Positions 1 through 64,000 of a stretch of DNA of 64,000 nucleotides are shown in pieces; within the stretch, counting starts at the first letter, position 1; every line of letters begins with the position of its first letter. The notes under the pieces are model-generated. The model saw only the letters and a program-made list of their open reading frames with translations. It searched no databases and was not told the DNA's origin. The DNA lies in NCBI GenBank assembly GCA_037951105.1, contig JBAMJV010003799.1:62001-126000 (forward strand), given 5' to 3'. This DNA is from Echinarachnius parma. Its lineage: Eukaryota; Echinodermata; Echinoidea; Clypeasteroida; Echinarachniidae. Both the position numbers and the translations under genes were made by a program.

Positions 1-3
1 AAA

Positions 4-58
4 GAATCTCCATAGGGTTAATACAGGACCTATCAGGTTCATGTGGGCAATAGGCTAA
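4..58. repeat. Partial copy of dispersed TTAA-type short element
   Basis: The stretch contains 'ccatagggttaatacaggac' and 'tatcaggttcatgtgggca', close to the inner half of the TTAA-flanked element at 57429-57509 ('ccatagagttaatacatgg' ... 'catcaggttcatgtagtgg'). The left end would lie outside the window, so the copy is incomplete. This is assignment by eye to the family described at 5427-5506. Confidence 0.4.
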
Positions 59-233
59 CATTTTATTATTTTTCGATTGTCAAAATGGAATTTAGAAAAC
101 TTGGCAATAAACCAATTTACATAACATATCACTGACATTAGTTCAGTAATGAAAAGAGAGGAGTAGGGAAAAATAGTAGGTGTGTCAGGGATGGCACTTA
201 AGAGTACATCAATTAAACACAAAGAACCCATGA

Positions 234-312
234 AGTCATGTGACCCTCTTTGCAAGAAGGCTGATCCTGCACATGGTCAGTGATGCACTACAAGCCGTGG
301 ACGGAGAGTTTT
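234..312 (+). pseudogene. Degenerate duplicate of part of the downstream exon (helix-coding segment)
   Basis: These 79 bases align without gaps to 422-500 inside the exon at 346-571, with 9 mismatches (about 89% identity). In the exon's frame the copy reads SHVTLFARRLILHMVSDAL..., then meets a TAA stop immediately after the shared segment. A TGA stands just upstream in the same frame. No good splice acceptor precedes it. It is therefore most likely a duplicated exon fragment (pseudo-exon). A skipped or alternative terminal exon cannot be excluded. Hydrophobic positions of the helix are kept while acidic residues changed (D to H, D to S). Confidence 0.65.
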
Positions 313-345
313 AATTACAAGTTTATCAATGTCCCCTCCTCACAG

Positions 346-571
346 GAATGGCAACCACCCCCGAACAGCAGTGGAGCAGACCGTGCGGAGGCAAGCGTGG
401 GCGTTCAACCGCGATGTCTCCGGTCATGTGACCCTCTTTGCAAGAAGGCTGGTCCTGGACATGGTCGATGATGCAGTACAAGAAGTTGACGGAGAGTTTT
501 CGGAGGAGGAAAAGAAGAAATTTGAGAAGGAGGATAGGTGGCTTGCGCACCTGTACTACACACGACTACAG
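346..571 (+). CDS. Internal exon of an unidentified gene (possible AKAP-like amphipathic helix)
   Basis: The exon is bounded by an acceptor (cctcctcacag|g) and a donor (ctacag|gtgaga). Its frame is open, ends in phase 0, and continues in phase into the exon at 1012. The peptide runs from about NGNHPRTAVEQTVRR to KEDRWLAHLYYTRLQ. Its middle part, FARRLVLDMVDDAVQEV, is amphipathic, with hydrophobic pairs every three to four residues (L-V, M-V, A-V, V). This spacing is known from helices that dock to the RII subunit of protein kinase A in A-kinase anchoring proteins such as AKAP7. The helix is followed by a charged EEEKKKFEKED stretch. I do not recognise the protein; anchoring is an inference from the helix pattern alone. 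Upstream exons lie outside the window. The gene is partial here, and a broken copy of the helix segment precedes it. Confidence 0.7.
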
Positions 572-603
572 GTGAGAGAAACAAATACCTCTTGCACTAC
601 AAT

Positions 604-817
604 TTAAGCCCTCCGCACACAGAGCCGACTGGTTTTCAGTCAGGCTAGAGTCGGTTTCGCTCAGTCGTAGCTGATTCAACATGTTGAATAGGCCTCAAAT
701 GATCTCCGACTGGCTCTTGACCGGCAAAACAGGAGTCCTGAGGCAACGTCTACTGAGCTGAACCGACTGAAAAACAGTCAGATCGGGTTGAGTCGGCTCT
801 GTGTGCGGAGGGCTTTA
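604..817. mobile_element. Harbinger-like MITE with perfect 24-bp TIRs and TTA target duplication
   Basis: The element spans 607-814 inside the intron of gene 1. Bases 607-630 (starting AGCCCTCCGCACACAGAGCC) are the exact reverse complement of 791-814. TTA flanks both sides (604-606 and 815-817). The 3-bp TTA/TAA duplication is the hallmark of PIF/Harbinger elements. At 208 bp with no ORF it is a non-autonomous MITE. Inner parts (about 631-665 and 755-790) are also loosely complementary around 'gactg...cagtc' segments. Confidence 0.8.
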
Positions 818-1011
818 GATGTTACATGATAAAACATGGTTGTCTGTAGGAATGGAAGGACTTGTAAAACAAGTAAAGTGATAATGTATTTTGTTGTGCA
901 CTATTTACTAAAATGGCAATATTTCAATTTGAATATGTGAGACAGATGAGGGAACACGATTTATCTCATACATTGATTTGGTATTTGTTTTTGTTTTATT
1001 ATATTATTCAG

Positions 1012-1176
1012 GGTCTGAATGCTCCAGTGAGAGAAGAAGATGATGATGAGCGGGGAAGTGAGAAGGAGAGCGATAATGAGGAGGAGGAGGAGGAGGTGGA
1101 GGAGGGGCAGGATGACCAACAACAAGAAGACATGAATCTCCTTGGCGACGATATGGAAGAACATCCAACTGTCTGA
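1012..1176 (+). CDS. Terminal coding exon of the unidentified gene: acidic C-terminus
   Basis: An acceptor (ttattattcag|ggtctg) opens the exon in phase 0, matching the exon that ends at 571. It encodes GLNAPVREEDDDERGSEKES, then a run rich in Glu, Asp and Gln, then MNLLGDDMEEHPTV and a TGA stop at 1174-1176. The acidic, low-complexity tail is likely disordered. Together the two exons give the last ~130 residues of the protein. No homolog is recognised. The 440-bp intron between them holds a Harbinger-like MITE. The 3' UTR probably begins in the CAT-repeat tract that follows; no convincing AATAAA signal lies close by. Confidence 0.72.
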   Translation, partial: GLNAPVREEDDDERGSEKESDNEEEEEEVEEGQDDQQQEDMNLLGDDMEEHPTV

Positions 1177-1216
1177 GTCAAGCGTCATTTGTTGGGGTGT
1201 GGGGACCTGAGAAAAA

Positions 1217-1516
1217 AAATCATCATTATCATGGTCATTCTTATCAACATCATCATCATAAACTTTCTCATCTTTATCTTTGCCATCGTCATCAATATCA
1301 TCGTTATCAGTATCATTATTATCATCATCATCATCATCATCAATCAATATCTTTGATATCATCATTATCATCATCATCATCATCGTCATATTGATCATCA
1401 TAGTCTGTCGTCATTATCTTATCATCATCATCAATATCATCATTATCATCATCATGATCATGATCATCATGATCGTCATCATTATCTTCAATAACATCTT
1501 CATCAATATCTTCAAT

Positions 1517-1582
<66 letters not shown>

Positions 1583-1622
1583 GCCGTCGTCGTCATCGGC
1601 GGCATTGTCATCATCATCAGAG
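1217..1622 (+). repeat. (CAT/ATC)n trinucleotide microsatellite
   Basis: About 400 bp is dominated by imperfect CAT units, with a near-pure run around 1518-1582. It starts about 40 bases after the stop codon of the acidic-tail gene, so it may be transcribed in its 3' UTR. The long open frames here (poly-His, poly-Ile, poly-Asp, poly-Met) are artefacts of the repeat. Confidence 0.95.
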
Positions 1623-1848
1623 CAAATGTCTGTGTCACATTTAAAGGTGATTAAAGACTTTCGTACATGCATATGTGCGTTAATGAGTTTGTGTACGTGC
1701 ATTAATTTAACTGTTCATAAATTGGTGTCCAAGACTCATTTGTATTGCAAAGCATCTCATATTGACTCACTATTACTCGACTTAAAAACCACCCTGTGCT
1801 TAATAAGTGTGGTTTGCGGTTGCACCATGTGAGATGGGTGGATTGGTG

Positions 1849-2122
1849 AGTCCTGAAAAGGACTATGGTTAGTCCTAGAAAGGACTGTTGGTGTAGTCCT
1901 GAAAAGGACTGTTGGTATTCTTTCTAGGAGAGTTCTAAAAAGAACTATTGGTAGTCCTAGAAAGGACTGTTGGTAGTTCTAAAGAGAACTGTTGGTAGTC
2001 CTAGAAAGGACTGTTGGGATAGTCCTGAAAAGGACTGTTGGTATTCTTTCTAGGAGAGTCCTAAAAAGGACAGTTGGTAGTCCTAGAAAGGACTGTTGGT
2101 AGTCCTAGAAAGGACTGTTGGT
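1849..2122. repeat. Palindromic minisatellite of ~21-bp hairpin units
   Basis: About eleven imperfect units follow the plan AGTCCTAGAAAGGACT + GTTGGT. Each unit is a small inverted repeat. Two units carry paired changes (AGTTCTAAAAAGAACT, AGTTCTAAAGAGAACT) that keep the arms complementary. A longer segment including 'attctttctaggag' occurs twice (about 1918 and 2043), showing a higher-order duplication. It lies downstream of the acidic-tail gene. Confidence 0.9.
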
Positions 2123-2718
2123 TTGCGAGGAGAGGGTGGATGGTAGGAGAGGGCTTAGTGTTCTCTTTCATTTGTAGATTGAGAAAAAGAAGACGTTTAA
2201 ACCAGATACTTGTTTTATTTATGTCTTCATAAATGGTACATCTCGACAGAACAAATCTTGCTATATCAGACAAATATATTCGTGGCGATATATATCCTTT
2301 TACAGAACACTTTTAGTTTCACTACGTATGAGAGTTGTTACATGCATTGACATTCAGTTTAAAATATTCTTTTTATATAATACATATAAACATCTCAAAT
2401 GAAATTTCTCTCAAAATGTGCTCTGTTAAAACAAAAATGTACATTCCAGTTAACCCTTCTAGAAAGAAATTTTTCCTGTACTCAAAATGATGTATTGTAA
2501 TGCAGATAGTGGATATTAGTCACTGACAAAGTGAGTGCATACTGCCAAAAGTTTTTTAGGAGGCATATTTTTGTTGGTAAATCGGATTAAACATTTGTTC
2601 ACAATATTAGATTATAATAATAACAGCAATTTGTTATAGCGCTATTCATATGAGTATCATAGCACTTTTACATTACTATTATTACCTTGGCCAATGGATA
2701 CACACTGCTATCATTCCT

Positions 2719-2891
2719 GGGCCCTGTTACAGAAAGCGATGCAGTCGATTGTAAAGTTGCAATTGATTGCAAGTCCGATTATTTGACTAAATGCACATAA
2801 TATCTGATTGGTTCAAATGCATTTTTTTCCTTCTGAATTGCAATTATTTGCAACTTTACAATCAATTGTAGTTCTTTCTGCTATGGGGCCC
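2719..2891. mobile_element. MITE, GGGCCCTGTT-CAGAAAG family, copy A
   Basis: The left end GGGCCCTGTTACAGAAAG pairs with a right end whose reverse complement begins GGGCCCCATAGCAGAAAG. The subterminal 'gattgtaaagttgcaattga' has a matching inverted copy near the right end. The same design occurs at 23865-24028, 24061-24197 and 62069-62236. A conserved 'tgattggtt' sits in the middle. There is no ORF. The superfamily is undetermined; flanks hint at a short (~3 bp) target duplication in some copies. Confidence 0.8.
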
Positions 2892-3062
2892 ATGACACAA
2901 AGTGCACATTTTCCTCTCCCTAGGGAGTATTCAAGGTGGTCGACTGTTGGCTGGGCACAGTGCTAATGAAGCACATTCCCAATCAATGTTTTAACCTAAA
3001 CTAAACACTGATTTGTCTGCACTTTTTGGCAGCTGGTTTAGTGAATGCAAAAAATAATTCAG
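2892..3062. other. Intergenic, no feature seen
   Basis: Unremarkable AT-rich sequence between a MITE and an AT-rich tandem array. No open frame or RNA-like structure is evident. Confidence 0.6.
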
Positions 3063-3352
3063 TCAAATTTAAAATTTCAAAAAAAAAATGTACAAATTGA
3101 AATTTCAAATTTCAAAAAATAATTGTACAAATTTATATTTAAAATTTCAAAAAATAATAATGTACAAATTGAAATTAAAAAAAAAAAAAAATTGTACAAA
3201 TTGAAATTTAAAATTTCAAAAAATAATTGTACAAATTGAAATTTAAAATTGCCAAAAATAATTGTACAAATTGAAATTTCAAATTTCAAAAAATAATTGT
3301 ACAAATTTAAATTTCAAATTTCAAAAAATAATTGTACAAATTGAAATTTAAC
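3063..3352. repeat. AT-rich tandem array, unit ~36-40 bp
   Basis: Roughly eight imperfect units combine 'aaaaataattgtacaaatt' with 'gaaatttaaaatttcaa'. Units contain short palindromes (aaattt, ttgtacaa). A poly-A expansion interrupts the array around 3177-3191. Open frames over it only reflect the repeat. Confidence 0.9.
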
Positions 3353-4490
3353 TCTGTACATGCTGTACAATTGTCATTGTGCTATGTAACACATATGTGC
3401 AGAGAGTTAAATGTCATTTAAACTCAGAAGTCTTGACTGCATCATTTGCATTTTCTAAGTGATGAGACTAACATATTAATACCCCTTTTTATCGTTGGGA
3501 TATTGAGAAACATATAAAATCGTGACCTTGTACCTTGTAACAATGAAATGTCATATAATGATAAAAATGATGTTGATTGTGACTTTAAAAAGAACCCTGA
3601 AATAACTGTGCATACTCCGACTATATGTATGTATTTTTGTGTTAAAGTGATCCATTAAACTTTATATTTTGTTCCCAAAAATAATATTTGGGACAGAAAT
3701 CATATACCAGTTTCATTGTAAGATTCTTGAGAATGATATGTGAGATTTTCATAGAAAAGGAATAATGTTTACCTAGTGAAAACAGAGAAAATCAATGGCT
3801 GATTTTATCCCGATCGTTCGTGTGACGTATCCGAATTTGGATACTATGGACGATTGAGTTACGGTCGAAAGCGTCCATAGACGCTTTTAAATTGAATCTT
3901 AAATATCTCCATAATTAGGGGGACATTTGAAAAATCTAAACCTATTTAATTCTTCTGTTACCATAAGCCAAACAACAAGGTACATATATTTTGCACGCCT
4001 AAAGGTGCACATGTGCACCCCTTAACAGGGATGTACATGAGCACCCTTGAAAAGCTGCATATGAACACCCCAAGAGTGCCCATGTCTACCTTATAGGGTG
4101 CACGATCTTGTCCCATATTTTGCACGCCTAAAGCTCCAAGTGATTTTGGTTGAATTTACCCTGTTCTTTTTCTTCTTCGGGTTAATCTACCTCCTTCAAT
4201 CCTGACGATTCTTGCAGATACTGTGTGTGTGTGCATACACAGGGTGCGCAGGTGCTTATTTACAAGATGCAAGTCAAAGTCTAGTCCGGTAGTTAGTTGA
4301 TTCCTTCCGTCAGGTTGCGCAGAGCTGGCCTTTACAGATGGCGCCAGGACAACCTCTAAGGGAAGGGAACTCCACTGACGAACTGTTGAACAGGTTTTAA
4401 AAACAAAAATGATATCAAGCGCTTGCACCTGTAAAATTAATTAATTTGATACCAGTGATTGAAAAAAGGATATTTCTTTAGACAAGATAA
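3353..4490. other. Intergenic; short direct repeat at 3981-4137
   Basis: Mostly unremarkable. The phrase 'atattttgcacgcctaaag' appears twice about 130 bases apart (around 3988 and 4113). Between them are 'tgcacatgtgcacc'-like words and repeated 'gcacccc' motifs. No gene is supported. Confidence 0.5.
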
Positions 4491-4495
4491 CTCAG

Positions 4496-5060
4496 ATTTT
4501 ACTTCATGTCGAGTCAAAATTTCTGTCCTAAGTATGCACCAGATTGCATAATTTCAAGTAAAACATTGAAAAAAAAACCTTACCGTGCACGGACGGACAC
4601 CCCCCTACCGTCACACCATCCCCCCTCTCGGTCGCTTCGCTCCCTCGGGAATCAGTTTTGTCTACGACTGGAATACTTTGTTCATGTTGTTGTATCATAC
4701 ATAATGTGGCTTTTGATGCACTATTTGAACTGTATATGTCACTTTGCGATTATTATTTTGGGGGTGCATATTTGTTTTTATTCTTTATGAAACAAATAAA
4801 ACCTCTTTTTCCGGTCGGTAGAATCATGAAGCACTTACCCACATTATAGTACATGTTGTCAAGTCAGAATTTCCTTCCTAGGTATGTCCCAGATTGCACA
4901 GTTTCAGGTCCAAAAATGCAAAAGATCCCTACCATGGCAGGGGAGACACACCCTCCTCCCGCTCAGTCGCTACGCTCCTCCGGGCTTGGTCACTTCGATC
5001 CCTCGCAATATCCGACTGTGATGCGGATTTGGTTTTGCCCCCCAAAAGTTTTTGCTCATT
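4496..5060. repeat. Two diverged copies of a ~200-bp repeat
   Basis: Around 4506-4670 and 4855-5050 the same order of words recurs: 'gtcaaaatttctgtccta', 'accagattgca', 'tttca.gt..aaaa', then a GC-richer part with 'tcggtcgcttcgctccctcg' versus 'tcagtcgctacgctcctccg'. Short peptides read through both copies but differ by frameshifts, so they are treated as decayed repeat, not genes. Confidence 0.6.
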
Positions 5061-5426
5061 ATGCCACTGGTTGGGAATAGCCCTATATAAGTTACCTGTA
5101 TTATTATTATGACAAGGTTTCCTGGTATTTTGTTTTAAATGTTTAAAAAAATGGCTTTATCAGTTTTATATCATTAGAAATGTTCATATTGGTATGGATA
5201 ATTCTTTTTTTAAATTGACAGTGCAATCAATTGAAATGTTAATAAGTCACCTTGATCATTGTGAGTTAAAATAATTAATTTGATTGTTTATATTATATTA
5301 TATTAATTTATGTGCGTTTTGTGTGTATTCTCCATTTTTCATAGACCAGAGTATGTGTTTATAATAAAGTGTGTATTATTTGGAATTGCAGTGATTTTGT
5401 TATTAAACTGTTATATTTCAGATGTC

Positions 5427-5506
5427 TTAACCCGTTGCTTACGGGAACCGGGAGGGCTATGTACAAAGTCTATGGGGATTTCTGAATCTCGTAGTGAATA
5501 GGTTAA
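5427..5506. mobile_element. TTAA-flanked short element (CCC...GG ends)
   Basis: This 80-bp unit is TTAA-CCCGTTGCTTACGGG ... GTGAATAGG-TTAA. It shares an inner core ('gtacaaagtctatggggatt' then 'tctgaatct') with 19440-19521, and in reverse with 34671-34750. Duplicated TTAA with CCC-type tips is the signature of piggyBac-like elements; a unit this short would be a minimal non-autonomous derivative. The superfamily is an inference. Confidence 0.6.
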
Positions 5507-6084
5507 ATGTGAAAATTGTATAAGTTTTCTTCTGTGTTTTAAAAATGACATACATGTAGTTGGTGAAAATGTCTTTTGTTTTTCTCGTATAAGCCAAATT
5601 AATACTTAAAATTAAAATTATGTTTTAATCACTTTTTCATGATTATTGATTTATCACAAATGTATACAATCATTACCTTGAAAATATCTATTAGAATGAC
5701 ATAAATTCAAACTCATTTGTTAAGATTAATATTTAATGTTACTTATTGATTACTTTGCAAATTCAATGTGTGCCTTTCTAATTTGGTGCATTTGTAACAA
5801 TTATTAACTTGTTTCAAAGTTGTGAAGTCATCATTGTGATTTGTGTTTTAATATGAAAAGGAAATTTATAAGTTTATGTCATCAGTGTGACTATTATTTT
5901 GTATATGATTAAAGATATTTCTATCGTTCAGGACCTCATATTTATATTAAATAATATTAAATAATTTCTTACATACTTACATTCTTGACTTTGCAGTAAT
6001 TTCTTTCACTGTACTTGACTTTATCATTGAATGGTTTTTGATATCATATTTCTTAAGTATCTTTGATGACATTCGCAAAAACTA
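5507..6084. other. AT-rich intergenic, no feature seen
   Basis: Very AT-rich sequence with no ORF of note, no obvious repeats and no RNA-like structure. Confidence 0.6.
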
Positions 6085-6405
6085 GCAAATGATTTCTGTC
6101 ATCTCATATGTCCACTGAGTGATGTGTGAAAATTCCATGGTAAATAAATGTCATATGACCGAGAAATTAGCGAAATTGCAAAGTGATATTCGCTAACTCG
6201 GTCATTGCACCAAGATGCACGGACTTTGTACACAGTCTAAACACTTCAATCATACATATCTTTATAATGGAAGAGCAATTTGGAAATCCAAAGGCTGCTA
6301 CATGCATGTATTGGTAATACGAATACAATGAGGTATGTGAGAACATCTAGACTTCGACTTTTGAGGATTTTGACAAAGTTACAATTCTGTTTGTTAGATG
6401 GTGAT
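6085..6405 (+). repeat. Dispersed ~310-bp repeat, copy 1
   Basis: It shares ordered blocks with 36895-37205: 'atatgtccac', 'gtgatgtgtga', 'gaccgagaaattagc', 'tattcgctaactc', 'actttgtaca', 'ttgaggattttgacaaagtt'. A third, inverted and shorter copy lies at 54695-54880. No ORF and no clear termini. It may be a MITE or an old SINE-like repeat. Confidence 0.7.
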
Positions 6406-6618
6406 GGATCATGATGGTGATAGCGCCATCTGGGCCCATATTTAGAAAACCCACTGGATAAATTTCAACAACTAAAATAAAGTCCATTTTGACGATGTGT
6501 TATTTAAAAAGTAAACTACACAAAGTTTTCTTTGTCATTAACTATGGTTATCTGGGAAAGCATTTATTACCTATATACGTTGTAGTAAATTTACCCTAGT
6601 TGGTAACTAAAAGGGGTT

Positions 6619-7066
6619 ACAGCTCGTTATTCCGAAGGTTCGTTATTCTGAAGGTTCGTTTTTTTCCCGAAAATTAAATCGGGTTTGATATTCCGAAGGT
6701 TCGTTAATCCGAAAATGAAATGGGGTTCGTTAATCAAAAAATTAAATGAGGTTCGTTAATCCGAAAATGAAATGAGGTTTCGTTTATCCGAAAATGAAAT
6801 GAGATTCGTTAATCCGAAAGGTTCAATACGAACCCCATATTATTTTCGGATTAACGAACCCTATTGCATTTTTTGACTAACGAACCTCATGTCATTTTCG
6901 GATTAACGAACCCTATTTTATTTTCGGATAAACGAACCTTCGGAACAACGAACCTTCGGATTAATGCAACAAATGTTTGGATTAACGAACCCTATTTCAT
7001 TTTTAGATTAACGAACCCTCAGGTATACGAAATGTGTGTGTTTTTCGGAATAACGAACCGCAACTT
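6619..7066. mobile_element. Foldback element with arms built of ~26-bp tandem repeats
   Basis: The left arm (about 6620-6822) repeats GGTTCGTTAATCCGAAAAT-type units in one orientation. The right arm (about 6830-7065) holds the same units reverse-complemented (ATTTTCGGATTAACGAACC). The outermost ends also match ('cgttattccgaa' left, 'ttcggaataacg' right). There is almost no spacer, so the whole block can fold into one long hairpin. Foldback transposons with tandemly repeated arms are known in sea urchins (TU elements). No transposase frame is present. Confidence 0.85.
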
Positions 7067-7560
7067 CTAAAAGGATATTATATATTGTTGCATAGCATAG
7101 CCCAATCATCTAAAACTAAAATTAGATGTAGAATGAAACTAAACTAGTGCGTTTTTTTATGAATGGACCAAGAAGTTCAAATAGGATTTACGTGATTATG
7201 ACTCGTTTGGAAAGCAGCTGGTAATGTTGAGGAAAGTGAAAGTGGTGATTAGTACATGGGGATTAAAAGTGGATGACAAAAAGGGTAAAAACACCAAAAT
7301 TATTTAGTAGGCGTGTTCAGTCCTGCTTACGCACGCTCTCTCCGTGGGCGAAGGGTAAAGAAGGAACATCAAAAGAAAGACGGAAAGAAAGTTACCACGG
7401 TCTAAACAAGAGATAGTGATACACTGCTTCCATGGTCTAAGGGAAAGAACTCAAGTGGATCATTGTCCGCTATAGAAAAACTGCCACAAAACATGATATT
7501 CTCGGGACTTTATACGAGTGAGAAAATCCCGTTTTAATACCATCTGCATTCTGCACAAAA
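7067..7560. other. Intergenic, no feature seen
   Basis: Mixed sequence with a GC-richer patch near 7310-7350 ('cttacgcacgctctctccgt'). Nothing codes convincingly. Confidence 0.5.
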
Positions 7561-7570
7561 AGAAAGACTT

Positions 7571-7599
7571 GGGGGTGGGGGGGGGGGGGGGGGGGGGGG
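7571..7599. repeat. Poly-G tract
   Basis: About 29 G broken by a single T. It is one of many long G or C homopolymers in the window. It could form a G-quadruplex, and its length in the assembly is likely unreliable. Confidence 0.95.
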
Positions 7600-7819
7600 C
7601 AAGACAAGACAATAACGGACTCCTTTTCGCCACGATACCGCAATAAAAAAAAGAGAGTCTTTCTCACCCAGATACCTCGGCAGAAAGGAAGATCGTTTCG
7701 CGGTGTTACCCTCGAATACCAAGAATGATAATCCGCTAATTACTATAGGGGATAATACGATGACTCAGCGGACGCAGAATCTCAAAGAAAGTAGAGCCCA
7801 CCCTTGAGTTTTTTCAATA

Positions 7820-8008
7820 AACAAAGAGAGAAAGGAAGACAGGAGAGAGGGGGAAAGATGGAGGAGGGGGTCGAATATTGAGGGAGGGGGGTGATGGGGG
7901 AGGGGTGAGGGATGAGGAGAAAGGAGACGTATACATGGAAGATGAGAGAGTGATGGGGAGGGGTGAGGAGAAAGGAGAAGTATACATGGAAGATGAGAGA
8001 GTGAGGGG
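7820..8008. repeat. Purine-rich tract with a 50-bp tandem duplication
   Basis: G/A make up nearly all bases on the plus strand. 'gtatacatggaagatgagag' occurs at about 7928 and 7979, each preceded by 'gaggagaaaggag', giving two ~50-bp copies. The open frame over it is a product of composition. Confidence 0.85.
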
Positions 8009-8164
8009 GGAGGATGTGGAGGGAGGATGGTATAGGCAGATAATTTATGAGTTAGAAATAGTAAGTTAAATGAGAAAAAAGGACAAAAGGACAGAGGGGA
8101 GAGTCAGACGGATGACAATTAGATAGCAACAGGATAGAAAGAACATATCAAGAAAGGATGCAGG

Positions 8165-8460
8165 GAATAGGGGCACATTTTTCTTAGGGGGGGGGGGGGG
8201 GGGGGCTGAGGTATTTTGTCCAAATAACTATCCTTCCATGTTTTACCTGACAAGCAACAACATAATATACTGCCGACAAATGACGTAATATTGGCTTTAA
8301 ATTAAATGTATGCCCGAATGTAACATGATTTTGCCCGAATATTATATGCCATGAATTTGCCTGAATATGATGGTTTTGCCTGAATATGACATGTTTATTT
8401 CCCGAATATGGCCGTTTTTCAAAACTCCAGGGGAAGGGGGGGGGGGGGGGGCTGTGAACT
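8165..8460 (+). repeat. Poly-G-bearing repeat with 'gcccgaatatgaca' spacers, copy 1
   Basis: The order is 'gcacatttttct', poly-G (8187-8205), 'ctgaggtattttgtccaaat', a series of 'tgcccgaatatgacatga' phrases, 'ggccgtttttcaaaactcca', poly-G (8436-8451), 'gctg'. The same order appears at 9810-10420, so the homopolymers travel with the element. Confidence 0.8.
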
Positions 8461-8713
8461 GCTGCCTCCTAGGCCTATGTGTAGGGAGGAGGAAAGAGGA
8501 AACTACTTTGCCAGTTCTACGAAGACTGTCATCGTAACAGTGAAATGCAACGGGAAAGGATACAATAGAACGCATGGCGACTTTTGATTGTTATGCGCTA
8601 CACGATTAGCAAGTAAAGGTGGCTTCTTCAATATATATATAAAAAAGGGATTAGCCTTAGCTCATTTTTAGTGAATCAAAGGGGTATGAGGATCCAAAGA
8701 AGGGGGCATGAAA

Positions 8714-8730
8714 GGGGGGGGGGGGGGGGG
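8714..8730. repeat. Poly-G tract
   Basis: Uninterrupted run of 17 G. Confidence 0.95.
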
Positions 8731-9806
8731 TGATGACGGGGTTGGTTGCACCCCAATTGAATCCCTGTATAGACTCTTTCAAAGGGAGGGAGGGTAATAA
8801 CGCGACTAGTATCCATGCGCGCTTTAATGGCAAAATAATTAGTGCCTTTACTACCTAATTAAGCCATTATAGCGTCCCAAATCACACTTTATTGAGGTAG
8901 GATCAACGTTAAGTTGAATGTCCTTTGTTAGTTGATACCACCATATTCCACTAACTAGATATGTCGCCACTGGGTGGGCAGCTCAAGTGGATTATCATTG
9001 GAAATAAAATGGCGCAGTTTCCCGTGTTGGTGTTTTCTAGATGTGTTGCATGAACGCCGAAGAAATCACATAATTATGCAGGTGTACTGAGAATCGAGAA
9101 TTCTGAATTGGTGTGATTTTTAATTCGAGTTTCTGTAAAAAAACAAAAAAAAACATTACCATGAGGCATTTACGTTTTCTAAAAAAAAAAAATATATATT
9201 CTTTAATGATAATCATAATCATAACAATAATTATGTTTTTAACAACATCAGCAGCAGAAGCAGCAGCAGCAACAGCTACAATAATAAGATAATTTGTGTC
9301 TTCTTCCTTTTATTTGTCCAGAAAGCAGTAATAATGTATCTAACACATATAGGTATAAATATAGATATTCTATTATAAACACCAACTTCGTTTGATTGAA
9401 AATGCAAATATAGATGATAAAAACACAATAATGCACAATAACACAGTATATCAACAAACAAATTATCTGGATTATGCGCGTACTACAAAAGTAGACATTT
9501 GAATGGAATGACTAATATGTGTGTAATGCATTATTGCTGTGTATATTAGGTTTAGGAAGAATAATGCCATTTAGTTTGTGTAGCCTCAATTTGTATCATT
9601 ATTGTACTCCAATTATTGCGCTGCCGTGCATTACTGAATGGATTACATGCAGGATAATCATAAAATGGACGAATTAGAAAACAAAATGAACAAAACATTC
9701 GAAAATTATGATGCAAATGTTGTTTTCCGGATGTTGCGAGATGTCAGATGTATATTATATGCACCTAATTTGATTTATCTACCAATGCCCGCGTATCTGC
9801 ATGGTA
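8731..9806. other. Intergenic, no gene seen
   Basis: AT-rich sequence with a short interrupted poly-A tract near 9180-9191 and a CAGCAG-rich stretch near 9249-9275. No supported gene. Confidence 0.55.
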
Positions 9807-10420
9807 TGGGCGTAGGAGCACATTTTTCTCAGGGTGGGGGGGGGGGGGGGGGCGGGGGGGGGGGGGGGCTGCGGTTTTTTGCCTGAATAATTATCCTTCC
9901 CATTTTTCATAGGCGTCGGGCTTTTTGGCAAGTACTAATCGCGTTATGGAGACGGACAACCGGCGAGCCCGAACAACCGGCGAACCCGAACCAGAGCGCG
10001 ATAGGGTTCGGGCTCGCCGGTTGTTCCGTCTCCATAACGCGATTAGTACTTGCTAGAAAGCCCGACGCCTATCGGATAGGCTACTTTGACGCCTGAAAAT
10101 TATGTTTTATGATGATTAAGTCCGAAATAACATGATTTCACCCGAATATGCATTATGGGGACGGTTTTGCCCGAAAATGACGTTGTATTACCCTAAATGA
10201 CACGAGTTTTATTACCAGAATGTAACATGATTTCTCCCGAATGTAACATGACTTTGCCCGAATATGACATGAATTTGCACGAAAAGGACTTTATTTTGCC
10301 CGAATATGATATGCTTTGCCCAAATATGGCCGTTTTTAAAACTCCAGGAAGGGCTGGCGGCAGCCCCCCCCCCCCCCCTCCCTGCACCACAGCCCCCCGC
10401 ATCTTACGCCTATGAACCAA
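9807..10420 (+). mobile_element. Poly-G-bearing repeat, copy 2, interrupted by a long palindrome
   Basis: The ends are inversely related: 'gggcgtaggagcaca' on the left, and 'cttacgcctatgaac' on the right (reverse 'gttcataggcgtaag'). Inside are poly-G (9836-9869), 'ctgcggttttttgcctgaat', repeated 'tgcccgaatatgacatga' phrases, 'ggccgtttttaaaactccag' and a poly-C tract (10364-10378). The layout equals 8165-8460 except for the palindrome at 9909-10072, which looks inserted. Confidence 0.75.
9909..10072. mobile_element. Near-perfect 164-bp GC-rich palindrome (hairpin MITE)
   Basis: The left arm starts ATAGGCGTCGGGCTTTTTGG and the right arm ends with its near-exact reverse complement. About 65 bases pair with only a few mismatches and a one-base gap; the loop contains 'aaccggcgaacccgaacc'. 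It is far richer in G+C than its surroundings and interrupts a repeat known from another copy, so it is probably a separate, recent insertion. The target duplication may be TA. Confidence 0.85.
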
Positions 10421-11399
10421 AGCAGTCAAATTTGCATGATTGGTTTACAGAGAGGCAGAGGCCGTTAGTAAGCGTACTTATTAGCATGGATTGTGCTAGT
10501 ACAATCCATGTTATTAGCAGGGAAATTCAATGGTAATTGTATAATCCACGTAAATGTCATATCATTGGGCGAATGAACATATTAATATAATGAAACAAAA
10601 TAATGCACTAGATTTTGTTGGCCTGTATAATTTATCTACATTTAATTACTGTTGTTTTATGAAACTATAGGCCTACGATACAATAATTATCCACGGTGTT
10701 GGATATCGTAATACTGAATAATGAAAACAAAAATAACTATAAAAATAGTGTTTTTTGTTGTTGTTGTGTTTTTAGTACATTTAAGTAAATGTAGCCTATA
10801 TTACGTATAATCAATTACATGTCATTTATTATTTGTAATTAATTAAGTATAACTGTACAAAAAAGAAGAAAAAAAAAAGAAGAAGACAAAAATGTACATT
10901 GTAACTGGTATGGAAACAAACCTGATGTTATATATGTAATCACTTTGTTGATTACTAAATTTGTAATATGATTAAATTTATTTGGAAGGCGTTAAGGGAT
11001 TTTTTCAGGCCTAATATCACTGATATTTTGGGTGATTTCGCAATAAGGGTGGATCATTATTACTATTGTGACGTCACAAAAAGTTTTTTGCGGAGGGGTG
11101 CATCTAAACAGGTTGTTACTAATCGATCGATACAAGTGTCAAGCCGAATCGAATTGGCTAATTGATAGGGGAGGTCGGCTATTCGTTGAAAGTAAAACGC
11201 AACTAATAGTTACAATTATGCAGTTATAATGTTACGCCTTGCAAAAATATAATAAACTGTGGCACAAAAACATATATAATATGATTTGTTTTATATTTAT
11301 AATATTCTATTCGTGATAATGTCTACAAGAATAGTTATGAGTACCCCGTGTTCAAGTGGTATGATCCAAATTCAATGGTTTCTTTTGCTTTGTCGGCGA
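10421..11399. other. Intergenic upstream of the glypican gene
   Basis: AT-rich sequence with no repeat or gene that I can support. A 65-codon frame at 10968-11165 shows no recognisable features. Confidence 0.5.
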
Positions 11400-11842
11400 A
11401 TCAGCGGACCATAAAGAAAGAGAGAGAGAGAGGGGGAGGGAATTCTCTAGCTTAGCTAGGCAGCGGCCAGCGGTGTTCAACGCGTTCCCGCACGCGAATC
11501 TCTCGGCGTGAGCCTTGTTTGCATAATCATTATCAGTTGGTTTCTTTCTTCGATCAAAGCAGGAGTTCCGAACTAATCACCAAAACTTGGCGAGAGATAA
11601 ACACCAACTTGGGGAGATGAACGTGAGATGTCCGCTGAGTTTTTAAGTTGTTATCTTCTTTTTATGATGTCGCTTTGGGTTTACTGAAGTCGTAATTTGT
11701 GGAGATAAAGCTTACTCGGAAGTCGAACTATTCGGGAGAATCTCACTCGAGAAACATATTTCTGTCATCACATCGTGCGTGAGCTGATCGAGCGAACTAT
11801 TTTGGTGACTCCTTTGGTCTGAGAAATAAAGAAGGGGTAAAG
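11400..11842 (+). promoter_or_regulatory. Probable glypican promoter and 5' UTR
   Basis: The 440 bases before the glypican start are less AT-rich than their surroundings. They include a GA tract (11416-11432) and a CpG-bearing patch around 11462-11515 ('gcggccagcggtgttcaacg', 'acgcgaatctctcggcgtg'). No clear TATA box is placed. The start codon at 11843 has a good context (aaagATGG, A at -3 and G at +4). The transcription start cannot be located from sequence alone. Confidence 0.45.
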
Positions 11843-12005
11843 ATGGATCGCCTGGGAGTGATTATCGCAACTATTTTAACACTTTTCTCAACGAAATTGG
11901 ACTCTGGAAGAGCCAATACTTTGACGACATGTAGCAATGTATATACGGAACTTAGCCATCTCCAGTTTAGGTATTACACGGACATACCACAGAATCCAAT
12001 AAATG
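11843..12005 (+). CDS. GPC3/5: Glypican (GPC3/5 class), exon 1: signal peptide and first core cysteine
   Basis: Glypicans are GPI-anchored heparan-sulfate proteoglycans that tune Hedgehog, Wnt, BMP and FGF signalling at the cell surface. Exon 1 encodes residues 1-54 plus the first base of codon 55. Residues 1-24 form a signal peptide: MDR, then a hydrophobic core GVIIATILTLFS, then a polar end with small residues (SGRA). Cys30 corresponds to the first cysteine of the mature core. TELSHLQFRYYTDIPQNPIN follows. The exon ends at aaatg|gtaag in phase 1 and joins exon 2 at 31513 in frame. The start codon is the first ATG of the frame and has a good context. Intron 1 is 19.5 kb. An open frame continues into the intron to 12274 but is not coding. 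Confidence 0.88.
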
Positions 12006-12717
12006 GTAAGTTTTCTCTTCTTTTCTCTTCAACGAACACTCGAGGGTCTGGGGGTATCGGTGGCGTATCGCGCGCGGTCTCGGACGGCGGCTTAGCCACT
12101 AAGGATGTGTACCTAAAACTCCTGAAAAGAAAGTTGACTACCAGTAACGAAAGCGATCGCATGCAGAGCCGAGGGGCTTTCGCGACTTTCTGCCCGCCTC
12201 ATCACTCGGCGCGTTTTGGTCTAAGCTCCCGTCTGTCCATACTATTATTTCATTCGGTCAAATTCCTCACTTGAGATTATAGTTGATGATAGCTTTTCGA
12301 GGCGTGTTTGTACAAGTGTGGATGGATATGACTTTGCACTGGTATTCTCATTATAACAAAAAGTAAAAAAAGTATATCACTATGAATGATATTTACTTCT
12401 TTTTTCTAACCACCCACCATGGATTGTACTAGCATGCACCCACGAAGGCATCAACATATATGTTTATGGCTAGTGTTACACTTTTACAGTTGAAATAGTA
12501 TGTTAATTGCAGGATTAATATAGCATTCTCTGCTATATATGATTTCTGATCATAATTCCTTCCACCATATAATTTTGCGAAGTTAGAGAAAACTAGTGAG
12601 TGAAAGAATATAAGAGGGAAAAGGAGATGGCAAGCCAAGAGGGGATAATAGAGAAGTCAAAATGAATATTATCAAACAATTGTAATTGTGTTGCGATGTC
12701 TAAATCTAATGTATAAC

Positions 12718-12880
12718 AAAGTGGCATATCTACAGGGGGTGGAGGGGCATGTGCCCCTAAATAATTTGACAAAACAATAACAAACATAAGGGGAAAAAAT
12801 AATGAAATACAGTATAAAGTGTGCCCCCCCCCCCCCCATAATGTGAGTACCCCCCAATCAGTCCGACCATGCTACCCCAC
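12718..12880. repeat. Poly-C-bearing repeat fragment
   Basis: Left 'agtggcatatctacaggggg' and right 'gctaccccactgat' are loosely inverted ends around a poly-C tract (12824-12837). This resembles the better preserved hAT-like element at 13050-13183, but the ends are weak. Confidence 0.4.
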
Positions 12881-13049
12881 TGATATAATACACATAAGAA
12901 AAGTAAATATGAGTGTTGTCATTCACACATCTGGCCCACGAGTTCGTTTAACGGACTCTACACGATGCTAGAATGCACTCTTGTCTCTTAGCAATTGGCG
13001 TTGTCTCTTGTCTCTTAGTGGTGCATGGTTAGGTCGGATTTAAGTGATG

Positions 13050-13183
13050 CAGTGGCGGATCTACGGGGGGGGGGGGGGGAGGGTTTAGGGGGTTTAAACC
13101 CCCCCCCCCCTTGGGCTGCGAAGTGAAAATGTGATGTGGAAAACATCACTTACGGGGGTTCAAAATAACTAGATCCACCCCTG
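13050..13183. mobile_element. hAT-like MITE with poly-G/poly-C core
   Basis: The ends are CAGTGGCGGATCTA and, reversed, CAGGGGTGGATCTAG. This is the CA-G-G start typical of hAT elements. GTGATG occurs directly on both sides (13044-13049 and 13184-13189); hAT duplications are normally 8 bp, so the match is partial. The core has poly-G (13065-13079) and poly-C (13099-13110) around 'tttagggggtttaaa', which together can form a hairpin. No ORF. Confidence 0.7.
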
Positions 13184-13380
13184 GTGATGGACAGGCAGCA
13201 TCTAGTTGGAACTCCATTAAAATGATTGATTATAAATAATTTAGTATTATGGCGTAAATATTCATTTTGAATGAACGCCACAATTACAAAACAACAACGA
13301 CTAAGCGATTAGCGTTCTCTAATCATGCATTCAGTGTTGTGCTATTTGGAGCTGTTCAATTATGCCATAAAGATCAAGAT

Positions 13381-13382
13381 TT

Positions 13383-13413
<31 letters not shown>

Positions 13414-13433
13414 GGGGGTGGGGGGGGGCGGGG
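13381..13433. repeat. Poly-T/poly-G tract
   Basis: Twelve T followed by about 26 G, then further G-rich sequence. One of the longest G runs in the window. Confidence 0.95.
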
Positions 13434-13859
13434 AGGTGAAAATATGTTGCATTTAATATATACCATCCTCTTGCATCTCACCCCACCATTATATTCTTGG
13501 AAAAAGCTTTGTTAAAGTTTCCTTCTCTCGGCTACTGAACTTTCCTGTCTCCGTATAAATCTGTTCCCTGTTAGACCTGCTGGGAAGTCCCTTTCCCTGT
13601 TGTTTTACATTTCACTTTCTCAGTGGGTAACTAACTAAATTGAACTACTTACTGTTCTTACTGCAGTAGGTACTGTGTAAGTAACTATTCATACTTTTCT
13701 ATATAGTAAAGGGCCCAGGGCTCGACACTAGCACTTGCCCGCTTGCCCGGGGCAAGTCAAAATTGATGTTGGGCAAGTAACATTTCATAAATGGTTGAGT
13801 TTGCATAAAACGGGCCAGTAGAGAACAAAACAGTTAGTGTGGAGGCTTGGACTAAAGCA

Positions 13860-15560
13860 CATAATTCTAAACCAAAGTCAGTTACCTTTTATTTTCATGA
13901 TCGATACTGATAGGGTAAAATACTAACATTTATTTTATGATTTCTTTGTAAGTTCTGTCAAGGCAGAAGTTTTAAATTAAGAATGCAACTTTGTGCAGTA
14001 CTTACTCTTCACAGTATCAATCTGCGTCCTGCAATTAAGAGAAACATTAAATGATTCATTATTACATTCAAAGTTCACCAATTGTAATTGAAACACCACA
14101 TCATTCAAAAGTCAAAACCAAAAGCTAGTTGGTTTATAAATATTACATGATGAATAGTTTGACATTTATTACTTTATCGCAGGTCCTGTCAAAAGTTTCC
14201 AAACAGAATTCCAAGTTTTACATACTCCATTATCATCTGATGTTCATACATTTTCATTATCTCGTTGCATTTTCTATAAAACTAAACTTATCAAAGTCAG
14301 ATGCCTTTTCTTGTCATGATAAATGTTGCAACATTTATTATTTAATTGTAAATTCTGTCAAAAGTTTATCAACTCTTGAACAGAAAATCTAAGTTGCACA
14401 CTTGTACATAATCCATAGTAATACTTGCATTTTTTAAATATTTTTTTAAATTGCATTATTGCAAAACATATTTATTCCATAATTCTTTCACAATCAAGAC
14501 ATTCATTCAAATTAAAAATATAGAGATGAACAGTAAACATGTTTTAATTTCATGGCCAAAAGTTAACGCTCATTACTAATTACATCAAATCCTTTGATCA
14601 CCAAGTTTGGTGTTTAACATAGGATCATCATTCGGGTAATGAAACATAACAAAACTGACCCATGAAAGAAAAATGGGCAACTATCATCAACAAAGATATT
14701 TAATTATTGGCATGTATCACATTTCAGCTGCTTACACAATTTGACAGGGTGCTGCTACATTAGCACTTGGTCAATAGATGCGTGCTAGTAAAAGGCAGAA
14801 TTTGGCAACAATTTTTAAAATTAACTTTTTGAAAATGTACTTGCTAAAATAAACCAATTATTTTGCTTATTAAAAAAAAAAACACTAATGTAAAACCTCG
14901 TTGAGATTTATTTAAGATTATATGGTAAAGCTTTTATTTGAATACTGAACTGACTTACAATAAAAATTGTATTTTTCTTTGTTAAAATTGCAAACAATTG
15001 CCCACACCCAAAGGGCAAAACACACAATGTACTGATAACATAATACAAAGTCCTGAATTAACTGAAACAATGATTAACTCAATGTAATACTTGAAGTTGA
15101 TCTTCAACACCTCATACATTTAAATACCAAAGACAGAACTTTGGTCTTAAATAACATGATAGTGTAACATTCATTGTTTCATCAAAGGTCTAGGTTCTGT
15201 TTGAAACAACAATTCACAAAAACAGAAAGTTACCCATACTCCATTTTCTGAAGCTAATTTTTTTTCAACATCTCATATTTTGTTCTCTTAAATTTCAGGG
15301 CATTCTCTTCGAAGACGTGCCCACGACTTGGTATGCGTGACTAAAAGAACCCTAGATGCGATTTGTATAGCGCATATCTGTTCTTTTTGTCATGCTTTCA
15401 GTTATTTTTTTTTCTTCTTTTCACTTCATTCTAACCCAAAGTCAGTTGCTGTATTTGTCCATGAGTGATGGTGTTACATTCATGTCTCCAATTATGTGCC
15501 TGTCAAAACAGAATTCCAGCGCGTATTATTCTTCTTGAAACATTTTTCAACACCTTACAA
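13860..15560. repeat. Decayed repeated modules inside the 13716-18220 block
   Basis: Recurring words appear in the same order: 'ccaaagtcagtt' (13871, 15434), 'tcaaagtcagatgcctttt' (14291), 'catttattattt' (14159-14170 region, 14333), 'ctgtcaaaagttt' (14187, 14355), 'aaacagaattcca' (14200, 15508). They indicate an old tandem array with units of a few hundred bases. Divergence is high. Confidence 0.55.
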
Positions 15561-15719
15561 TTAACACATGCGCTGCAGGACTATATTAACCAACCATATG
15601 CAGACCCCTTTTTACTTTTTTACATTTAGTTGGAGGATGTTGAGATTATACTTTTATAGGGAGAGAGGGAGAAAAAAAACACGTAAGTTCTTGAGGCATT
15701 CTCACCTCTTAGTGTAGTG

Positions 15720-15798
15720 TTAACCCACTCACCACCAAATTATAAAACTGCCATTGAGTTATTACATGCCATAGGGCTCATGGTATTATACGGGTTAA
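15720..15798. mobile_element. TTAA-flanked short element
   Basis: 79 bp running TTAA-CCCACTC ... ATACGGG-TTAA. It has the same length class and tips as the copy at 5427-5506; the core is more divergent ('catgccatagggctcatgg'). Confidence 0.5.
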
Positions 15799-15884
15799 CG
15801 GCACATCTGTTCTAAATCAACACCACTTGAACTTGGAATGTGGTAACCTTAGAGCTAGAGCCACCAGATTGGGCAAACAGAAAA

Positions 15885-16375
15885 TGTGCGGTAGCTTTGC
15901 ACTTTTGGCCAGCCATACTTGACCCCACGGGCATTTGAAAATGTGGTGTTTCCATACTTTGTGGAATTTCTTATTGTTGTTGGCAACATTTTTTTTTGAA
16001 AGAAACTTTAGAAGCAACCTATCTTCAAATTAGTGATTATCATGATATGAAATAAGAAATACCTCTCACCGTTTTTGTAATAAATAATGCATGTTTATTA
16101 AAAAACATAATGTGCAGTAGTTTTGCACTTTTGGTCATCCATGACTCCATATTTGTCCCTTCAAGCATTTGCAATCTTTGAATTTCTACTCGTGGAATTT
16201 GTTACAGTTGGTAAGCAACACTTTTCCTTGCAGAAACTAAAAAAACATGAGTGAAATAAAAAAACACTTTAATGTATTTTGCATTTCATTTGAAATTTGC
16301 AGACTTTGCCTTTTTCCATACTCAGTGATTTTGATTCCAGTACCCAGTATTTGCGCTAGGATTATTAGATAGAGC
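15885..16375. repeat. Three diverged tandem copies, ~220-bp period
   Basis: 'atgtgcggtagctttgcac' plus 'ttttggccagccat' (15886) recurs as 'atgtgcagtagttttgcac' plus 'ttttggtcatccat' (16110) and, weakly, as 'tttgcagactttgccttttt' (16297). 'tttgtggaatttcttattgt' matches 'tcgtggaatttgttacagtt' at the same offset. Confidence 0.7.
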
Positions 16376-17721
16376 TTGAATTATATATTTACTTTGTGGA
16401 AACATCCATTAATAATAGATAAACACAATCCTTGCAAAAACAAATACAAAATACATGCAATTTACTTTATTTCTAACCAGATATGAGGGTAACCTGTTCC
16501 CCAATCCCAACAATACCATTCAAAGACATTCTGACATTCCTGTCTGTTATAACTTAAAATAGTTAACAAAAATATAATCACCTGTAAGCCCTCTTTGAAA
16601 TTGGACATATTCTGTAGTCTGAATAGGATGAAGTTTTAATGGAAATAAATGATAAATGAAGGGCTAATTTGAGAACAAATTGACAGCACCCTATTCTATG
16701 CAGTGTCATTTCAAAGTCGGAGTGAGGGAACTCGGCAAATGTATAATAAATCAAGTCATCACGCGCATTCCCGTGTTTGTGTTGTGTGGTAGCCGACACA
16801 ATGCTCCCTGATTGATACGAGTCGTCAGTATTCTTGAAGTGACTTGCCCAGAATGGGAATCAGAAAAAGAAAAAAAATCTTTTTTCTAGATACAAAAAGT
16901 TTTTTGAGGGCACGGAAAATCTGTCGGTGATCAATAGAAAGAAAAGAAGAAAGAAATCTGGCAGGAGAGATCAAACTTGAATAGGTTCAAAACATTGCCG
17001 AGAGGTAAATACAAAAATGCTACCTTAACTTTATACCCACTGTTGGATCAGAAAATAAATCCATGAAATATATCGTATTTGCAAAAAAAATCACAGTTGG
17101 AGTTGTAATCATCATGAGTACTTGGTTGTTCAAAATCTCTATCATACTTTTTCACATATTTTGTAGCATTTAGTGTAATATAGTAATTTGACCTAAAAAT
17201 TCAAATTATATACCTCAATGGTGATAACTTTAGTTTGGATTAGTGGTACACTCATTAGTAAATATATATGGGCTTCGTGTAATTTAGACCATGAAATGCC
17301 CCCCAAAGACCCACCAAAATCCCAAAAGAGCACTCCAGTGCAAAACAACATTTAAAAGCTCTAATAGAATGCTATTTCCATGCAGGCGAGCTTGAAAAGT
17401 AGCCTATTATATGATCTGTTTCAAGTTTGATATTTTCCCTGACACGTACATGTACGTAATAATGTCACAAGTCAAACAAACACATTTCAATAGCACAAAG
17501 CCTCGATCTAACAATTATTCATACAAATCACCGTTAGATATTTCTGGGTTACTTCGACATCTTTTGAACATTGGAATGAATTATTTTGCAAACTTGTGTA
17601 AAGGCAACATATTTAAAGCTAATCCTCATGGAGTGTCATTTATCATGTTACAAAGAGCTTATGATCTATTATAAAGTGAACTTCAGCAGTGAAAAGTAGG
17701 ACAGTGACTGTCTGTGTGATA

Positions 17722-18062
17722 TTAACCCATTCCCAACTGGATTTTTAGATTACCATCTGTGACCTGCTGTAGCAAAACACTGCATTTGTCAGTAATTCAT
17801 GTTTTGAAGAAATGTGCATTTTAAGTTCACATTATATGTGTAAAAGACTTAATATGATTATAAAATTGAAACAATTATATCTTCGCCAATTATTGACCAA
17901 TTTGTTAGAACAAAGCATCAAATGAAAGCCTGTGATGGGGCCTTTCTAATGGTATAAACATCTACATTTTGATTTTTACTGACAAGCGCATGGTTTTGTT
18001 ATAGCCGGTCACATATAGTTAGTACAGACTCCACCAGGTTCATGTACAGGCAATGGGTCAAA
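17722..18062. mobile_element. Longer TTAA-type element (~340 bp)
   Basis: Left end TTAACCCATTCCCAACTGG; right end 'ccaccaggttcatgtacagg' then CAATGGGTCAA. The right part shares the 'caggttcatgta' core with the copy at 57429. The right flank is TCAA rather than TTAA, so one side has mutated or the pairing is coincidental. Confidence 0.4.
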
Positions 18063-19439
18063 TTATTGGAATGCACTGTACCTTGCATTAGACCGTTTAT
18101 TTAGTTGCCTGATTGGCGATTGCCTCGGTCAAATAAACTAGATAATTTCTTAAATTGTACTTGCCCAACATCAATTTTTACTTACCCAGGGCAATTGGCA
18201 AGTACTAGTGTTGAGCCCTGTATACACCCACTGCTACAGCTATAGGCTGACTTCAAAACAAAATAACATTGTTGATGTATCATACGGATGACATGAAGTG
18301 ATATATGTATTTGTATGTCTATTCAAAGAGTTCGGACTGTTAGGTCGGCACTTCAAAAATGCGTTAATTAAAAGAGATCAATTTACTTTCCTTGGAAAGT
18401 CAAGTGCACTGTCATATGGAACTGTATTTTAAAAGAAATTTTATAGGAACAGGCTCAACGTAAATGATGAAGAATGACGGGGGATTTGTAAAGCCTATAG
18501 ATATAGACTGTAAAGGGTAATATTGCAAACCAAACTGTTAGAAAGGTAGATATGCCACCAGTGCAGTGTCATAAGCTATGAGCGATGGGCCAATGCTGTG
18601 TTTTGAGTAGTATCTCCCTTCCATTTGCGCTAAATTGCTCTTACTACATGATATATAGGGATGTTTTCATAGTAATTTGATATATGAGCTCCTGTCATCC
18701 CCTTTATGAATAGAGAGCTTTGGTGATCCAATGCCGCCACCACTGCCGCTTAAACAGGAACTAAATATGCCTTTCATATTGACTGATTTTTAAGCGGATG
18801 CATCCGGAACCATGAAAAGTGTAATTAATTTACCCATGATTTAACCATGGTGAATTGAAGTCAATATGAATGCCATATGCTGATTTTCCCCACTATTTAT
18901 GATATTATAATAATTAAGGTTCAGGAGAATTCTTCTGCTATTTTATCAGTGCGGACAGAGCCACACTGATATAGTGTTGGTCTGAAAGGGATATTGCGTG
19001 GAGCTGTACAGTAGATAGGAAGATAAAAGCTGTAATTCATCTTTCGTTGAGTAAAAAGGGGGATGTTTGTAAACGGATAACAAAAGAACGATAGGGATAT
19101 TGTGCTGGGGACAGTTTTATAGTATAATCCATGATAAATTGCAGGGAGAGAAATGTCATGTTGTAATAGAGAGCTATGACATACATATATAGATCTGTAT
19201 GTTTATTGTTGACAATTTTTGATAGGGCCATTTTAGCTAGCCATCTCAGCCATGTACACAAACTAGAACATTTGAGCAATGTTTCTTTACAGGCTATTTG
19301 GAAAACAAAACAAAAGTATGATGAATGCATATTAATGTTTGCTTCATGTTTATAGTACAAGCCAATTGTCGAACCTTTTCATTTTACTAGTACTGGTTTG
19401 TCCTGGAGCAGGATTTGAATACGGTATAATTATTATATG

Positions 19440-19521
19440 TTAACCCCTTGACTACGGGAACGGGGTGGGTTGTGTACAAAGTCTATATGGGGATTTCTGA
19501 ATCTTGAAGGTAACGGGTTAC
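19440..19521. mobile_element. TTAA-flanked short element
   Basis: TTAA-CCCCTTGACTACGGG, then 'gtgtacaaagtctat' and 'ggggatttctgaatct', then ACGGG-TTAC. The core closely matches 5427-5506 in the same orientation; the last flank has one change (TTAC). Confidence 0.6.
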
Positions 19522-19856
19522 GAAATGAAAGAGCCAAAAAGGATCGGTGTAGAGAATATTAATTTCTAACCTAATGAATTATTCACACTGAAATTTGGAA
19601 AATTAATTCAAGAAGAATAAAATAATCATATTGGCATTGTCTCCCTGATTATGCAGGAGGTTCCCTAAAAATGTACAGATCTTTCCACATCCTGGTAAAC
19701 AAAATTGAAAATCTCCCTGATTCAGGACAGATTTTTCCCATTGTATCGTGGTGCATGTACCATATATGTCATAACTATGTTGATTTCTGAGTGCTAGAAG
19801 AAATCTCCAGGCAGTCAGAATTGCATTGTTTCTATGTGATGATAAACAACTAAAAT

Positions 19857-20275
19857 GAATACTGACTTCAACAACACAAATGTGTACAGCTTTTGTCAAT
19901 GAATAAATGCAATTTGATGTGTGGAAAAACAGTATACATGTACACATCTAGTGGGAACAGGGAATACAGACTTCAACAACACAATACATTGTGTACGACC
20001 CTTGTTAATAATGAATTGATCCATTTTGATGAGTGTGGTAATGAAGATACTGACTTCAGCCAAGGAGCCCACAGCAAAAAGTAATTCCTTGCTTCAACAA
20101 CACAAACATGGAGGAACTTTGTCAGTGAATCAATACAATTTGGTAAAAACAGTACATATAGTGGGAAAAAGAAATACTGACTTCAACAGCACCTTAGTAT
20201 GTGTTTGCCCTTTGTCAGTGAATCAATGCAATTTAATGAGTGTGGTAACAAATAGTACATAGTGGGAAATGGACA
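19857..20275. repeat. Decayed tandem array, ~100-bp units
   Basis: About four to five copies of 'atactgacttcaacaacaca' + 'ctttgtcaatgaatcaatgc' + 'aatttgatgagtgtggtaa' + 'acagtacatagtggga'. Copies start near 19858, 19969, 20046, 20090 and 20174. Frames over it are not genes. Confidence 0.75.
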
Positions 20276-20577
20276 ATAAACTGATTCTAATGAGGCGACC
20301 GATTGCAAAATAAACAAAAGAAGAGCTACTTTTATGACACTTGTGGAGTTGTCAGCAAACAAGATTGTAGCTCAAATACCAAATAAGCCTGGCTCAGACT
20401 CATTAGGTAGTCAACAGTGGTGACTTCTTGTGTGACATGGCAGATACTGCAGATATATAATTCTAAGGAATGCCATATCATTTTGGTCAGTATCTCTTTA
20501 TATTATATGACCTATAAAGATACTGGTGTGCGATTGGTCAAAATGCTGTCACGTGACCATCGCTACAAGGATGAGAA

Positions 20578-20655
20578 GCGTTATATTGACCGGTAAATTA
20601 CGTCACCGGTCAATATAACGGCGTTATATTGACCGGTGACGTAATTTACGTCACA
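20578..20655. repeat. Nested palindrome able to form two alternative hairpins
   Basis: CGTTATATTGACCGGT occurs, then its reverse complement ACCGGTCAATATAACG, then the forward form again. Between the first two is 'aaattacgtc'; after the third comes its reverse complement 'gacgtaattt'. Segments therefore pair either as arm 1 with arm 2, or as the perfect long palindrome centred at about 20621. It is probably the core of a MITE. Confidence 0.85.
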
Positions 20656-20926
20656 ATGGGTGTGTGAAGATGAACAATGTGCGCGTATTAGCATCCTGGC
20701 ACGCGGAGCGTTGTTAAGCTTTCTACGGAGATTGCGCGATCCGAAAGTAAATTTGAAAGGAAGCTCGAATAAAGAAGCATTTTGCGCAGCATTTCGATAA
20801 TAACACGTCTGTTCTACTGGAAGGATTTCGATTTAATCTAATGATTTTTCCTTGTCCATAATTTTATTTCAACACCAAATTTATATTTATCTTGATTTGT
20901 ATCTATATAGGTCATCATAATATAAC

Positions 20927-21115
20927 AGATATTGACTTTTTCCTTCGGGAACTATATAACATTTCATTTCCATTGGGGGAGTTATATTTTTGTCTCGGAA
21001 TACTATATTTTTCCTCAGCGCTACGCGCTTCGGAAAAATATAATGTCCCTCGACACAAATATAACTTCCCTCGAGGATCTCAAATGTTATATTGCCCCTC
21101 AAGACAGTCAATATC
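20927..21115. mobile_element. Inverted-repeat element, arms ~90 bp
   Basis: Left 'cagatattgac' and right 'gtcaatatctg' mark the tips. Inner blocks pair across the centre ('gttatatttttgtctcgg' with 'tcgacacaaatataac'; 'tatatttttcctcagcg' with 'cttcggaaaaatata'), around the loop 'ctacgcg'. It shares the word 'ttatattgac' with the palindrome at 20578, so the two may be parts of one larger element. Confidence 0.7.
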
Positions 21116-21199
21116 TGTATAGTGAAACCTGAATCTGGGAGCTATTTCAACATCAAATTATAAGATGAAAGAGATATACATTACAATATTTTCAACTCA

Positions 21200-21740
21200 T
21201 TTCTTCTCATCTAGGACTTGTTCCCAAAATACTTCTTCTTGATAAAGTCTTCCTCAGACTTCAATTTTGAAGGTTCTTGCAAACTATCTAGTTCTCTACC
21301 TAGATGGAGTCTAGATGGAGAATTTACAATGAACTTTACTTTGTCCATGTATTAGATGCTCTTTAAGTCTTAACCCATTCAGAACTTGTCCCAAAAAGAA
21401 AATACCCCGGGACTGAGCAGGTTGTAGAAAAATGAAATAAAATAAAATAGGGGCTTAAATTGGTTAAAATCAAATCTTGAAAGGTTGTGTTTCACTGGGT
21501 CGATCTATATGACTCTGGCAAATCTCAAGTTCAAGCAATGATTTTGTTGATGATAATTTGTAGCCCTTCTAGGACTGGTCCCGAAAATTCTCTAGCTAGA
21601 TGTGGAGTATGATATACAATGGACTTCACTTTGTCCCTGTATTTCACTTGTAAAATTGAAACTTGAAAGGCTGCATTTCACTGGGTCTCTATGACTGTGG
21701 CAAATCTAATCGCTAGTTCAAGCAGAGATTCTGTTGATAG
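21200..21740. repeat. Diverged duplicated segments
   Basis: 'tctaggacttgttcccaaaa' (21211) and 'tctaggactggtcccgaaaa' (21569), each followed by 'gatggag..tttacaatgaac' or 'gatgtggag..atacaatgga' and then 'cttactttgtcc' or 'cttcactttgtcc'. 'tgtttcactgggtcgatcta' (21489) repeats as 'catttcactgggtctctatg' (21673). Confidence 0.65.
21370..21467. mobile_element. TTAA-flanked segment (CCC...GG)
   Basis: TTAA-CCCATTCAGAACTTGTCCC ... AATTGG-TTAA, 98 bp. The tips fit the short TTAA family; the core does not match well, so assignment is tentative. Confidence 0.35.
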
Positions 21741-21779
21741 GCCGTGAGCCAGGATTAGTGGTGTAAAGTGTACATGGCA

Positions 21780-22440
21780 CCTTTTCTGACCTCTGCTAAA
21801 ATCCGCTTCATGTACAGAATGAAGCTTTGAAATGCATAATTTGATATGGTTTTATTGGAAAGTAGAAGGATATTTGAGAGGAGGAGAACTTTACTTTTGG
21901 AAAGATTTTGTGATTTGTAAGTGCATTGTTAAAATGTATTGGTAATGGCACGTACAGCGATCTTGAAGAAATCTACTTTTTACTCGCACATTATAGAAGT
22001 GAAGCTTAGAAATGTTTTTGAAATGGTTTTATTGGAAAGTGCAGGTAGGAGAATGTGGAAACATTAGCAGTAGAACATGGAGGTCTGTGATCTGTAAGTG
22101 CATTGTACATTGGCATGGCACCTACATCAATCTCTCTACTAAATACTAATGCCCCTGTTTGAAAAGTAGTTTTGGAAAGTTGTAGGGATTATATAAAAAT
22201 GTGGAGGCATTCCAAGGAGAACATGGGGATGATGTGTGTGTATGTGCCCGTGTGAAGAGTGAACGCAACCTACATCAACATCCACTAAAAGCATGACGAT
22301 TTAAAATGTTTTGATATGGTTTTATTGGAACGTACTAGGATGAATATATGAGAACAAAATTAAATTATGAAGAATGGATCTTAGGGAAAGTGTTTGTGAT
22401 TTGTGTGTATGTATGTGCCCAGTTTGACTGTGTAAAGTTC
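21780..22440. repeat. Decayed tandem array, ~150-170-bp units
   Basis: 'gatatggttttattggaaag' recurs at about 21843, 22019 (aaatggtttt...) and 22312, with a weaker copy near 22163. Each is followed by 'gagaac..gg' and 'tgtgatttgtaagtgcatt', then 'ggcacgtacagcgatc' or 'ggcacctacatcaatc'. Confidence 0.75.
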
Positions 22441-22789
22441 AGTTGTTTTGATGTAAAAGAGGTGATAAAACTTAAGCAAAAATATATATTCTCAATATAT
22501 CTATTGAGAATGGGACTTGTTTTCTCGTAAACTTATTTGAACTGTTTATTCCATGTAGTGGTGGCGGCGGTACTTGAAGGATAAAGATGAACACATTCTT
22601 AAACACATGTGTCATATAATTATAGTGACCTATAGGCTTCCCATCTTGATTTATGTTAGTATCACAACAATCAGTATACTTTTTAAGAAAGCATAATTAT
22701 AAGGTATTGATTAATAACAGACTAGTATTAATTTAAGATCATAACATGCCTCTTGTTATGTTGTTTTTCTTGGATCTGGCAAACTTCTC

Positions 22790-23115
22790 CTTTTGAGTCT
22801 GAATTCTTTCATAATCGCAGTTGATTGTCCCCGGCATTTGTCACGGATTACGACATCTTCCCACACACAATCCAATGAGATTATTCAGCCCTATAAGCCT
22901 ATGATTCAGCCATTCCCAAGCTCGTCAATTGTCGACCATTGAAGTCGGTATTGATTTGTCCAGACTCGTGTTTCTCCTGGGAGAATTGGATGCTTAAGTG
23001 AGCGATAACATCAAAGCGAGTGGGCGAAAAGACAAAAGAGAGCCGTCTCTTACCGATTATTTCGAAGTAAGTGGTTGGAAAGACAAATGAGACCCGTTGC
23101 TTTTGATTGGAACAG
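22790..23115. promoter_or_regulatory. Repeat-free, more balanced-composition patch; candidate intronic regulatory DNA
   Basis: This patch lacks the repeats around it and is less AT-rich. It has a local direct repeat: 'aaaagacaaaagagagccgt' at 23027 and 'gaaagacaaatgagacccgt' at 23078. There is no coding potential. Its role as an enhancer is only a suggestion. Confidence 0.25.
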
Positions 23116-23837
23116 CTAGCTAGCTAGACTATCCATGCCAGGGTTTTAAAATTCAGTTAGACCCTCTTTCAAGTCTGAGCCTGCAGGACCACCTAGATAG
23201 GGTAGAAGTTGCTTGTTGGAATCAATACATTCCTCGCTTCACCTCAGCATGATCATCAACTTAGAAAATTGAGTGCTTATAAATGAATAATGAAAGTGAA
23301 TAACCTAAACACAAAACTAAAGCGGGGAATGGATCTTTTCAACAATTCGTCTTGAACATTCAGGGGCTTAAAACTGTGGTATTTTGAAGTTTTGGTCGAC
23401 ACTACCAGTTAGCTAATCTGGTGGACCTGTAAGTTGGCGTTTGGAGTCACTAACATCAACATCAACTTAGAAATGTAAATTTGGTCCATAGGAAAGTGAG
23501 TAACATCCAAGTAATGAAAACAGGCCTGTCGTTCACCGAATCGGAGAGTATGTGCGGGAGCTTAGAAAATTTGACAGTCAGACTCAGTTTTGGTCTACAG
23601 AGTTTGGGCCTACAGAGCTAGCTTGCCCAGGACTCAACTTATGGTCAGATGGGTATGGTATTGATTTGTTCGAACATGTTTTCTCGGTAGATAATGGGGT
23701 CCTTAACTCGCATAAAACATTCATGGTTTTGTATGAATGCTTTGCTGCATAATTATTGGGTCCTACTTCATAGCAGTGTAGGACTAAAGTAAGCATGCAC
23801 CAAAGTGATAAGAAAATAAAAGACCATAAGTCCTAGT

Positions 23838-24198
23838 CCTAGACCATCCCTGATATAAGTCCTAGGCCCTGTTGCAGAAAGAGATACAATCGATTGTAAG
23901 TTGTGATTAATCGTAAGTCTGATCACGTGTTCTAGATGCGCAAATCTGATTGGTTGAAACGCTTAAATTTTCGGACTTACGATCAATCGTAACTTACAAT
24001 CGATTGTATCTCTTTCTGCAACGGGGCCCTGGTCCTATACCATCCCTGATATAAGTCCATGGCCCTGTTGCAGAAAGAGATACAATTGATTGTAAGTTAC
24101 AATTAATTTTAAGTCAGAAAATCAACCAATCAGATTTGCTCATTCAGAACACATGATCTGACTTACAATCAATTGTATCTCTTTCTGCAAAGGGGCCC
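23838..24198. mobile_element. MITE copies B and C in a tandem duplication
   Basis: Two members of the family at 2719 lie side by side: 23865-24028 (tips GGCCCTGTTGCAGAAAGAG and its inverse CTCTTTCTGCAACGGGGCC) and 24061-24197. Each is preceded by the same host-like sequence 'accatccctgatataagtcc' (23842 and 24040). Element and flank were therefore duplicated together. Inner arms hold 'acaatcgattgtaagtt' and its inverse. Confidence 0.85.
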
Positions 24199-24449
24199 AT
24201 ATAATATGTTTTTGATGCTTGAATTTCAGACTTGTGCAGTTTTGCCTGCACAACTGGATGGGTTAGTGGTTTTGTGGCGGTTGTGGTGGTTGTGGTAGTT
24301 GAGTCAATAAATTCCTTGCCTTGTCTTTGCAGAGGCAGGTGGACAAAAGACAAAAGAGGATTACCATATCAGCCTACCTATGTTCATTGTTTGAAGTATG
24401 TCACTTGTCAGGGATAAAAAATTGTTTGACTTTGTTACAATGGACGTTT

Positions 24450-24472
24450 CCCCCCCCCCCCCCCCCCCCCCC
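24450..24472. repeat. Poly-C tract
   Basis: Uninterrupted run of 23 C. Confidence 0.95.
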
Positions 24473-24479
24473 GTACTTC

Positions 24480-25957
24480 TGAAACTGAAAGCTATCTAGG
24501 GTAGTAATGGCAAATGCCTAAATTCAGGGCTTTGGTTCATATTGTCATATTGACAATTTTAAAATAAGGTGCATAGGAAATGAATACCATAAAAACTATT
24601 TGGTAAAATGTCTCTTTTCTTACAATTTTACCAGATCATCCAGCCTATATACCAGAGCTTACAAATTTTGGTCAGATTTTTGAAGTAGCTAGCTAGCTTC
24701 ATAGGGAAGTGTTAGCGCATGTGGTGGCATAATCAATAAATTCCTCTGATCACCATTGGCAGCTTAGTGCGTAACCAGCCATTGTAAGCAGGCACGGCGG
24801 GGGATTTGGGTCTGGGGATAGACCAACTCTCGGGGATAGACCAACTCTCGCTCGCTCAAACCTAAAGTGACAATCATATTACAGGGGCGTCTGAGACGAT
24901 ACACCCCCAGTGTGAGCTACTTGCTGCGCTCGTTTCCGCAAGAGGAATTAAGACGGGCAGAAAGGGAATATTAGATGTAAGAAGGGGGAAAAGAATGAGG
25001 AAAAGCAAGGTGACCGCTTTCTAGAACCACTTGTCAAATTCAGTACCAGGGTGTACAAGACAATTATAGATCTTTGTTACTAGTGTTAGAATGAGTAACG
25101 CTTCTTCTTTTACAAGCTTATGTTAGTGCAGGTTAATGCACTCTATTTTTTTCAAGAGGAAAGGAATACAACAAATTAGAGAACTTCAGTTATACTGTCA
25201 AACATTCAAAACATAGTAGAATTATTATTTACAATTTGTTTAATTTTTAATGAGTATGTACAACTACAAGACTGTACCAGTGCAAGCTCAGTTGAACTTA
25301 TGTCGGTAAGTCATCATTCAAAAACTCTTTGATCATTGTAGTTATAAAATAGCATTATAAACTGATCAATCTACATTACAGAAACTTGTTGTCTAATCAT
25401 TGAAATGTTATTTCAAATGTTTACGTCATACGGCTAGGACGTTTCATTTCTAACGATCGATCGATCGATCACCTTGTTTGTGAATTTCTTTTCAGTAATG
25501 TCTGACTGTTAGTGTTGCAATGCCGATCCAACCCAGTCGGCATATAATTACAACTTAATTACGCATAACATTACCTGTTTCTTTATCGTCGATTGTTGAT
25601 TTGTTGACTTCTTTATAATTGTCCATTATTACTTGGCATCCCCCAGGATACGAGCACAATAACTACCCATACCGGGTAGATACCCCCTACCTAGGTGGCC
25701 TGTACACAACCTTTTACCTATCAGACCATTACGGGGTGCGCATTCATAGACTTGCGCCCCCCTCGTGCCCCAAACGTGTATGGTAATACTCCCATCAAGG
25801 CCACGCAACAAAGGTGAAAACAAAAAGGTGGAAAAGAGAAAATTAATAATGTACCAATTCAATCGGGGTAATGGGATGGTGTTTATCGATAGATAGAGGG
25901 ATGAGTCGAAAGAGACAGGTCGGTGGTGAAAGATCAAAATAGATAAACAGTCATGCC
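24480..25957. other. Intron sequence, little to see
   Basis: A 19-bp direct duplication 'ggggatagaccaactctcg' occurs near 24816 and 24835. A (GATC)n stretch lies at about 25455-25470. A minus-strand frame (25629-25937) has no recognisable features and is not annotated. Confidence 0.5.
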
Positions 25958-26290
25958 GGTAAACAGACAGACAAACAGACAGACAAACAGACAGGCATAC
26001 ATACAGACAAACACATAAATATAATGGATGGATGGATGGATGGATGGATGGATGGATGGATGGATGGATGGATGGATGGATGGATGGATGGATGGATGGA
26101 TGGATGGATGGATGGATGGATGGATGGATGGATGGATGGATGGATGGATGGATGGATGGATGGATGGATGGATGGATGGATGGATGGATGGATGGATGGA
26201 TGGATGGATGGATGGATGGATGGATGGATGGATGGATGGATGGATGGATGGATGGATGGATGGATGGATGGATGGATGAGGCTTAGATGG
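25958..26290. repeat. Compound microsatellite: (ACAG)n then (GGAT)n
   Basis: A short degenerate ACAG/ACAA tract (25966-26011) is followed by about 64 almost perfect GGAT units (26024-26278). Because the 4-bp unit lacks stops in either strand, every frame is open; the resulting MDGW and HPSI proteins are artefacts. Confidence 0.98.
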
Positions 26291-26479
26291 ATGGATATAG
26301 ATGTACACATAGCCACATTATGATATTATTGACACATACTGTACATCCAGCCAAAAATAAGCCCTTATATTCAAACTACCTGTAAAGTACGTCCACAATG
26401 AAATATATATCCTGGTATCTGTGTAGGTAATATACATGTATGTGTACCAGTAAGATAAAGATTATTGCATATTATGTAA

Positions 26480-28393
26480 GGGCAGGTCCAAGCTATTGTC
26501 CCCTCTGGGGGTCAAATTTCATCTTTATATATATATAACAAACTATACATCATTTTAAAGCTGAAACTATGAATTTTATGAATCTGATAAAAGAATTTTT
26601 TTTTTATCAAAATACGAAGAATGCCAAGGTCACGAACTTCGATTTGTATTGATTAGCGTGACGTACGGGACATTACATTTTTATTTTTGTATCCCATTTG
26701 AATTATCTTTTTTAAATTAAATATCTTGGGACATGTAGACCATCATGCTAGAAAATAGGAAAAAATATAAAAACTTTCAAAATTAATTAATTATGCAAAT
26801 GAGGTAGGGTCCAAAGTGTGATGTCCCGTACGTCACAATTTTGAACATAATTTGTTTAATTTTAATTATGAAAATAAATTTTTTTTTTAAAGATATTCTA
26901 GGAAGTTCTAATTTAGATGAATACCTACCAAAAAATAGGTTTAACAAAAATTTAAAAAATTCTGTGTTGATTACATAATCAAATTAAGAAATGTGACGTA
27001 CGGGACAATTGTGTGACGTACGGGACAACCCCATATAAAACCACTGCAAGATGTGAAAAAGGAAATGACCAAAAGGAAAAAATATACTGTGTTAGGAAAC
27101 TTGTTGTATACAGGGATATATGAACATTCCAACTGGGTCCCTTCTAGGAATTTACTTGTACTGAATTTGATGTAATTAGTCTTCAAGCCAGACCCTTGGT
27201 ATTATCAACTTTGGTATTTTGCCAGTTGATGTCCCAAACATTGGCAGGATGCTAAATATGTAAATCATAATAGTGTACTTGTTTCTGGAATTAGTCTAGT
27301 TAAATGATATGGTAGTAGATGCACCAGAAGCTGGCTTTTACAACTCATAGATGATGTAAGCAAGAATAGCACATGGTATTAAGCTCTCATGTGTAATTTA
27401 TAATCTCTAATCTGTAATAACAAATTTTAAAAAGACAATATGTTCGGCATTATCTTTTAATGCCATCAAAATTCTGTGATATTACTATTAAGTAATTCAA
27501 ACAAGTTATGAAGAAAAGACTTCATATAATTTGTAATTATCTTTGTTCACAAACACTTAGAGCACAAGAAATTTTCTTTGACAAAATATGTGCCGAGTGT
27601 GCCCCTGTGTTTCAAACAAGTTTAAATAAAAGTTTTCAAGTTCAAGTTCATCTTCTTCATTAATTTTGATTTAAATACATGGATGAAAGACATGAGAAAA
27701 GAAGCATGACTGCACATGATAGATGGGTAAATGAAATAAAAATGGTAATATAGCGTGTATGAATTATATGCATGTATGTTTTTTTCCTTTATTAAAGTAA
27801 TATTTTTATTGATTTACCTCATAAATTAATTCAGAGAATATTAAGTGATGGTCAGAGTATTTAATTGGGTTCTAAAACACTCTAATTGTCACTGATTTAA
27901 GTTACAATTGTTTACATTTAACAAATTTTGACGAAAATTCTTCATTTCAATGCATTTTCCCATAGGGAAAAGTTGTCCCGTACGTCACGTGTCCCGTACG
28001 TCACATACACACATTTATGTTTTGGTATATTACATAACAACGAAAGGTCAGAAAAATATGGTAACACTTGTGATTAATGCTTGATTCCATAATGAATTAA
28101 GATATCAGTACCATAAATCTCATAACTTAATAAATTCAGAGAACTTTTACGATGAACTTATTTTTGAAAAAGTCAGAAATTCTCTAGTCCCGTACGTCAC
28201 GCAGCACATTAATTGCATTACAAATTAATTTAAGAATTGGTCTGAACTGAAACTTTCCACAAATGAACTAGCCTATAATAGCCACAGACTCATACAAAAA
28301 GATAGCCATATAAATAATTTCATCCATTGTTATTTCTTGTTTAAAGTCTCTGAATGTCCCGTACGTCACAATCCAAATAGCTTGGACCTGCCC
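26480..28393. mobile_element. 1.9-kb non-autonomous TIR element with eight GTGACGTACGGGACA boxes
   Basis: The tips are exact 18-bp inverted repeats, GGGCAGGTCCAAGCTATT (26480-26497) and its reverse complement at 28376-28393. GTAA stands directly on both sides, a probable 4-bp target duplication. Inside, the 15-bp box GTGACGTACGGGACA occurs eight times. Forward copies: 26658, 26993 and 27013. Reverse copies: 26822, 27974, 27990, 28186 (first base differs) and 28355. All copies in the right third are reversed and the left ones mostly forward, an arrangement expected of transposase-binding subterminal repeats. There is no ORF of note. The superfamily is not recognised. Confidence 0.8.
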
Positions 28394-30580
28394 GTAATTA
28401 CTTTTCCGGGTTACCTTGTGAAAATTCCAGTACAATTTTAATTACTACATAATTATTTAGCTCAAATTTCCTTGCTTTCATGCTACCTTTTTAATATAAA
28501 GCATTTGGTATAAACAATCATTGTCTTCACTCAATGAAATTAATTTTTGTTTCATTTTAAAAATTATCAAGTAAATCATTAAGCAATGATAGAAATTAAG
28601 ATTTTGGAAAGTAAATCCAAACTTACAAATCAAATTTTGGTGGCATGGATGAAACCAGAATGGGACCCCCCACCTAACGAAAGAAACATTTCTAGTCTAT
28701 TACTTTTGATTGACATGCAAGTCACCCTAGTAAAATTTTGCATAAATTATTTCTTTGGTGACACAAAGTTGATGTTTGGTACCTCTTTTCAATGTTTTTG
28801 TTTTGGTATCTAATGCACAAGTTTTCTGTGCACCTTGGTCCAAGCTAGTCTAGGCAGGTTGATCATAAATTTCTGTAGAAATGGACCAGCAATACTGTGG
28901 CCTTTGAATCAGTAGTTTTTTTCCGTATAAAAACTCATAAAGAAAAGAAGTTCTTTCTTCATTCTTCACAAAGAATAGTGCTTTTGAGAGCCCCCTTTTC
29001 CTAATCACAATACGCTTTGTGTTTTGGTCTATTCTAGATCTCGAAGAAATATCTGAGAAGAAAAAACTGGGCCATTTCTTTTGAAAGTGTCCCTCTTGAA
29101 TTCATTGTATTTTCTTCTATTTGGTATTTTCTATCAAACTAGAAGTAATAAAAGGAACGAAAAGAAAGGGGCATTTCTACCTCTTCTTACAATAGGATAG
29201 ACTTTCTTCATATTGTTGAATACACACATAGACAAATGGTTATATTGTCCTGGGAAAAAAGGGGGATATATTATTGGCTCTTTTAACCCTCTTAAACATT
29301 ATAACCATCTAGGTGTTTTGTTATTATGAATGCAACAATGCAGTGATCTTTTCAGGGTTTGGTATATGAAGTGTTAAACAATGCTTTATCTTGCGTTGTG
29401 AAGACAGAAGTAAGATCCTTTGATCTTGTTTGACTTTCCTTTGTGGGAGGGGATAAATTACTAGGATGAAGTGATGAGCCTTCTTTTCATCTTATTCTTC
29501 ACCTCACAATTCACTTTTATCTTGCGATTGTAGTACTCTTTATCCTGTCTTTGTTCCCATTGTAGTAGTTACAGAAAGTGGTGCATTATTAGCTCTAAGA
29601 CATCAAATCCTATTCCAATTCCTAAGCCTTGCAATCAGTGGTTTTGCCTCATACCCCTTTGTAAGGTATTGTTCATTTATCAAAAGGGATCTTTTCCCTT
29701 TTGAAAATGTCTTCTTTAATGAAAACAACAAATTGGGAAACTTTTGATAACATTAATTGTTCATATTCCATCATACAATCATGCATACAGTCTATCTCAA
29801 TTTTAATTACAATTTCTGGTCAGTTACCTTCATGTATGTTTTCAATCAATTTTAATCAGCACATTGAATAATTGATCACTTATCTTACATGCATGTCTAT
29901 CTATGTACTACTACTATTTTGTCATTATATACGAGCCATGAAAAAAATAGACTGGACTCAGGGCGAATATGTTTTCCCCTGATAAAGGGTGATAAATATA
30001 ATTAACTTTATTTGGCTACTTTAAATGCCAGATTAGACATGCATGTACATACTGAATGGGTGTAGATCAATTTGCAAACATCAACTCGTCAATATATTGT
30101 CACCACTCTGCGACTTCCTATCCCATTCCTCTATCCGAGTATCCGTATCTCATTTTTACAATTAATTCCACTTTCTCGCTCCCATTTTATGATCTGCTCG
30201 GGAATAATGAAGTAATCATCGCATTTGACACCCTCTCAGGCCAGCGGAAGCCCATTACAATTTTTCACAAAAGATACCTTCTCACGTTCTCAAAATGGAT
30301 AGAAAAAGGGAAATGATACAAGATTTGCTTTTGTGATGCGCTATATTGGCATTTCATTCATTTTATTCATTTATGTACGCTGGCCCTAATATAAAATACA
30401 GTTACCGTACGTACTTATACAAATGAATTGAGTGTTAATGGAAGTAACGGGGTGAGGAAAATACAGTTAGCTACTTACGGTGGATTAAGTGCGAATGAGA
30501 GGCATTCATGAATTGATAATGTTGAATTATTTCTGGTTTGCTTGCCTAAATTTCTTTCACAGGATATTGATCCGAAAAGG
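28394..30580. other. AT-rich intron sequence, nothing identified
   Basis: No repeat or exon could be supported. Short open frames (28586-28813, 30056-30316) show no motif and no splice-consistent structure. Confidence 0.5.
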
Positions 30581-30583
30581 TAC

Positions 30584-30606
30584 TTGAGTTGAGTTGAGTT
30601 GAGTGC
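30584..30606. repeat. (GAGTT)n microsatellite
   Basis: Four to five GAGTT units. Confidence 0.85.
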
Positions 30607-30731
30607 AAACTTACTTTATTTATAGAGGAAATGAAATGCATCAATTGGGTTTGTGAATTAAATTCTGGACAATGATTCTTGTCATGAAATGTAATGAATA
30701 GCATCTAAAGGTGTACAAGGTGGGGTGGTCC

Positions 30732-30922
30732 GGGGGGGGGGGGGGGGGTGATGTGGGGGCTGCAACCCTTCCTAGAGTGAAAGCTTTGAGCATAACTATA
30801 TATTGGGGCATTGTTAGCAAATTTTCATAATTAAAAGCCAAATGAGCCCATGTTGTTTATAACTAGCTTACATGTTATAAGAAAGCTGTTATTTGGGCAA
30901 TAAACCCAACCCCCCCCCCCCC
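30732..30922. repeat. Poly-G (30732-30748) and poly-C (30910-30922) pair
   Basis: Two homopolymers of opposite sense about 160 bases apart could pair as inverted arms. No shared flanking sequence is evident. Confidence 0.7.
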
Positions 30923-31512
30923 AAAAAAAAACAAAAAAAATGCCTATTTGCCTATAGATGCTGAATAGTCCTCAGTATTTTGCTTGTAAGTCTTTTCTCC
31001 TTGCTTGCCTGTGTTCAGATTCTATGAGATTATATGTACTGTATGTGTACATTGTATTATAATTTGTAGTTGCATGTAATTATGTTGGTCTGTCTTTCCG
31101 TGTGTGTGTGTGTTCGGGAGTGCAAGTTTGAATAGGAGGCTGATAAGAAGTGCATGCATACAAAAAAAAAGATGTTCCATGTATTTCTAAAGTCATCATA
31201 ATTGCTACATAATTTTATTTTGCAATATACCTGCTCATTAATGTATTCCAATTTATGCATATCCTATTTTGGCAGATTAAAAGTTTGCCTAAGTTTTGCC
31301 CAACATAGCATCAACTAATGATATCTTGTCTGCAACGTCATCAGGGCTTTTTCATCTTGTCAAATGTTAATGTTTTATATGGCTAGCCTCGACTAGCTTT
31401 ATGCTATCTTTTTTCTACATGTATCAAATCTATTTTAAAACTTAATTTAGTATACTTTATTTTGAATTGTTTTGATAAATATATATTTGTTTATTATTCA
31501 TCATTCTCACAG

Positions 31513-31671
31513 CGCAAGACCTGAGGGTGTGCAGGACTGGCATGTCGTGTTGTACGAGGGAGCTAGAGCGAGAATTAATCCACCAATCACAGCTTGACTT
31601 CCACCTCAGTCTCCAGACTTCGACTACATTCCTCAAGTACACGCTGTCGTCGAGCGCCGTCGACTTTAGAA
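31513..31671 (+). CDS. GPC3/5: Glypican exon 2: conserved C-x5-CC motif
   Basis: Exon 2 encodes the end of codon 55 (Ala) and residues 56-107. It begins QDLRVCRTGMSCCTRELE, matching the VC...CC signature near the N-terminus of GPC3 and GPC5 (cysteines 61, 67 and 68 of this protein). The rest, through LKYTLSSSAVDFR, is a helix that in GPC3 reads similarly around its LLQSASMELKFLI segment. The acceptor is ctcacag|cg and the donor aga|a with gtaagt following; phases are 1 in and 1 out, so the reading frame is kept from exon 1 and into exon 3 at 53307. The exon lies 19.5 kb from exon 1 and 21.6 kb from exon 3. The frame stays open past the donor but is intronic there. Confidence 0.93.
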
Positions 31672-32426
31672 GTAAGTTTGAGCCGTTTTTGACCGAAACA
31701 GACCCGTTCTCAATCCTAAACTCTGACCAAAACACTAACTTGTGTATCTTTTTACTTTTGGTTGTTACTGCATCATGTTTGTGTTTGGTTGTCATTAAGT
31801 ATGTTTGTGATGAATGTTTCTTATCCGAGAAGAAGATTTTGGAAAAGAAATTACTTTAGAAGTACATTAAGTTAAGCCCCTTTTCAAAACTGACCAATCG
31901 CATTTGCAAGTTATCAGTGATCAGTTATCTTTTTGTCTTTGTTGTCATTGAGTATGTTGTGTTACATCTACAGTTATGTGTTTCTCTTGGAAGATTTTGA
32001 GAAAAGATATTAACTTTCTGATGGAGTAACAAGGAGACAGAAATTAAGTTTGATCCCCTTTTCAAAAGGGTGACAAGACAATAATGAAGGATTAATTAAT
32101 CATTCATAGAACTGTACAAGACAGGTGCTTGTACGATGTAAGCCAACATTTAAGCTTCAAAACATTCACAACATTACATCAGCACACGCTCGTGTGTTCT
32201 CCTTAGCAGTAAACATAGTTTGAGTCGCATTTAAGAATATTTCCTTTCAGAAAAAAATATATAATAAGGGAAAAGCGCAATCTGCAATTGTTATGCATAG
32301 CATGCTTTCCAATAATATATTATATGTTCTTGAATGTTTAACTGGCACACACTGATTGTATGCATTGTCAGTAAAAGGAGAGGGGTTGTGTGTGAATATA
32401 TATAACAAAGCTCTGCCAAGTTCTTT

Positions 32427-32517
32427 TTAACCTGTTTACGACTGGTTAAAAATGTAAAAAATACTCTAGCTTCGTTCTCCACGTTGTATCAAAACCAAGG
32501 TATCTTGAATGGGTTAA
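32427..32517. mobile_element. TTAA-flanked short element
   Basis: TTAA-CCTGTTTACGACTGG ... CTTGAATGGG-TTAA, 91 bp. Tips fit the family. The 'tacgactgg' and 'cttgaatgggttaa' words also occur in related forms in other copies. Confidence 0.5.
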
Positions 32518-32799
32518 GTTAAGAGTGATGGAAACTAATGCATGCAGGTCTGTTTCAAAATCAAATATTTGATTTTGGGTCTTGGATGTCAGATGTCTGT
32601 TGTGGTTTTGAATACCACATGGCCCCTTTTCAACTGCAGCAGGTAGAAAACAGATTCCATCGTTTAGTAATTGGATTAACGCAGCCGTGATTAGATTATG
32701 TTGAATGTGTTATCAGTCTGCTGGAGTGAAGTGTAGACATGATAGATTAGAAAGACTCGCCCCTTTCAGGGAAATTTCTTTAGGGCTTTTTATTTCCAT

Positions 32800-33030
32800 G
32801 TGTGTATGAGTATTGTCTGTACGATATGTGCATTTGCCTCTTTTCTTATACTGTACTTCATGTTCCTTTATTATCTTCTCTTTTTTGTTTATTTTTTCTT
32901 CCAGTTTTTGTTTTTGTGTTTTCATTCATCTTCTATTGTTTGTGTGTTATGTGTGCCCCTCTCTTATACTTCACGTTCCTTTATTATCTTCTTCTTTTTG
33001 TTGATTTTACTCTTCCCAATGCCTTATTTT
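32800..33030. repeat. ~125-bp tandem duplication, pyrimidine-rich
   Basis: 'cttatactgtacttcatgtt' + 'cctttattatcttc' (32847-32880) recurs as 'cttatacttcacgtt' + 'cctttattatcttc' (32963-32991). Both are preceded by 'atatgtgcatttgcctct' or 'ttatgtgtgcccctct'. Frames over it are repeat products. Confidence 0.75.
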
Positions 33031-33488
33031 TGGTTTCTTCATATTTCTCGACTTCATCTTGTGTGATATGTGTGTATCTCTCCAACACTATAGTCGATGC
33101 TTCCAGTGCTATATATATCTGCATGTCCAGTAATATGGCATGACCTGGACCTGTATATTATTATTCTGCTTGGACACCTTTGTTCATGTTTTTAAAATAC
33201 GTTGCAATAAAGTGACGAATAAACAAAAAGTAATTTTCCTGCTTTTCTTTGGATTCCAACAAAATCCCCCCAGAATGGAATTGCATGTTTTGCAGAATAT
33301 AAGGTCTATTCAAATCCCCCTCCCCCATTTCTTGGCATTTATTTATTGTACCGGTGATGTTTTTTAGCGTATCAAATAAGTAATTGAAATTTGCCACATA
33401 CCAATGAGACACCACCTATCCTAAGAAACCTGTTAATGTTAAATGCTTGTATAATTTTGTGGCATATGTCTGAGCAATAAATTGCATT

Positions 33489-33579
33489 TTAACCCATCTA
33501 TAGGTGAGCGGAACAGCATTTAATTATTGCCATAGTATACATCTATGGGCATTCAAATGCAGCAGAAGTGATGGGTTAA
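33489..33579. mobile_element. TTAA-flanked short element
   Basis: TTAA-CCCATCTATAGGTGAGCGG ... AAGTGATGGG-TTAA, 91 bp. The tips form a short inverted repeat (CCCATC / GATGGG). Confidence 0.55.
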
Positions 33580-33887
33580 AGAGGGTGGTGTCCCTAAGAA
33601 ATACCTGGAGATCTTTGATGTGCAGTTTCACTTGGGGCAAGGCTAACATGAGCAAAATAGAACAAAGAATAAATAATATGGTGGTCTTAACTCTCAATAC
33701 AATGTGGGAGGTTGCGATCGGTTGGAATCGTCAACAAAAATCACTTCAAAAGGGACAAAAATGACTTAAAATGTATCAAAGAGTTTCATCCCACTTTTCA
33801 TCTCATGTTAAAATTAAGCGGCCACTTTTCTTAGTCATGTTATTGTTATGTGGCGGCTTTTGTAATGTGGTGTAACCCCCTTTCTCC

Positions 33888-33906
33888 GGGGGGGGGGGGG
33901 GGGGGG
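33888..33906. repeat. Poly-G tract
   Basis: Uninterrupted run of 19 G. Confidence 0.95.
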
Positions 33907-34245
33907 AATGTCTCATGAATGTTGTATTCATGTAGAGCCCTGTGGAGCCACAGGCCAAGGAAACTCGCCCCTCCGTTCTTTTCTTTCATTTGTGTGTGCA
34001 TGTTGTTTTGGGTTTTTTTTTGGAGGAAAAGGGGGATTTGATGTGATGGACTAGCTAGCATTCCGACAATAATGGGCCCAATTTACTGTAACCGAATCGT
34101 GAAAGGGTCCGATCGGTGGAGAACAATGGGTTATGATCCAAGGCCCTATGCTCTACCATAATCAACATTCTCGGCTTCTCGCCCCCAGTTAGGATTACCA
34201 TTACCCCGTTCCATTCTTGGGAGCTTTTATATCTAGATGCCTTTA

Positions 34246-34491
34246 AGCCCAGTCACATATCACTGGATGGCGTAAACGGATGCCCAACGAATAGACAATT
34301 TACGAAATCAAATTGTCCTGTGGTGAAAGTCAACTGCTTCATGCGCAAAACATTCCGCCGATCGAACAGCGTACATCGCTCGACAGTGAACGGATAAGAA
34401 ACGCATACGAACAGAGACGAACGTATTGAAAAGTTTGTACTCTCCGTTGGGAATCCGATTATGCTATCCGGTGATATGTGACCAGGCCCCT
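34246..34491. mobile_element. MITE, GTCACATATCAC family, copy 1
   Basis: The left end 'agcccagtcacatatcactg' and the right end (reversed 'ggcctggtcacatatcaccg') are inverted repeats; both continue into 'gatagcgtaaacggat'-like sequence. The body is about 75-80% like the copy at 56343-56589 ('aaacgcatacgaac', 'gagacgaacg', 'tactctccgttggg'). Confidence 0.85.
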
Positions 34492-34670
34492 TTCTCCTCA
34501 TTACTATTGCTTCTTCTATTATGTATAAATGTGCTTTTATTCATGATTAGCATTACTTCTCCCCAATTTTCTGGGTGGATTGTTTGTTGATTGGAACTTA
34601 AAACATCCACCAGACCTCTCTTGTCCCGTGACCTCCAATCCTGCAATCATTTCAATGTGTGTGTGGACCA

Positions 34671-34750
34671 TTAACCCATCCTCTTCAAGATTCTGAAATC
34701 CCCCTCTAGACTTGGTACGTACCCCACCAGGTTTGTAGGCAAGGGGTTAA
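34671..34750. mobile_element. TTAA-flanked short element, inverted orientation
   Basis: TTAA-CCCATCCTCTTCAAGATTC, 'tgaaatccccctctagactt', 'ggtacgtaccccaccaggtt', ... AAGGGG-TTAA. Reversed, this matches the 5427-5506 copy ('ggggatttctgaatct', 'gtacaaagtctat'). Confidence 0.65.
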
Positions 34751-34789
34751 TAGTTGCTGGTCATGGTTTCTGATACCTATAGACATATG

Positions 34790-35075
34790 GGTGGCAGCGT
34801 AGAAAATTCTCAAAATAGCCCCCGGAAATCAGGAGGTAGCCCCTAAAATCACCATCTAGGGTTTTATGTGAAATATTTTGTGATATCCATCAGATTAAAA
34901 AAACTAGCCCCCTAACATTAAAAATTAATTCCTGCATTGATGGGTGGGCTAGGGGGCTACAGCCGCCCCCCCCCCCCCTGAGATTATGAAATCCCCGTAT
35001 ATACATTTGTACATAACCCATCAGGTCCCCCTCCCCCCCCCCCCCCCCCCCCCCCCTAGGCAAGAGGTTAAAGAT
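34790..35075. repeat. 'agccccygaaat' fragment, poly-C tracts and a broken TTAA copy
   Basis: 34810-34850 has 'tagcccccggaaatcagg' and 'tagcccctaaaatc', words of the arms of the foldback element at 38998-40501. A poly-C run lies at 34966-34978. After it, 'gattatgaaatccccgtata', 'cataacccatcaggt', poly-C (35033-35056) and 'ctaggcaagaggttaa' follow the inverted TTAA element, with a homopolymer expanded inside it. Confidence 0.55.
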
Positions 35076-35261
35076 CTAATCCTTAGATAACATTACAATA
35101 CAGGTGAAAAAACATCTATAGATAGATATCTAATATTTGGGCTAAACCATCACACTTTGAAGAAAAAGTGTAGTTGTTTGGGGCAAAACAATGTTAGTTT
35201 TCCTTGTGGACCAGAAGGATATAATTTAAGCAATAGTCATGAGCCCACCACTCCACCCCCA

Positions 35262-35275
35262 CCCCCCCCCCCCCC
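35262..35275. repeat. Poly-C tract
   Basis: Run of 14 C with C-rich flanks. Confidence 0.9.
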
Positions 35276-36012
35276 ACCCCTCAAGTCCCTGCCCCTGGAC
35301 AAAATATATACCTATGATGCACCCATGGGTGTATTTGTGTTTGTTTTTTATCCCTCAGTTTTTCTGAAAATATCTGTTGAGCAATTACCAATTTTCCATA
35401 AAAGAATTGGCCAATTTATCATCGTTAGTTACTTTGAGGCTGTCACATTTCCATCTGCTCTGTGATGTCTTTATACTTCAGTAAGTTGTTTTCGTTATTT
35501 GTCAGTGAGGTATATGAATGTACATACATAAATGCTTCTTTTCTTTGAAGTAAGTTTGGTTTTGTGTGTTAACTATTTTCTTTCATTTATATTAAGAGTT
35601 TCCTATCTCTTCCCAATCTTTTTGTTATGTGTAGAAACTAAAAGGTGGTCCATATATTTGAAAATTAAATTGCAGTGCCATCTTGCGAACGCCTTGCACA
35701 TGGTGCAAAATACACACTGGCTCAGTGTTATGATTGAAGTGTGCGCAAGCTAGCCTACGTGTAGTTCAAAGGAACAAACAGCAGTGTAGGTTGAGGTTGA
35801 TTCCCAAGTAGAGAGGTTTGAATTTGCATTTGCTTATAAAGTTCCCCAGATAGGCTATCCCTTTCTGATTGGCCCTTGATGTCAAGAAAGTTTGATTGCG
35901 AACTGAGAGTTCTGAATTTGGATCTGGTGACACCTCAAGGCAGGCTACCATGATAGTTACAAAGACTATTACAAACATGTACCTGGATAGGACAAATTTC
36001 TATTTAACCTTT

Positions 36013-36110
36013 TAATAATAATAAGAACAATAATAATAATGATGATGATAAAAATGATAATAATAATAATAATAATAAAACAACTTTTATAGCACACTTC
36101 TCTAAACTTA
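36013..36110. repeat. (AAT)n microsatellite with a dispersed-repeat tail
   Basis: AAT/GAT units (36013-36078) are followed by 'acttttatagcacacttctc', which resembles 'gttatagcgctattcatatg' next to an 'ataataata' run at 2618-2660. The pairing suggests a dispersed repeat ending in an AAT-type tail. Confidence 0.65.
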
Positions 36111-36894
36111 CTAAAGGCACTACAAAACAAAACAACAAACAAAGTACATTTAACAGTGTAATCTCTCTCCAAAATTCAACAAATGTCATTATATTAATTT
36201 AGAAAATTCAACAGAATGAATAGAATAGAATAAAATAGAATAGAATATTTCAAGAGAAAACGGTTATTCCATTGTTGTTTTAATTCCTAATTCAGTCCAT
36301 TTCAAATTTGTGATTGGCCCTGGATCAGCAACTAACAGTATATAGTTTCAATTTCAAGCCCTAGGCATGAATTTGACAAAGGTTTGATTATAAAAGTACA
36401 GCATTTGTGCAGCATGTTTACCCTACATGCATGTGTTACAGGGTCACAGGCAAGACCTCGAGTGCTGACAATTTTCACACTATAATTAGCATACTTCTGT
36501 AGTTCTGTAACACATAGTTTCTTTTCTGAGGAATTCGTCAAAAAGTTCTTTGTTAATAATTTGTCACTTCTGCATGCGTTTGCACTTCTGCAGCCAAAGT
36601 ACACTGTTTGAATACTTACATGTAGTGTACTTTTCGGTACTGTGTTTTTGTGTACATCAGTTGCTTGGTAACGAGTGACACTTTTGATGATTTTGTTTTA
36701 TCATGTTTGTATTGGAATGGACCTTGTAGATGAGTTTTGCAGTGAATGATATTTATATCCATTGTTGGGGTCTATGGAGAATATGCAATTTTTACTAAAA
36801 CTCAATTTGTCTTTAATATGGGCTAATATTAGTAACACTGAAGTCTCGCTTGACAAGTGCAAAAAGTGATGCGTGGTTAATAAAATGTGTATTG

Positions 36895-37205
36895 GTGTGA
36901 TCTGATATGTCCACAAAGTAATGTGTGAACATTTCACGTTAAATGAATGTTTTTTGGCCGAGAAATGAGCAAAAATGCAGAGTGGTATTCACTAACTCAT
37001 TGCACTTACTTTGTACACGGCTTAAACGATCCCGTAGATAGTTTAACATCCGACCACTTCATTCGTAAATATCTTTTGAACGAAATGGAAATTTGAAAAT
37101 CCGAACCTTGTCCCATGCTTTTACGAATACAACAAGTTATGAGAGAACCACTAGAGTTCCAAGTAAGTTTTGAGGATTTGGACAATGTTACCAAGTCCCT
37201 TTTAG
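36895..37205 (+). repeat. Dispersed ~310-bp repeat, copy 2
   Basis: Same blocks, same order as 6085-6405: 'gatatgtccac', 'gtaatgtgtga', 'ggccgagaaatgagc', 'tattcactaactc', 'actttgtacacgg', 'cgtaaatatctttt', 'ttttgaggatttggacaatg'. Confidence 0.7.
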
Positions 37206-37549
37206 AATGGTGGCCTCAATCCATTCTTATTCAGCCATGAACATATGTATGGTCCTGTTTATCTATTTGTTTAATAAGTGTGGAAGTGCAAAACAAAAAT
37301 TGAATAACTTCAGAAGTCTGGGGAAACATCAATGGTTAACCTTACTTCCCCAATAATTTATAAAAGTAAAATTGACAATAAAGTTCTAGATACTAATTTT
37401 GTATAGAAACGTTTTTCATTGTTACATCCAGCAGTGCCAGTAGAAGTATTGCAGTGCCTTGTCATTTGTAAGAATAGTTTTGACAATTGCAGCGGGCATT
37501 CACTTATGAAAAACAATTGATTTCAAGTCACATTTCCCTTGAGTGAGCA

Positions 37550-38105
37550 GTAGGCTAAAGGCCCTAGAGTAGTTGACTGATGTGGAAAGTTGGCTATAAT
37601 GTTTAGAAGATGATAATATTCAAGTTTGATTTTGGTCAAACATGTATTCTCCATAGACCCCAGCCTGAGTGTTTTGAGGACCACTCCATAATAATGGGTA
37701 AATAAGGATTTAAAAACTTGGAAGGTATTATAGTTGCCATAACAGCGAATCACCACGTCAGTGACAGGATAAGGGACCACGGACTAAAGTGTGGACATTT
37801 GGCTATGATTTTACAAATATTGAAAACTGGTAAGGTAGGTCTTATGGATCATATGGACGTGATACCAGCAAGAGCATAACTACTTCACAAGTCACAACAA
37901 CTTTCAAGATAAAGGCCCCAACCCCAGACTAGTGTGGACATTTGGCTATAAATTTGCAAAAATTGCAGTGAAAGATTAAAAACCCTGGTAAGATAGCCAG
38001 TAGGTATTGATACCAGCATTAAGGGCATAATTACTTCACAAGTCACAACAACGTTCAAGTTGGTGACAAGATAAAGACCACAGACTTTGTGTTGACAATA
38101 TTATT
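37550..38105. repeat. Decayed tandem array, ~145-bp units
   Basis: 'gtgtggacatttggctat' occurs at about 37789 and 37930, with 'gatgtggaaagttggctat' at 37579. 'gataccagcaagagcataac' plus 'tacttcacaagtcacaacaa' at 37860 recurs near 38011. Three to four diverged copies. Confidence 0.75.
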
Positions 38106-38231
38106 ATTTGAGATCTGAGATGACCTACTCAGCTCCTCCATTGAGGACAGACAGTGGAATACATAGGGGCTAATTGCTAACAAACAAAAACATAATGGGT
38201 AAAATTGAATAGAAATAAAGAGGTATATAGA

Positions 38232-38660
38232 GCATGCCCCAAATTATCAAAGTGCCCCCAATGATCAACGTGCTCCCAATAATTAATATGCATGCAATAA
38301 ATCAATTTGCCCTAATAACCAATGTGCCCCAGTATTCAACTTGCCTCTCAAAAATCGATGTTGCACCAATAATCAATGTTGCACCAATAATCAATGTTGC
38401 ACCAATAATCAATGTTGCACCAATAATCAATGTTGCACCAATAATCAATGTTGCACCAATAATCAATGTTGCACCAATAATCAATGTTGCACCAATAATC
38501 AATGTTGCACCAATAATCAATGTTGCACCAATAATCATTGTTGCACCAATAATCAATGTTGCACCAATAATCAATGTTGCACCAATAATCAATGTGCCCC
38601 CAATAATCCATGTGCCCCAATAATTGATGTGCCCCCAAATAATCAATATGCCCCCAATCA
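38232..38660. repeat. 18-bp minisatellite (CAATGTTGCACCAATAAT)
   Basis: About 13 near-perfect units between roughly 38360 and 38595, flanked by degenerate 'gtgcccccaataatcaa' units on both sides. The unit is a multiple of three without stops, so several frames stay open on both strands (PIINVA, IIGATL repeats). This is repeat-driven and not a gene. Confidence 0.95.
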
Positions 38661-38997
38661 GTAGGCCTTCCTACACCACTGAGGACAGATGCTTGCATGG
38701 TGTGTGACAAATGGGATAATTAATTCATCATCGCAGGGAGCCCTCCCATGAATGAGGTCAGATGAGGATGTTTTTGGTTCTAGTCTTACTCTGACCATGG
38801 ATTATAGTACTAGTACTATCCATACTCTGACTGACGATGTGTCTACACATGACGTGCATTTCTGGATCCTCCCACTCATACAGACATTACGGATACTGTT
38901 GTGTACACAACGCTATGCATTGACAAATAATGCATGGGTGCCGGTAATTGGAACGACCGTCACCCACACATTGTGTCATTTGTGTGTATCAGCAAAA

Positions 38998-40501
38998 AAA
39001 ATACACGGGGGCGGCGGGCGAATTCGCCCCTGAAATGCCCAAATTCGCCCCCGAAAAAGAAAAAAAATTCGCCCCCCCCCCCCCCCCCAAAAAGAAGGAT
39101 TTTCGGGATTTTCTGTTTGGATTGTGATCAAATGCTTATAAAATGATCAGCATTATAGCTTATTAGTAGCCCCTGAAATTCGAAAAAGAGCCCGGATATT
39201 TGTAGCCACCGAAAGTTGGAAAAGTAGCCCTGAAAATGGAGCCCCCGAAATAATTTTTTTTTCTTTTTTCGCTGGTGTGTATGGCGTGTAAATGGTCATA
39301 CTATAGTTTGACTGGAGAGGTGGGAAGACCATTTACAATGTAGATGTGCACATCCTCCCAACAGTCAGAGATAAGATATTTGCATATTTCACAACCATTT
39401 TCTGTTGCGGATGATGTGGATGAAAGGGAACGAGTCGTCCCGCCATGGGATGTTAAAACAAACAAAAGGATCAAAGGGAGTGGCCATGTTAAACGCATAC
39501 CACATACTCTAGCGAGTTAAAGAGTGCATATCATACTTCTGCTGCGCAATTCTGCCTAGCTCGGATTTTGATTTTTTTTTAAATCGTGAGCATGAATCTT
39601 TTGCTGTAGCATCTCCACGCATAACAATCTTTGAACATTGCACCCTCGATCCTTTAAGCTCTCTGAGAATCAACCTTAAAGTTTACGACACAGTCATTTT
39701 AAAAATGGAGGCATGAAAGTATTTACCAGACAGAGGAATTCAAGCTCTAAGGCAACGCAGGTTTTTGAGAGTGCTGGGTGATTTGTTTATGGAAGGGTAC
39801 ATTAGGAAGAAGAAGAAAAAAAGAAGAGTTTGAAATTCAGTCCGGCTGTTATAAGGCAGACAATTGAAGAGAATTGTTTCTATTGACATTTCCAAGTCAT
39901 GCCCATATATATAAATATTGCTTGCCGTAATAGCAGTAGAGTGATTGAATTTGACTCTTGGATTTAGGGAATTTTACAGCTTTGTTTTTCTTCTCATCTT
40001 CATACATCGTTTTTAGTTTTCTTCTCCTCGTCATCATTCCTTTTGGGTTTTTTGTTTGTATGCACTGCAGACTTCCCGGGACATACTTTTTGAAAGAATG
40101 GAATATGGTAAAGATGTTTGAAAAATGATCTCGATACCTACATGTTACACTATTTCTTGTAACTTTATTAAATACAATAAATATTTCCACTGACCTACAT
40201 TCTTAATGTACTTAACACAAATTTAAATTAAATTAAAATATATATAGAGGAAACTAGGAAAAGAATTAATATTTTTATTTCGGGGGCTCCTTTTCTAATT
40301 TGATGGAAGTTTTCGGGGGCTACTTTCCAACTTTCGGGGACTACTTCATTTCGGGGCTACAAATTTCCGGGGCTCTTTTCTTTAAATTTCAGGGGCTACT
40401 ATTTAGCTCTAATGCTGTAAGTGATCATTTTTTTCTTTCTTCTTTCGGGGGCTCTTTTGGGCATTTCGGGGGCAAATTCGCCCGCCGCCCCTGTGTATTT
40501 T
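38998..40501. mobile_element. 1.5-kb foldback element with ~230-260-bp arms
   Basis: The left end AAAATACACGGGGGCGGCGG and the right end (reversed AAAATACACAGGGGCGGCGG) are near-identical. The arms (38998-39260 and 40268-40501) consist of recurring 'gcccc(t/c)gaaatt' words and include a poly-C tract at 39072-39088. The ~1-kb centre has no ORF of note. Words of the arms also occur at 34810-34850 and 52187-52455, showing a family. Confidence 0.85.
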
Positions 40502-42584
40502 ATTCCCTGGAGGAAACTGATCAGAAATATTCAATGAAAATTTGTAGACATAATTGGGCGGAGCCAATTGTGCAAGATTTTCGTAAATTTTTCAAGTAAA
40601 AAATGTTACGAAAACATACATGCCTCCATAAAGTATCCGTAATTTAGGAATCTGAAAAATCAGATTTAATTTTAATCAAGATTTAATATAGATATGTATG
40701 TATTTTCTTGTTGTGTGAAAGAACTCTTGTAATTAGGGGTCCAATAAACTATTTGATACATTGCTTCTCAACTTCAACTTTGACCTTGCCTACCTGCAAG
40801 TTTACCTCTCCAAATGACCTTTCCCCATACATCACCTTGACAACTAGGGCAGCTTTGGGATCTGGACTTTGTCATCTTGGTTCTTGTTTGTCAAGACTAT
40901 ATCGGTTATTTATGGCTTGCCAACATCCCATATATTAAATGTATTTTGTATTTGTGCTATCAGATTGGCGAACCACTGTGTAGCATCCTGGTACATGATA
41001 ATCTTGAACTTTGATTATGGTTCTTAAAGTTTTGATCACACTTGTGTACTTGATTCTGTTAAAACAGCTCCTTTACGATTTTCAAATTGAGATTTTATTG
41101 TGTGTTTGGAATCAAACTGATAAAAACAAGTTTTAGTTATAACAATCTTGTATGCCGTTTCATTATCTCATTTTTCGAATTTTGTCATCTTCATTATAAT
41201 GCCATGCATGGTGAAATATATAAACATCTGTGTGATTAATTGAAGAGTAAAGTATTATCAGGGATGTGGGAGTGTATGTAGGAATGCATATATGTAGTAT
41301 CAAGACAAAAGGTCTCCAACATTACATAATAAACAACAAACAGCAAAATATAAAAATGCATACATTTATTTTTCAAGGAAGGATAAAAACATTGTTATCC
41401 CAGTAAAAGATTTTTGATTAGGGATATCCTTCGAAAACATTTGGAATAATGGGAAACAGAGTGCTTGTGATATGGCATAATACATTAAACATGTTTTCGC
41501 TGTGCAGCTAGATTTAGGGGAGTGCTCACAAATATGGCATTTAAAGCTAATGTGGGGTACTTATAGAAGAATTGTATCCAGAGTCCAGACAGGAATATGC
41601 CTCAAAATATACTTAGTTTCGAAGAGCATAACACATGAAATATATATATGTTTAAATAACCCAACTAGTTTAAAATGCACAGTTGCATACACAGATATGG
41701 ATGCATGGGACAATGGTAAATTTAAATCAAATTTGGGGATGATCAAAACGTTGTTAAATACATATCATTTTTGTGTTTACCGATTTTGGCAAAACAATTT
41801 GACTTGTGCCTTGAATTCATGTTTTATTTTTCAAGCAAAGTAAACACAAAAATAGATGAAAAAACGCCCCATAGTCACAAATCAGAAAAAGTAAGAACAA
41901 CCAATACTAGACATTTCCTTTAACCTATGTGGCCTTCAGCGTTATTCCACAGTACTTAAGATGGATGTATGGAGATATATGTACAATTATACAATATTTA
42001 TATAATTTACTTTATATACGGTAGATGAATAACATAATCCTACTTCCTAGCTAGATCCAAATAAATATCCGAGGTTGTGTTTATCTTCTCTTGTCTGATG
42101 CATATAATCAGCATTAACAAATGTGTTTCAGGATACATATTTGTTAATTTTATAGAATCAACCTGTTATACATTGTATATTCCCCATAATTGATTTTGGG
42201 GGAAACAAGGGAAGAATGTTTTATTTGTTCTAAGACAATACTTTGTTATGCTTAGTTTGTTTGCTGCTGAATAAAACTTGAAACTACACATTTTTGTAGG
42301 AAACACTACAAATGTAAAATAATTTCAAAATATTCTCAGAATTTACACATTTTCTTGTGAATTGTTATATCACAGATGTTGTTTGAATGTCATTCTGCAT
42401 AATTGGTTTGAATTGCATGGCATTTTGTGATGTTTAGTTAAAATCTTGATATGCTAGAACCAAAGAGTACCTTTAAACCTTAAAACATTCAGCCTTTTGT
42501 TAGCTTAACCCCCTCCTTTTGGACGTAAATCAGCGGACTATCTTGGAACAGTTTTGTTTTATTGCCCTGTAAATGGATTTTGAT

Positions 42585-43035
42585 GTTGTGGTGGGTCATT
42601 GGCAAGCGATGACTCATTTATGGGCTCTCTGTCACCGAAATAGTTGGACCCTGCTCTGAAAAAATGTCCCCAATTCCAAACTTTTGGTTTTGATCTTCCT
42701 GGCATATTATTTTCAAGAAACATGTACACCATTCTATCCATCTTGTTCCATGATTGACTTATTTGACCAATGTGATAATACTGTAAAGACCTTAGAGATG
42801 ATATTGTATCATATTATGCGCTATATAAATTGAACATATTATTATTTGAATGATTGCAATTTTGCAGTACGTCTGAATACACATTAGTTGGGCCCTGCTT
42901 GGTAGAAAATTGTCCCCAATTCAAACTTTTTGATTTTTCCTTCCTCACATCAATTTTCCAGAAACAAGCCATACGCCCATCATTCTATTCCTTTTCCACG
43001 ACTGACTTATATTCAGAATACAGTTTCAAAACACT
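42585..43035. repeat. ~280-bp-spaced diverged duplication
   Basis: 'ttggaccctgctctga' + 'aatgtccccaattccaaact' + 'caagaaacatgtacaccatt' + 'ccatgattgacttat' (42643-42762) repeats as 'ttgggccctgcttggt' + 'attgtccccaattcaaactt' + 'cagaaacaagccatacgccc' + 'ccacgactgacttat' (42888-43011). Confidence 0.7.
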
Positions 43036-43599
43036 TATTATTGGCTTAAGAGAGGCTGAATGCTCCCTAAATTGTATATATCCATGTAGATATTATAATA
43101 GCAGCATGTAAAATTACATTCATTGTTTGGAAATTCTCCCACTGTTTTGCTTTTATCCATGCAAACTTGCTTTGCTTGAACTTGCAGTGACTTATTGAAG
43201 CATTCTGTTGTTTTGTGGTTTGTAATGTAAAGAAGTTAAAAATAACTGTTTCCTAATAATAGTGTTTGTGATGGACTACTTGTTAGTTCTTTATGCCATC
43301 TGTTTGAATAAATGAAGACGATTATATGCTATTTATCACATTTGGTCACATATTGTCTGATTTTAAGGCAAGAATTTAGTCATTATTACTCTTTTCATCA
43401 AGTTGATCCTGTATAAATCTTTTACGCAAGAGACTTAACAATTTCAGCAAAAAATCAACATAACAATAATACGAACAAATAATTGCAACAATTTTTCTTT
43501 TTGTAAAAAAAAGGTCAAATCTGATGAGAAAAGGGATCAAATCTATTTGGGCCAGACATATCTTTGTGAGGTTAAACAATCATGTTTTTGCTAGCTAGA

Positions 43600-44060
43600 C
43601 GAAACCACATCTCTTCAATAATTACTATAAAGTCATAGTCGCAGCTAGTAACTTAACAGTTACCACGTTTATTTTCAATAATGATACTCCATTCATTTAC
43701 AGCGGTTAATCAAGGTGCAAGGCGAGCACTTTTCATAAAAGAATGAATACTACTGTCACAGAGGCTGAGCAAAATTAATGCATGACGAGCAGCTTTTCTA
43801 ACCCGATACCAGCCGGAATATTGTGAAACCATGCGGTAAGGTCTATGGGAATTCCGAACGTTAGCGGGAAACCGGTTAACAAACAACCGTACTCGAGAGT
43901 CAAAGTGGTTGGTGTATGCGGAAACCAACAAACTGCGCAATGAGCCAATTACTCCCATGTTGAAATATTTCCACCGCTCTGCGGGTGACAATCCCCCGTC
44001 CGCCGATCACTAATTAGCCCCAGGCGCGGCATATTTCTACCCTTTTGTTTAACTTATCCC
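43600..44060. promoter_or_regulatory. Repeat-free, GC-richer patch; candidate intronic regulatory DNA
   Basis: The patch has balanced composition, no visible repeats and several CpGs. A 93-codon minus-strand frame (43710-43991) passes through it but shows no motif, splice structure or recognisable similarity; I do not call it a gene. A conserved non-coding element is one reading. Confidence 0.25.
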
Positions 44061-45047
44061 TCCCGAAGACTAAACTTTGTGCAAACGTGTCTGCGTTTCG
44101 CAAACGTGTCTCTACTCCCGTGACTTTTGTTACTCTATTTAGCTCTAGGGGTCGGCTCAGCAGCGGGGTATGGATTGGATGGTTTGGTTTTCAGTTGTGT
44201 AAATTGTATAAAAGTGTTCATTACCCCCAAACCAGAGAGAGGTTAGAATCGGGCAAATTTGGGGATCAGATAGCGCTGTAGATAAACATGGAGATAGAAT
44301 ATGATCCACAGAATGATGATGATAACGTGATACAATTACAATCAAATTTTCTGTTTAAAACCCAGAAGGGTGAGATTGGGCAATTTGCAGTATCGTGTAG
44401 CTTTTTGTAACAATTTGTTCAGATAAATCTGTAGATAACAATATTTTCTAGTGATGATGATAAGATGATAAGATAACATTTCAAATATTCACTGTCCATA
44501 TAATCATCCTTCAAAAATGTGGATAGATGATGGAGGTTATGGCATTTTCAGGTTAGGTAGCTTTAAATACAAATTTACACTAATCACGCATTCTGTACAA
44601 TCATAGTTAGTCTACATATATACCCTGTTTAGATGAACTATGTATAGAAACTTTTCTGTGTGAGTTGACTATTCATTTCGATGTAATGATCCATATTTTC
44701 TCTGTTTTCAATTTAACACAAATGTTCAAGGTTTTTTGTGAACCATTATAATCAGGAAACCTGAAAATATCCAGTTATTATTAAGCATTTAGGTTTTCTA
44801 GGCATCCCTATAGTCCCACTGAAACCTTTCATTTTGATCAGATCTAATTTGTCTAGACGCATCTTATAAGGGGACAGAATCTCCTGATAGGACATATTTT
44901 GTGCAAACATTGGGTCTCTCCCACCATTCCATCAAGACTGCTGGGATAGTTGGGAACTTGCCACTTTGCCTACACCCATTTAGTCTACTCCCATTTAGTC
45001 TACTGCCATCTTGCCTACAAGCGAAATCAGAAATTAGAGACTATCAA

Positions 45048-45115
45048 GCCTCCACACTAACCTTTTTCTCTACTAGCCCATTTGGGCAAGTAAATCGTTT
45101 CATAAAGATTCTAAG
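45048..45115 (-). repeat. Fragment related to the 13716-18220 element
   Basis: Reversed, it reads 'acttgcccaaatgggctagt', 'agagaaaaaggttagtgtgg', 'aggcttga', matching 13805-13850 ('acgggccagtagagaaca', 'cagttagtgtggaggcttgg'). Upstream, 44963-45018 has repeated 'ctacacccatttagt' and 'ctactcccatttagt' words. Confidence 0.55.
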
Positions 45116-45779
45116 TTGCACTTATAAGTTTATAACTCTCAAGTTGGACCTAACTATTATGTGAAGCCGTTAGTTTCTTTTTACAATTGTTGAAACAGTT
45201 CAATAAATGTTTTATTCCGAGGCTACAAATGGCTTTCCATTATTGTAAGTTCCAGCTTAGAGTTAAGTTTGACTTTTGAATATTTGTGAAACACCCTCAG
45301 AGATGGGTGAAGACCAAGTGACCGTAAACAATTTTCCATGGTGGCCTCCTGGTTTATGTAGGCAGCCTACCCCAGTAGGTTTAGCTGACACGGGTCTCCA
45401 TCATCACCCCATTCCACAGTACTAACAGAGCCCCCATCTTTTCTTTTTTTTATTGCCTATATTTGTGTCACCTTTCAGCCACCATAGAATTATTTTCTTT
45501 TAAAAATGTTAGTTATAATACTGTAACATTATTTATACCTATCGTTTGGGTCCTGATTTACATCATAGGCTGCTTGGGTTAGATTGGCTCAGTATTCAAT
45601 CATTAGCCCAGTCTGAACTAACAAAGCCAGTATCTTTCAAACTTTTTTGCTACCCCTCCTTTTCTGGTTTAAATGTAACATTGTTTCAAGCATATTGTTT
45701 TAACACATCAAGGAGTAACTACGATGTATAGCCAGCTAATCATTCCTTGATCACTTATTTCGTTTTTTTAAAGTGGTAA

Positions 45780-46040
45780 TACGTCCCTAATTTTAAAATG
45801 CTTGGCGGATGATGACATAAATGGTACCCTGGAGTACCAAACGAATATCCGCCATTTTGTTTAAATAATTATTTTTTTTTTTTTAGGGCTGTACCAGGGT
45901 ATAGCGTGCATACAATCGCGCGCTGCACTGCATACACAACGCAATACGGTTGTGCTTCGAGTGGACACAAGATGGCGCTACACAACGCGGTACCCCGGGG
46001 TACAACGGTACCCCGGGGTACCGCGTGTGTCATCTATTGA
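45780..46040. repeat. Palindromic GGTACCCCGGGGTACC pair
   Basis: 45989-46022 holds GGTACCCCGGGGTAC, then aac, then GGTACCCCGGGGTACC. Each is itself a perfect palindrome, and the pair is also inverted overall ('gcgg...ccgc'). Upstream, 'ggtaccctggagtacc' (45832) is a mutated relative. The surrounding 120 bases are GC-rich compared with the intron. It is possibly part of a MITE. Confidence 0.8.
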
Positions 46041-47214
46041 GGATGCATTAGATTCAATGTACAAAGTCAGTACTTTGTCAAAGAACATTGTATTTTAGTT
46101 CCCAAGTATTCATGGGTTAGATATGTGAACATCCATAATCGGTGTTTTCATTCTTGGACATTGTTTATGTTTTGTGGGTCTGTGTTTAGTTATGACAGGT
46201 GGTGACTAAACCGCCAAGTATTTCACTCATCACCCATTCTCCTTCCAGAGGCCTCTTAAATTGTTCACCAACAAAATAACTTTATGAAAACAACTGGGCA
46301 ATAAATAAATGCCAAAGCTACTGTGAGAGCAGTTTGAATAAAAAACATCTTTCTCTTCATGCACAGGAACAAAATCTTTATGGAACAATGTTTCAAATGG
46401 TCTTTGTCTTTACCGAAAGTTTATTTATGGCAACAAAAGGGCAGTAAATAAATAGCGAAGCTTCTGTGAGGGCCATTCCTAAGCAAAATCAATCGTTGAA
46501 GTTTGAAACTTCCCTCTTCTTTAATAAAAGAGATGTTACAAACTATTGATTTCTGTTGTTTGTCTGGTCTATATTTCCTCTAAAAGTATGCAAAACTGGT
46601 TTACAATTACAGTTACTGTACATGTATGTATTGGAGTTGGATGGGAACAGAATACATACAATATGCTAAAAAATAAAAATTGACTGTTTATCAATCTACA
46701 CTATAGTGTCTGCCATTCTGTGTTGATTGATATCTTCAAAATCTGACAAATTTAGAGCATAATTGCGATCGTTATCTGCCCAGGTTTTGAATGGTTTGAA
46801 AGAGACTGTGCTTAACTCAGACGCCAGTTCAAGGGCAATTGAACAGGTTCCAAATATAAACGAGCCGAAAGTGGGAGTGCGAATTATGAGAACTTTTTAG
46901 CATCAAATGATTATTTGTTTAGTTTCTTCTCTCCATTGCACAACTGTGAACGTGATATGCAAATTTGAGAATGTTTTTAGCATGAAGATTATTTACATAG
47001 TTTCTTCTGAATCGCACATATATATATATTACACCTTGAACTAACTTGTATACTTCCTGATCAGCTGAAGAGAAGGTAAATGTGACATTGTTTTATTGGG
47101 CAAAGATTATTTGTCCAGTTTCCCTTCATTGCGTTTAATACACCTTGAACTTAAAAAACAAATATTCAATTTGCTCTTTTAGTTTTGCTGAGATTGAGTG
47201 ATTTCTTGACTGAT

Positions 47215-47303
47215 AGATAGATAAGTAAATAGATATAGAGATATAAAGCAAAACAAATATAGAGGTATGGAACAAGATATTAGATTGATAGATAGATAGA
47301 GAA

Positions 47304-47375
<72 letters not shown>
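47215..47375. repeat. (GATA)n microsatellite
   Basis: Imperfect GATA units with a near-pure run at about 47305-47373. The minus-strand open frame over it (LSIY repeats) is an artefact. Confidence 0.95.
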
Positions 47376-47376
<1 letters not shown>

Positions 47377-48239
47377 GAAATCGATATATACAAATGATGT
47401 TATTGATAGTGAAAATGATAGTTATTGAATGATTGAGTAATTGGATTATTGTTAGATTATTTCGTAAGCTATGTGGGTGATTTTTCAATTTTGTTTTAAT
47501 TAAGTCTCCATTACAGCGTGACGCTGCTGGTTCAAGTTTGTAATGCAATACAAATACAAAATACATGTGTCTTTGTAGGGACGCAAAACATACCAGCGAA
47601 ACCCAAGATGTAAAAGAAGACCGAATGACCAACGTAGCCTGAACTTTTACATCGAAAGGAGCGAAAAAAGACAAAAAAGACGAAGAAAAATAAATGAACG
47701 CATGCATGAGCAGTGGTGTGCATTACTCTGTGAATGCGTGGCACAATGGGCGAACAAATATGATCACAAATTGTCGTGATCCAAACACAAAAGGTGCTAG
47801 CAGAGTTGTCTGCGATTTATTTCTCTTTTTCCCCCCCCTTTCGTTCTCTTCCTGTTCCTTCACCACAATTGATACTTCTCTTTATTCCCCTGTGTTTTTG
47901 AAGTTCAAATTTGTAGTGTAATGATACAGCATCTATGAATAGGCAAAGACATAACGCACGAACACCCGCCCATGCAGCTCGACCGCGGTTCCGGTCCGCG
48001 AAGCAGCACTTTTTTTTGGTTGCCGACTTCTTTCGGCCGCTTCAAGTTCAAGCTTCATTAGTTTCACCTGTAGATACAAGAGTTAATGGGACACCATAGT
48101 TTTTCTGGGTTGATTTTCATTTCCATTTTCGAAGGTTATTCAAAGTTGAATCAAAGTCCACTTCCAGAGAGGTGATCAGATTGTCACTATCAAGATGTTT
48201 GGGAGAGTGTCCGACAAGCACAATATTGTCAATCAAAGA

Positions 48240-48895
48240 GTTAGAGTGTACTTTTCAAAATAAACATGCAAAGAAAGAAAAAGAAGATATTTTTTGTCTT
48301 CATTGTAAGCAGTGTGATGAGTTGTACTTTCAATAAAGCAGAAATATGCATCTTTGAATCTTCATTTTGTGATTTCTAGCTCGACTTATTGTACTTTTCA
48401 AGATAAACATACAAGCAAAGAATACATTCCTATTCATTGTCGATTGTGTGATAACTTGAACTTTCAAGTAAAACATGGCACTCACAAAAGTGTGATTTTG
48501 GACTTAAATTGTTTGTCCTTCTCAAGATAAAATTCAGAAATGTAAAGGTTATTCATTCATTGCAAACTGTGTAATAATATGTACTTTCACCTAAAAACAG
48601 CACACACACAAAATGTTTGTGCTTTTCTAGAAATTTAGAAGCTATATTTATTCTTTGTCAATTGTGCGATAAATTGACTGTCAAGTAAAACATGGTACAA
48701 ACACATAAATGTGTGAATATTTGTGATTTTGGACTCAAATTGTTTGTGCTTTTCAAGATAAACTTGAACATGTTAAAGGCTCTATTTATGCAATTGTAAT
48801 TTGTGTGATAACTTGTACTTTCAAGTAAAACAAGATACAGACACATACACGTGCGTTGATTTTGTGATTTTTAACTCAATATTTTACACAAACAC
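48240..48895. repeat. Decayed tandem array, ~140-bp units
   Basis: About five copies of: 'tgtacttttcaagataaaca', '...attcattgt.aattgtgtgat', 'aacttgtactttcaagtaaa', 'acatggcac.cacaaaa', 'gtgattttggactcaaattg'. Units start near 48250, 48390, 48510, 48615 and 48745. Confidence 0.85.
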
Positions 48896-49079
48896 ACCTT
48901 TAAGTGTAACTTAATACAATTTTACTGGTGTTCGTGCAGCAAATAAAATTTGAAATTGATATGTTTGTGCTCCCTTTTTACTTGTTATTTATCTCAGTTG
49001 CATATTTCTCTCTCTTTATTTCTCTATTTCACTCTTTCACTGTAATCTAAAGTATTATGAGCATTGTCATAGGAAAATT

Positions 49080-49445
49080 CCTTTCCTCTTCATATTGCAT
49101 TCTGTGATTCATGCCCACCATGCGTCCCTACTGCTAATATCAAAAGCGAAAATGTATCAAAATCTTCCACAAAACATGTCTTGCATACAAGAATTGGCGA
49201 TAACAACAGGGTAAATGATACTAGATAGGCTGTTCTCTTTACATTAGCACGTTCTCAATCCCCTGTCGAGGTGTCGCATTGTTAGTCTTCACAAGTAAAA
49301 ATATTTACGTGTGCCTCTGATGCTGAAAATTCTCAGCATGGGACCCGAATTCTTCATCACGCCCCCAAACTGACGATTAGTCGTGAATAAGGTTCATTTG
49401 CTCTTAATCACGGTGCAAATTAGGGGACCTATATTTTGCTGCATA
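49080..49445. promoter_or_regulatory. Repeat-free patch; candidate intronic regulatory DNA
   Basis: Sequence with balanced composition between repeats, containing ATTA-type words ('gacgattagtcgtg', 'gctcttaatcacggtg', 'ttagtctaatcacc') that resemble homeodomain core sites. No coding frame. The regulatory role is speculative. Confidence 0.25.
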
Positions 49446-49849
49446 TTAGTCTAATCACCCATGAAATTTTTAATGTAAGCACCATTTACTACCCACCTTA
49501 TTGACTTACTTTTTAACAAGGAACAATGAAAGACGGAAAGAATGGGTTCAAGTGATGATTATTAACCTTGGACCAACCCAAAATCTGAACCAACATAATC
49601 CTGCAATTAATAGCTGAATTGTTGGAAATTGTGTATCTGTTAAATAATATTCATATTGTTTAACTATGCAAATTTGAATTGTACATTAAAAGCTAATCAA
49701 TGACTAAAAAAGCCAAGTTATCGCCGTCACTGATAAAGAGGAAAAGAAAAAAAAACACCAACACACATTCTTCACTATTTTAAGCAGTTTAATGTGTTAA
49801 GAAGATTTAACCCAAATTAATTTGGATGACATCATACTGAAAATATTCT

Positions 49850-49959
49850 TTAACCCATGTGGAACAGGTCCTGAACATACTTGGCTTTGGTCTAGGCAGA
49901 GAGGTGGTCTAGGAGATCTTGCCTGTTAAACTAAAATGTAAATGCCTTGAATTGGTTAA
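49850..49959. mobile_element. TTAA-flanked segment (CCC...GG)
   Basis: TTAA-CCCATGTGGAACAGGTCC ... CTTGAATTGG-TTAA, 110 bp. The tips resemble 21370-21467 ('cccattcagaacttgtccc', 'aattggttaa'), suggesting a subfamily of the TTAA elements. Confidence 0.45.
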
Positions 49960-50339
49960 CATCAGACTCATAGAACAGACAAATAGTAGAAATCAAATCA
50001 GACCGAATGTAAAGAAGCCTGCTCAGTGACAAAATGATTGAGTCATCAAGGATACCAGAGTAAAGTGCAGTTAATTTGGATGAAATCCAGCGAAAACATC
50101 AGAAATGCCACACCAGGTCAAATTCTTGTCCACTTTTCAAACTTTTGTAGGCCTTTAGTGACTCACTTTTCCAACTAATCCTTATATCATGGACTCTGCT
50201 TACAATATTATTTTGGTGCTCTGAGGAATAAAAGAAGATATTTTTGGATCGATTTAAATTCCATTCTAGTCAAGATGAATGAAGTGCTGCGCCAGCAGTG
50301 ATTCCCGAGTTCAAAACGTTTTTCTTCTTCAGCCTTTAA

Positions 50340-50909
50340 AGTGGAATTCCACCCCAGAAATGTGATGTTTGCTATAAAATGAAGTGAATATGAAGAATCA
50401 TGATCGAAAATCTGAGCCAAAACGGTAGGGCAATGCAAAAGTTATGACAGGATGAACTTTGCTCCGATTTTTAGAATCGTTCGCAATTGCTATCGATCGT
50501 GACGTCACTTGCGAGCTGCAGCCATTTTGACTTCTACATGGAAATTTTTAAAAATTTAAATTTTCTTAATAACAAAGCAAATTTATGAGCTTACAAATTC
50601 CAAAGAGGTTGGCCCATCGATATGAATTCTATGAATTCTATGAATTCGTGAAAACAAGCAGAGAAAAATTAATTTTTAGCAACGAAAATGAGAAATAAGT
50701 GTATTTTCATGTACTAAAGCCATGGCGAGTTGCTCGTCAATGATGTTGCATATGGCGGCAATTTTGAAACGATCTCTCATTACTACATGATGTTCAAATG
50801 GGTATAACTCCCGTGTTTCTTGTCCGATTTTGATCAAATTTTCACCAACGATGCCTCTTATTCTGCTTATTTAAATAACGAATGGTTTTATCAGGCCCGG
50901 AATACCCCT
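50340..50909. mobile_element. 570-bp MITE with TTAA duplication and AGGGGTATTCC-type tips
   Basis: The left end is AGTGGAATTCCACCCCAG and the reversed right end AGGGGTATTCCGGGCC. TTAA flanks both (50336-50339 and 50910-50913). TTAA with AGGGG-type tips fits Kolobok- or piggyBac-like elements. Inside are 'atcgtgacgtcacttgcgag' and a triple 'gaattctat' motif. No ORF. Confidence 0.75.
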
Positions 50910-51249
50910 TTAAATGTCTAGTATACAAAATATGTGTAATGATTCAATGGCCTTCTTAAGGCTGGGAACTGGATGGGTTAAGTGCTTTTAACCAATATAT
51001 ATCCTCAGTCAGTACAAGGTCATGACCCCCAAAGCGCCAGTTGATTGTTTTTAGCCCAGTTAGCCGGGAGGCCTAGACTGGCTTCCAGTCTCAAAGCTTC
51101 ACTCCATTCACATCTTAATTCCTATTCTAGCTGAAATCCTGGCAGTTTCACTGTTTTTGGAGGGTTTGCTGAACTGTCATGTTTATCCCATAATCAACAT
51201 TTTAGATATGTTCCAGGCTTACCATTCCCCCTTGATAGATGAAACACAT

Positions 51250-51320
51250 TTCAGAAAAAAAAATGTGATATGTGATATGTGAAAAAAAAAAATGTGATAT
51301 GAAAAAAAAATGTGATATAA
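51250..51320. repeat. AT-rich tandem 'aaaaaaatgtgatat'
   Basis: Four to five units of poly-A plus 'tgtgatat(g)'. Confidence 0.9.
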
Positions 51321-52186
51321 TTTCCTGATAATATTGTCAAAATATTCAAGATCTTTAGTTTTCTAGCTTACAATGTCATATCATCAAACACATTATTGGT
51401 ATTGTTTGGCAGACCTAATTAATTTCCTTAATCTACAAATTATAGCCATATGATCACATATATGTGTATGTTCACAAGTCCCTCCCTGAAGACAGACCTC
51501 TACAAAGTTCAGTCAATGATTTGTGCATGTAGCCGTGTATTGATTTTCATTTCACAAAATCAATTAATTGATCGTACCATATGATCAATTAATTAGCTGT
51601 GCAATTACTCATGAATCTTTGTTACCGGGATACAGCTCATTCATACATGTACCTGTTGGTCCATGTTCAAGATTAGCAATCAAACAGTTTTAATTTAAAG
51701 GCTTTGAATTTTGATACCATATTTCTGATAATTGATTCATAATATTGATATTATATTCATTCCTCATATATTTGTTGAATGGGCAATTTTAAGATTTTGC
51801 CATATATATGATTTTTGCATGTTTCCTTTTAATTTGTATGTTATTTATGTTTTATACTCTGAAAATTTGGTTGCAATGTAGCCATCTCAGCTACAGTGAT
51901 TGAATAAAATACTTTGAATTGAAATTGAAACACCTTCTATACTCTAGTGTGAACGGGACACTGGTCTTCACGGAGCTGCTCTGGTTCAACTCTCTGACTC
52001 AGAAACATATTGGTGTTGGTTACACTACCAAAGTACACCAGTCACTCCCATAATGCAAACCCTGAAGGAAGTGTAGTCTCATCACCAGGCTCACAAATAA
52101 CATGTTATTTGTAGGGCTTTATATTTAGCTTGCCTACATTGCAAAAGAGCTCTCAAATGTGTTTTGCAGTTAATTTTATAACAATT

Positions 52187-52460
52187 TAGGGGGGGGGGGG
52201 CTCTTGTGTACTTAGTGGCTCTTTTGGGTAACTTTGGGGTAATGGTCCCCAAATCCCTGATCCCTGTGAATTGTTCTCCTCTGTCCTCTTTTAGTTGACA
52301 TCTTTTACTTCTGAAATTATCAAAAATATGTAAATAATTCAATCAAATATAATATTGAAACAAAATACTCAGTTGATCAGGGCTTTTGCCCCCAATTGCC
52401 CAAAAGAGCCCCTCAATTCGCAAAAGCATGCAGACTCAAAATCAAAAGGCAGCCCTGAAA
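52187..52460. repeat. Decayed relative of the foldback family at 38998-40501
   Basis: 'ggggggggctctt' and 'tggctcttttgggtaa' on the left face 'ttgcccaaaagagcccctca' and 'ggcagccctgaaaatg' on the right as loose inverted repeats around a ~170-bp centre. A poly-G tract is at 52189-52200. Confidence 0.5.
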
Positions 52461-53306
52461 ATGAAATATTATTTTGCATTTACTAGAAGCGTACAAATCA
52501 TCCTTCAGATTCCTGACCAAAAACATAAAATATTTTTGTCTGTTTCCATTTTCCTCTTTGGAGATGTTCAAAATTGTAACTTTCAAAGCTACATTGTATG
52601 ACAAATGATACCATGGAATGTTATTCGATACACTGTAAATAGTGTATTTATAGCAAGGACACACACTAAAAAAAGTAAAAAATGAAATGAAATGAAAATA
52701 GCAATAAAAATATCAACTCCTGGTTCTCAGGGTCTAGGTGATTATTCGATGACAGATTGATGTTGAGGAGAGGGAAAAGTGGCCCTTTATGGGCAGGAGA
52801 GTCACAGTTAGCAACTGGGTAGTCAATTGATGACTCCCAGGAGCGTATCATGCACACCTTAATGGCAAACAACCATACTATGACTTGTCGGATAGTATTT
52901 CAATATGGAATAAATCATAATAAGGTACCAGGTATCATCATGATCTGATCATATCATATTTTTGCTTCTGAAGTTCTGAATGAAAACGCTGAACTGTGAA
53001 AAATCTTTGCTCTTTAATTGTTTTTCTCCAAAAGGGCAATTGTTCTTTTTACTTGGATTTTAGATATTTCTTTCTTACATAAATTGTTGCAACTAATCAA
53101 TTAATGTTTGTACATTTATTTATTGTTTAGATATGGGATGAGCAAGCAGATGAAATATGGTCAATGACAAATGACATCACATTCTTTCTAAAAACAGAGA
53201 ATTTGAGGATTTTGTTATGAAGTTTGTTATCAAACCAAGCCTTTATCATATAAAATTTCACATGAATTCCTTTTCTAACAGTGTTCATGATTTCTTCTCA
53301 TTACAG

Positions 53307-54004
53307 ATGAATTTGAAGACCTACTCGAGTATGGCAAAGAAAAAATCCAGCAGTACTTTAGGACGTCCCAAACGCGGATAGCCATCCACATGAACAGCCC
53401 AATAGAGGATCTCTTTGGGTCGCTGCTGGACTACCTCCATGGGATCGATGTGGACATCCAGGCAACGGTCTCACGATTCTTTGACACGCTCTTCCCGCAC
53501 GTCTACACAAATGAGATCAATCCAATGGTGGTCAGGCTAGACTCGCGCTACCGCGACTGTCTCTCAAAGCAGGCATCCATCATCATGCCATTTGGCTACG
53601 CGCACCACGAGCTGGCTGATGTCCTCCAGAGGTCACTGACAGTCGCGAGGATGTTCCTGACATCCGTGAACCTCGGTCTTGAGGTCCTGAACTCAACAGA
53701 AAACATGGAGCTGACGGGGAAATGTCTTCGGGCGCTGATGAAGATGCGGTACTGCGGACAGTGCCAGAGCCTTGTGGGTGTCCCTGCGTGCCAAGGATTC
53801 TGCTACAATGTCATCAAGGGCTGCCTGGCTAACTTCATGGACCTGGACCTCTACTGGCGGGAGTACGTCTCTGCCGTGGTGGACCTTGTCCGGGTGGGCA
53901 TGACGGCTGAGTACGATCTCCAGCTGGCCATGTTTGACCTGGACATCCGGGTGCAGGATGCCATTGCCAGGGCTGTGGATACCAGGGACTCCATCATGCA
54001 AGCA
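53307..54004 (+). CDS. GPC3/5: Glypican exon 3: central core with seven cysteines
   Basis: This 698-bp exon encodes residues 108-340, entered in phase 1 (the split codon gives Asn108) and left in phase 0 at gca|gtaagt. The frame opens NEFEDLLEYGKEKIQQYF at the acceptor attacag and not at the first ATG, which lies at residue 136. Key landmarks: TLFPHVYTNEINPM; Cys192; the N-glycosylation site NST at 236-238, in the place of the NTT of GPC3; then Cys247, 257, 260, 269, 273 and 280 in the family pattern YCxxC(x8)CxxxC(x6)CLA; and YWREYVSAVVDLV, typical of the GPC3/GPC5 branch rather than the GPC1/2/4/6 branch. The exon is far more GC-rich than its introns. Some frames on the opposite strand are open here only because of this composition. 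Confidence 0.97.
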
Positions 54005-54282
54005 GTAAGTGTTTATTCTTTACTTTCTGGGATTAAGATGTATCAACTGCCCTATTTTACTTCCTGTAACTGCTGTGTTTGCTGCATAGATTGTAATATA
54101 TAGTTGGAAACTGCTTCACAGGTCTCCATCATGCAGGGGGTACTTTCTTAACCTGTGAAGACAATATGGTCAAATGATATCCTACCTCTTTTTTTTTATA
54201 TGGACACACAAGCGGATTAGATACTTCTTTTAGCTCTATCCGGGGGAAGAGATTATAATATTACTATTGCTTTACTTAACAG
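54005..54282 (+). other. Glypican intron 3 (278 bp)
   Basis: Donor gtaagt, acceptor tttacttaacag. Phase 0. It is short and free of recognisable repeats, unlike the other introns. Confidence 0.9.
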
Positions 54283-54536
54283 GTACTAATCACTTGTGGT
54301 CCGCCACCAGTCACAAGACCATCACCTTACAACGACTTTGCCCTCAACAACCCGGCGATGAACGTGCCCATCGCGCCGAACCCGGCCATTCCCCTGGACG
54401 ACAGGTTGCTTCAGTTCATCACGAGTCTGGACAGCTCCAAGAGTGTCTTCAGAGACCTTCCCGTCCTCATGTGCTCTCAGGGTAACATGGCGATGGACGT
54501 CAACCAAGATTGTTGGACTGGCGAAACGAGAGGAAC
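54283..54536 (+). CDS. GPC3/5: Glypican exon 4: last three core cysteines, no furin-type site
   Basis: The exon encodes residues 341-424 plus two bases of codon 425. It begins VLITCGPPPVTRPSPYNDFA; Cys345 pairs with the family's twelfth position. In GPC3 the following loop carries an RQYR furin cleavage site. Here the loop is Pro/Asn-rich (PAMNVPIAPNPAIPLDD), with only one arginine (Arg352) before Arg381, so no RxxR site is present in it. Then come RLLQFITSLDSSKSVFRDLP, Cys404 (MCSQ) and Cys417 in QDCWTG, equivalent to the TLCWNG motif of GPC3. This completes 14 core cysteines. The donor is aac|gtaagt in phase 2, joining exon 5 at 63902. Confidence 0.95.
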
Positions 54537-54694
54537 GTAAGTACAACGTACAACAAATTTTGTTGGACCTTTTTGATGTTGATTCAATAAACTACTTTAT
54601 GTTGCCCATGTTAAGCTTCCGTTTTCCAAATTTCTCTTCTGTTATAAATATATGTATGATTGAAGTGTTCAGATTTATAACTATCTAATTGATA

Positions 54695-54880
54695 ATTATA
54701 ACTGTACAAAGTCAGTGCAGTGAGTTAGCGAATAACACTTTGCATTTTTGCTCATTACTTGGCCAAATAATATCCTTTTAACATGACATTCTCACACATT
54801 ACTCAGTGGACATATCAGATGACAACAATACACATTCGATCAACCATCTTCCAGTTTTTGTCAACAAAGTTACTAGATCA
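54695..54880 (-). repeat. Dispersed repeat, copy 3 (inverted, truncated)
   Basis: Reversed, it reads 'catctgatatgtccactgag', 'taatgtgtgagaatgtcatg', 'ggccaagtaatgagc', 'gttattcgctaactc', 'gactttgtacag', the same order as 6085-6260 and 36895-37020. Confidence 0.7.
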
Positions 54881-55139
54881 CTTTGAGGGAAAATAGGGGG
54901 AAAACAGTTTCTTTATGGAACATGAGTTGTTCAGGGAAAACAGTTTCAACACCATTACTCAATTCCATCTTTTAACTCCATGGTCCCCCTTTTCAAAACA
55001 TTCCCCTCCCACAACCTTTAATCCCATAGCTGACCTTCACTCTGCTCCCTCACAACCATAATAAAGCAAACAAAAAGGGGAAAAAGAAAATATGCATTCA
55101 CATTCTCTCACTCAGAAAAGAAAACCCACAGTTAATTGT

Positions 55140-55340
55140 GCGGCGCTGACACAGTAGGCCCATGGAGCTGAGCTGAGCTGGCTTGTATGGGGTAGCGATA
55201 TGGCCCCGGGCGCCCTCCCGTTTGTAATTCATTTTTGTCCCCGTAACTGTATCACATCGCACGCTGTCTGAGCACGCATTGTGCGACCTCCAACACCAGG
55301 CAGGATTCGGTAACGATCACAGATCGAGGGGTAATTCTCC
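55140..55340. promoter_or_regulatory. GC-rich repeat-free patch; candidate intronic regulatory DNA
   Basis: Unusually GC-rich for the intron ('ggccccgggcgccctcccg', 'acatcgcacgctgtctgagc'), with 'gagctgagctgagctgg' as a small tandem. No coding frame of note. Function is speculative. Confidence 0.25.
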
Positions 55341-55953
55341 TCTTCCCAAAAGTGTTTCAAACCGGCAGTCCGTTAGACATTTCTATCCCTTTATGTTTCT
55401 TTTTTTCCCTTCAATTATTGTATATTAAAATAAGAGAGGCACGCTGCTGCACGCACCAAAATATTTGGGTTTAATCCCTATAGTTATTTGGCTCATTGAT
55501 CGAGTCCAACAGTCTGTGAAGTTGATTTTCTTTCAGCGGAGTTTCTCTTTGAAAGGCGCGGACCCTGATTCAACTTTTCAGAGTGAATCAATGGACTTCA
55601 AAGGGAGAGGGGGAGAGAGAGAGAGATGGGGGGGAGACAAATATATATTATGGGTTTGTTCGAATGTGTTTGTTTGCTTGACTAATTTGTAATTGGTTTT
55701 TCATGCAATTAGGGTGTAATGACTTCACTTTTGAGCACAATAAACTTACATTGGGAGTGATCGCTTCTCCTGCACAGTTACCTACAATGCCATTTGTTGC
55801 TGGCTTATGGAGTAATGGAGCGAAAAATAGGGAGTTAATCCCTATTAAGCCCTCCAGAATGATTAAAATATGATTAATACTAGTTGAAATAAAGTGCACT
55901 CGCAGTTACATCTATAATAACAATCTATTTTCCTAAGCAATTAATAAACAAGC

Positions 55954-55957
55954 TTGT

Positions 55958-55989
<32 letters not shown>

Positions 55990-56012
55990 GCATGTGTTTG
56001 TATTTGTGTCTT
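55954..56012. repeat. (GT)n microsatellite
   Basis: Interrupted GT dinucleotide run. Confidence 0.95.
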
Positions 56013-56342
56013 TGTTATGTTTTTTTTAACATTAAACAGTCTGTGTTTGTGTCCCATTTTGTATGTATGCATGCTTGTATGTTGCGAGCTGCTGACCAAA
56101 GTATGGATTGAAAGTTCATTTAATTTGCCCCTTTAATATATTTTGGTTGACATTACAATTATAACACATATTTATAACACCACATAATTCCTTTTATGAT
56201 TATACATCATATATTATGTTGAAGTCTTTCGATATCAATTCATATTTTATAGTCTTTTTGATGCATATCAAATTTTCATTTTCTATGCAAAATACAAGGA
56301 CATGAGGAAAAGTTATATTTGCAGGATCCATGTGAAAATATA

Positions 56343-56589
56343 GGCCCCGTCACATATCACCGAATAGCGTGAACGGATGCCAGTCGAAAAGAAAATTTGC
56401 GAAATCAAATTATCTGGTTGTAAGAGTCGTCTCCATTGCTCTATGCACAGAACATTCTGCCGGATAGAACAACGTACATCTCCAGACAAAGCACGGACAA
56501 GAAACGCATACGAACGGAGACGAACGGATTGAAAATGGTACTCTCCGTTGGGCATCCGTTTACGCTATCCAGTGATATGTGACCGGGCC
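56343..56589. mobile_element. MITE, GTCACATATCAC family, copy 2
   Basis: Tips GGCCCCGTCACATATCACCG and, reversed, GGCCCGGTCACATATCACTG, with TA on both sides (56341-56342 and 56590-56591). It is the same family as 34246-34491. TA duplication suggests a Tc1/mariner-like source. 247 bp, no ORF. Confidence 0.85.
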
Positions 56590-57428
56590 TAATGTTTGAA
56601 TTGATTGGAGGCAAAACAGATGTTCAAACTATTTAGATACAATTATAATATCTCTATTTATACAGGTTTTCTATTTCGTTATTTACACAGCCTACATTAC
56701 AGTAAATTTCACACGCTTGTAATTTATGCGGGCTTGATGTTGTCCAGCAATTTGTTTTATGGTTCAATGTATTTTGCAATGACTATACTTGCACATTCAA
56801 GCATTTAAAAAGGCTATTGTCAGAAAGGTAATAATTTTAGAATTATACGACTAAATAAAAATTATGAGAACTACAGTTGTAGATTTACATAAAGATCTGT
56901 CTCACAAAAGCACTTCAATAGTTTGTTTTATGGCAAAGGTCTCTTTCATAGTGACTAGAATTGTGATAATTGAGAACAGAAATATTAAAATCGTTAAAAT
57001 GACGGATACAAGATCCAAACAACGATCTTTTATAGAAATCTACCAACAAGATTAGCGCGTAACAATGAATCCCACAGTGCGAACGGTGAATACAATTATT
57101 TAAAAAGATTGACGACAGATTTGAAAACATTGAATAAGAGGTTACAAACAGTTGAAATAAAAAATCGTAAAAATGGATCGATACAAGGATTTAACAATGA
57201 CCCATAATAGCCCGTACAAAAGGCTTCATTGACATTATGAATATGGTGAATATGGGCCAATTCTTAAACTTATAAGCTGACATTTATTCGAGGGGAAAAA
57301 AGGTTGAACATTTTTCTTGACATTTCAGCCTCGTAATGTATCGCATTATTAACATGCACTTTTCACAAGAGTCACTTTGATGGAAGATTGAGATATGTGG
57401 CACTGATAAGCTTATTGCGTTCATGATG

Positions 57429-57509
57429 TTAACCCCTCTCCTACGAGATATTGCATTTTCCCATAGAGTTAATACATGGTACATCAGGTTCATGTAGTGG
57501 ATGGGTTAA
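57429..57509. mobile_element. TTAA-flanked short element
   Basis: TTAA-CCCCTCTCCTACGAGAT, 'attttcccatagagttaata', 'catggtacatcaggttcatg', GGATGGG-TTAA, 81 bp. Best match for the fragment at 4-58. Confidence 0.6.
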
Positions 57510-57841
57510 AGGGACTATATGTAGTTGTGTGAGGGGGCACTTTTCAGAGAGTTCACAAGAAAAACCACCTCTCTAGTTTATAATGTATACTGTATTTTCT
57601 TGTATTATACGCTAGAGAGAGATTTGTGAGCGTTTCCACGATTTGAACAATTCCAGCAGGTTCGGAAGAAATGGTGCTGCCCTCTGCCCTTTGATGAGTG
57701 GTCAGTGCTCTGCTCTTTGCACCAATTGACCCAGGTTTAGAAAGCTAGGTTCTGTCTCTCGGATGGTGATGATAAATGGTGTTCCCAGATATGAATAATC
57801 ATAATTCATTGAACGCGTCTGTAAAAACCAAATAAGCAACC

Positions 57842-57892
57842 AACCCACCAATCAATTGGACAATCAAATGGACAATCAATTGGACAATCACA
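57842..57892. repeat. 15-bp tandem (CAATCAATTGGACAA)
   Basis: About three units of 'caatcaattggacaa' and 'tcaaatggacaa'. Confidence 0.85.
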
Positions 57893-58739
57893 GTAACTTC
57901 AAATAGGAGGCTACGTGATGTACTCTGTGGGAATGGTACCACCTGTACCTAGGTATAGACAACTTGACATCGATTTGGGTGATTACTTTGTAAATGTTTG
58001 CATTGTTGGAACTTTTCGAATTATTACAAAAAATATGCATTTCAAAGGTCAAATAGATTTGGTTCTTTACAAAGCAAGTCTGTTCTCTCATTATATGATA
58101 ACCTTTCAAGAATTGTCTGATGTTAAACTTTGTCAAGTTTATATTTTTGGTGAAAGTTGTTTTTGATCCTTCAATTCCAAATGTATTGAGTAATATTTAT
58201 ATGTAGGCCTTTATCAATCAAGCTTATTGCAATATGTTGGGAGAAAGTGTACGGTTTTATCAAAATAGATTTTTAAGAAAAGGGCAAAGCATTCTCTCTG
58301 CTCCTTGTGCCGAGTTATCTCTCATACTGAGAATCTAATTGCTGGGAGTTAGTGATGGAAAATGGTTCGGGAAATATGTCAAAAAAGATAGAAAATGGCC
58401 CCATCCAACGAACATCCCAAACAATAGAGACAACTCAGACAAAGTACTGTGATGGACCAACTAAACACAAAGGGAATTGAATACGAATAATGGGTGTCCT
58501 CTTTTCCACAGAATGATTGAAAAGCGCTGGGATGACTCGGAACTTTTAAATCCAGATTAATGAACCCAAATAGGCATTTTATTGCGGGAAAAGGAATCGG
58601 TTTGGCGTATCATTTCTCATTGTTACGATTTGAATTGAATGCCCCGTGGCCCACCAGGAGCGTTGGTTAAATGGTGGAGAAATGGGGTCCAAATATTTTG
58701 ATGAGTTTTGGTTGTATGGGGAAGGAATAAATGCTTGGA

Positions 58740-58985
58740 AATAAGGTCTAAGGATATAAAGATCTAAAGAAATAAATGTCTAAAGAAATAAACACCATTA
58801 TAAAAAGGAATAAAGAAATAACAATCTAAACAGAGTGAAGAAATAATGATCTAAAAAAGAGTAAAGAAATAAACATCAACATAAATAAAGATCTAAAGAA
58901 ATAAACACTAAAGGAGTACAGAAATAAAACAATCTCAAAGGAGTAATAAAGATCGACAGACGTATAAAGAAATAAAGATCTCACT
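58740..58985. repeat. AT-rich tandem 'aaagaaataaacatctaaag'
   Basis: Ten or so irregular units mixing 'aaagaaataaa', 'gatctaaagaaataaa' and 'aaaggagtaaagaaata'. Confidence 0.85.
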
Positions 58986-59499
58986 TTAAATGCATAATTT
59001 TGTATAAGTTTGGGTCTTATATCACAAGGCTATATCTCCCATTGTTATTTACCATAAGATTGACTTATAATTAACTATATGATAGTGAAAAAAACCCTTA
59101 AACAGTGACTTTTCAATCCTAAGAAAACATGTTTATCTACTTTTCCTACATTTTGTCCCTAACCGCTTCCTCTAAAGTCATGACATAGTCAAGTATTCAG
59201 TTAATTGACCCGTTCTGGACTAGATAATTAGCAAATCAAAAGTAACTAGGGCACATGTATATTTTGCTCAACCTAAGCCAACTGCAAGAAGCATGCAATG
59301 TACGTGCAATTAGCAAGTTTTGTCTGTTTACGAAGTCAAAGTATTCTAAATATTTCCTGAAGCCTGAGGGGTCGTCAGCTCTTAAAAAGACCCTCGGATT
59401 GTGTCAGTGATTTTTGCACAACAAAAAAAAGCATTCAAATTTGTTGGGTACGTTGCTTCCAGCCAAGATTAGAGGAGGGACTGATCGATCTACTTCAAA

Positions 59500-60645
59500 A
59501 AAGCGGACAAAGAAGTTGATCCGCATTGTCAAGTTATTAGCGACAGATGTCAAGAGCTTTGATATCTCTTCACCTCCCACTTTTCTGAAACCACAAAACT
59601 ATGTTATTAGGTCTTTTGTACGGAAGATCTGATGTTTCCTGTCATATGTTTTAATTATGAATCTTAAAGTTTGGGCGAAAATGCTCCTTTAGCAGTTACG
59701 GAAAAGAACATTCACGTTGCCAAGTCATTTTCAAAAGGTGTCGGATTGTTTACCACCCACTTTTCCTAAAACCATGTAACGTTGGATCTTTTGAAAGAAA
59801 GATCTGATGTTTCCTGTCATATGCTTTAGTTATGAATCTAGAAGTCATGGCAAAAATGCTCCAAGGAAAAAGAACATAAGAATATCTACTTTGCCAAGTC
59901 ATTTTCAAAAGGTGTCAGAGATTTTATTCGCGACCTCCCACTTTTCTGAAACCACAAAACTATGGTATTAGGGTCTTTTGTATGGAAGATCTGATGTTTC
60001 CTAGCTGTCTATGATGTACATGTATGAATCTTGAAATCATGGCAGAAATGCTCCTTTAGCAGTTAGGAAAAAGAACATTCACTTTGCCAAGTCATTTTCT
60101 AAAGGTGTCAGACAGTCGATTCCTCAACACCCACTTTTCTGAAACCACAAAACTATATGGTAATAGGTCTTTTGTATGGAAGATCTGATGTTTCCTGTCA
60201 GTACGCTTTATGAATCTAGAAATCATGGCAAAAATGCTCCATTGGTAAGAAAAAGAACATGTTTATAAGAAGTCATTTTCAAAAGGTGTCAGACAGTCGA
60301 TTCCTCAACACCTACTTTTCTGAAACCACAAAACTATGGTAATAATGTAGGTCTTTTGTATGGAAGATCTGATGTTTCCTGTCAAATGCTTTATGAATCT
60401 AGAAATCATGGCAAAAATGCTCCATTGGTAAGAAGTCATTTTCAAAAGGTGTCAGACAGTTGATTTTTCAACACCCACTTTTCTGAAACCACAAAACTAT
60501 GGTATGGATCTTTTGAAAGGAAGATCCAATGTTTCCTGTCATATATGCTTTGTAAATCTTGAAATCTTGGCATAAATGCTTCTTTGGCAGTTAAAAGAAC
60601 GTGTTTAGAAGAATATCCACATTGCCGAGTCATTTTCATGTGTGG
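59500..60645. repeat. Satellite-like array, ~160-190-bp units
   Basis: Six to seven copies of an ordered unit: 'aagtcattttcaaaaggtgt' (59732, 59913, 60091 variant, 60274, 60435), 'cccacttttctgaaaccac', 'aaaactatggtaataggtc', 'ttttgtatggaagatctgat', 'gtttcctgtcatatgcttta', 'atgaatctagaaatcatggc', 'aaaaatgctcc', 'aaaaagaacat'. Copies are clearly related but diverged, with indels in the spacer. The 72-codon frame at 59414-59632 is part of it. Confidence 0.9.
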
Positions 60646-61084
60646 TCAATGGTCAGGCGCTGTCATCTGAGTTACGTCAATATAAATGTTTTGAACTAAG
60701 TCTACGGATATTTATCCTCAGAGAGATAGGAATACTCGCTAAAGTAGAGAGGGAAGATCGAGTGATGCATATTGTTTGTAATCAATGAACTTGTATTCAT
60801 ACATTTATTCTTCTCAGTTTGCAGCATTTGAATATGTATTCAGTTGCCATGCACGTTTATTACACACGAATGGCTTGATGCCTATACATTTAAGCTTACC
60901 ACTTGACCATGGCTCAAGCTAATCCCGCCCCCCTCCCCAGGCTCCACTGGGTCATGTGTGATATTAAATGCTGACCTGGAAAGTACAAATGTCTTAGAGC
61001 AAGGCTAAGGAATCCAGCCAAACAACAGAAAGTCAGGAGGGGCTTGTTTTGTGAGCAAACAAGGGGGGAGGAGGAGGGCTGAAT

Positions 61085-61440
61085 TCTCGCCTTGGTCACC
61101 CCATCAGGGCAACCTACCATATGGTCTACCTACATTTGGTCTACACCCATATCATGTAGCAGCAAAGTAAGACATGCAGAGGCTTGGGATTAGGATTAGG
61201 ATTAGGGATTAGGGTTAGGGGTTGGGCTTGGGCTTGGGCTTGTGGTTAAGTTTAGGGTTAGGATTCAAGTTTGGAGTTTAAGGCATCATGTAGTAGACCA
61301 AATGAGACTCTTGCCTTTGCCTTGGTAACCCCATCAAAGCAAATTAGCAGTTGATCTACATCCATTTGTTCTACCCCATATCATCTAACAGTAACGCGAT
61401 AATTCATATGATTAGGATTAGGAGTAGGCTAAGGGGTTTG

Positions 61441-61491
<51 letters not shown>

Positions 61492-61500
61492 TGATTGATT
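61085..61500. repeat. Duplicated segment with telomere-like and (GATT)n repeats
   Basis: 'gccttggtcaccccatcagg' ... 'ggtctacacccatatcatgt' (61089-61157) recurs as 'gccttggtaaccccatcaaa' ... 'gttctaccccatatcatcta' (61318-61387). Each copy is followed by 'ggattaggattagg'. 61190-61265 holds degenerate TTAGGG/TTGGGC repeats. 61437-61500 is (GATT)n. Confidence 0.8.
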
Positions 61501-62068
61501 AAAATCAGAGTAGGCGATGAGATGTAGATTGAATGGGTGTAGTACACCTAACAATCATAAACCCCCTTCAGAAAAGAAAATATGACCACCAAAATAAAAA
61601 AGGAGAGAGAAAATGAGCTTAAAACCTCCAAAACTTTAAAGAAAATCAGTAAAATGTGAAAGCAGAAACCAGAAATATAGTCTCGGTAACCCCCTTTAAT
61701 AAAAAGCCCTCGAGACAAAATATGAGTATGAAAATAAAGTGAGAAAGAGTGTTGTTTGTATTTGTGGACTTGCATAGCTCCTGAGAAAAGTTGTTCTATT
61801 TCCATTATATGTAGAGTGACCATTTGGCACCCCTTTTTATAGATCTACATGTATGCTCTTTCATCAGGTGGCATGTTTTTGAAATTATATGAATGCCAAT
61901 ACTTAGAGTGGGTCAATGCCAGCTAAAATATCACTTTCTCAGTCAAAAGGATATCTGTGTGTATCCACTTATTAATATCATCAATTGGCAAATTCTTTTT
62001 TTTTTTGGGGGGGGGTCTCTTTTAGGGGCTTTCAGAATGTGTAGTTTGTTATGTATAGATGAATCCTT

Positions 62069-62236
62069 GGCCCTGTTGCAGAAAGAGACAATCGATTGAA
62101 AGTTACAATTAATTACAATTTTTAAGTCAGAAACTGAGCCTTTTCAACCAATCAGATTTGTGTATTTAGTCACATGATCTGATTTACAATTAATTGCAAC
62201 TTCACAATTGATTGTATCTCTTTCTGCAATGGGACC
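62069..62236. mobile_element. MITE, GGGCCCTGTT-CAGAAAG family, copy D
   Basis: Tips GGCCCTGTTGCAGAAAGAG and, reversed, GGTCCCATTGCAGAAAGAG. CTT stands on both sides (62066-62068, 62237-62239). The inner 'caatcgattgaaagttacaa' is mirrored by 'ttgcaacttcacaattgatt'. Middle 'aaccaatcagattt' as in other copies. Confidence 0.85.
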
Positions 62237-62824
62237 CTTCAGTTAGTGCAATGCTAGCACTGATTGTTGTTACTTTTTGGTTGTAAACCCAATGTTTGAT
62301 TACTAATGATTATCTGACTTTTTATAATTTATGAGGTCTTCGACTTATTTCTTTAGAAGCTTGTCCAATTTTCATATTGTTTCTAGATTAATTTTGACAT
62401 TTTTATAGCGGGCAAAATTCCATCTCATCTATCTCATTGTTGACACAATTGTATCATAACCATTTGTTTGATTAATCAAATTGTCCTAGACAGAGTGGCA
62501 TTTAATGAAATTATTATAAGCTTGTCTCTGAAATATATTAGGTCAAAGTTCATATTTTCTTAAATATATTGTAGTTTCTTGTAAGTACCAGGCAAGCTAT
62601 TTACAAATTCAGTTTACTTTCTCCAAGTTTGTGCAGACTCCAAAAGACCACAACTAGCTCACTCTAGCACCTTACCTCTCCTTTTGTTGTCTATTAACCA
62701 ACCCACAAGTCAACTAGCCTAAGCCTAAGAGCACACAAAGGTATGGGCAGGCCTGTCAACAATGAGAAAAATTTGTAAAGTAGAAAGAAAAAAAAACTTA
62801 TGTATTGAGAAAGAGAAAAGAGGG

Positions 62825-62918
62825 AAGGTAAACACTTGGCTTTCCATAGTCACAAAGAGAGAGTAAACACTCGGCTTTCCATAGTCACAAAGAGAGAGTA
62901 AACACTCGGCTTTCCATT
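62825..62918. repeat. 35-bp tandem repeat, ~2.7 copies
   Basis: 'agtaaacactcggctttcca' + 'tagtcacaaagagag'. The two last copies are identical; the first has one change. Confidence 0.95.
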
Positions 62919-63119
62919 CCATAAAAGATAGCTGTTGCTAATTAGCTTGGAGGAGCCTTCGGAGTGTTTGTTAACTTTGTTTCTTCCCTTTCATCGCTGG
63001 TTTTGACATATCCTCGACGAAAATGGGGGAAAATGTCTTTGATGGTTGTCGAAATATGTGTGTTTCGTGCCTTTGGGACACTTGCTAAGTAGGGGGAAGA
63101 GTACTCTTTAATATGCTAA

Positions 63120-63720
63120 GCCCATCGCACAGAACAGTGTATCTATAGCCAGCTGAGGCTAAGCTATTTGTTCCCAAACATTTTCCAGTTTTCTTTTAAT
63201 TTTGTCTCTTTCTTGTACATTTTACCCCTATTTTTATGCAAACTTTCTTCTCTGTTTACTTTCGTGCTGACCACACTGCACAGAACAGTGTTTCTGTAGT
63301 CAGCTAGCTGATGCTAAGTTTTTTGTCCCCCAAATGCCGTTTAATTCTTAGATTTCTTGTTTTTTGTAGCCTTTGTTTCTTCTTTTTCCCAAATAATGGA
63401 AAGTAAATGTGATCAAAGAGTTGTTCATATTACAGTAAAATAGTGCTATTATCCAATTAAATTCTTAATGTAAAAAGATCTTTTTAAATGTTTTCTTCCG
63501 AAATGATGCAAAGTCATTGTAATGAAAGAGTGATTTGTGAGTGAAAGGGTAATTATCAAATTAAATTCTTAATGTAAAATGATCCTTGTTGATTTTCTTC
63601 TTCCCCTACTAATACACAATCATTGTAATCAAAGAGCTATTTGTCAATGAAAGAGTAAGTTTTATTGAAATAAATTCTTAGTGTAAAATGATCCGGTCAT
63701 ATTTTCCCAATCAATATAGG
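63120..63720. repeat. Two decayed tandem arrays before exon 5
   Basis: 'gcacagaacagtgtatctat' + 'agccagctgaggctaag' (63127) recurs as 'gcacagaacagtgtttctgt' + 'agtcagctagctgatgctaag' (63279). Then three ~115-bp units of 'gtcattgtaatcaaagag' ... 'aattaaattcttaatgtaaa' + 'atgatcc' at about 63400, 63515 and 63625. Confidence 0.8.
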
Positions 63721-63901
63721 ATTATGAAATGTGCACTCAGGGTCAGTTCTTAGTGCATTCCTCAATTCAATTAATTTTGAATATTTTCTTTTCACTTGCT
63801 TTTTACTTTTTTTTTCATGAGTAGGCTACAACAATTTATACATTTATGTAATCTATTATTATTTATTATCATATATATTTTTTTGGTTTGACTCATTGCA
63901 G

Positions 63902-64000
63902 TTACCTGGAGTTTGTTGTTGAGGATGGCTTGGCAGCGCAGATGCACAACCCCGAAGTGAAACTGACGTCGAGAGAACGAGAACTCCTCAATGCACTACG
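63902..64000 (+). CDS. GPC3/5: Glypican exon 5 (cut by window end)
   Basis: The acceptor tcattgcag|t restores frame: the split codon gives Thr425, then residues 426-457, YLEFVVEDGLAAQMHNPEVK and LTSRERELLNAL. This matches the helix after the CW motif in GPC3, where a similar stretch ends in the start of the last core helix. The exon is open to the window edge. The serine-glycine heparan-sulfate attachment sites and the GPI signal should be encoded to the right and cannot be assessed here. Confidence 0.88.

Follow-up and report, generated by a model that had tools for sequence, protein, structure and literature searches.

Features of the locus

The locus lies in the window, by which is meant the whole 64,000-nucleotide stretch of Echinarachnius parma DNA that was analysed, and it is occupied by an element of 1.9 kb at 26480-28393. 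As the first-pass annotation had it, the element is bounded by a perfect 18-bp pair of terminal inverted repeats (TIRs) at 26480-26497 and 28376-28393, with 18 of 18 bases identical as inverted repeats, and a GTAA duplication is present on both flanks (26476-26479 and 28394-28397). A scan of the window for inverted pairs, seeded with exact, non-simple 12-mers and requiring arms separated by 60-8,000 bp and a flanking duplication of at least 3 bp or TA, returned two pairs; this element's is the longer, the arms of the other being 13 bp long. The element has a G+C content of 30%, has no stop-to-stop frame longer than 76 aa and contains no gene that was recognised. An Rfam search of the window gave no match.

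A 15-bp box recurs within the element. The annotation counted eight boxes, and all eight sites are present; seven are exact, but the box at 28186-28200 differs in its last base. The orientations are as described, with +,-,+,+ on the left and -,-,-,- on the right, and so are the two close pairs, whose starts lie 20 bp (26993/27013) and 16 bp (27974/27990) apart. The boxes do form two clusters, although "left quarter" and "right fifth" are too narrow for them, given that the first extends to 28.6% of the element's length and the second begins at 78.1%. At up to two mismatches the window holds eight box matches versus 0.02 expected from dinucleotide shuffles, and eight were reached in none of 100 such shuffles of the window. 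The features are as follows:

26476..26479, no strand: left target site duplication GTAA, with the same 4 bp on the right side
26480..26497, plus strand: left TIR GGGCAGGTCCAAGCTATT, with no variation in its first 16 bases among 13 left ends
26497..26503, plus strand: invariant TGTCCCC run (13 left ends), on the inner side of the left TIR and sharing its last base
26658..26672, plus strand: box 1, GTGACGTACGGGACA
26779..26796, no strand: A/T-rich conserved stretch AAAATTAATTAATTATGC, of which 17 of 18 columns belong to invariant runs among 13 left ends
26822..26836, minus strand: box 2
26902..26912, no strand: further conserved 11-mer GAAGTTCTAAT, among the invariant runs of the left-end alignment
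26993..27007, plus strand: box 3
27013..27027, plus strand: box 4, start 20 bp after that of box 3
27040..27960, no strand: central filler, no long ORF
27974..27988, minus strand: box 5
27990..28004, minus strand: box 6, start 16 bp after that of box 5
28186..28200, minus strand: box 7, last base varies, 1 mismatch
28355..28369, minus strand: box 8, 39 bp from the right end in 31 of 31 two-ended copies
28376..28393, minus strand: right TIR AATAGCTTGGACCTGCCC
28394..28397, no strand: right target site duplication GTAA

The first six bases of the TGTCCCC run are the start of the reversed box, and the run may possibly be a half-box.

Elsewhere in the window, an exon-sized open frame at 53291-54103 matches glypican (PF01153, E 4.5e-54), with glypican-3 and -1 as its best solved structures, and this match places the window in or near a glypican gene. 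Repeat arrays are also present. An array of 68 copies of ATGG (26024-26296) ends about 180 bp to the left of the element, two facing arrays of ~26-bp units (TTCGTTAATCCGAAAATGAAATG and its reverse complement) lie at 6624-6961, tandem repeats of a 22-bp unit with inverted halves AGTCCT and AGGACT lie at 1843-2122, and a 181-bp satellite-like unit is present in 4.7 copies at 59576-60434.

Copies and lineages in the genome

The genome assembly searched comprises 14,790 contigs and 1.2 Gb. Genome-wide, exact matches to the box number 1,766 (890+876), versus 6 (2+4) for the pattern read backwards. The left-end pattern at up to two mismatches was found at 293 places and the right-end pattern at up to three mismatches at 281, with none for either reversed control. 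Searches with the TIR and the box therefore recover further dispersed copies bounded by the same TIRs, in keeping with the family that the first reading had suspected. For the analyses below, 100 of the 293 left ends and 100 of the 281 right ends were listed, and about 70% of the ends of the type called A lie outside the matches listed.

The window copy belongs to a lineage designated W, and a second lineage, A, is more abundant. The W right end is found at 0-1 mismatch at 29 places, and in a DNA search, the counts of which are lower bounds, the W centre was found on those 29 contigs only; blastn gave no match between the W and A centres. Ten of the 23 W copies with both ends listed are 1,903-1,938 bp long. 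In six other W copies the aligned blocks are mostly 90-99% identical to the window copy, with lower-identity blocks in L053 (73.5%) and L057 (89.9%). Six copies of lineage A, ~1.71-1.74 kb in length, are 97.8-98.9% identical, which points to probable recent transposase activity; a relative, L047, stands at 83-84% identity. In a global alignment, W and A are 57% identical.

The 100 box places that were listed fall in 20 loci. Alignment assigns 19 of these to A or W; in the twentieth, L044, a single box is enclosed by degenerate TIRs ~0.2 kb apart. Outlier boxes preceded by A/G occur at nine places, among which L065, L066, L067, L070, L072 and L073 align with A, and outlier boxes followed by C/G occur at 35 places, many on W contigs. 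Boxes without ends, which might have told against the element as first described, were seen in a few places only: truncated copies, a lone box near a frame read as a receptor (L068) and the boxes of L069 and L071. The latter are probably relics beside lectin-like exons. Each is a single box with a degenerate TIR ~180 bp away (L069 1501-1705 and L071 about 1310-1517), in paralogous places, and they probably represent an old copy duplicated together with a lectin-like gene, which is lectin-like by reading.

The box pair and TIR were found in no viral contig. In prokaryote genomes the box pair gave one place, in Streptomyces, with three imperfect tandem units, which was judged unrelated. A literature search with the box, TIR and core strings returned no relevant paper, its one hit concerning a grass potassium channel, and searches on the termini of transposon superfamilies led no further.

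Target duplications and empty sites

Identical 4-bp flanks are found in 28 of the 31 two-ended copies, the three without matching flanks being L033, L051 and L055. The count is drawn from 37 sequences examined, less L037, L038, L039, L043, L044 and L045, which do not have two ends, and did not take in L065, L067-L071, L073 and L076. The duplicated bases of the 28 copies comprise 98 A/T and 14 G/C, and the sequences differ between copies. TTAA accounts for only four of the 28 duplications, so there is no fixed target.

Empty sites were compared seven times for six insertions (L040, L041, L046, L047, L048 and L054), all of them situated in repeats that also exist in uninterrupted form. Each empty copy carries the 4-bp site once and lacks the element, the sites being paralogous rather than allelic. 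In the comparison of L054 with L037 the site differs by one base and the repeats have diverged; in that of L047 with L064 the whole junction matches except for a 2-base gap at the far end. Further candidate junction-spanning matches occur for L048, L049, L050 and others. The 4-bp target duplication proposed from the window alone is thus borne out by copies with the same TIRs and by paralogous empty sites. The empty-site alignment suggested at the same time shows a single 4-bp copy for all six insertions but found no empty site for the window copy.

A duplication of constant length, present as a single copy at empty sites, is a feature of TIR transposons and is found here. The constant TIRs, constant 4-bp stagger and precise empty sites together indicate cut-and-paste insertion. 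The copies read have a history of mobility, share the TIR and the 4-bp duplication, and contain no recognisable gene; the family is a dispersed, non-autonomous TIR (class II) DNA transposon. It is a candidate new family of a class, the non-autonomous TIR transposons, that is already known.

Conservation of the boxes and their spacing

Given that ends are related within each lineage, the comparison of W with A carries the weight. Between the window copy and L049, a copy of lineage A, 118 of 120 box bases and 35 of 36 TIR bases are identical, as are 454 of 819 other outer bases and 370 of 739 bases of the centre, where all such identity and gap figures come from single representatives (the window copy and L049, with L047 as a second in part). 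If box bases had changed like their neighbors, the chance of at least 118 identities in 120 would be ~1e-27, with bases treated as independent.

All eight boxes keep their order, orientation and near-identical spacing between W and A. In both lineages the four left boxes begin some 179, 343, 513 and 533 bp in from the left edge, and the four right boxes some 420, 404, 208 and 39 bp in from the right edge. Single copies deviate by up to about 10 bp, except for 26 bp at one right box of L048, and copies carrying insertions have box positions that are shifted further. At up to two mismatches, seven boxes are found in four of the 31 copies and five in L036, which also has boxes at 179 and 39. W and A have in common an asymmetry of the ends, such that a box lies 39 bp from the right edge and none lies before about 170 on the left. 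When the last 420 bp of W and A are aligned without gaps, 164 of 342 non-box bases agree, versus a mean of 29% and a maximum of 35% when the alignment is shifted. A gapped alignment of W and A places five gap events (8 bp) in both ends together and 14 in the centre, where they total 276 bp.

Every invariant run of at least 14 bp in the alignments of 13 left and 15 right ends is TIR or box. Runs of at least 7 but below 14 bp are parts of boxes 2, 3 and 8, the TGTCCCC run, GAAGTTCTAAT (26902-26912) and the A/T-rich stretch (26779-26796). Among the 15 right ends, a set that includes old copies, no invariant run of at least 7 bases falls in box 5 or box 7. Among 284 boxes from 41 loci, which were picked at up to three mismatches from related copies, each of positions 1-14 has the same base in at least 97% of cases, and at position 15 there are 247 A, 34 C and 3 T.

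This footprint argues strongly that the boxes and their spacing have been held under selection, and the behavior of the boxes as cis-acting sites, as the annotation had proposed from their clustering, is supported by the comparison of W with A. With about half of the remaining outer bases in common, the two lineages serve as a mutagenesis experiment performed by nature, in which the important bases of a transposon end stand out. It is this footprint, rather than the class of transposon, that makes the family of interest.

Search for a coding partner

Full-length copies with a transposase had been proposed as a target of the genome search, and none was recovered among the copies read. In these copies no transposase was recognised in ORF lists or by reading, most A copies lying outside this reading, and fourteen insert ORFs and one LINE-type frame compared with Pfam gave no transposase. 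The absence of a transposase from the copies read suggests that the elements probably moved in trans. Long copies, of up to 11.2 kb, were considered as autonomous elements and rejected, given that their extra DNA is mostly shared between copies or LINE-type. Stretches unlike A or W are present in L032, L033, L034, L036, L041, L046, L052, L053, L058-L061, L063, L064 and the copy on C1320 (L074+L075). Inserts are shared by L032/L058, L034/L041, L060/L061, L053/L059 and C1320/L036/L033; the insert of L033 has a LINE-type frame (PHD, endonuclease, RT), and that of C1320 an endonuclease frame. The remaining extra DNA is taken, by inference, to be nested insertions. A 390-aa repeat frame in L064 exceeds, in its score, the threshold of a herpesvirus glycoprotein family; no single stretch does so, and we take the match as a tandem-repeat artefact. 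The C1320 copy also has, on its minus strand, a 339-aa insert ORF, partly repeated in a second frame of 267 aa; the 339-aa ORF has no Pfam family over cut-off.

Three patterns, a non-exhaustive set, were used to look for the same TIR with other inner sequence, and returned four, seven and one places. With so few places, most exact TIRs seem to be W- or A-type. Known transposase families are present in the genome. PF02992 (tnp2, CACTA-type) has 17 matches, several with long open frames, and PF10551 (MULE) has 24, and none of either lies within 20 kb of any listed end (100 of 293 left, 100 of 281 right), the distances having been compared by eye and partly rechecked. One tnp2 locus (L078) has no box at up to four mismatches and no TIR at up to five, and another (L077) has three box-like sites at four mismatches and one TIR-like site at five, none closer. 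The autonomous partner may be rare, in unassembled sequence, among the unlisted copies, or lost.

The L078 locus itself (1417-2514 and 2875-5199) has a 775-aa tnp2 open frame preceded by about twenty 42-bp repeats. Loci of this type, with the same score and frame length, are found on C1014, C5053, C5093, C6328, C7900 and C10366, and L078 is perhaps a recently active CACTA element.

Interpretation and alternatives

The family is, in our judgment, very probably a non-autonomous cut-and-paste TIR family that was moved in trans, with the boxes as predicted sites for a transposon-encoded DNA-binding protein. The elements would encode nothing themselves, and the TIR would be the site of cleavage and joining. 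The eight 15-bp boxes, four per end and in fixed geometry, are predicted to be bound by the transposon-encoded protein, which would be either the transposase or a TnpA-type accessory protein. Several copies of the protein, loaded on both ends, would allow the ends to be paired before cutting, and insertion would proceed by a 4-bp staggered cut. We infer the protein that binds, its encoding by a transposon and the synapsis step; the eight sites in fixed order, orientation and spacing do suggest a large, end-pairing protein-DNA complex.

Two readings would do without a transposon protein on the boxes. The boxes could be sites for host bZIP factors of the CREB/ATF type (TGACGTAC), which would give the element promoter or enhancer activity or would have been recruited to regulate host genes. 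The TGACG/TGACGTA within the box is a CREB/ATF-type bZIP motif, and clustered, repeated sites would also suit an enhancer. However, the half-site pointed out by the annotation, which does lie inside the box, explains only part of it, given that 14 positions are constrained (284 boxes, 41 loci) and a bZIP site is 8 bp; because the constrained box is longer, the TGACGTA within it may be a coincidence. The spacing at the right end is kept over 420 bp without net indel, a precision that an enhancer would rarely require. The element holds no recognised gene, and the listed box places align with A or W at 19 of 20 loci. We regard the host-factor reading as improbable. The box also fits the THAP pattern TxxGGGxx, a weak lead. 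A chance or local tandem origin can draw only on the A/T-rich sequence, where short repeats are common. It is rejected by the shuffles and reversed-pattern controls, with the hundreds of dispersed ends and the empty sites also against it, and its probability is negligible.

If a transposon protein does bind the boxes, its superfamily has to be considered. We think it somewhat likely that the family belongs to another known superfamily with 4-bp duplications, such as AcademX, Sola, Chapaev, Ginger or a MULE variant, with an autonomous member that would be scarce, absent from the assembly or altered at its ends by divergence. These groups, including unusual MULEs, are compatible by duplication length alone. 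Sola and Chapaev make 4-bp duplications, and the terminal letters are TGT for Ginger and CACT for Chapaev, so that the termini of the latter two do not fit. The part of PMC10045372 consulted gives duplications of 3-4 bp for AcademX, 4 bp for Ginger1 and 4-10 bp for MuDR/IS256, and the duplication found here has the AcademX length. The near-identity of the six A copies, with its hint of recent transposase activity, also favors a known superfamily, although no linked transposase was seen among the copies read and none of the 24 MULE matches lies near a listed end. A non-autonomous CACTA (EnSpm/CMC) element, with a TnpA-like protein on its subterminal repeats, is an unlikely identity. The layout is alike (excerpt of PMC2613891), the 4-bp duplication falls within the 2-4 bp quoted for CMC elements (excerpt of PMC4482050), and the genome has its 17 tnp2 matches; against this, the TIR starts GGGCAGG at both ends rather than CACTA or CACTG, the two of the 17 tnp2 loci that were compared (L077 and L078) share neither TIR nor box, and no tnp2 match lies near the listed ends.

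It is also rather doubtful, if worth stating, that the superfamily of the transposase is still undescribed, with a paired-end complex that needs a constant-spacing array of eight sites and an array whose DNA specificity was kept as the remaining sequence diverged almost to saturation in two non-autonomous lineages evolving in parallel. The missing transposase, once found, could make this more than a new family of a known kind. For the favored reading, a family moved in trans, the TIR plus box is a sharp probe for that transposase, and the kept geometry of the boxes makes the geometry of the synaptic complex testable.

Comparison with known systems

P elements duplicate 8 bp, and PIF/Harbinger elements have the target TWA. 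Several groups were rejected on their target duplications: hAT and P elements because the duplication here is 4 bp rather than 5-8 bp (hAT) or 8 bp, piggyBac because TTAA is duplicated in only four of 28 copies, and PIF/Harbinger and other members of the PHIS group because the 4-bp duplications here are of many sequences and not of a short, group-specific target. The targets of the PHIS group are given as AT, ANT, CWG and TNA in the part of PMC4482050 consulted, whereas that of PMC10045372, contrary to the exclusion, allows PHIS duplications of up to 4 bp. PiggyBac resembles the element in its 4-bp duplication and differs in its ends, which are CC..GG (excerpt of PMC10045372) where these are GG..CC. 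The hAT elements, such as Buster1, are similar in having short repeated motifs near their ends. Such repeats are used to distinguish between hAT elements and may play a structural or functional part (excerpt of PMC4298943); the hAT duplication is 5-8 bp (excerpt of PMC4482050), and the motif here is 15 bp.

Sola and Chapaev are alike in their 4-bp duplications, and so are AcademX and Ginger (3-4 and 4-5 bp in the excerpts of PMC10045372 and PMC4482050), while the termini of Ginger and Chapaev are unlike those of this element. The closest match in layout is to CACTA elements (En/Spm, Tam1, Tgmt*), which likewise have a short TIR, subterminal motifs in both orientations, unequal ends and non-coding derivatives. 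In the part of PMC2613891 consulted, CACTA elements are described as having a short TIR plus many subterminal repeats of 10-20 bp, direct and inverted, with motifs that vary widely between elements. Repeated subterminal motifs are found here as well; a CACTA or CACTG terminus is not, in that this TIR begins GGGCAGGTCC, and the duplication is 4 bp rather than the 3 bp of the element in that excerpt. As a further difference from the CACTA elements described there, the motifs here are eight near-identical boxes, kept in fixed register across two very diverged lineages.
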